From Deltaproteobacteria bacterium (GTDB lineage: Bacteria > Desulfobacterota > Dissulfuribacteria > Dissulfuribacterales > QOAL01): a stretch of DNA of 36,010 nucleotides. The position numbers and the translations under genes are program-made. The first letter of the stretch is position 1. Every line of letters starts with the position of its first letter. Location: positions 1-36,010 of the forward strand of contig JALWNK010000061.1 in NCBI GenBank assembly GCA_026995935.1. Reading direction: 5' to 3'. The notes under the pieces were generated by a model. It had not been told where the DNA came from, made no database searches, and worked only from the letters and a program-made list of their open reading frames with translations. Below are positions 1 to 36,010 of the stretch, piece by piece.

Positions 1-1
1 C

Positions 2-613
2 AGAGATGTCCTTCAGCTTCACACCATCACCAAACCCGCCCTTTTGAGAAGTCTATTCTTCCTTGCCTGTATTCATCCAGCCCAGATACTGTCGTACAAC
101 AAGATGCTGGGACAGCTGCAGGATGCGGGTAATACCACGACTCTGGCCCATTACCTGAAACTCCTGGAGTCAGCCTATCTGCTATCAGGTTTGGAGGCCT
201 TCAGATGGGGCAGGAAGACAAGGCGGGGAAGCAGTCCAAAGCTTATTTTGTGGAACAACGCGCTGGTAAATGCGGTTGCAGGCCAGACCTTCGACAAGGC
301 AAGAGATGATCCCGCCTGGTGGGGCAGGATAGTAGAAAATGCGGTGGGAGCGCATATACTTAATGGCCTTTCTGATATTTCATGGCAGGTATTTTACTGG
401 AGGTACAAGGGACGTGAGGTGGATTTTGTGGTAAAAACACCACGAGATACCTGGGCCATTGAGGTCAAGTCAGGTGCCTCGGCATTTTCTGATACCACAG
501 GCCTGGACGCATTTAAAAGGAATTACCCTGAAGCCAGACCGTTTATAGTAGGTCAGGCCGGTATGGGGCTGGAGGATTTTTTTTCTACCGAGCCATCCGA
601 TCTTTTTGGTTGA
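2..613 (+). CDS. DUF4143-containing AAA-type ATPase, 3' part only
   Basis: This is the C-terminal part of a predicted ATP-binding protein of the AAA/DUF4143 type. The frame is open from base 2 with no stop, and residues encoded before the first possible start (TTG at 44) already fit the family, so the real start lies outside the window. The segment around 'GQLQDAGNTTTLAHYLKLLE' is the typical helical linker that follows the AAA module. The last 80 residues, with 'EVDFVV' and 'WAIEVKSG', match the PD-(D/E)XK-like DUF4143 fold, with D and ExK as the acidic and lysine positions. The Walker motifs are not in the window. The family is common, patchily distributed and often present in many copies; its cellular role is poorly defined. 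It ends in front of gene-poor DNA with insertion-sequence-like repeats, which fits an accessory origin. Confidence 0.85.
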   Translation, partial: RDVLQLHTITKPALLRSLFFLACIHPAQILSYNKMLGQLQDAGNTTTLAHYLKLLESAYLLSGLEAFRWGRKTRRGSSPKLILWNNALVNAVAGQTFDKARDDPAWWGRIVENAVGAHILNGLSDISWQVFYWRYKGREVDFVVKTPRDTWAIEVKSGASAFSDTTGLDAFKRNYPEARPFIVGQAGMGLEDFFSTEPSDLFG

Positions 614-930
614 CAGACCCGGACGGCCCCCAAAAATACTGCGTGAATAGCGAAAGACGGGTTAATATCCGCCTGATCCTATCCCAAAGTGGAAGGCTGC
701 CCTTCACTATCTTGGTTGCTTTGGAAGCTGGGCACCATGCCAGACAGCAACTATCCATACGGTATCGCCTTTGATCTTATAGAAAAAACGGTATGGAGGT
801 ATGATTACCCCCTGAAGGGGAGTTCTGGAAATTCAGGTATGACTCTTCCGGGACCTGACACCTAGGGTACCAGTGGCCGGATAACTTCGGAATGGATGGC
901 CGGATTGGTCGGTATAAGGAGTATAAATGC
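614..930. other. Gene-poor stretch between ATPase and lptC
   Basis: No convincing gene is seen in these 317 bases. A 42-codon ORF (737-865, plus strand, encoding a peptide that begins MPDSNYPYG) has no recognisable domain and no good ribosome binding site. The right end carries two direct copies of TGGCCGGAT. The stretch lies where lptA would be expected after lptC, so it may be debris from an insertion. This is inference. Confidence 0.5.
874..914. mobile_element. Possible IS21-like element end (terminal repeats)
   Basis: Two direct repeats, TGGCCGGAT at 874-882 and 897-905, lie 23 bases apart. Each is followed by a CGG-containing segment (TTCGGAA, then GGTCGGTA). Repeated termini of the form 'TGGCCGGAT...TCGGAATGG' resemble the multiple terminal repeats of IS21-family elements. 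No istA or istB coding sequence is visible in the window, so this would be a remnant or one outer end. The assignment rests on remembered similarity, not on a database search. Confidence 0.35.
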
Positions 931-1467
931 CTACTCCAAAAGAGCAGAGACAAGCCCTTCTATCTTGATGGATTTTTTATTCAGGTCCATGACTACGCCT
1001 TTTCCGTGAAGAATCAGATCGTCGCAGGTAAACTCCACCTCCCTGTTTGAATATATCCTCCTTGACTTTTCATCATATTCCATCTCCTGGGCCATTAGGG
1101 TACAGTTCCCATCCTGGGCCGTTATTACCACGTGCCCCCAGACCCTGAATCGACCTTTTTTAATGTCTGCCTCGCCCTTTTCCGCCTTTAGATGTGCCCA
1201 GGGAGTGCCCTTTTTGAAAACCGTAAGGCCTACACCCTCGCCCCTTAGAATCCCCGTTGATTCTGCCTTTACAGCAGACTTTACCTTGAGGCTCCATACA
1301 GGCACTCCGTGGACGTTTTTGACATAGTTTATTTCCCAAAGGGTGAGCTCTGGGATATCCAAGGCGGACTTATCCGCTACCTTCTTACTAAGCCATTCTT
1401 CATAAATAAAATAGACAGAGGCAAAGACCGCTGCTATCAGAAAAATTACCACTATTTTCCGCATCAT
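931..1467 (-). CDS. lptC: LptC, LPS export periplasmic protein
   Basis: LptC is the single-pass inner-membrane, mainly periplasmic protein that passes lipopolysaccharide from the LptB2FG transporter to LptA. The 178-residue product has the usual length. It has an N-terminal membrane anchor (about residues 4-22) followed by a beta-rich domain with the spaced pattern of LptC/LptA folds (for example 'WSLKVKSAVKAE', 'LKAEKGEADIKKG' and 'VEFTCDDLILHGKGV'). It runs alone on the minus strand. In related bacteria lptA and lptB normally follow directly; here only gene-poor DNA with IS-like repeats and a truncated ATPase follow. It diverges from yedF across 139 bases. Confidence 0.85.
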   Translation of the reverse strand: MMRKIVVIFLIAAVFASVYFIYEEWLSKKVADKSALDIPELTLWEINYVKNVHGVPVWSLKVKSAVKAESTGILRGEGVGLTVFKKGTPWAHLKAEKGEADIKKGRFRVWGHVVITAQDGNCTLMAQEMEYDEKSRRIYSNREVEFTCDDLILHGKGVVMDLNKKSIKIEGLVSALLE

Positions 1468-1528
1468 GGGCAGCCTTTTTCTGTGTTATGTAATCCATGA
1501 CGATAAAACCTATAGGGTCCCGCATCTA

Positions 1529-1556
1529 TTGTGCATAATTTTATCATGGGTATAAT
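1529..1556 (+). promoter_or_regulatory. Candidate sigma-70 promoter for yedF
   Basis: A perfect TATAAT (1551-1556) follows TTGTGC (1529-1534) with a 16-base spacer, in the lptC/yedF divergent gap. It would give a leader of roughly 45 bases before the yedF start. The -35 match is only partial, so the call is tentative. Confidence 0.4.
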
Positions 1557-1606
1557 TCGTCTCCTTTGTCTTTAAAAGAAGTTATAAAGAAGCAGGAGAA
1601 AAGGAA

Positions 1607-2203
1607 ATGAAAAAAATTGATTGCAGGGGTATGGCGTGTCCCCAGCCCGTAATGGCCACCAAGGACATCATAGAGGAGCACCCAAGGGAAATGGTGGAGG
1701 TCCTCGTTGATAACAAGGCATCCAGGGAAAACGTAAGCCGTTTCCTAAAAAGCCAGGGCTGGACCGTTTCAGTAAAGGAGGCGGGCTCTGGAAATTTTTC
1801 CATAACAGGGGCACCGCCAACCTGCGAGATAGTTCATGAAGAAAAGTCCCATGATGGCTCCCAGGCCCAGAAGATACTCGTCTTTATCCCCACGGATGTC
1901 TTTGGAAACGGCAGCGAGGAGCTTGGGCGCGGACTTATGAAAAATTTTATATCCACCCTCAAGGAGATGGGAACAGAACTCTGGAGAGTCGTTCTGGTAA
2001 ACGCAGGTGTAAAGCTATCCAGCAAGGATTCCAACGTCCTTGAGGACCTCAAAGCCCTTGAAAAGGCAGGGGTGGACATACTGGTCTGTGGGACCTGCCT
2101 GGAATACTTTAACCTGATTGATTCCAAGGCCGTTGGGCATACCACCAACATGCTGGATATCGTTACCTCCATGCAGGTCGCCACAAAAGTCATAAGGATT
2201 TGA
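1607..2203 (+). CDS. yedF: YedF, TusA-DsrE sulfurtransferase-like selenium-metabolism protein
   Basis: This is a two-domain protein of the YedF type (198 residues). Residues 1-70 form a TusA-like domain with the conserved CPxP motif 'CRGMACPQP' (candidate persulfide or selenide cysteine C11). Residues about 87-198 form a DsrE-like domain with 'PTDVFGNGSEELGRGLMKNF' and a 'CGTCLEYFN' cysteine pair. The family is usually linked to selenium metabolism and often sits near selD, but neither selD nor selA/selB is present in this window. A good Shine-Dalgarno (AGGAG, near 1593) precedes the ATG. The biochemical function of the family is not settled; the sulfur or selenium carrier role is inferred from the CPxP cysteine. 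Confidence 0.9.
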   Translation: MKKIDCRGMACPQPVMATKDIIEEHPREMVEVLVDNKASRENVSRFLKSQGWTVSVKEAGSGNFSITGAPPTCEIVHEEKSHDGSQAQKILVFIPTDVFGNGSEELGRGLMKNFISTLKEMGTELWRVVLVNAGVKLSSKDSNVLEDLKALEKAGVDILVCGTCLEYFNLIDSKAVGHTTNMLDIVTSMQVATKVIRI

Positions 2204-2235
2204 CGGGCTGGATGAGTTTGACCTTCAAGATGCCA

Positions 2236-2245
2236 TTTTTTTTTT
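2236..2245 (+). terminator. Weak candidate terminator after yedF
   Basis: A run of ten T lies 33 bases after the yedF stop. It is preceded by a very short stem (TTGA/TCAA) around 2218-2228. The stem is too weak to be sure; the T tract could also simply be part of the AT-rich leader of the next gene. Confidence 0.2.
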
Positions 2246-2380
2246 GGAAAGGGCCTCTAGGCGTGAAGACGTTCCATTTGCGGAAACCCGGACTTTTTTA
2301 AATATTGCGGCTTTGTTATTTTTACTTTAAAAAACATTATTTAATGGCGCTTTTTCTTAAAAAGGATTATTTTTCAAAAA

Positions 2381-3310
2381 ATGGATAACTTTATTGCAGA
2401 CCTGCCCTTTGTAAAACTTCCGGTTGAGAAACAAAAGATACTCATTGTGGACGATGATCCGTCCATTCTTGAGCTTCTCAACCAGCTTTTTCAAAGAAAG
2501 GGCTATGAATGCAGGACTGCAGAAAACGGGAAAAAGGCCCTTGAGCTCCTTGAGACATCTCCATTCACAATAGTTATCACAGACCTCATAATGCCCAAGA
2601 TCGACGGCCTTGAGCTTTTGAAGATGGTAAAGGAATCGTGGCCAGATACAGACGTAATCGTCATGACCGGCTACACCAAAAACTTCACCTACACAGACGT
2701 CATAAGGGCCGGGGCCAGCGACTTTGTGCACAAGCCCTTCACCCTCGACGAGATAGAGGCGAAGCTTCAAAGACTCATAAAGGAACGCCAGCTAAGACAT
2801 ACACTAAAAAGGCTTTCTGTCAGAGATGGCTTAACAGACCTGTACAACAGGCGTTTTTTTGATCACAAGCTCAAGGAGGAAGTGGTAAGGGCAAGGAGGC
2901 AAAAGTATCCCCTCTATCTCCTTCTTCTTGACATTGACAAGTTCAAGGAGGTCAACGACCAGGAGGGCCACCAGGAGGGAGACAAGGTCCTGGTATCCCT
3001 GGCAGATACGCTAAAGCACTCAACAAGGGACCATGTTGACATGCTTTTCAGGTTTGGCGGGGACGAGTTTGCAGTTATTATTCCCTACGCCGAGGAAGAT
3101 CAGGCTGTTGCCATTGCAGAAAGGATAAGAAGTAACTTTTCAAAAAACGTCCCTCTTGCCGTCACCTTGAGCATGGGGCTTGCGAAACTGGACCAGGCAC
3201 AGGAAGATCCGGAAAAGGCCATAAAAAAACTGTTTTCAGAGGCGGACAAGGCCCTTTATTCCGCCAAAAAGGCTGGAGGAAACAAGCTGGTTGTGAGCAA
3301 GGGGAGCTAA
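2381..3310 (+). CDS. Response regulator with GGDEF (diguanylate cyclase) output
   Basis: The protein (309 residues) joins a CheY-like receiver (about 18-135) to a GGDEF domain (about 145-305). The receiver has the acidic cluster D24-D26, phospho-acceptor D68 ('TDLIMPK'), T96 and K118. The GGDEF domain has the intact signature 'FGGDEF' at 225-230 and the substrate-binding '[10 protein letters not shown]', so cyclic-di-GMP synthesis is expected. The usual inhibitory RxxD I-site is replaced by DHVD (217-220), with an arginine one position earlier, so product inhibition may be weak or absent. No cognate kinase lies beside it. Its stop codon overlaps the stop of the convergent NUDIX gene. The ribosome binding site is weak (AAGGA about 16 bases upstream). 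Confidence 0.93.
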
Positions 3311-3828
3311 TTAGCTTTTTTTAACTTTCCTTCATTTTCTTGACTGGCCTTGACCCGGCTTGATAGATCCTGTTTTTTACTACTCGAGGCCTTTATATAG
3401 TCTGAGATTATCTGTTTGTGATCAAAACAAAGGGGGTCGGTAATGGCATCTGGGCTTATAACCACAACCTCCTTTGCGTCATCCCCAGCCTGTGGTTTTC
3501 CCTTGGCAGAAGCCACAAAGACCGTGCTTATGGTGTGAAGCCTGCTGTCCCTCTTCGGGTCAGAATAGACCCCAAGCAGGTATTTGAGTTTCACGTTAAG
3601 GCCCGTCTCCTCCCTTGCCTCTCGAACTGCCGCATCCTCCACCCGTTCTCCATAGTCCACGAAACCCCCGGGTATGGCAAGGCCCAGGGGCGGATTCCTT
3701 CTCTTTATAAGAACTATTTCCCCTTTATGACCAAGCTCAATGATGACATCCACTGTGGGAACAGGATTCTTGTAGACACGTATTCTTGTGCCGCACTTTG
3801 GACAGGTTATGTACTTGTATGTTGACAT
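3307..3828 (-). CDS. NUDIX hydrolase
   Basis: This 173-residue protein carries a complete Nudix box: G55, E61, R69, E70, E73, E74 and G76, within '[20 protein letters not shown]'. The N-terminus has a single zinc-ribbon-like knuckle, 'CPKCG' (C9, C12). The overall form resembles ADP-ribose pyrophosphatase-like NUDIX enzymes that hydrolyse nucleoside diphosphates linked to another moiety; the actual substrate cannot be read from sequence. The last 30 residues are polar and lysine-rich. Its start overlaps the end of the inositol-phosphatase-family gene by 22 bases, suggesting translational coupling in an operon with it and the radical SAM gene upstream. Confidence 0.9.
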
Positions 3829-4661
3829 GAAAAAACCCTTAATATTTCCACCATTTGATTGTGAATAGGGCCGTTTGAGGCAATGATCTCAGGCAGGAAG
3901 GGATTGTACTCTCCACCCTTAAAGTCTGTTACCCTTCCTCCAGCCTCCTCGACAAGCAGTATGCCAGCTGCAGTATCCCAGGGCTTAAGCTTTTTTTCCC
4001 AAAAACCTTCAAACCTGCCGCACGCAACATATGCAAGGTCGATTGCCGCTGCCCCTGCCCGCCGTATGCCCTGGGCCTTTACTATCATTGCCTTTAGTGC
4101 CGCAATGACCTCGTCCGGTTTCTCATGAACATCATAGGGAAAGCCTGTGGCAATAAGGGCCCTTGAAAGGCTTTTTTCACCTGAAACGTGTAAAGGTTGG
4201 AGGTTAAGAAAGCTGCCCTTTCCCCTTATGGCCCAGAAAAACTCTTCCAGGATGGGTATGTATATGCAGCCAATTATTGTCTGATAGCGGCCCTCTTTTA
4301 CCCGTGCATAGGCAACGGAAGGGGCAAAAAAGGGGAAACCGTGGGCAAAGTTGGTTGTTCCATCAAGGGGGTCAACGATCCAGAAAAGACCTTCCCTTAG
4401 ACTTAAATTGGTGGCGCTCTCCTCTGCCATGACCTCGGCGTCTCCAAGGCCGGAAAGGGCACTCTTCAGTATCTCTTCAGATCTGTAATCCGCCTCTGTA
4501 ACCAGGTCTATTTCTCCCTTGTACTTAACCTGATGCTCGTTTCCGTAAAGGGATTTTATGGCCTGGCCCGCTTCAAATACGGCCCCAAATGCGGCCTCCA
4601 GCGGCCCAGAAAGCTTTGGCCCTGAAATCTTTCGTGCTTTATCAATTATTTTTTCTCTCAT
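3807..4661 (-). CDS. Inositol monophosphatase family protein (SuhB-like)
   Basis: The protein (284 residues) is a Mg-dependent, Li-sensitive-type phosphatase of the inositol monophosphatase family. It has the metal-binding glutamate E80 ('AEES'), motif A '[15 protein letters not shown]' (D97, D100) and the C-terminal motif 'PWDTAAG'. Family members dephosphorylate myo-inositol-1-phosphate, fructose-1,6-bisphosphate or related sugar phosphates; in E. coli, SuhB also has an RNA-polymerase-related role. The exact substrate here is open. It sits between the radical SAM gene (19-base gap) and the NUDIX gene (22-base overlap) in a minus-strand operon. Confidence 0.92.
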
Positions 4662-4680
4662 TTCTTTGTCTATCCTCTGT

Positions 4681-5973
4681 CTATCCTTGTCTCTTTTTTA
4701 TGGGAGGGTTGAAATAGCCAAATTTCAGCTTGGGAAATCTCTTCTTCAAAATCCGCACCATCTCTTTTATGCCAAGGGCCTTTTCATGGCCCTTAAAGTC
4801 AATGGATCTGAAATACCAGTCAGGGTCTATATTGTGGTTCCTTAGCTGCACAAGGTCCAGGCCAAATCTTTCAATAAGCCCTGAAAGCCTTTCAACATTT
4901 GCCGGCGCATCCGTAAGACCAGGCATGATGAAAAGGTTCAGGGAAACGTGAATACCTGCCTCCTTTGCCCTTTTCCAGGAATCCAACACCTCTTTGTAAC
5001 TGTAGCCCTTTGGCCGGTAGTAACTGGTGTACTCGGCCTCATCCACACTGTTCATGCTTATCCTGATGCTGTCAAGACCACTTTCTGCAAGCTTTTCAAC
5101 GGCTCTGGGTATGCTTGCATTGGTGTTGAGATTCACTGTTGCCCCCGTAAACTTCCTTCTTATCTGGGTAACGGCGGAAACAAGAAGGTCGCTTTGCATA
5201 AGGGGCTCTCCTTCGCAACCCTGGCCAAAACTAACCACTCCATTTTCCACGCTTCTTAGGTGAATAAGGGCGGTTTCGCTAATTTCTTTTGCCGACGGGG
5301 AAAAGGTTATTCTCTCCTGGGTTGCCGGGGGGCCCTCTTTTGGCTGATAGGAAAGACAGCCAAGACAGCGGGCATTGCACACAGGTGAGGAGGGAAGAGG
5401 GGCCTCGTGCCTTCCGAGAAAGAAGTTCTTTGCAGCCGGACATCCATAGGTGAGGCTGCACTTTCCAAGGTGCTGTATGAGCCTGTTCTTCTTGTATTTC
5501 TTAAGCCTCTTTAAGGTCTTTTTGACCACCTCAGACCTGTTAAAGCCCCTTATATCCTGTCTCTTGTCCCTGTCACTTCTGAAGGCAGGAACCCAGAACC
5601 TTCCCTTCCACCAGCCTACTGCCGTATATGCAAAAAGGGGCAGCGGCTCCCCAGTCTGTCTTTTATAGGCACAAAGGGCCGTCTGTGTGTAAGCAGGTGC
5701 CATGAAGGCGGCAACGGCCATGGCTCTTCCTCCATCTCCCTCTGTGTCAAAGAGAACGAAATCGTCCTGGACAGGATCCCAGGCAACTGGAATGGAATCG
5801 GGGATTACAAAGAGCTCGCTTCCTTCAGGAAGGGGAATAAGGTCGTTAGTGTCGGGTACAAAAAATTCAAAACCCGATCTTCCCGCCATTTTAAGCCCTG
5901 GATAGTCAAATATCTCCCCCTTGGGGGTAGCATATACAAGGCTTGGATAGTCCATGTTTTTGTTGTTTGTCAT
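4681..5973 (-). CDS. Radical SAM protein with long N-terminal extension
   Basis: A 430-residue radical SAM enzyme. The cluster motif CxxxCxxC ('CNARCLGC') is at C199, C203 and C206, unusually far from the N-terminus. It is followed by a glycine-rich SAM-binding segment ('VSFGQGCEGEPLMQ') and a typical TIM-barrel pattern ending near residue 400. The first 190 residues are a separate, unassigned domain that contains C172 and C178 ('KCSLTYGCP') just before the radical SAM core. No SPASM-type C-terminal cysteine cluster is visible. It is the first gene of an apparent operon with the inositol-phosphatase-family and NUDIX genes, and diverges from the VKOR gene. The substrate is unknown; I recognise only the superfamily. 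Confidence 0.88.
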   Translation of the reverse strand: MTNNKNMDYPSLVYATPKGEIFDYPGLKMAGRSGFEFFVPDTNDLIPLPEGSELFVIPDSIPVAWDPVQDDFVLFDTEGDGGRAMAVAAFMAPAYTQTALCAYKRQTGEPLPLFAYTAVGWWKGRFWVPAFRSDRDKRQDIRGFNRSEVVKKTLKRLKKYKKNRLIQHLGKCSLTYGCPAAKNFFLGRHEAPLPSSPVCNARCLGCLSYQPKEGPPATQERITFSPSAKEISETALIHLRSVENGVVSFGQGCEGEPLMQSDLLVSAVTQIRRKFTGATVNLNTNASIPRAVEKLAESGLDSIRISMNSVDEAEYTSYYRPKGYSYKEVLDSWKRAKEAGIHVSLNLFIMPGLTDAPANVERLSGLIERFGLDLVQLRNHNIDPDWYFRSIDFKGHEKALGIKEMVRILKKRFPKLKFGYFNPPIKKRQG

Positions 5974-6033
5974 CTCTTTTTGTCTTAATTATATACCCTT
6001 GATCATCAAAAGGCGTTGGCATTTAAAATAAAA

Positions 6034-6939
6034 ATGGGCAGACCAAGATACATATTCATTAACCTGCTTGCAATCCTGGGCCTTTTCTTGACCTCTGTGC
6101 AGATACTTCTGCACCTAAAGGGTCAAGAGCTTTGCTTCAACCAGGGCTGTAAGGTGGTTGAAAATATCCTTGACCTTAATCCACTGGTGGTAAACGGTCT
6201 GGGTGCCCTTTTTTTCCTGGGCATTATCCTTTTCCTTTGGCTATTCAGGAAAAAGAGGAATACCAAATACCTGGTTGATCTCCTGCTTCTCTGCGGCTTT
6301 TGTGCAGAGGGAATCCTCTTGAGCATCCAACTCTTCATTGCCCACACCTTTTGCTCCTACTGCCTGTTGATAGCTTTGCTAATATTGATAATAACAGTGG
6401 CATATAACTACAGAACTGCCATATTCGGTATGGCATTTATTAGTGTTGAGCTTGCCCTTTTTTCATTCATAAACGTGCCCTTTCTCATGCCTGAAAAGAT
6501 CAACCTGAACCAGGGCACCTATGCAGTAAAGACCTGTTCAAATGCCGGGTCTGTTGCGTTTCTTATCTTTTCAGAAGACTGTCCCCATTGCAAAAAGGTG
6601 CTTAAAAACCTTCAAGGATGCGTAAAATGCGAAATCCACTTTAATCCTGTCTCCAGGATAAAAAGGGAGATACTTCCAGGTCTTATTCCCATAGAAGGTT
6701 ACAGGCCAGAAATAAACGTGCTGGCGCTCAGGATTTTTGACATCAATTCTGTGCCAGTGCTTATCCAGCGAACTGAAGACGGTTATAAGATTATAAAGGG
6801 CGATAAAAAAATCCTGGAGTTCATAAAAGAACAGTGCTTTTGTCCAGGCTCAGGGGTTCCTGGCTTTCCTTCGGCAAACACCATTCCCCTTTTACAGGAA
6901 GAAGAGGGGTTATGTTCATTAAATGAACAGTGCAAATGA
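6034..6939 (+). CDS. VKOR-family disulfide oxidoreductase fused to thioredoxin-like domain
   Basis: An integral membrane protein (301 residues from the ATG at 6034; an in-frame TTG lies at 6016). Residues 5-130 form the four-helix vitamin K epoxide reductase fold with loop cysteines C34 and C39 ('CFNQGC') and active-site C107-S-Y-C110. A fifth hydrophobic helix leads to a thioredoxin-like domain with C183-P-H-C186. Such proteins catalyse disulfide formation in exported proteins, passing electrons to quinone, in place of DsbA/DsbB. Many extra cysteines occur near the C-terminus (for example 'CFC' and 'GLCSLNEQCK'), which is unusual. Its stop TGA overlaps the ATG of panC (6936-6939). No clear Shine-Dalgarno marks either start. 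Confidence 0.88.
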   Translation: MGRPRYIFINLLAILGLFLTSVQILLHLKGQELCFNQGCKVVENILDLNPLVVNGLGALFFLGIILFLWLFRKKRNTKYLVDLLLLCGFCAEGILLSIQLFIAHTFCSYCLLIALLILIITVAYNYRTAIFGMAFISVELALFSFINVPFLMPEKINLNQGTYAVKTCSNAGSVAFLIFSEDCPHCKKVLKNLQGCVKCEIHFNPVSRIKREILPGLIPIEGYRPEINVLALRIFDINSVPVLIQRTEDGYKIIKGDKKILEFIKEQCFCPGSGVPGFPSANTIPLLQEEEGLCSLNEQCK

Positions 6940-7781
6940 TCGTTAAAAAAACCAAAAACAATATAAGAAAGGTCATAAGCGAATGGAAAAAAAGGGGCCT
7001 TTCAGTTGGTTTTGTGCCCACCATGGGTTTTTTCCACCAGGGGCACCTGAGCCTTATGAAGGAGTCCCTTAAGCGCACCGACAAGACGGTTGTTTCCATA
7101 TTTGTAAATCCCACCCAGTTTGGCCCAAATGAAGACTTCAACACTTATCCAAGGGATATTGAAAGGGACTTGGCCCTTGCAGAAAGTACGGGCGTACATG
7201 CCGTCTTCGTGCCTGACGTTCAGGAGATGTACCCCTCACCCTCAAAGACATGGGTGGAGGTTGAGGGGCTTACAAAACACCTTTGCGGAAGGTCAAGGCC
7301 AGGCCACTTCAGGGGAGTCGCCACGGTTGTTACAAAGCTTTTTAACATCATTCAGCCAGATGTAGCCGTATTTGGGGAAAAGGATTTCCAGCAGCTACAG
7401 GTCATAAGACAGATGGTAAGGGACCTCGACTTTCCAATTAAAATCGTTGGTGCCCCCATTTTCAGGGAAAAAGACGGCCTTGCCATGAGCTCAAGAAACA
7501 CATATCTTTCTGATGATGAACGAAAGAGCAGTCTCTGTCTTTTTAACGCACTAAAAAGGGCAAGGGAGCTCATCAGCAAAAATGAGGTAAAGGATGCAGC
7601 GGAACTTGTAAGTGCACTTGAGGACTTTATTGGTAAATACCCTTTTACACGAATTGACTACATCTTTGTTGGTGATCCTGAGACACTTGAGCCTGCAACC
7701 CACATAAAAAGGCCCCTTCTGGTAGCCCTTGCCGTATATGTGGGAAAGACGAGACTCATAGACAACATGGTTATACATTAA
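6936..7781 (+). CDS. panC: Pantoate--beta-alanine ligase
   Basis: Pantothenate synthetase condenses pantoate and beta-alanine using ATP, the last step of vitamin B5 synthesis; it is cytosolic. The 281-residue product has the nucleotidyltransferase HxGH motif in 'PTMGFFHQGHLSL' (H34, H37), 'SIFVNPTQFGPNEDFNTYPR', 'GEKDFQQL' and the KMSKS-like 'MSSRNTYL'. I chose the ATG at 6936 over an in-frame GTG at 6930 because it overlaps the VKOR stop as ATGA and gives the usual N-terminus. It is followed 24 bases later by panD, which supplies its beta-alanine. Confidence 0.97.
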   Translation: MIVKKTKNNIRKVISEWKKRGLSVGFVPTMGFFHQGHLSLMKESLKRTDKTVVSIFVNPTQFGPNEDFNTYPRDIERDLALAESTGVHAVFVPDVQEMYPSPSKTWVEVEGLTKHLCGRSRPGHFRGVATVVTKLFNIIQPDVAVFGEKDFQQLQVIRQMVRDLDFPIKIVGAPIFREKDGLAMSSRNTYLSDDERKSSLCLFNALKRARELISKNEVKDAAELVSALEDFIGKYPFTRIDYIFVGDPETLEPATHIKRPLLVALAVYVGKTRLIDNMVIH

Positions 7782-7805
7782 GTAAGGACCTGGATTTTTT
7801 TTACT

Positions 7806-8189
7806 ATGCAAAGACACATGCTTAAGTCCAAGATACACCGGGCTGTTGTAACCCAGACCGAGCTTGAGTACGAGGGAAGTCTTACCCTTGACAGCAAGCT
7901 CATGGAGGCAGCGGACATACTGCCAAACGAGAAGGTCATGGTTTACAACATAAGTAATGGCGAACGCTTTGACACCTACGTGATAAAGGGCAAAGGGGGC
8001 ACTGGAACCGTCTGCGTAAACGGGGCTGCTGCCAGAAAGGCCTGCAAGGGGGATCTGATAATAATCGTCACCTATGCCCTTTACTCCGAAGATGAACTTA
8101 AAACACACAGGGCAAGGCTCATTCTTCTGGAGGAAAACAACCAGATTAAGGCCGTTAAGGAGTCTAGCATAGACGATCTTCATGGGTGA
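7806..8189 (+). CDS. panD: Aspartate 1-decarboxylase
   Basis: PanD makes beta-alanine from aspartate. The proenzyme self-cleaves before a serine that becomes the pyruvoyl cofactor. Here the conserved 'YEGS' places the serine at residue 25, the same number as in E. coli when counted from the ATG at 7806. A second ATG four codons later is possible. The product is 127 residues, a normal length, with 'NGAAARKACKGDLIIIVTYA' near the active site. It follows panC, its pathway partner, and its last 8 bases overlap the start of rimO, so the three genes are probably co-transcribed. Confidence 0.97.
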   Translation: MQRHMLKSKIHRAVVTQTELEYEGSLTLDSKLMEAADILPNEKVMVYNISNGERFDTYVIKGKGGTGTVCVNGAAARKACKGDLIIIVTYALYSEDELKTHRARLILLEENNQIKAVKESSIDDLHG

Positions 8190-9486
8190 TTCCATAAGTA
8201 TCCATGTAACCAGCCTTGGATGCCCCAAGAACCTTACTGACACAGAAACTGTCCTTGCCTTAATAAAAAACGCTTTTGAAAAGACCCTTTTTTCAAAAGA
8301 TCCTGAGGATGCAGACCTCATACTTGTAAACACCTGTGCCTTTATTGAAGATGCGGTTTCAGAGTCAGTTGAAACCATTCTTGAGCTTTCCAAGGGAAAA
8401 AGGACAGACCAGAGGATTGTTGTCTTTGGCTGCCTTCCGCTCAGATACGGAAGACAGCTTGAGGGCCTTCTTCCAGAGGTGGACTCCTTTGTTTTCCACG
8501 TGGAACCTTCTTCCATTGCCTCAAAGATACTGAGACTTTTAAACAAGAAGGAAGGGCCTGAAGCTTCCCAAAATGAAAGGGTCATTACAGGCAGACCCTG
8601 GCAGGTCTTTGTAAAGGTTTCAGACGGATGCTCCAACAGATGCACCTACTGCATGATTCCCAAAATAAGGGGAAATCTACGGTGCAGAAGCCCAGAGGAT
8701 ATCGTTTCAGAAATTAATGGTGCTGTGGAAATTGGCGCAAGGGAAATAACCCTGGTTGCCCAGGACCTGACCGGATATAAGCGCGGCAACACCAATCTTG
8801 TAGGACTTGTTGAAAAGATACTTGCTGAAACGGAAGTTCCGTGGCTAAGGCTCATGTATCTTTATCCTGATGGCATTACCAATGAGCTTCTCAGGCTCAT
8901 TTCCTCAGAAGAGCGCATTTGCAAATACCTGGACATTCCCATCCAGCATGCAAGCCCAAGGATACTAAAGAGGATGGGTCGCAGTGCTTCCTCCTTAGTA
9001 CTTGATAAGACGATGGAAAGAATAAAAAGATTTCTTCCTGATGCATCCTTGAGAACAACCGTGATGGTGGGCTTTCCAGGGGAGGAGGAAGAAGACTTTA
9101 AAATTCTTCTGGAATTCATAAGGAGGTGGAGGTTTCACCACCTTGGATGTTTCATTTACTCAGACGAGGAAGAGGCCCCCTCCCATGCCTTCATGGATAA
9201 GGTAAACCAAGAGACCTCCAAAAGACGGAAACAACAGATAATGGAACTCCAGAAGGGGATATCCCGTTCAATAAACAGGGGTTTTGTAGGTAAAGAGGTT
9301 GATGTTCTTGTGGATGGATACTGCCAGGAATCAGACCTGCTTCTTTGTGGCAGAACCAGGTTTCAGGCCCCTGGTGTGGACGGAATAACCTATATCAACA
9401 AAGGAATATCTGAAGAAGGGGCCCTTTCAAGGGTGAGGATCACCCAGGCCCATGACTACGACCTTGTTGGCGAAATAGTTGATTAA
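8182..9486 (+). CDS. rimO: Ribosomal protein S12 methylthiotransferase RimO
   Basis: RimO is a radical SAM methylthiotransferase that adds a methylthio group to an aspartate of ribosomal protein S12. The 434-residue product has the N-terminal UPF0004 domain with cluster cysteines C14 ('SLGCPKN'), C52 ('VNTCAFI') and C84 ('FGCLP'), the radical SAM motif 'CSNRCTYC' (C150, C154, C157), and a C-terminal TRAM domain (about 365-432). 'SLGCPKN' and 'VNTCAFI' distinguish RimO from the tRNA enzyme MiaB. It starts inside the end of panD (8-base overlap) and is convergent with the DUF6485 gene. Confidence 0.95.
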   Translation: MGDSISIHVTSLGCPKNLTDTETVLALIKNAFEKTLFSKDPEDADLILVNTCAFIEDAVSESVETILELSKGKRTDQRIVVFGCLPLRYGRQLEGLLPEVDSFVFHVEPSSIASKILRLLNKKEGPEASQNERVITGRPWQVFVKVSDGCSNRCTYCMIPKIRGNLRCRSPEDIVSEINGAVEIGAREITLVAQDLTGYKRGNTNLVGLVEKILAETEVPWLRLMYLYPDGITNELLRLISSEERICKYLDIPIQHASPRILKRMGRSASSLVLDKTMERIKRFLPDASLRTTVMVGFPGEEEEDFKILLEFIRRWRFHHLGCFIYSDEEEAPSHAFMDKVNQETSKRRKQQIMELQKGISRSINRGFVGKEVDVLVDGYCQESDLLLCGRTRFQAPGVDGITYINKGISEEGALSRVRITQAHDYDLVGEIVD

Positions 9487-9525
9487 ACCTGATAAACAGG
9501 CAAAACACCCTTTTTCTCTTCTCTT

Positions 9526-9729
9526 TCAGACAGCCCCTTCCTGTACAAGGCGAGCGAAGTGTTCAAAGCTCCTGTCCCATGTCTTTTCTGCCTCATCAGG
9601 GAAACAACATCCGGGAAGCTGTCTCATCTTGAGATGATATTTCAGGCACTCGCAGCATATTCCCTTTCTTGGGCATGGTTCATAGGTACAGTTACATCTT
9701 TGGAGGTTCTTTTCTTTTTGGCACTTCAT
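9526..9729 (-). CDS. Small cysteine-rich protein, DUF6485 family
   Basis: A 67-residue protein with nine cysteines in its first 42 residues (C3, C12, C14, C19, C25, C26, C28, C41, C42). The pattern 'CNCTYEPCPRKGICCECLKYH' (shown here in parts: CNCTYEPC, then CCEC and CC) followed by 'WDRSFEHFARL' matches the small DUF6485 family as I remember it, found mostly in anaerobic bacteria. The spacing suggests metal or iron-sulfur binding, but no function is established. It is on the minus strand downstream of gyrB, separated by 96 AT-rich bases, so it may have its own promoter. Confidence 0.8.
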   Translation of the reverse strand: MKCQKEKNLQRCNCTYEPCPRKGICCECLKYHLKMRQLPGCCFPDEAEKTWDRSFEHFARLVQEGAV

Positions 9730-9825
9730 AATGGATTCCCATAATTTTAAAAATTAAATAAAACCAAAGACTAAATTTATTTACTATTTCAGGATGTTAC
9801 CAAGTTTTAACCTTCTAAGAACCCG

Positions 9826-13397
<3,572 letters not shown>

Positions 13398-13470
13398 TAT
13401 TCTTCCTCTATTTAAAAGAAATAAGATTAAAAATAAGGGCGTATGAAATATTGAAAAACGATTTATGACC

Positions 13471-13495
13471 ATGAAAATATAACAAAAATTTTCAT
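13471..13495. promoter_or_regulatory. Inverted repeat in the dnaN/methyltransferase gap
   Basis: ATGAAAAT (13471-13478) and its exact reverse complement ATTTTCAT (13488-13495) are separated by 9 bases, in the AT-rich divergent gap upstream of dnaN. The placement fits an operator or a structural element near a promoter. There is no proof of function. Confidence 0.4.
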
Positions 13496-13575
13496 ATTTA
13501 AACCTTTAAAACATAGAATTTTTTCACAACTTTGAACAAGAGGATCAGGAAAAACAGTTTTAAAAAAGTTTTTAA

Positions 13576-13590
13576 CCTTTGTTTCAAAGG
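13576..13590 (+). promoter_or_regulatory. Small hairpin overlapping the Shine-Dalgarno of the methyltransferase gene
   Basis: CCTTTG (13576-13581) and CAAAGG (13585-13590) form a 6-bp stem with a TTT loop. The right arm includes part of the AAGGGG ribosome binding site at 13587-13592, 10 bases before the ATG at 13603. It might reduce initiation when folded. Confidence 0.3.
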
Positions 13591-13602
13591 GGCCGATAAG
13601 AA

Positions 13603-14757
13603 ATGGTTAACGATTTTGGGAGCCTTAAGGGGCTTTTAATAGATAAGATCAAGAAGAATGGGCCAATTTCCTTTAAGGATTTCATGGCCTTATGCCTTTA
13701 TGAAGAAAATCTTGGTTATTATTCACAGGATGAAATAAGGATAGGAAAGCACGGGGACTTCGTTACTGCCCCGCATACCAGCAAGCTCTTTGGTTATCTT
13801 TTGGCAGTACAGATCCAGCAGTTTTTTGAAATACTTGAAAACCAGGGCCAGGAACTGTCAATTGCAGAGTTTGGAGCAGGAACAGGGGTTCTTGCAGGAG
13901 ACATACTCGAATATTTTAAGCGCTTTTCAAACGGGCAATTTGAAAGGCTGCGCTACGTCATGGTTGAGCCCCTTTCAAAAAGAAGGGAAGTTCTTAAAAA
14001 AAGCCTTTCAGGGTTCAAGGACAATATCAAAATAGTTGATTGTCTTTCTGAAACTGGAAGATTCAGGGGGGTTGTCATTGCCAATGAGCTCTTTGACGCC
14101 TTTCCTGTGCATCTTATTGAAAAAAAGGAAGATGAATTTTTCGAGATATTTGTTGATGTCAGTAGTGATGAAGAAAGACTGGTTGAAAAGGCCTTTAAGA
14201 TATCAGATGAGGCCCTGAAAGACTACGTTACCATATATCTTTCCCACCTCCCTAATGGGTACCGTACCGAGGTGAATCTGGAGATGAAAAAATGGATTGA
14301 TAATCTTTCCTCCAGCATGGAAAAGGGCTTTTGCCTCATCATTGACTACGGTTATTCAAGGGAGGATTACTATGCAGATTTCCGAAACAGGGGAACCCTG
14401 CTTGGTTATAGCAGGCAAAGAGTAACCGAGGATTTCTTTGAATATCCAGGGCTCATTGACATGACTGCCCATGTAAATTTTTCAGATGCAAGGCTTTGGT
14501 TTGAACAGGCCGGTTTTGTGGCCGAAGGATTTTGCCCCCAGTGGGCCTTTCTTGGAGGTCTTGACATGGAGCAGACCATGGAAAAGGCTTTTGGAAGGCT
14601 TGAGCCCTTTTCGCCAGTTCTTGCAAGTGTAAAATCTCTTATATTTCCACAAGGAATGGGAGAAACCCACAAGGTGTTCGTGGCCTCAAAGGGAGTTGAT
14701 AAGGGAGTTGACCTCAAGGGATTTAAGATGAAAAATGACATTGTAAGGTTGACTTAG
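13603..14757 (+). CDS. SAM-dependent methyltransferase, MidA/NDUFAF7 family
   Basis: The 384-residue product matches the MidA family (COG1565). Landmarks are the N-terminal 'GPISFKDFMALCLYEENLGYY', the 'GDFVTAPHTSKLFGYLLA' segment, the glycine-rich SAM-binding motif 'AEFGAGTGVLAGDIL', 'ANELFDAFPVH' and 'IDYGYSREDYY'. The mitochondrial homologue NDUFAF7 methylates an arginine of a complex I subunit; the target of bacterial members is generally not known. The start has an AAGGGG ribosome binding site. It is followed 3 bases later by a HAD phosphatase gene, and plsY overlaps that gene, so the three probably form an operon. It diverges from dnaN. Confidence 0.92.
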   Translation: MVNDFGSLKGLLIDKIKKNGPISFKDFMALCLYEENLGYYSQDEIRIGKHGDFVTAPHTSKLFGYLLAVQIQQFFEILENQGQELSIAEFGAGTGVLAGDILEYFKRFSNGQFERLRYVMVEPLSKRREVLKKSLSGFKDNIKIVDCLSETGRFRGVVIANELFDAFPVHLIEKKEDEFFEIFVDVSSDEERLVEKAFKISDEALKDYVTIYLSHLPNGYRTEVNLEMKKWIDNLSSSMEKGFCLIIDYGYSREDYYADFRNRGTLLGYSRQRVTEDFFEYPGLIDMTAHVNFSDARLWFEQAGFVAEGFCPQWAFLGGLDMEQTMEKAFGRLEPFSPVLASVKSLIFPQGMGETHKVFVASKGVDKGVDLKGFKMKNDIVRLT

Positions 14758-14760
14758 CAA

Positions 14761-15402
14761 ATGGATCTATCAAAAAAGAGACTCGTAATATTTGACTGTG
14801 ACGGAGTGCTTTTCAACTCCTTGGAGGCAAACCGTGCCTTTTACAACGAGATTGCAACAAGGGCCGGAAGGGCTCCTCTAAGCCGTGATGAGATGGCTTA
14901 CTGCCACATGCACACCGCCTTTGACTCCATAAATTTTCTCTTCAGGGAATATCCTGAACTTATTCAAAGGGCTTACAAGGTTTACGACGATCTCGATTAT
15001 TCGGATTTTCTTCCCTTCATGGAAACGGAGCCAGGAATGAGCGAAACCGTCACACGTCTGAGAAACAGCCGGCTGACTGCCATTTCAACTAACAGGAGCA
15101 CTACAATGCCAAGACTGATTGAGCTTTACAGCCTTGACAGCCTGTTCGACGAGATTGTCTGCGCCCTTGACGTAAAGAGGCCAAAGCCAGATCCAGAGGG
15201 AATAAGGCTCATATTTGAAAGGCTTGAATGCACGCCTGATGATGCAGTTTACGTAGGGGACTCAAAGGTGGACGAGGATACGGCAAAAGCTGTCTCTATC
15301 CCCCTTATTGCTTACAAAAACAGGGAGCTTGACACCCCGTTTCACGCAGACACCTTTTTTGATATTGAAAGGCTACTTTCAGAAAGGGCTCATGACCAAT
15401 GA
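14761..15402 (+). CDS. HAD-superfamily hydrolase (phosphoglycolate phosphatase-like)
   Basis: A 213-residue HAD phosphatase with motif I 'FDCDGVLFNS' (nucleophile D12, acid/base D14), motif II around 'ISTNRS' (the usual 'SNK' is replaced by 'TNR'), motif III lysine in 'KRPKPDPEG' and motif IV 'VGDSKVDEDTA'. The helical cap between residues 20 and 90 is the type seen in Gph- and PpaX-like enzymes. The substrate cannot be fixed; phosphoglycolate or another small phosphate ester is the likely range. It begins 3 bases after the methyltransferase gene and its end overlaps the start of plsY by 4 bases (ATGA). Confidence 0.9.
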   Translation: MDLSKKRLVIFDCDGVLFNSLEANRAFYNEIATRAGRAPLSRDEMAYCHMHTAFDSINFLFREYPELIQRAYKVYDDLDYSDFLPFMETEPGMSETVTRLRNSRLTAISTNRSTTMPRLIELYSLDSLFDEIVCALDVKRPKPDPEGIRLIFERLECTPDDAVYVGDSKVDEDTAKAVSIPLIAYKNRELDTPFHADTFFDIERLLSERAHDQ

Positions 15403-16013
15403 AAGAGATTTCAAACTTCTATCCATATCTGCTCCCTGTCCTTTCATATGTACTTGGTTCAATCCCCTTTGGACTCTGCTTTGCCAAGATGAAGTCCGTT
15501 GATCCAAGAAAACATGGAAGCGGAAACATAGGGGCGACCAACATAGCAAGGGTCCTTGGAAAGGGCTGGGGAATAACCACCCTGCTTTTTGATGCGCTAA
15601 AGGGCTTTGTTCCGGTTTTTTTGGCAATGAAGCTGAACGAGCCCTCTTTTATCGTTGCACTTACCGGCCTTGGAGCCGTGGCAGGACACTGCTACTCCAT
15701 GTTCCTTGGTCTTAAAGGGGGAAAGGGCGTAGCTACAGCCCTTGGTGTATTTCTTGCCATATGCCCAAAGGCGGTGGCCGTTGCTGCAATCATTTTTGCA
15801 GCAGCCCTTTTTTATACAAAATACGTATCTGTGGGCTCTCTTGCCTCAGTGGCCTCGGTACCCCTTCTCATATTTTTTTTTAAGTCAGATTCCTTCATAG
15901 AGGCCATGGCCTGGACAGTGTGTTTCATCATATGGATAAGGCACAAGGACAACATAGCAAGGCTTATCAAGGGTGAGGAAAAATCCATCAGTTTTGGATC
16001 CCAAGGGCCTTGA
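15399..16013 (+). CDS. plsY: Acyl-phosphate:glycerol-3-phosphate acyltransferase
   Basis: PlsY is an inner-membrane enzyme that transfers an acyl group from acyl-phosphate to glycerol-3-phosphate, the first step of phospholipid synthesis. The 204-residue product has the three family motifs: 'GSIPFG', 'HGSGNIGATNIARVLG' with 'DALKGF', and 'GHCYSMFLGLKGGKGVATALG', on several hydrophobic helices. Its ATG overlaps the stop of the preceding HAD gene by 4 bases, so it is probably translationally coupled. Its last 26 bases overlap the end of the convergent ntrX gene. Confidence 0.96.
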   Translation: MKEISNFYPYLLPVLSYVLGSIPFGLCFAKMKSVDPRKHGSGNIGATNIARVLGKGWGITTLLFDALKGFVPVFLAMKLNEPSFIVALTGLGAVAGHCYSMFLGLKGGKGVATALGVFLAICPKAVAVAAIIFAAALFYTKYVSVGSLASVASVPLLIFFFKSDSFIEAMAWTVCFIIWIRHKDNIARLIKGEEKSISFGSQGP

Positions 16014-17358
16014 TCTTCCTGTAGAGGTGTCTTCTTTCAATACCTATGGACTCTGCTGTCCTCTTTATGTTTCCACCAAACTGGGATAGCTTTCTTTCAA
16101 GGTAGGTCTTTTCAAATATGGATCTTGCGGTCTTGAAGTCTGGGCAGGAAAAGCATTCCGCCTCCTCTCCAGCCGCCTCCCCGGTCATGGCAGCAGGTTC
16201 AGAGGAGAGGAACTGCTTTGGAAGGTCCTTTTTGCGTATGACATTGTCCTTTGAAAGGATGACAAGGCGCTCTATGAGGTTTCTGAGTTCCCTGATGTTT
16301 CCCGGCCAGTCGTAGTTGAAAAGGGCCTCGACTGCATCATCTTCCATGGTGATGGAGCCCTTTGAGAACTCCTTCAAGAATTCATTGACCAGCAGGGGAA
16401 TATCCTCCTTTCTCTCCCTTAACGGTGGAACCTCTATGGGTATCACGTTGAGCCTGAAGTAGAGATCCTCCCTGAAAGTTCCCTTTTTTATCTCCTCCTC
16501 CAGATTCTTGTTTGTGGCGGCAATTATTCTTACATCTACCGAAATGGTCTTAGACCCTCCCACCCTCTGGAATTTCTGCTCCTGGATTATCCTTAGGATC
16601 TTTGCCTGGGTCTTAAGTGCCATGTCACCTATTTCATCAAGGAAAAGGGTTCCACCGTTTGCCAGGTCAAACTTTCCCCTTTTCATGGAAACTGCCCCGG
16701 TAAAGGCCCCTTTTTCATGGCCAAAAAGCTCGCTTTCTATGAGCTCATCGGGAATTGCAGCGCAGTTGACCTCCACCATGGGCCTTTTGCTTCTCTTGCT
16801 GAGCCTGTGAATGGTTTGTGCAACAATCTCCTTTCCAGTTCCGTTTTCACCCTGAATGAGTATCCAGGCATCCGTTGGAGCCACTATGCGTATCTGCTCC
16901 TTAAGCTGAACTATCTTCTTGCTCTTTCCGGTGATTTCTGTGGTTTTTCCGCTCTTTTCCTTAAGGAGCCTGTTTTCCTCCTGAAGGTCACGGAATTTCA
17001 GGGCGTTTTCAATGGAAATGAGAAGGGGCTCAATGGAGAGGGGTTTTTCTATGAAATCATGGGCACCAAGCTTTGTGGCCTTAACGGCCGTCTCTATGGT
17101 TCCGTGTCCCGACATGATGATAACAGGCAGAAATGACCAGGATTCCTTTATCTTCTTAAGCACCTCGATACCGTCAATGTCCGGCATCCATATGTCAAGG
17201 AGCACAAGGTCAACAGGTTCTCCGGATTCGAGAATCTCAAGGCACCTTTCGCCCCCAGGCGCCGTCTTTACCGAGTAACCCTCGTCGGAGAGGATGTCTC
17301 CTACCGAATCAAGGATCGATTCCTCGTCGTCAACTATGAGGATGGTGTTTTTGGCCAT
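15988..17358 (-). CDS. ntrX: Sigma-54-dependent response regulator, NtrX-like
   Basis: This 456-residue regulator has a receiver domain (about 1-122; phospho-acceptor D55 in '[11 protein letters not shown]'), a sigma-54 AAA+ domain with Walker A 'GENGTGKE', the sigma-54-contacting 'GAFTGA', and Walker B '[11 protein letters not shown]', and a Fis-type helix-turn-helix ('[21 protein letters not shown]'). The pairing with an NtrY-type kinase directly upstream supports the NtrX call. It would activate sigma-54 promoters in response to NtrY; the stimulus and regulon are unknown (nitrogen, redox or envelope signals are known for relatives). The gene starts 25 bases after ntrY. Confidence 0.92.
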
Positions 17359-17383
17359 TTTATAAGGAAGACTTAAGTTTAGT

Positions 17384-19639
17384 CTATTTGTCCGTACGGA
17401 ACCTTATATAGAATATCACCCCGCTTGGTTTATTCAACTCTATTTCAATTGAGCCGTCATGGGCGTCAATTATTGATTTTACAATGGCAAGGCCAAGACC
17501 TGTTCCACCCTTTTTTCTTGAAAAGTAGGGATCAAACACCTTTGGAAGGTCCCTTTTAGATATGCCCTTTCCGTTGTCTGTTATCTTTACCACGGCCTCT
17601 TCTCTTTCACTGTCCCAGAAACAGTCAATGTCTATCTCGCTGGCCTTTCCTGCAGAAATGGAATTATCGATTATATTCATAAGGACCCTCTTTATCTGTT
17701 CACGGTCCATGAGGAGCCTTGGAAAATCATCAGAGATGTGGGCAGAAATCTTTACAAGTGGTGCGTATATCTCCCTAATTTCCTCAATCAGAGGCCTTAT
17801 GTGGCCTTTTTTGAGTTCAGGTGCAGGCATCCTTGCAAATCTTGAAAATTCATCAACAAGCTTTTTTAGCTCATCAGTCTGGTTGATTATGGTGTCTGTG
17901 CATCTTTTAAAGGCCTCCAGGTCCTTGCTGCTAAAGCGGTTGCTGAATTTTCTTTTTAGCCTCTGGGCAGACAGCTGGATGGGGGTAAGGGGGTTTTTTA
18001 TCTCATGTGCTATTCTTCTTGCAACCTCCCGCCAAGCGGCAAGTCTTTGTATCTTTTCAAGCTCCGTAAGGTCATCGAAGACTATAAGTATTCCTAGGAG
18101 CCGGTTCTTGTTGTCCTTTAAGAGGGAGAAACTGATGATCAGGGACTTTGAGACCCCTCCAACGTTTATGCGAAAGGATTTCTTTATGCTGCCCCTGCCT
18201 GAAAGGCTGAGTTCCTGTGGAATCTTTTCAAGTTCTGAAAAGTCGTCGCCTTTTATGAGCTCTTTGTAGTCCTTTCCTATTAGTTGCGAAGGGTCCCTTT
18301 CAAGTATCTGGCAGGCAGACCTGTTTATTGTTGTTATCTTCCCCCTTGGATCAAGGCTGATGACGCCGGCGGTTACATTTTCAATGAGCATTTCAATGTA
18401 GGCCTTTCTGTGTTCCAGCTCTGAATAGCTCTTTAAAAGGCGCCTGGATGCCTCTTCTGCCTTTCGCCTTGCCTCCTTTAGATCCCTTGTCATGGTGTTA
18501 AAGGCCCTTACCAGCCCGCTAAGCTCGTCCCTTCCCTTTGTGTCAAGCCTGAAGTTTAGATCCCCCTGTGCTATCCTGTGTGTTGCATCTGCCAGCATGA
18601 GCACGGGCTCGGTAATACTCTTTGCAAGCTTTAGGGCAAACCATATGGAAACAAAGATTATGAGAAGTGTTATGAGAAAAAGCGTAGAAAGAAGGCTGGT
18701 CTTAAGAGGTGTCTGAAAGACCTTAAGCTGTTTGTATTCCTCAAAACCCTTTTTGACCTCATCGAGCTGGCTAACTATGTCCTGTCCAAGGACCCTTCCG
18801 ATCTCAATGTATCCAATTAGGTTTCCATCAGGGCCAGAAAGGGGCTGTACCACCCTGAGAAGTGTTCCAGAGGCGATATCAAGGGATGTGACCAAAGGCC
18901 CTTTCTTATCACTTAGACCCTTGAGCCTTTGCCGGTCTATTTCAGGAACCTCCTCGGTTATAGGAAGCCAGCTTTTACCCCATATCCTGTTGCCATAGGG
19001 ATCAAGCACACTTATGTAATTTATTGGCAGCTTTCTTATGCAGGAGATGGCCGGATCTCCCACAGCACTTATATCGAATATGTCACCTATGCATCCTTCT
19101 TCAATCAGTCCTGTTGGCCCCTTGTTGCATCTAAGTGCTATCTGCCTAGCTATCACCTCTTCAATACTGCTCAGTTGTTTTATCTGGTCCCTGTAGTAGC
19201 TCCTTCCAATGGATATGGCCTGCTCAAGGCTCCTTTCGATCTTTATATCAAACCAGTAGGCAAGACTTGTCTGAAGGAACTGGAAGGAGATGAAAAAGAG
19301 GAGGATGGTAGGAAGAAGCGATACAATAACAAAGGCAACCGTAAGCTTTGTTTTAAGCTTTGCACCAAGAATGTGGCTCTTTTCTTCAAAAAGCAGCTTT
19401 ACCAGGTTTCTTATTACAAGAAAGCTCAGAACCAGGATAAGCAGAAGATTTATATTTATGACCGCAAAGATGAGGACGTTACTGTACTTTGGAAGGGGCC
19501 GAATAAAGGCAACAAGCTTGTACTCTATTACAGAAAAGATAACCAGCAGAACGACTATTACAGCTGCCAGTAATCTTTCTCTGTTTTTTTTCTGTTCAAA
19601 AAGTGAACTCAAACTCATAGGTCTTTGATGAAAATCCAA
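17384..19639 (-). CDS. ntrY: Sensor histidine kinase, NtrY-like
   Basis: A 751-residue membrane kinase with three N-terminal helices (about 23-44, 54-78, 98-120), a periplasmic sensor region of about 190 residues, another helix near 315-340, a HAMP linker, a PAS domain (about 410-520), HisKA with 'AHEIKNPLTPIQ' (phospho-histidine near 545) and HATPase_c with 'ITDNGKGI' and 'GGTGLGLAIVKSI'. The order fits NtrY. It pairs with ntrX downstream. Its start overlaps the end of the DUF4390 gene by 44 bases; a second in-frame ATG 7 codons in would reduce that overlap. The DUF4390-ntrY-ntrX order recurs in Desulfobacterota to my knowledge. Confidence 0.93.
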   Translation of the reverse strand: MDFHQRPMSLSSLFEQKKNRERLLAAVIVVLLVIFSVIEYKLVAFIRPLPKYSNVLIFAVININLLLILVLSFLVIRNLVKLLFEEKSHILGAKLKTKLTVAFVIVSLLPTILLFFISFQFLQTSLAYWFDIKIERSLEQAISIGRSYYRDQIKQLSSIEEVIARQIALRCNKGPTGLIEEGCIGDIFDISAVGDPAISCIRKLPINYISVLDPYGNRIWGKSWLPITEEVPEIDRQRLKGLSDKKGPLVTSLDIASGTLLRVVQPLSGPDGNLIGYIEIGRVLGQDIVSQLDEVKKGFEEYKQLKVFQTPLKTSLLSTLFLITLLIIFVSIWFALKLAKSITEPVLMLADATHRIAQGDLNFRLDTKGRDELSGLVRAFNTMTRDLKEARRKAEEASRRLLKSYSELEHRKAYIEMLIENVTAGVISLDPRGKITTINRSACQILERDPSQLIGKDYKELIKGDDFSELEKIPQELSLSGRGSIKKSFRINVGGVSKSLIISFSLLKDNKNRLLGILIVFDDLTELEKIQRLAAWREVARRIAHEIKNPLTPIQLSAQRLKRKFSNRFSSKDLEAFKRCTDTIINQTDELKKLVDEFSRFARMPAPELKKGHIRPLIEEIREIYAPLVKISAHISDDFPRLLMDREQIKRVLMNIIDNSISAGKASEIDIDCFWDSEREEAVVKITDNGKGISKRDLPKVFDPYFSRKKGGTGLGLAIVKSIIDAHDGSIEIELNKPSGVIFYIRFRTDK

Positions 19640-20135
19640 AGGAAGAGAAGAGTTTTACCAGTCTGGAAAAGGGCATGGATGACTTAACCTTTTCCGCCTT
19701 TGCCCTTATCTCTATGGTGTATTTTTTGCCCTTCTCCAGACGGGCCATGGATACCAGCCTTATCCTTTCCACTGAAAAGAGAAACCTTTTGGCGCTTTTG
19801 AGGCTATCTACGGAGATGAGCCTGGTAGCAGGATAGTCAAAGTAGAGGAAATACTTGTTTTTCAGGTTGTCAAAACTAATGGTTCGTCTGATTTCTATTG
19901 ACTTTAGTTCATCATCCCACAAAAATCCCTTTTTCTTAAGGGTAATTTGAAAAATGTACCTTACTGGGACACCGCTTTTGATAAGCTCTTCCATCCTTAC
20001 AGGCATTCCATTAGAGAGCCTGAAGGATAGAAAAAGGCTGTCGTGGTTCAGGGTAAGAGAGACGCCGGATATTTCAGGTTCTGGCTGATTTGCGGCAAGG
20101 CCAATGAAGGGAAAAGAAAAAAAAATTGCAGGCAT
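19596..20135 (-). CDS. DUF4390 protein, N-terminus possibly frameshifted
   Basis: The product (179 residues) matches the DUF4390 family: exported beta-rich proteins often encoded before ntrY. Recognisable parts are 'LSFRLSNGMPVRMEELIKSG', 'GVPVRYIFQITL' and 'FLWDDELKS'. From the ATG at 20135 the signal peptide looks short and lacks a basic n-region, and no ribosome binding site is seen. A better signal peptide start (ATG at 20152, 'MACLLLCLQFFF') is in another frame, and the two frames meet across a run of nine A on the plus strand (20117-20125). One extra base in that run would join them. Either the gene is read through a slippage site, or the homopolymer is mis-called, or the ATG at 20135 is used. 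Function of the family is unknown. Confidence 0.82.
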   Translation of the reverse strand: MPAIFFSFPFIGLAANQPEPEISGVSLTLNHDSLFLSFRLSNGMPVRMEELIKSGVPVRYIFQITLKKKGFLWDDELKSIEIRRTISFDNLKNKYFLYFDYPATRLISVDSLKSAKRFLFSVERIRLVSMARLEKGKKYTIEIRAKAEKVKSSMPFSRLVKLFSSFGFSSKTYEFEFTF

Positions 20136-20228
20136 AACAGAAGACAGGCCATCTTCCCAAAAGGCTTTTTGTGCGGGTTAAGTCCACAGGTTTTTTTATG
20201 GCCCGTATTCGTCAAGATTTTGACCCAC

Positions 20229-21239
20229 CTATTTTTTTCTTTCAAGGACGTAGAGGGCAAGCACCTTCATGTTGCTCTTAATAAGGGAGTCTGGAAATAT
20301 ATCAAGGCTTTCACAGGCAAGATCCACAAGGCCCCTGGCCTTTTTTATGGTGTAATGGATGCCGCCTGTCTCCATGAGGAGCTCCCGGACCCAGTTGAAG
20401 TCAGACATGGAGGCATATCCCTGGCAAAGAAGGTTCATGAGCCTGTCCCTGTTCTTTCTCGAGGCCCTTTCCAAGGCAACCACTATTGGAAGGGTGAGCT
20501 TTCCCTCGGCCAGGTCCGTTCCTATGACCTTTCCAAACTCGCTTGAATCTGCAGTATAATCCAGGACGTCATCAACCATTTGAAATGCCTGGCCTATGCA
20601 TAGCCCATAGTTGCTGAGGGCCTCAATCTCATCCAGGCTTCCCTTGGCCATTATGGCACCTATGCGGCAGGATGTGGATATGAGAGCCGCGGTTTTTCTG
20701 TAAATAATGTCAAAATAGGTCTTTTCATCAAAGCTTGGAACCTTGGCATGCAGGAGCTGAATTATCTCACCCTCAGACATAAGGGCCACTGTCTTTGAGA
20801 TGGCCCTGGCTATTCTGATGTCCTCAAATCTCGTTGCCAGCTCTATGGCTCGGGCATAGAGAAAGTCACCCACAAGAACGGCAGCGCTGTTCCCCCAGAT
20901 TTTGTAGGCCGGGGTTTTTCCCCTTCTCATCTCGCCTGCATCCACTACGTCATCGTGAAGGAGGCTTGCTGCATGAAGGTATTCAGGCACTGCGGAAAGA
21001 TCGTATATGTCTTCGGAATTGTAGTCACAAAGTTTTGCCGCACAAACCGTGAGCAGGGGTCTCAGCCTCTTTCCACCGGCAAAGATGATGTGACTGCTTA
21101 CCTGGTTGACAAAAGATATGTGAGATGCAAAGTGTTTTTTTAAAGTGGTTTCTATTTTTACAAAATCTGGTTGAAAAAAGTCCATTACCTGGTCAAAGGA
21201 CCTTTTTGAACCAGATATTTTGTTGAGTTTCGCAGCCAA
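20229..21239 (-). CDS. ispB: Polyprenyl diphosphate synthase (IspB-like)
   Basis: A trans-prenyl transferase (336 residues) that lengthens farnesyl or geranylgeranyl diphosphate to the long chain used for quinones. It has the two aspartate-rich motifs: 'LLHDDVVD' (FARM) and 'MVDDVLDY' (SARM), plus 'GGKRLRPLL' and the 'RRGKTPAYKIWGN' segment. The chain length made cannot be read from sequence. The start used here is TTG at 21239 because a GGAG Shine-Dalgarno lies 7 bases upstream; an ATG at 21185 would shorten it by 18 residues. It heads the minus-strand block leading to DUF4390, ntrY and ntrX. Confidence 0.93.
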   Translation of the reverse strand: MAAKLNKISGSKRSFDQVMDFFQPDFVKIETTLKKHFASHISFVNQVSSHIIFAGGKRLRPLLTVCAAKLCDYNSEDIYDLSAVPEYLHAASLLHDDVVDAGEMRRGKTPAYKIWGNSAAVLVGDFLYARAIELATRFEDIRIARAISKTVALMSEGEIIQLLHAKVPSFDEKTYFDIIYRKTAALISTSCRIGAIMAKGSLDEIEALSNYGLCIGQAFQMVDDVLDYTADSSEFGKVIGTDLAEGKLTLPIVVALERASRKNRDRLMNLLCQGYASMSDFNWVRELLMETGGIHYTIKKARGLVDLACESLDIFPDSLIKSNMKVLALYVLERKK

Positions 21240-21399
21240 TCCTGTACTCCGCCATAACAGATTGTCTAGGAATTAACACAAAAAGTAGAGTAAATACAAC
21301 AACGGATTAAAAAATTAAAAAAATAATGTCCCCTTTTTACCTTGCAGGACCTGGGGGCCATTTTAACAAAAGCATGATTTTCACAGCTGATTCCTTTAA

Positions 21400-21411
21400 T
21401 ATCATATGATA
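21400..21411. promoter_or_regulatory. 12-bp perfect palindrome upstream of mutS
   Basis: TATCATATGATA is its own reverse complement and lies in the AT-rich divergent gap between ispB and mutS, about 70 bases before the mutS start. A small dimeric regulator could bind it. AT-rich 12-mers of this kind can also arise by chance. Confidence 0.25.
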
Positions 21412-21482
21412 GCCAATAAAAAAATGTTTTTTCACAAAATGGTACCTTTTTAGCAACCAAGATGTCTGGCTCTGGAAAGAAA

Positions 21483-24122
21483 ATGACACCCATGCTTGAG
21501 CAGTATCTGGATATCAAAAAGCAGTATCCAGGCTGCATACTCTTTTTCAGGATGGGAGATTTTTACGAGATGTTTTTTGAGGATGCGGTCACTGCCTCAA
21601 AAATCCTGCAGATTACCCTCACATCCAGGGACAAGAACAAGAAAGACCCGATTCCCATGTGCGGAATTCCATTTCATGCAGCAGAAGGCTACATAACAAA
21701 ACTTGTAGGCGCAGGAAAGAGGGTGGCCATCTGCGAACAGGTTGAAGACCCAAAAAAGGCCAAAGGTATAGTAAAAAGGAGTGTCATCAGGGTAATAACC
21801 CCTGGGCTTCTGACAATAGACGGCGGCCTATCATCAAAGGAAAATAACTTTATATGTGCCATTGGTATAGACCCCAGGAAGGAATGGGTTTCAATTGCAA
21901 GCCTTGACATTACAACTGGTGAATTCAAGGTTACGGAAACGGCAAGTCATGATTCGGCCCTGGCGGAGCTTTTCAGGGTACAGCCAAGGGAGCTTTTACT
22001 GCCCGAATCCCTAAGGGGGACGAATACCATATCGAGGATAAAGCAGGCCCTTCCAGACGTCTATGTAAGCTGGCAGCCTGATTCAGTTTTTAGATTAAAA
22101 AGGGCAGAACAGGCCCTGAAAGATCATTTCGGGGTCTTCACCCTGGAGGGCTTTGGCCTAAAAAGGGGAAGCGTGGCAGTATGTGCAGCAGGAGCGCTTC
22201 TTGTCTACTGCAGTGAGACACACCACGGAGGCATAAGACACGTTAAGACCCTCCAGCCCTACGCCCTGGACGAATACCTGAGGTTAGACGAGTCCACAGT
22301 CCGTAATCTTGAGCTTGTTGCCAACAGTCTGGATGGAAAGGCAAGGGGCTCTCTGCTTGGAGTCATAGACAAGACATCGACTCCAATGGGGGGAAGGCTT
22401 TTAAAGAAGTGGCTTCTTTACCCACTGGTTGATATTTCAGCCATAGAGATGCGCCTTGACGCCGTTGAGACCCTTTGTACCCTTACGGAAGAACGGGCAG
22501 GACTCAAGGCGCTTTTGAGAAAAATCTACGATATGGAACGGCTTGTTGGCAAGGTAGTCATGGAGACGGCAGGCCCCCGGGACCTTATTGCCTTGAGGGA
22601 CTCCCTGGGGCTTCTTCCAGAGATCAGGGAGGTTCTGTCCTCAATAATGGCTGCCAGGGGAAATCCAGGGGAAGGCCTTATTTCCCGACTCTACAGCCGT
22701 ATTGATCCCCTGGAGGATGTATTCCAGCTTATAGCAAGGGCCATTCGTGATGAGGCCCCTGCATCACTTCGAGACGGCAATGTCATAAGGCAGGGGTTCC
22801 ACGAGGAACTCGACGAGCTTATAGACATCCAGAAGAGGGGCAGGGCCTTTATTGCAGAGATTGAGGCAAGGGAACGGGAAAGAACCGGCATATCAAAACT
22901 GAAGATAGGCTATAACAGGGTCTTTGGCTACTATATCGAGGTTTCAAAGTCCCAGGTCTCCAGGGTCCCAGAAACATACATCAGGAAGCAGACCCTTGCC
23001 TCGGCAGAGCGCTATATAACGCCAGAGCTCAAGGAGATGGAGGAAAAGATACTGACGGCCCAGGAAAAAAGGCTGGAGCTTGAGGCAGAAATCTTTCGCA
23101 AGATTCGGGAAGATGTGGCAACACATGCCAACAGGATACAGGAAAGCGCCTCTGCCCTTGCCCAAATGGATTGTCTTTGCAGCCTGGCAGAGTCTGCAGA
23201 CAGCTACGATTACAGCAGGCCCGAAATGACCCAGGATCAAGAGATAGACATCGTTCAGGGCCGCCATCCTGTTGTTGAGCAGAATCTGGATGGAGAGGTC
23301 TTTGTGCCAAATGACATAAGGCTTAACCACAAAGACAGCCTGATCGTCCTTATTACAGGGCCGAACATGGCGGGAAAGTCAACTGTTTTGAGGCAGACGG
23401 CCCTTATTTGTCTCATGGCCCAGATGGGCAGCTTTGTCCCGGCAAAAAAGGCACGTCTTCCAGTGCTTGACCAGATATTTACCAGGGTCGGGGCAACGGA
23501 TTATCTGTCCAGGGGGCAGAGCACCTTTATGGTGGAGATGAAGGAGACAGCCAATATTTTGAACAACGCAACGTCAAAAAGTCTGGTAATCCTTGATGAG
23601 ATAGGAAGGGGAACCAGCACCTACGATGGTCTTTCCATTGCCTGGGCCGTTGCAGAACACCTTCTTTTCAAAGACAAGAGGGGGGTCAAAACCCTTTTTG
23701 CAACCCACTACCATGAGCTTACGGCCCTTGCCAGGCAGCACAGGAAGGTCAGAAATCTCCATGTGGAGGTCAAGGAGCACGAAGATCGGATATACTTCCT
23801 CCATACCCTAAAGGAGGGTGCCACCAGCAAAAGCTATGGCATCCAGGTTGCAGCCCTGGCAGGCGTGCCCTTGGAGGTTATAGAAAACGCTGCACGGATA
23901 TTGAACCAGATAGAGAACAAGAACAGGGGCAAGTCCGTGCCTGTTGCCTCTGTGGACTCTTCAGACTATAAGATAGTGGTTCAAAAGCCTCTTCCAATGA
24001 AGGGCTGTGAGGATGGAGCCATCGAAAAAAGATTGAAAGATATAGACATAAACAGGATTACGCCCCTTGAAGCACTAAATATCCTGGATGAACTGTGTCG
24101 AATCGTCAGGGCAAAGAATTGA
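21483..24122 (+). CDS. mutS: DNA mismatch repair protein MutS
   Basis: MutS recognises base mismatches and small loops and starts mismatch repair. The product shows the mismatch-wedging 'FYEMF' motif near the N-terminus, the connector and clamp regions, the ABC-type ATPase with Walker A 'GPNMAGKS', 'STFMVEMKE', Walker B 'LVILDEIGRGTSTYDG' and 'FATHYHELT'. I prefer the ATG at 21483 (N-terminus 'MTPMLEQYL', as in most MutS, with GGAAAG just upstream); an ATG at 21462 gives 7 more residues and lacks a ribosome binding site. mutL is not in the window. The amidase gene begins inside or at its stop codon. Confidence 0.98.
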   Translation: MTPMLEQYLDIKKQYPGCILFFRMGDFYEMFFEDAVTASKILQITLTSRDKNKKDPIPMCGIPFHAAEGYITKLVGAGKRVAICEQVEDPKKAKGIVKRSVIRVITPGLLTIDGGLSSKENNFICAIGIDPRKEWVSIASLDITTGEFKVTETASHDSALAELFRVQPRELLLPESLRGTNTISRIKQALPDVYVSWQPDSVFRLKRAEQALKDHFGVFTLEGFGLKRGSVAVCAAGALLVYCSETHHGGIRHVKTLQPYALDEYLRLDESTVRNLELVANSLDGKARGSLLGVIDKTSTPMGGRLLKKWLLYPLVDISAIEMRLDAVETLCTLTEERAGLKALLRKIYDMERLVGKVVMETAGPRDLIALRDSLGLLPEIREVLSSIMAARGNPGEGLISRLYSRIDPLEDVFQLIARAIRDEAPASLRDGNVIRQGFHEELDELIDIQKRGRAFIAEIEARERERTGISKLKIGYNRVFGYYIEVSKSQVSRVPETYIRKQTLASAERYITPELKEMEEKILTAQEKRLELEAEIFRKIREDVATHANRIQESASALAQMDCLCSLAESADSYDYSRPEMTQDQEIDIVQGRHPVVEQNLDGEVFVPNDIRLNHKDSLIVLITGPNMAGKSTVLRQTALICLMAQMGSFVPAKKARLPVLDQIFTRVGATDYLSRGQSTFMVEMKETANILNNATSKSLVILDEIGRGTSTYDGLSIAWAVAEHLLFKDKRGVKTLFATHYHELTALARQHRKVRNLHVEVKEHEDRIYFLHTLKEGATSKSYGIQVAALAGVPLEVIENAARILNQIENKNRGKSVPVASVDSSDYKIVVQKPLPMKGCEDGAIEKRLKDIDINRITPLEALNILDELCRIVRAKN

Positions 24123-25918
24123 CAACACCCCCTTTTAAACCGGTAATTCTGTCTGCTTCGCTGATTCTCTTTTCTGCCATCTTGTTTAGTGTCGTTTCCC
24201 CTGTCCTTTTCCCAGAAAGCCACAGCGCCTTGGCCTCCTCAAGGTCAGCCGTCCTGGAATACAAGGAGGCCAAAAATGCGTATCAAAGGCTTGCGGCAAG
24301 TGCCAGGCTGAGAAAGTACAGAAAGAACTGGATACGGGTCATTAACAGGTTCAGGAAGGTGTACCTGGCCCACCCGGACGATCCTGACATTGCCCCAAAG
24401 GCGCTGTTTATGATGGCGCGTTGCTATACCGGCCTCTATGGTTACTCAAGACGCATGTCCGATATCCAGGAGGCGGCAGAAAGATACCAGGTGCTTGTTG
24501 AGCGTTTTCCCTCAAGCAGGCTTGCAGATGATGCCCTGTATGAAATCGGCCAGATATACAAGATGACGGGCAGGCCCAGCAGTGCCATTGCCGCCTGGAA
24601 GAGGTTGCTTAAGGACTATCCCAACGGGAGCCATACCCGCCTTGCCAGGCAGAGACTTGCAAGGATGGGGGTAAGGATTGAAAAGAAATCAACTCCTGTT
24701 GTTGCCCCTGCCAGAAAGAAAGAGGCTTCAAGGTCCAGGGAGTCTGGGAAAAAGGCGGATACAAGGGGCAGAAACAAGATTGCCATAATAAAGGACATAA
24801 GATACTGGTCAGACAAGGACTACACCAGGGTTGTCATACACGCTTCTGCACCAGTTACCATAAAACAGGGAGAGCTTCCAGCCGACAAAAAAAGGGGCCT
24901 TCCCAAAAGGTTCTACCTTGATCTTTCCCCGGCCTACAAAAAGATAGGACTTCCAGAGTACATTAAGATAGATAACGGGCTTTTGCGCTCTGTAAGGGCA
25001 GCCCAGTTCAAGCCCAAAACCGTGAGGGTGGTCTTTGATCTTAGAAAAACAGAAAAGACAAAGGTCTTTTACCTGGACGACCCCTTCCGCATAGTTACCG
25101 ATGCCTTTGGCGCACATTATGCAAAGAAAAAATGTTCCATCAAACCCCTTGCAAAGGCCGGAACGTCTTCAAAAACGCGATCCACCAGCACCCGCAAGGG
25201 CAAACTTTCCCTGGCCCAGCAGCTCGGTCTCTGCGTTCGAACCATCGTGGTTGATGCAGGCCACGGGGGTAAGGATCCTGGAGCAAGAGGGCCCCGTGGC
25301 ACAAGGGAAAAGGATGTTGTCCTCCAGATTGCAAAGAGACTTGCCCGTATACTCAAGAAGGAGCTTGGGTGCAGGGTGATTATGACAAGGCGCTCTGACA
25401 GATACCTTCCCCTCACACAAAGGACCGCCATAGCCAACGCCAACAAGGCAGATCTCTTCATATCCATCCATGCAAATGCAGCTCCCACTAGAAGGCTTCA
25501 CGGCGTGGAGACCTACTTTCTAAACTTCGCTCTGGATGAAGATGCCATGCGGGTAGCGGCAAGGGAAAATGCCACATCCAGAAAAAGAATAGGGGAGCTC
25601 AAGAGCATTCTCAACGACATTCTCAAAAACAGCAAGGTAAGCGAGTCTTCCAGGCTTGCCAGAAAGGTCCAGTACAGCCTGGTAAGGACCCTTAAGCGCC
25701 GCTACAAGAACATAAGAAACCTGGGAGTCAAGCAGGCCCCCTTCTTTGTGCTTATAGGCGCTAGGATGCCGAGCATACTTGTGGAGACCTCCTTTATAAG
25801 CAATCCCCAGGAGGAGAGAAGGCTCCGTTCCCCCGCCTACCAGGATGCCCTGGCACGGGGAATAGCAAGGGGTGTCATCCAGTACATACAGGAGACCCAG
25901 CTTGCCTATAAGAGATAA
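24095..25918 (+). CDS. N-acetylmuramoyl-L-alanine amidase with TPR-like and AMIN domains
   Basis: An exported cell-wall hydrolase of 607 residues. After a signal segment (about 15-45) comes a tetratricopeptide-like region (about 60-190), an AMIN domain that targets septal peptidoglycan (about 225-345) and a zinc amidase_3 domain (about 385-600). Zinc-site landmarks are 'VDAGHGGKDPGA', 'REKDVVLQ', 'FISIHANA' and the catalytic glutamate in 'ILVETSFISN'. It cleaves the amide bond between MurNAc and the peptide stem, as AmiB/AmiC do in cell separation. The N-terminal TPR-like region is not part of the E. coli AmiC layout. The start may instead be TTG at 24119, which overlaps the mutS stop and has AGGG 7 bases upstream. 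Confidence 0.92.
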   Translation: MSNRQGKELTTPPFKPVILSASLILFSAILFSVVSPVLFPESHSALASSRSAVLEYKEAKNAYQRLAASARLRKYRKNWIRVINRFRKVYLAHPDDPDIAPKALFMMARCYTGLYGYSRRMSDIQEAAERYQVLVERFPSSRLADDALYEIGQIYKMTGRPSSAIAAWKRLLKDYPNGSHTRLARQRLARMGVRIEKKSTPVVAPARKKEASRSRESGKKADTRGRNKIAIIKDIRYWSDKDYTRVVIHASAPVTIKQGELPADKKRGLPKRFYLDLSPAYKKIGLPEYIKIDNGLLRSVRAAQFKPKTVRVVFDLRKTEKTKVFYLDDPFRIVTDAFGAHYAKKKCSIKPLAKAGTSSKTRSTSTRKGKLSLAQQLGLCVRTIVVDAGHGGKDPGARGPRGTREKDVVLQIAKRLARILKKELGCRVIMTRRSDRYLPLTQRTAIANANKADLFISIHANAAPTRRLHGVETYFLNFALDEDAMRVAARENATSRKRIGELKSILNDILKNSKVSESSRLARKVQYSLVRTLKRRYKNIRNLGVKQAPFFVLIGARMPSILVETSFISNPQEERRLRSPAYQDALARGIARGVIQYIQETQLAYKR

Positions 25919-28777
25919 TTAGCTGTTTTCGCCTGATTTATTCAATGCGTCGGCTATTGCACTCAAAAGCTGGGATATTTTGAAGGGCTTTCTAAAATAG
26001 AAAAAGCCACGCCGTTTTATCTCCTCTTCACTTACCCGGTTATCTACGTAGCCACTCATGAGCAGGATGGCAAGTTCAGGGTTAGTGTTCCTGAGTTCGG
26101 TGGCGAGATCCACTCCTGAACCGTCTGGCAAGACCACATCAGACAGCAACAGATGGAAGTCCTCTTTTTCCTTAAGGGCATCTTTTGCCTCCTGTATGGT
26201 CTTGCAGCAGGTTACAAGGTAGCCGTTTTCAAGAAGCACCTCCTTTATGACCTTTCTTACAGCCTCTTCGTCCTCCACAAGCAGGATATTCTGGCCCCTG
26301 CCCCTGGCAGATGAAGCACCTTTGGTTCGTTCCTGTCCCTTTACCGAGGCCCTTGGGGCGGCAGGGAAGTAGACATCAAAGGTGGTACCCTTGCCTTCCT
26401 GGCTGTTCACGTCAATGAACCCACCGTGCTGCTTTACGATTCCGTACACCACGGAAAGCCCAAGGCCTGTGCCCTTTCCTATCTCTTTGGTGGTAAAAAA
26501 CGGGTCAAAAATCTTCTCTAACACATCCCTTTTAATTCCATGGCCAGTATCACTAATGGAGAGTTTTACAAATTTTTTTTCCAGTCCGGGCTTGTCAAGG
26601 ACTATGTTGGAGGTGGTGATGGTGAGTTTTCCTCCCTCTGGCATGGCGTCTTTGGCATTCACCACCAGATTCATGATTATCTGATCCACGACTCCAGGGT
26701 CTGCAACCACAGGCCAGAGATTCTCCTCTGTTTTGACATTAAGGCGAATTTTTTCCCCCAGGGTGCTTTCCACCATACCGAGAAGATTGTTTATGGCCTT
26801 ATTGAGGTCTATCACGTCCCTTTCAAGGACCTTTCTCCGTGAAAACATGAGCAGTTGCTTGACAAGGTCTGTTGCCCTGCTGACCCCGTATTGAATCTTT
26901 TCCAGGTATTTCTTCGTCTTTTCAGGCTCGTAATTGAAAAGGGGTATGAGGTCCAGGTTTATCTGTAAGGCTGCCAGGATATTGTTGAAATCGTGGGCTA
27001 TGCCACCGGCCAACATGCCTACTGATTCCATTTTTTGGGCGTGCAGAAGCAGGGATTCGAGCTCCTTCTCCCTGGTCACGTCCTTCCTTATGGCAACAAT
27101 GCCCTCCATCTCCCCGGTGTCTTTTTTTATGGGGAAAATTATACACTCTTCCACCAGGTTTTTTCCGTCCTTGGTCCTGGAAATAAGCCTCCCACTCCAG
27201 GGTTCTCCCTGCAAGAGGGCCTTCCATATCTCCTTGAAGGCAAAGGCGTTACTTTCGTCTTCCTTTGCAAAGTCCGCCTTGGTTCCGATTACCTCCTGTG
27301 CCTTATATCCGGTAAGCCTTGTGTAAAAGGGATTCACATACCTGATAGTGCCTAATGGGTCGGTAATTAGGATGGATTCAACAGCCTGTTCCACAACGGC
27401 GGCAAGGGTTTTGAGCCCTTCTTCTGCCTTTTTTCGCCAGCAAATCTCGTTTTGGAGCAATACGGAATAAAAACGGTTCTTTATAAACTTGTGCAGGAGA
27501 AGCAGATATATGGTCCCGGACAAAAATAGCGCAAAGGCAAGTTCAAATCGATTAAGCAGTATCTCCTGGACAGAAAATATCCTGGCAACCGATATATCGT
27601 GTTGATAAAGGGGAAGAGATACAATCCTGAAAAAATTTCCATTAAAACAGACTCCAGAGTCCTGGGACGATTTCTGGTCGTAAATGCAAAAGATTTTTGA
27701 AGAACTTCCCTGCTCTCCTGGCGAAGATGAAAGGTGTTCCAAAAATCCACCGTCAACTTCTCTTTTGCCATAAATGAGCTCATTATGGTTGTTAAGGAAG
27801 AAAAGCCCGTTTCGCTTAAAACCATCCCCCACAATGTCCTTCAACGTGGTCTCCAGTAACAGGACTTCAGAAACCGAATAGTCCCCTGAAAAAATTGGCC
27901 TTGATACCAGAAGTACCGGCTCCTGGTCAAAGAGACTTTTTTGAATGGTTGCTGCCGCTGAACCGGAAAGGGCAGAGGAGACCACTTTCAGATAGGAAAC
28001 ATCTCTGCCTCTTAAGTTGGTGCAGGAGCTTAAGGCCACCACCCCGTTTCTTTTCAATATGGAAATGGTGTGGGCAGCCAGCATCTTTTTCCAGAGGAAA
28101 AGCCGGGTTCCATCCAGCTTTTTCACAGGGGAGCCTTTTTCAATATCAAGGGCAAGGAGTTTGGAGTCGGAAAACAGCCTCTTTTCCGTGTCTGCCACCA
28201 TCTGTTTGTAGGTCCTGACCGTTTCATAGGCCCTTGAAAAAATGGACCGTGTCTGAGTCGCCTCTATGTGGACCACAAGAAATATGGCAAGGCCAAAGAG
28301 CATGGAGAAGGCCGCCAGGCCCTCAAGGTAGGCCCTGGTTACCTTTTTGGAATTAAACACCAGGCTTACAAACAGAAAGCTTGCAAGGGCCAGAAGCAGG
28401 GCCTGGATTCCCAGCAGCAACAGGCAAGGTCTTATGGCAAGACCTGTCTCCAGGATGATTGCAATGGACAGTATGTATATGGCCCTTCTAAAATCTTTTC
28501 CAAGGCTCTTTACCAGGAGATAGAGGACCGAGCATGTAATAATGCCAAAGACAAAGATGATGGTTGCCAAGGGTCTGGTGTCTGTCCATACTGCCGCCAG
28601 GGGATAGGAGTAGAGGAGAAACTTTAATATTCCAACAGCGGCCACCAGAAAGGCCGACGAGATGCCGAAGTTTTTTGCCTCTTGATGGCTGTCTCTGAGG
28701 GAGGCAAGGATGAGAGCACAAAAGATAAATAGACCGGATATAATAGCATTTGCGGCAATTACGTAAAAATTCAGCAT
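25919..28777 (-). CDS. Hybrid sensor histidine kinase (membrane, PAS, HisKA, HATPase, REC)
   Basis: A 952-residue hybrid kinase. The N-terminus has about six or seven hydrophobic helices (1-175), then a periplasmic sensor region of about 220 residues, a further helix near 410-430, a PAS/PAC module (about 455-575), HisKA with 'GGIAHDFNNILAAL' (phospho-histidine near 594), HATPase_c with 'NLVVNAKDAMPEGG' and 'GKGTGLGLSVVYG', and a C-terminal receiver with phospho-acceptor in 'LLLSDVVLPDGSG'. No downstream output domain is encoded, so a phosphotransfer partner elsewhere is expected. Its ATG directly abuts the stop of the upstream substrate-binding protein gene (no gap), which points to joint translation and a ligand-sensing role. 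Confidence 0.93.
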   Translation of the reverse strand: MLNFYVIAANAIISGLFIFCALILASLRDSHQEAKNFGISSAFLVAAVGILKFLLYSYPLAAVWTDTRPLATIIFVFGIITCSVLYLLVKSLGKDFRRAIYILSIAIILETGLAIRPCLLLLGIQALLLALASFLFVSLVFNSKKVTRAYLEGLAAFSMLFGLAIFLVVHIEATQTRSIFSRAYETVRTYKQMVADTEKRLFSDSKLLALDIEKGSPVKKLDGTRLFLWKKMLAAHTISILKRNGVVALSSCTNLRGRDVSYLKVVSSALSGSAAATIQKSLFDQEPVLLVSRPIFSGDYSVSEVLLLETTLKDIVGDGFKRNGLFFLNNHNELIYGKREVDGGFLEHLSSSPGEQGSSSKIFCIYDQKSSQDSGVCFNGNFFRIVSLPLYQHDISVARIFSVQEILLNRFELAFALFLSGTIYLLLLHKFIKNRFYSVLLQNEICWRKKAEEGLKTLAAVVEQAVESILITDPLGTIRYVNPFYTRLTGYKAQEVIGTKADFAKEDESNAFAFKEIWKALLQGEPWSGRLISRTKDGKNLVEECIIFPIKKDTGEMEGIVAIRKDVTREKELESLLLHAQKMESVGMLAGGIAHDFNNILAALQINLDLIPLFNYEPEKTKKYLEKIQYGVSRATDLVKQLLMFSRRKVLERDVIDLNKAINNLLGMVESTLGEKIRLNVKTEENLWPVVADPGVVDQIIMNLVVNAKDAMPEGGKLTITTSNIVLDKPGLEKKFVKLSISDTGHGIKRDVLEKIFDPFFTTKEIGKGTGLGLSVVYGIVKQHGGFIDVNSQEGKGTTFDVYFPAAPRASVKGQERTKGASSARGRGQNILLVEDEEAVRKVIKEVLLENGYLVTCCKTIQEAKDALKEKEDFHLLLSDVVLPDGSGVDLATELRNTNPELAILLMSGYVDNRVSEEEIKRRGFFYFRKPFKISQLLSAIADALNKSGENS

Positions 28778-29830
28778 CTAGATCAGTTCATCCACCAGGC
28801 ACAAGACATCTGGTGTAAGACTTACGCCCAGTTCCTTGGCCCTTTTCTTGTTTACAATGACCTGGAACCTCTCGGCCTCTTCAACAGGGAGCCTTTGTAT
28901 GTCAACCCCGTCAAGCAGCATGTTGGCCATCTGGCCTGCCTGATACCCCATGTGAAACATGTCCACGTTGGCACCGCCAAAAAATCCCGCCTTTGTGAAG
29001 GACTTGTTAACGGCAATGTCTAACTTATGAATCCTGCTGGTTATTTCCGGTACTATGGCATCCAGGGATAAGCGTCTTCCCCTTGACTTGTCAAAGACTG
29101 AGAGAACCAAGGGGAAGTAGGCGCAGATTTTCTTGTCCTCGTTAATGAGTCTGGCCTTTTGATCCAAATCAGCCATGTCTGATACTGCAAAGTATCTGAT
29201 ATTTTTCCCTGCCCCAGCAGCCATCAGGCGGCTGGTTATCTGGCGGCGGCCCTTTTCACCCATGAAGTCCGTGGAATAGAGAATACCCAGGGAACACGGC
29301 CATTTACCAATGATCTTCAAAAAATCAACCTGCTGGTTCAGGAAAAGGTGCTCCAGTACCCCGGTGATATTGCTTGTGGGTTTCCTGTCCTTCATGAAGG
29401 GTGAAAGTTTGTTGTAGGTTGAAATATCTCCGTTTATTCCAGAGAAGACTACAAAGGTGTCCTTCATATGATTCAAGGTAAGTCCAACCCTCAAAAGGGC
29501 GGCATCGTCCACTGTGATGACCATCCTTGGACGTTCCTTTTTTATCCTGCCAAGGGCAATGGCTGCCCTTTTTTGCACCTCAGTTTCTGACAACTTCTTT
29601 GCATGAAGATAGAATTTCTTTATGTGGAGATACTTATGGGGGCCCTCGTTTATGGCTTGAAGGATGCCTTCAAGCTGGGGTTTTCCGCAAAGGTCTTGTT
29701 CCGAGTAACTTAGTACAATGAAAATGGATTCCTCATGAAGCGGCGTTGACAGGAAGGAAAAGCAGGCCTGAGAAGAAGCCATAAAAAGCACTAACGAGAT
29801 CAGGGCGGCTTTAAAAATAGGTAGCCTCAT
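28778..29830 (-). CDS. ABC-type substrate-binding protein (solo, kinase-linked)
   Basis: An exported 350-residue protein with a signal peptide (about 1-25) and the two-lobe pattern of the ABC_sub_bind family (for example 'VITVDDAALLRVGL', 'VVFSGINGD', 'SLGILYSTDFMGEKGR' and 'GYQAGQMANMLLDGVD'). No ABC permease or ATPase gene is present nearby; the next gene is the hybrid kinase. Proteins of this family are often encoded beside sensor kinases and are thought to present a ligand to them rather than to feed a transporter. The ligand is unknown. It is the first gene of a two-gene minus-strand unit with 333 non-coding bases upstream. Confidence 0.88.
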   Translation of the reverse strand: MRLPIFKAALISLVLFMASSQACFSFLSTPLHEESIFIVLSYSEQDLCGKPQLEGILQAINEGPHKYLHIKKFYLHAKKLSETEVQKRAAIALGRIKKERPRMVITVDDAALLRVGLTLNHMKDTFVVFSGINGDISTYNKLSPFMKDRKPTSNITGVLEHLFLNQQVDFLKIIGKWPCSLGILYSTDFMGEKGRRQITSRLMAAGAGKNIRYFAVSDMADLDQKARLINEDKKICAYFPLVLSVFDKSRGRRLSLDAIVPEITSRIHKLDIAVNKSFTKAGFFGGANVDMFHMGYQAGQMANMLLDGVDIQRLPVEEAERFQVIVNKKRAKELGVSLTPDVLCLVDELI

Positions 29831-30163
29831 CTATCAAATCACCCCTTGGAGACCTGTGAAAAACAACTCCTTGGTTCAATGGCAGCGTAATGGTTACAAA
29901 GATATGCGCATGCAGTCTTCAAAAACCGCGCTTTTTTTGCTCCCTGGCCCTGATCCTTCAAGAAGCTTGTTTTTCATAGGCCTCTTTTAAGTGAAAATTA
30001 GGCAGAAATTACGACCCCTTATCTACCCCTCTATATGATGAGGATAGCAGGGATTTGTATTTTTTCAACAATGAGTATGATAACTTATGGAAAAATTCAG
30101 TATGGTTTGCTGGCAGGATAGAGGGAAGGGTTTAGGGGCGGTTAAACCGCCCCCATGGTCAAA
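29831..30163. other. Non-coding stretch between cytochrome c7 and the SBP gene
   Basis: I see no gene in these 333 bases. The stretch should hold the promoter of the substrate-binding protein and kinase pair (minus strand) and the transcription end of the cytochrome gene, including the GC-rich hairpin at 30135-30153. No clear -35/-10 pair for the SBP gene could be picked out. Confidence 0.6.
30135..30153 (-). terminator. GC-rich stem-loop after cytochrome c7
   Basis: GGGGCGGTT (30135-30143) and AACCGCCCC (30145-30153) form a perfect 9-bp inverted repeat with one unpaired base, effectively a 7-bp stem with a 5-base loop. It begins 10 bases past the cytochrome stop codon. It is not followed by a proper T tract on the minus strand, so it may pause or stabilise the RNA end rather than be a textbook intrinsic terminator. 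Confidence 0.6.
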
Positions 30164-30499
30164 TTATTTTTTCTTATGACATGTTGAACAGGACTTACCC
30201 TTTGGAACCTTCTTTTCCACATGGCATGGCCAGCAGAACTTCTTGTGGAAGTCGTTGCTCATGCCCTTTGTCTTTTCGATCTTGACGTTAAGGGGGCCAC
30301 CTTTGTCAGATGCATGACAGTCTGTACACTTGAGTTTTTCCTGGTGCATCTTGTGGGGGAAAATCACTGCAGGCTTTTTGCCTGTTACAGAGAATTTTTC
30401 CTTGAGGTTGATGGTTTCAGGGGCATTTGAGGCCATGGCCGCTGCCGATACCCCTGCCATTATTCCTGCTGCCATTAGACAAACGAGCTTCTTTTTCAT
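30164..30499 (-). CDS. Triheme cytochrome c7 (PpcA-like, cytochrome c3 family)
   Basis: A periplasmic multiheme cytochrome of 111 residues. After a signal peptide (about 1-23) come three CxxCH heme-binding motifs: C58-C61-H62, C89-C92-H93 and C104-C107-H108. Exactly three further histidines remain (H49, H52, H85), fitting three bis-histidine hemes, and 'FPHKMHQ' is the typical c3/c7 segment. Tetraheme c3 would have a fourth motif, so c7 of the PpcA type fits better. Such proteins move electrons across the periplasm in metal- and sulfur-reducing bacteria. The ATG at 30499 is preferred over an upstream start because a perfect AGGAGG sits 7 bases before it. Confidence 0.92.
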   Translation of the reverse strand: MKKKLVCLMAAGIMAGVSAAAMASNAPETINLKEKFSVTGKKPAVIFPHKMHQEKLKCTDCHASDKGGPLNVKIEKTKGMSNDFHKKFCWPCHVEKKVPKGKSCSTCHKKK

Positions 30500-30506
30500 A
30501 CATATT

Positions 30507-30512
30507 CCTCCT
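30507..30512 (-). promoter_or_regulatory. Strong Shine-Dalgarno of the cytochrome gene
   Basis: AGGAGG with 7-base spacing to the ATG at 30499. It is the strongest ribosome binding site that I saw in the window and decides the start, removing 13 residues from the longest reading frame. It suggests high expression. Confidence 0.85.
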
Positions 30513-30554
30513 TTCTTTTTTTGCAGCACGAAAACCATTGGAAAACGATCGCAA

Positions 30555-30588
30555 ATTACATGCCTTTAGTTTATTTCTAACATGTAAT
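30555..30588. promoter_or_regulatory. Inverted repeat in the cytochrome c7/recN gap
   Basis: ATTACATG (30555-30562) and CATGTAAT (30581-30588) are exact reverse complements separated by 18 bases, in the divergent gap. On the minus strand the left-hand copy reads CATGTAAT, which contains the -10-like TGTAAT about 60 bases from the cytochrome start. The layout is that of an operator pair for a dimeric or looped regulator. Confidence 0.45.
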
Positions 30589-30605
30589 GCCTTGATCAAA
30601 CAGTG

Positions 30606-30633
30606 TTGACTCCAGGGCTCCTTGGTATATCTT
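30606..30633 (+). promoter_or_regulatory. Candidate recN promoter
   Basis: TTGACT (30606-30611) and TATCTT (30628-30633) are spaced by 16 bases, about 33 bases before the recN start. A 9-base palindrome AACAGTGTT (30599-30607) overlaps the -35 element. It is not a recognisable LexA box. Tentative. Confidence 0.35.
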
Positions 30634-30666
30634 TTGATTTTAACCCTTAAAAACACGGCCTTGTAG

Positions 30667-32334
30667 ATGCTGAAAGAGCTCATTATAGAAAATTTTGTTT
30701 TGATTGATCGCGCCGAGGTGTTCTTTGCGCCAGAATTCACAGTTGTGACAGGAGATACAGGTGCAGGGAAAAGCCTATTGATAAAGGCGCTATCCATGTT
30801 AATGGGTGCACGGGGTGATAGCAGGGTTGTGGGAAAAAGCGGAAGAATGGCCACCATTCAGGCGGTTTTTGACGCGGGGGATAGTGTCAGGGAAATTCTT
30901 GATGAGCAGGGTATAGAGTGCGAAGGGGAGCTCGTTTTAAGACGGGTCATCTCCCGTGATGGAAAAAACAGGGTCTTTATAAATGGGGTCATCACCACGC
31001 TTTCTGATCTAAGGCATATTTCCTCGGAGCTTTTAAGCCTTGCCGGCCAGCATGAGTTTCAAAGGCTTTTAAGCGTGGACATTCACCGCAGATGGCTTGA
31101 TGAGTTTGCTGGGATAGAGACGGAAAATTTCTCCTTGCTACTCAAGGAATTCAGGAGGCTGAAAGAGGAGCTTAACGCCCTTTTTGAAAAACAGGCCAGA
31201 CTCAAGGCCCGCAGGGAAGAGTTCCTTGATGATGCAAGGATAATAGACGAGATAGATCCTGAGCCTGAAGAAGAAGACAGGCTCATGGAGGAAAGAAGAC
31301 TTCTAAGGCAGACAGAGAAGGTGAGGGGCCTTGCCCAGGAGCTTTTTCAGAGGCTTTACGGGGAAAGGGGAAACGTCCTTGAGGGGCTATCTTCTTGCAG
31401 CAGGCTTATTGAGAGGCTTTCCTCCATTGATCCTGGCCTTCAAAGGCTTTGTTCGCAGATGGATTCAATAATTGTTGAGGCAGACGATGTTGCCTCATCC
31501 ATAAGAGACTACCTCTACAATCTTCCCATGGACGATAGCCGGTTGCGTCAGGTGGAAGAGCGTCTCTTTGAGTTAAAAAGGCTAAGGAAGCGTTTTGGTC
31601 CATCCCTTGAAGACGTCCTTGAGTACCGCGGCCGGATTAAAGAGGAGCTTGCCGGCATGGACAGCCTTGAGGAGAAGATAGAGGAGAAAAAGGGGCTCCT
31701 CAAGGAAAAGGGGCGGGCCCTCCTTAAAGAGGCAAAAGGGATAAGCAAAAGGCGAAGGGAGGCAGCCCGCCTTTTCCAGGAGGCGGTTCAACACCAGCTT
31801 AGGGACCTCAATCTTAAAAGGGCCAGGTTCCAGGTGGAGGTAACCAGCCCTTCAGAGCCATCAGTGGAGGATATAGGTGCAACGGGCTTGGACAAGGTGA
31901 GCTTTCTTTTTTGTGCCAATCCTGGCCAGGAACTTAAGCCCCTTACAGAGGTGGCCTCAGGAGGCGAGCTTTCAAGGATTCTCCTGGCAATCAAGGTGGT
32001 GATGGGCAAGGGCCGGGGAAGTGAAACCCTGATATTTGACGAGATTGACTCTGGCCTTGGGGGAGAGGTTGCCGAGAAGGTGGGGCGCAAGCTAAGGGCC
32101 ATATCAGATACCTGTCAGGTGATTGCAATAAGCCACTTTCCACAGATAGCGGCCCTGGCCCACAGCCACGTGGTCGTTAAAAAGGAGCAGGGCCAGTCAG
32201 ATACCGTAACCCGGGTCTTTCAGGTTGAGGGCAAGGAGAGGGTTGAAGAGATAGCGAGGATGTTGGGTGGAGAAAGCGGAAAGGCAAGAGAATATGCAAA
32301 GGAGCTGCTTGGTCCTGTTTTCAGGGGGGCTTGA
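30667..32334 (+). CDS. recN: DNA repair protein RecN
   Basis: RecN is an SMC-like ATPase that acts early at DNA double-strand breaks. The 555-residue product has an N-terminal Walker A 'GDTGAGKS' (29-36), a coiled-coil middle rich in charged residues (about 150-365), the ABC signature 'ASGGELSRILLAIK' and Walker B 'LIFDEIDSGLGGEVA'. The length is normal. The N-terminus 'MLKELIIENFVLID' is characteristic. No clear LexA box is seen upstream. Its last 41 bases overlap the next gene. Confidence 0.96.
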   Translation: MLKELIIENFVLIDRAEVFFAPEFTVVTGDTGAGKSLLIKALSMLMGARGDSRVVGKSGRMATIQAVFDAGDSVREILDEQGIECEGELVLRRVISRDGKNRVFINGVITTLSDLRHISSELLSLAGQHEFQRLLSVDIHRRWLDEFAGIETENFSLLLKEFRRLKEELNALFEKQARLKARREEFLDDARIIDEIDPEPEEEDRLMEERRLLRQTEKVRGLAQELFQRLYGERGNVLEGLSSCSRLIERLSSIDPGLQRLCSQMDSIIVEADDVASSIRDYLYNLPMDDSRLRQVEERLFELKRLRKRFGPSLEDVLEYRGRIKEELAGMDSLEEKIEEKKGLLKEKGRALLKEAKGISKRRREAARLFQEAVQHQLRDLNLKRARFQVEVTSPSEPSVEDIGATGLDKVSFLFCANPGQELKPLTEVASGGELSRILLAIKVVMGKGRGSETLIFDEIDSGLGGEVAEKVGRKLRAISDTCQVIAISHFPQIAALAHSHVVVKKEQGQSDTVTRVFQVEGKERVEEIARMLGGESGKAREYAKELLGPVFRGA

Positions 32335-33301
32335 TAGCATACTTGCCTGCAAGGTCCTCCAGGAGCAGGGAATCGACGTTATAGGAATAAAGTTCATCAC
32401 GCCCTTTTTTTCCTACCAACTAAGGGATGAACAAGAGGCCCAAAGATACAGGGAGCAGGTCTTACAAAAATACGGGATAAGGCTCGAGATAGCGGATATC
32501 ACAGAGGAATACCTTAAGATGGTTACCAGGCCTTCCCACGGCTACGGCCGTTACCTCAACCCGTGTATCGACTGCAAGATTCTAATGGTGAAAAAGGCCA
32601 TCTCCCTCATGGAAAGTTACGGTGCCTCCTTTATTGCAACTGGAGAGGTGCTTGGACAAAGGCCCATGTCCCAAAGAAGAGACACCCTGAGGATAATAGA
32701 ACGGGACAGCGGGGCTGAGGGTCTGCTTTTAAGGCCTCTTAGTGCACAGTCTTTAAAGGAGACCATTCCTGAGACTCAAGGGGTTGTGGATCGCTTGCGC
32801 CTTCCGGCAATCACAGGCCGCTCCAGAAAGGAGCAGATTCGTCTTGCCGAAAGGTTCGGCATAAAGGACTATCCTGCACCTGCAGGGGGTTGCGTCCTGG
32901 CCGATCCCATCCTTTCAAAACGGTTCAGGAGGGTATTTGAGAGGTGGCCAGATTTTACTGCAAAGGAGTGTGTCCTTGCCCAGACAGGCCGCCATTTTCT
33001 CCTTCCAGGTGGCTCATGGCTGGTGGTTGGAAGAAACAAGGCGGAAAACGCCGTCCTTGAGGGGCTTTTGGAAAAAGGGGACGTTGTTCTTAAGGCAAGG
33101 GAGTGCGCAGGCCCCCTTTGCATCCTTAGAAGAATGGGAGCCAGAGAGGATGTAAAACTTTCTGCTGCCATCTGTGCCAGGTACGCCAAAAAGAAGGAAC
33201 TGCCAATAACCATTGGGGTGGCCCGGGTCATGGGACAGGAGGAAACCGTAGAGGTAATGGAAATCCCTGCGGATGAGGAGATACAGGGGATGATGTTTTA
33301 G
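32294..33301 (+). CDS. PP-loop ATP pyrophosphatase, tRNA-thiolase-like
   Basis: A 335-residue protein with the PP-loop 'LFSGGLDS' (residues 8-15) of ATP pyrophosphatases that adenylate a substrate before sulfur transfer (ThiI/MnmA superfamily). A cysteine pair 'NPCIDCK' and a later cysteine in 'PAPAGGCVLADP' are placed as in thiolases that use a persulfide or an iron-sulfur cluster. The last 140 residues resemble the RNA-binding NFACT-R-type domain known from this family. tRNA thiolation is therefore likely, but the base modified is not known. I chose the ATG at 32294 ('MQRSCLVLFSGG') over one at 32267; either lies inside recN (41 or 68 bases of overlap). Confidence 0.8.
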   Translation: MQRSCLVLFSGGLDSILACKVLQEQGIDVIGIKFITPFFSYQLRDEQEAQRYREQVLQKYGIRLEIADITEEYLKMVTRPSHGYGRYLNPCIDCKILMVKKAISLMESYGASFIATGEVLGQRPMSQRRDTLRIIERDSGAEGLLLRPLSAQSLKETIPETQGVVDRLRLPAITGRSRKEQIRLAERFGIKDYPAPAGGCVLADPILSKRFRRVFERWPDFTAKECVLAQTGRHFLLPGGSWLVVGRNKAENAVLEGLLEKGDVVLKARECAGPLCILRRMGAREDVKLSAAICARYAKKKELPITIGVARVMGQEETVEVMEIPADEEIQGMMF

Positions 33302-33340
33302 TGCACCTTCAGGCAAAAAGTTTCCAAAGGGCACCATATT

Positions 33341-33390
33341 ACAGGACTTTCTTGACATTAAAGCCTTCAAAAGGCATCCTACAGTCCTGT
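33341..33390 (+). promoter_or_regulatory. Nested inverted repeats upstream of ppiD
   Basis: Outer arms ACAGGACT (33341-33348) and AGTCCTGT (33383-33390) are exact reverse complements. Inside them lies a second perfect hairpin, GCCTT-CAA-AAGGC (33363-33375), and a consensus -35 hexamer TTGACA (33352-33357) without a good -10. The structure ends about 40 bases before the ppiD start. It could be an operator, a structured leader or a read-through regulator after the PP-loop gene. Confidence 0.45.
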
Positions 33391-33431
33391 TTCAAGGTCC
33401 AATACTTTAGAGAGGAGAGACATCTAGGAAA

Positions 33432-35324
33432 ATGCTTGAGATAATCAGAAAGAACGCCGCTTCCTGGCTCATGAAATTCATTCTCGGGGCCATTGTGGTG
33501 GTATTCATCTTTTGGGGTGTTGGCACCTTCAGGTCCCAGAGGCTTGATGTGATGGCAAAGGTAAACGGGGAGAAGATCCTGGTAGAGGACTTCCAGAAGG
33601 CGTACAATCTCACGGTGGAGCGCCTAAGGCGAATGTACGGCGGAACCCTTCCAGATGCCCTCTTTAAGCAGATGAACGTCAAAGAGCAGGTGCTCAACCA
33701 GCTCATAGACCAGGCCCTTATAAGGCAGGAGGCAAAGAGGCTGGGGATTTCTGTCACAGACAAGGAGATACAACAGGTCATTCTTAACATTCCCGCCTTT
33801 AAACAAAACGGCATGTTTGACGTAAGGCTTTACCAGATGGCCCTTAGAAACGCGGGGCTCAAACCTGCAGACTTTGAACAGCAGCTCCGCCAGGAGATGA
33901 TAACCAGAAAACTCCAGACTGTAATGGCTGCCGGGCTTCACTGCCCAGACTTCGAGGCCCTTTCCTACTTTAAATACAAGAATGCGGAAATAGACGTGGA
34001 TTTTGTCAAGGTGAACAGTTCAGACTGCATCTCTTCTGTAAACGCCACGGAAAAAGAGCTTAAGAGCTGGTTCGAATCCCACAAGGAGCAGTTTCGTACC
34101 GATCCGCAGATAAGGCTCAAGTATCTGCTCTTTTCAAAGAAGAAGTTTGAGGCCTCTGCAAACGTCACTGACCAGGAAATAAGGAACTACTACCAGGAAC
34201 ACAAGGAAGAGTTCCGCGTTCCTGAGAAGAGGCGGGCAAGGCACATCCTCCTCAAGGTCCCCCAGGACGCCAACGAGACAGTGGTTGAGGCGAAAAAGAA
34301 GGAGCTTCTGGACATAAAGAAGCAGATAGAAAAGGGTAAGTCCTTTTCTGCACTTGCAAAGAAGTATTCCGAGGACAAGGCCTCAGGGAAAAAGGGCGGC
34401 GACCTCGGCTTTTTCAGCAGGGGCATGATGGTAAAGCCCTTTGAGGAAAAGGTCTTTTCCATGAAAAAGGGCGAGGTAAGCGGGCCAGTGAGGACGAGAT
34501 TCGGCTGGCACCTCATAAAGCTTGAGGATATCCGTCCTGAGCGGACAAAACCCCTTAAAGAAGTACGCTCACTTATAGCAAAGAGGCTTAAGGAGAAGAA
34601 GGTAAAGAAGATGGTCTGGGATGCGGCCAACAAGGCCTACGATACCATCATAGAGATGGGAGGCCTTGAAGGCTATGCCAAGACGGCAGGCATGAAACTC
34701 AAGGAGACAGGCCTTTTTTCAAGGAAGAGGCCAGCCCCTGTCCTTGGGTACAACCCAAGCGTGCTGGACATGGTCTTTTCCCTTGACAAGGGGGAGTTAA
34801 GCTCCCTTCTTGAGGTGCCCGAGGGAGTGATGATAGCAGAGCTTGTTGAGAAAAGGCCTCCATACATTCCAAAGTTTGAAAAGGTCAAATCCCAGGTGGA
34901 CAGGGCCTTTACCCAGGAGAAGGCAAGGGAGCTTTGTCTTAAGAGGGCAAAGGATATACTCGGGTTTTCAAAAAAAGAGGGCCTGAATGCTGCGGCAAAA
35001 AAGTATGGTTTAAAGGTGGAGGATACGGGCCTTTTCAAAAGAACCGATCCGTCAGCCGGAGGTAAGCTTCCGGGCCCGGTGGTAAAGGGCGCTCTCAGCC
35101 TTTCAGAGAAAAAACCCTTTCCAGATGACGTTTATGAAAGCGGAGGCACCTTTTACGTCATTCACCTAAAGGCCTTTAAGGAAAGCGCAGACCCTGAAAG
35201 GTTCAAGGAAGAGAAAAAGTCCATAAAGGCAGAGATAAGAAAAAGGAAGATGGAGACGGCATTTTCTGGCTGGCTTAAGCATGAAAGGGAGAAGGCGAAG
35301 ATAGAGATAGTAAGAAAGCCTTAA
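33432..35324 (+). CDS. ppiD: PpiD-like periplasmic peptidyl-prolyl isomerase/chaperone
   Basis: A 630-residue membrane-anchored foldase. A single helix (about 13-30, 'MKFILGAIVVVFIFWGVG') anchors it in the inner membrane, followed by SurA-type chaperone helices ('VNGEKILVEDFQKAYN' and beyond) and one parvulin domain (about 263-362; 'RARHILLKV', 'KKGGDLGFFSRG', 'FGWHLIKLED'). The C-terminal 260 residues contain a second, degenerate parvulin-like region. The size and layout match PpiD (623 residues in E. coli), which helps exported proteins leave the Sec translocon. It follows the PP-loop gene by 130 bases with a structured gap, and the PHP gene starts 7 bases after it. Confidence 0.9.
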   Translation: MLEIIRKNAASWLMKFILGAIVVVFIFWGVGTFRSQRLDVMAKVNGEKILVEDFQKAYNLTVERLRRMYGGTLPDALFKQMNVKEQVLNQLIDQALIRQEAKRLGISVTDKEIQQVILNIPAFKQNGMFDVRLYQMALRNAGLKPADFEQQLRQEMITRKLQTVMAAGLHCPDFEALSYFKYKNAEIDVDFVKVNSSDCISSVNATEKELKSWFESHKEQFRTDPQIRLKYLLFSKKKFEASANVTDQEIRNYYQEHKEEFRVPEKRRARHILLKVPQDANETVVEAKKKELLDIKKQIEKGKSFSALAKKYSEDKASGKKGGDLGFFSRGMMVKPFEEKVFSMKKGEVSGPVRTRFGWHLIKLEDIRPERTKPLKEVRSLIAKRLKEKKVKKMVWDAANKAYDTIIEMGGLEGYAKTAGMKLKETGLFSRKRPAPVLGYNPSVLDMVFSLDKGELSSLLEVPEGVMIAELVEKRPPYIPKFEKVKSQVDRAFTQEKARELCLKRAKDILGFSKKEGLNAAAKKYGLKVEDTGLFKRTDPSAGGKLPGPVVKGALSLSEKKPFPDDVYESGGTFYVIHLKAFKESADPERFKEEKKSIKAEIRKRKMETAFSGWLKHEREKAKIEIVRKP

Positions 35325-35331
35325 GAGTTTG

Positions 35332-36010
35332 ATGAAGACCTGCGACCTTCATACCCACACCACTGCCTCTGACGGCTCTGACACGCCAAAGGAGCTCATT
35401 TTAAAGGCAGTGGAAGTAGGCCTTTCAGCCATTGCCGTAACCGATCATGACACCACCAAAGGCCTGCCAGAGGCAGAGGAGACCGCAAAAGAGACGTCCA
35501 TCGAGTTCATTCCAGGCGTTGAGCTAAGCGTAAACTTTACAAAGGGCAACATGCACATGCTCGGCTACCTCATGGACGTTTCAAATGGGCGCTTCAGGGA
35601 GGTGCTAGAGCGGGTCCAGGCGGCAAGGGCAGAGCGCAACCCCAAGATCCTTGCCCTCCTTGAAGGCCTCGGCATGCCTGTTTCCATGAAAGAGCTTGAG
35701 GAGCTGTCCCAGGGAGGGCAGATAGGAAGACCCCACATCGCCAGGGCCATGGTGAAAAAGGGTTATGTAAAGTCGGTGAGCGAGGCCTTTGAAAAATTCC
35801 TTAAAAGGGGGGCAAAGGCCTATGCCCCAAAGTCCATCCTTTCACCCGACGAGGCCATAGAGGTGATAAGGGGCGCAGGCGGCGTCCCCGTTCTTGCCCA
35901 TCCCTTTTCTCTTCTCACAAGGGATGAGGCAGAGCTCTTTTCCATTGTCTCCGGCCTTGCGGACTCAGGGCTCATGGGAATGGAGTGCTACTACAGCGAG
36001 CATGATGAGG
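35332..36010 (+). CDS. PHP-domain phosphoesterase (RNase AM/YciV-like), 3' end outside window
   Basis: The frame opens at ATG 35332 and runs off the end of the window (226 codons seen). The start 'CDLHTHTTASDGSDTP' carries the HxH metal-binding motif, and 'AVTDHDTTKGLPEAEE', 'FIPGVELS' and 'PVLAHPFSLLT' are further PHP metal-site segments. The pattern matches the YciV/TrpH type, whose members act as 3',5'-nucleotide bisphosphate phosphatases and as 5'-3' exonucleases that trim rRNA (RNase AM). It follows ppiD by 7 bases, so it is probably in the same operon. The missing part should hold about 50-60 more residues. Confidence 0.9.
   Translation, partial: MKTCDLHTHTTASDGSDTPKELILKAVEVGLSAIAVTDHDTTKGLPEAEETAKETSIEFIPGVELSVNFTKGNMHMLGYLMDVSNGRFREVLERVQAARAERNPKILALLEGLGMPVSMKELEELSQGGQIGRPHIARAMVKKGYVKSVSEAFEKFLKRGAKAYAPKSILSPDEAIEVIRGAGGVPVLAHPFSLLTRDEAELFSIVSGLADSGLMGMECYYSEHDE

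Follow-up and report, generated by a model that had tools for sequence, protein, structure and literature searches.

How can a gene be expressed when its export signal and its DUF4390 domain lie in different reading frames? The question is raised by a gene on the minus strand of the window, the 36,010-nucleotide stretch analyzed here (GenBank assembly GCA_026995935.1, contig JALWNK010000061.1, positions 1 to 36,010), which comes from the genome of a Deltaproteobacteria bacterium (G000). A preliminary description had proposed that a homopolymer run separates the two parts and had offered three causes: a sequencing or assembly error, a phase-variable tract, or programmed slippage. We examined the locus and its relatives with these possibilities in mind, and slippage was the one that fit.

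Two frames meeting at a T9 tract

The split was confirmed: a signal peptide start and the DUF4390 body occupy different frames of the minus strand and meet at nine T's, 20125-20117. As the preliminary description held, the frame opened by ATG 20152 (MACLLLCLQFFF...) differs from the DUF4390 frame, with coordinates and frames borne out by the sequence and its open reading frames (ORFs), and the 9-base A run on the plus strand (20117-20125) is the junction at which one added base joins the two. A -1 shift within the tract has the same effect. Read from TTG 20215, the upstream frame encodes a basic segment, followed by a hydrophobic one and the T9, and its stop codon lies at 20050-20048. The body frame is open only after a TAA at 20180-20178, and its sole ATG ahead of the domain, at 20135, is as weak a start as had been claimed (Table 1).

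Table 1. Features of the DUF4390 locus in the window
Feature	Position	Strand	Remarks
Polyprenyl synthetase, upstream neighbor	20229..21239	minus	Profile match
Shine-Dalgarno (SD) AGGTGGG	20224..20230	minus	8 nt before TTG; overlaps polyprenyl synthetase stop; best duplex, -6.3 kcal/mol
TTG, probable true DUF4390 start	20213..20215	minus	Upstream frame; best SD
Upstream frame: signal peptide n-/h-region	20048..20215	minus	Without slip, stop after 55 aa
ATG of the preliminary description	20150..20152	minus	Upstream frame; abuts GGGAAG, zero spacing; duplex, -2.0
Only body-frame ATG before domain	20133..20135	minus	Poor SD, duplex -1.8; no charged n-region; not conserved
T9, putative slippage tract	20117..20125	minus	A9 on plus strand; holds U_UUU_UUU in upstream frame
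Predicted post-slip body frame: signal peptide c-region (GLA-A) and DUF4390	19596..20117	minus	Stop 19598-19596
DUF4390 domain PF14334	19611..20078	minus	E 1.1e-23; 83.9 bits versus cut-off of 27
NtrY-type histidine kinase	17384..19618	minus	HAMP, PAS, HisKA, HATPase; NtrY_N below its cut-off only
NtrX-type response regulator	15988..17358	minus	Receiver, sigma-54 activator, Fis-type HTH; profile matches

Start codons were ranked by the anti-SD duplex over all ATG, GTG, and TTG codons, whatever their frame, from which reading stays open as far as the tract. By this ranking TTG 20215 (-6.3 versus -2.0 for ATG 20152) is probably the start codon of the gene. ATG 20152, which had been taken as the start, is probably the wrong choice and instead an internal Met codon.

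Conservation of the split among relatives

PF14334 was detected in 9/9 genomes of the genus, 17/19 of the family, and 44/46 of the order, and for each of the 44 we inspected the sequence preceding the domain. One genome of the family (G014; family f1, genus g4) had no PF14334 match despite being 99% complete, unlike most of its family. The split occurs in 7 of the 9 genus members (G000, the window genome, and G001, G002, G004, G006, G007, and G008), always with an open upstream frame and an identical offset. The tract is T9 in five of them and T10 in two; in the T10 genomes the register is unaffected, as the additional T forms the final base of the preceding codon. G003 and G005 have a T8 and a continuous frame with an ATG. 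(In G005, the DUF4390 body at L042 [G005:C2:6085-6546] contains an in-frame TAA where its sister G003 has a Glu codon.)

The six split relatives, whose bodies are 68 to 86% identical to that of the window, were drawn from at least five MAG accession groups (JALSQG; JAMOUE and JAMOVK; JAADCZ; WGDC; JALWYS), and the split has been retained across seven species. The seven split genomes form one clade, with a support of 99 in an NtrY tree that omits G003 (too short) and contains several long deep branches and of 85 in a tree of the body. In 33 of the remaining 35 order genomes, the DUF4390 frame offers an ATG, GTG, or TTG at a plausible distance. The other two, G034 (L107) and G037 (L015), have a DUF4390 frame without a clear ATG, GTG, or TTG for a signal peptide and without a long T run (no T8); thus, a missing start alone is no proof of slippage. 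A T9 near the N terminus was found in only one of these 35 genomes (G016), in a continuous frame; the T runs of G019 to G022 were judged by eye from the DNA.

Over the seven split genomes the tract columns are invariant (9/9), compared with 3/30 columns upstream and 2/30 downstream, and the 9-nt flank blocks are 25 to 49% identical except for the last, which adjoins the domain (70%). It is important to note that the alignment was anchored on the T runs, which favors the tract, so that the independent fact is the presence of such a run at that place in each genome. T runs of at least nine are expected at ~2e-4 per 30-nt window on one strand; a T9 or T10 at one place and with the same offset in 7/9 genomes is thus beyond chance. 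Codon choice told us less. Phe was present in all seven genomes at 45 columns of three neighboring coding regions used as a control, and 11 of these 45 columns were TTT throughout, so that the use of TTT is by itself modest evidence (~0.24 cubed, or 0.015, if the columns are independent). For G000 and G004, a third-position excess upstream was absent (15, 13, and 15 of 30), and the codon-position test was uninformative.

The best anti-SD duplex belongs, in all seven split genomes, to an upstream-frame start at -83 to -95 nt from the tract (G002 and G006 have ties, all within that frame); G007 has no other start, whatever the frame, that stays open to the tract. The SD score is an imperfect guide, as in G003 and G005, whose genes are continuous, it gave the top rank to a TTG near the tract. 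Stops are absent from the upstream frame over the last 81 nt ahead of the tract in 7/7 genomes and number 1 to 4 in the body frame.

Joining the frames yields a protein of nearly constant length, 206 aa in the window and 206, 206, 206, 205, 204, 204, and 206 aa over the seven split genomes. Export signal features were scored by simple hydropathy, charge, and AxA heuristics rather than by SignalP; on that basis, all seven two-frame proteins have a hydrophobic core (12-residue mean, 2.25 to 3.24), an n-region with a net charge of +1 to +7, and an AxA-like site at residues 39 to 42, which is weakest in G007. The proteins that begin at in-frame starts have an n-region charge of 0 in 7/7.

The body is evolving under constraint. 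Its dN/dS was 0.05 to 0.10 in the 10 of 21 pairs for which it could be computed (11/21 undefined), which indicates purifying selection and no pseudogene; dS, where defined, was 1.1 to 3.3, with synonymous sites near or beyond saturation. An AlphaFold model of the domain (window 19599-20078) is confident (pLDDT, 87.4) and mostly beta. Fold comparison with solved structures returned only weak beta-sandwich matches, none at an E value of 0.001 or better, and we therefore drew no function from the model.

On both strands of G000 (2.59 Mb) there are 309 runs of at least 8 T but only 39 of at least 9, as deduced from overlapping pattern matches. A search for further slips in G000, limited to the 39 runs, singled out only one other split-frame case, a second T9 in a signal peptide (L079, G000:C58:33062-33070, minus strand). 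There, the upstream frame has an ATG with an SD and reads MKITRRYLGIAAPAALA-FFF, and the body (LLSAALSAPPDHRR...) is start-less and in the -1 frame. The product has no Pfam match, and a neighboring paralogue has a continuous frame. The protein has no match in 7/8 relatives, and the relative in G004 is 37% identical, with a continuous frame. Found in this species alone among nine, the L079 split hints that the lineage tolerates such sites. When the 39 tract loci of G000 were compared by inspection with 24 of G004 and 28 of G007 (part of the runs of the latter two), only DUF4390 was a conserved split-frame gene. An in-frame T9 also lies mid-gene, at the same place, in LGT (PF01790, prolipoprotein diacylglyceryl transferase) of three genus genomes (L080 [G000:C59:9003-9011], L115 in G004, and L157 and L165, both in G007; 95 to 98% identical over the compared parts). 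A scan of viral contigs found no relative.

Probable slippage and the alternatives to it

Taken together, these sequence observations make it very probable that the cell depends on a slip within the tract for production of its DUF4390 protein. We consider it probable that the gene is expressed via transcriptional slippage at a T9 or T10 within the hydrophobic core of the signal peptide. Translation would begin at TTG 20215, and RNA polymerase would slip on the T tract and add one U in part of the transcripts. Only in these U-added transcripts would a single frame run from the basic n-region through the hydrophobic core and cleavage site to the periplasmic DUF4390 domain; unslipped transcripts would give a 55-aa peptide that ends at the stop. 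The T run encodes Phe in every frame and so can serve as the hydrophobic core whichever frame is read. The occurrence of a slip, its yield, and the polymerase rather than the ribosome as its agent are what we infer from this arrangement. Polymerase behavior in Escherichia coli is compatible with such a step, as the part of PMC6260861 available to us reports slippage from 7 T's, a preference for poly(T), and 5% and 10% rescue at T7 and T8.

The step could instead be taken by the ribosome, through a programmed -1 frameshift on U_UUU_UUU in which the transcript is faithful and the ribosome steps back one base. The sequence motif is compatible with both machines, since ribosomes, too, can slip on U_UUU_UUU, which is present in the upstream frame in 7/7 genomes and would give a shift in the required -1 direction; according to the excerpted text of PMC4066793, U_UU.U_UU.U and U_UU.U_UU.C give measurable shifts in E. 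coli. The same excerpt puts unstimulated heptamers in E. coli at no more than ~10-fold over a background of 0.037%, and we found no stimulator at the locus: folds of 60, 75, and 110 nt downstream scored z values of -0.8 to +1.2 against shuffles in 20/21 cases (the other, -2.2), the 25 nt before the tract contain no SD-like stimulator, and an Rfam scan of 19400-20500 gave no match. The lack of a stimulatory RNA structure or internal SD favors transcriptional slippage, as does the retention of at least nine T's, where a ribosomal heptamer needs fewer and would neither require 9 to 10 T's nor exclude C at the last position. We therefore regard ribosomal frameshifting as unlikely.

The remaining alternatives do without a slip at expression. 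The body might be made from a near-tract in-frame start, as a short-signal or cytoplasmic protein, and body-frame starts before the domain do exist as ATG in G000 and G002 and as GTG or TTG in G001, G004, and G008. In G006 and G007, however, the body frame contains no ATG, GTG, or TTG until 72 to 75 nt into the domain, where the first one, an ATG, lies; the other candidates lack a charged n-region and score below the upstream-frame start for SD. Nor do relatives start at an equivalent of ATG 20135; of the six other split genomes, G002 alone carries an ATG in frame ahead of the domain, and it lies elsewhere. This reading has, in our view, little chance of being right. Homopolymer tracts are the usual sites of phase variation, and both T9 and T10 occur here, so that changes in tract length might toggle the protein on and off in a population at the DNA level. 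Such toggling should give differing registers, yet all seven consensus genomes, T10 genomes included, share the out-of-frame register, which makes this earlier suggestion highly improbable. Homopolymers in draft assemblies are generally error-prone, and the tract might accordingly be a sequencing or assembly error or the mark of a decaying pseudogene. The same arrangement and offset in seven genomes, the relatives alone representing at least five accession groups, together with the body dN/dS of 0.05 to 0.10, leave error or decay very unlikely indeed, with almost no weight in our assessment.

A PlrP-type protein behind a probable slippage tract

The ATG of the NtrY-type kinase (19618) overlaps the end of the DUF4390 gene by 23 nt, and an NtrY-like ORF also lies downstream of the DUF4390 gene in the loci of the relatives that we compared. 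PlrP, the DUF4390 protein of Bordetella, is described, in the portion of PMC13001219 available, as the periplasmic third component of an NtrYX-type system, essential in vitro, that keeps the phosphatase activity of PlrS, the NtrY homologue, in check; plrP homologues colocalize with ntrYX. The window gene shares with plrP the DUF4390 domain and the position beside ntrYX-type genes, has a putative signal peptide like that of PlrP, and, judged by its sequence, is a member of the PlrP family. By analogy, its product is likely a periplasmic partner of the sensor kinase and, once exported, would act on the neighboring NtrY-type kinase as PlrP does on PlrS. The distribution given in that portion covers proteobacterial classes, whereas the MAGs here are labeled Deltaproteobacteria or Thermodesulfobacteriota; the word "frameshift" is absent from the text of the PlrP paper. 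The available portion of PMC3711429 shows DUF111 and DUF772 among its DUF clusters and does not contain the term "signal peptide."

Poly(A)/poly(T) frameshifts in Blochmannia and Buchnera were reportedly described by Wernegreen in 2010. As far as the excerpt of PMC3017870 goes, such cases resemble ours in that a homopolymer frameshift interrupts an otherwise intact gene, is kept between species, and makes a slip necessary, but they belong to obligate endosymbionts, whereas here the tract lies inside a signal peptide in environmental MAGs of 2.1 to 2.6 Mb. Baranov et al. 2005 treat "pseudo pseudogenes" and IS elements in which a 9 A/T run likewise joins two frames, and the excerpted text (PMC1088944) takes a conserved run together with a conserved ORF arrangement as the criterion for functional use; a homopolymer of at least nine A/T at the frame junction, as in conserved slippage sites, is present in 7/7 split genomes. 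In that text, the conserved runs consist of A and occur in six IS groups and mapW, in contrast to a T9 or T10 in a chromosomal gene beside ntrYX-type genes. Transcriptional slippage inside a cellular gene also gives the long product of Shigella mxiE and spa13 and Citrobacter tssM1, where, from the parts of PMC5009743 and PMC4256274 available, a protein that is sizeable even without slippage gains a C-terminal extension; here, only 35 to 55 aa would be made without the slip, on which the whole DUF4390 domain depends. In titles and abstract openings, with subscription journals thinly covered, we recognized no similar case of bacterial slippage or frameshifting within a signal peptide. Conserved homopolymer slippage is already known, and what is unusual is its location inside a signal peptide.

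A standard gene finder would truncate or mis-start the DUF4390 gene in all seven species. The slip may be a tolerated accident or may set the dose for the kinase partner. The boldest version, in which a slip-limited supply sets the PlrP:NtrY ratio, we consider distinctly doubtful: the slip would be a regulatory valve whose U-added share sets the exported PlrP-like protein relative to NtrY and, via the 23-nt overlap, ntrY translation as well. UTP supply, temperature, or the speed of elongation could influence that share, and, if the valve were real, it would constitute a polymerase slippage input into an NtrYX-type system. More generally, the conserved split indicates that an environmental lineage can maintain a single-copy chromosomal gene whose frame is broken at a homopolymer past the saturation of its synonymous sites.
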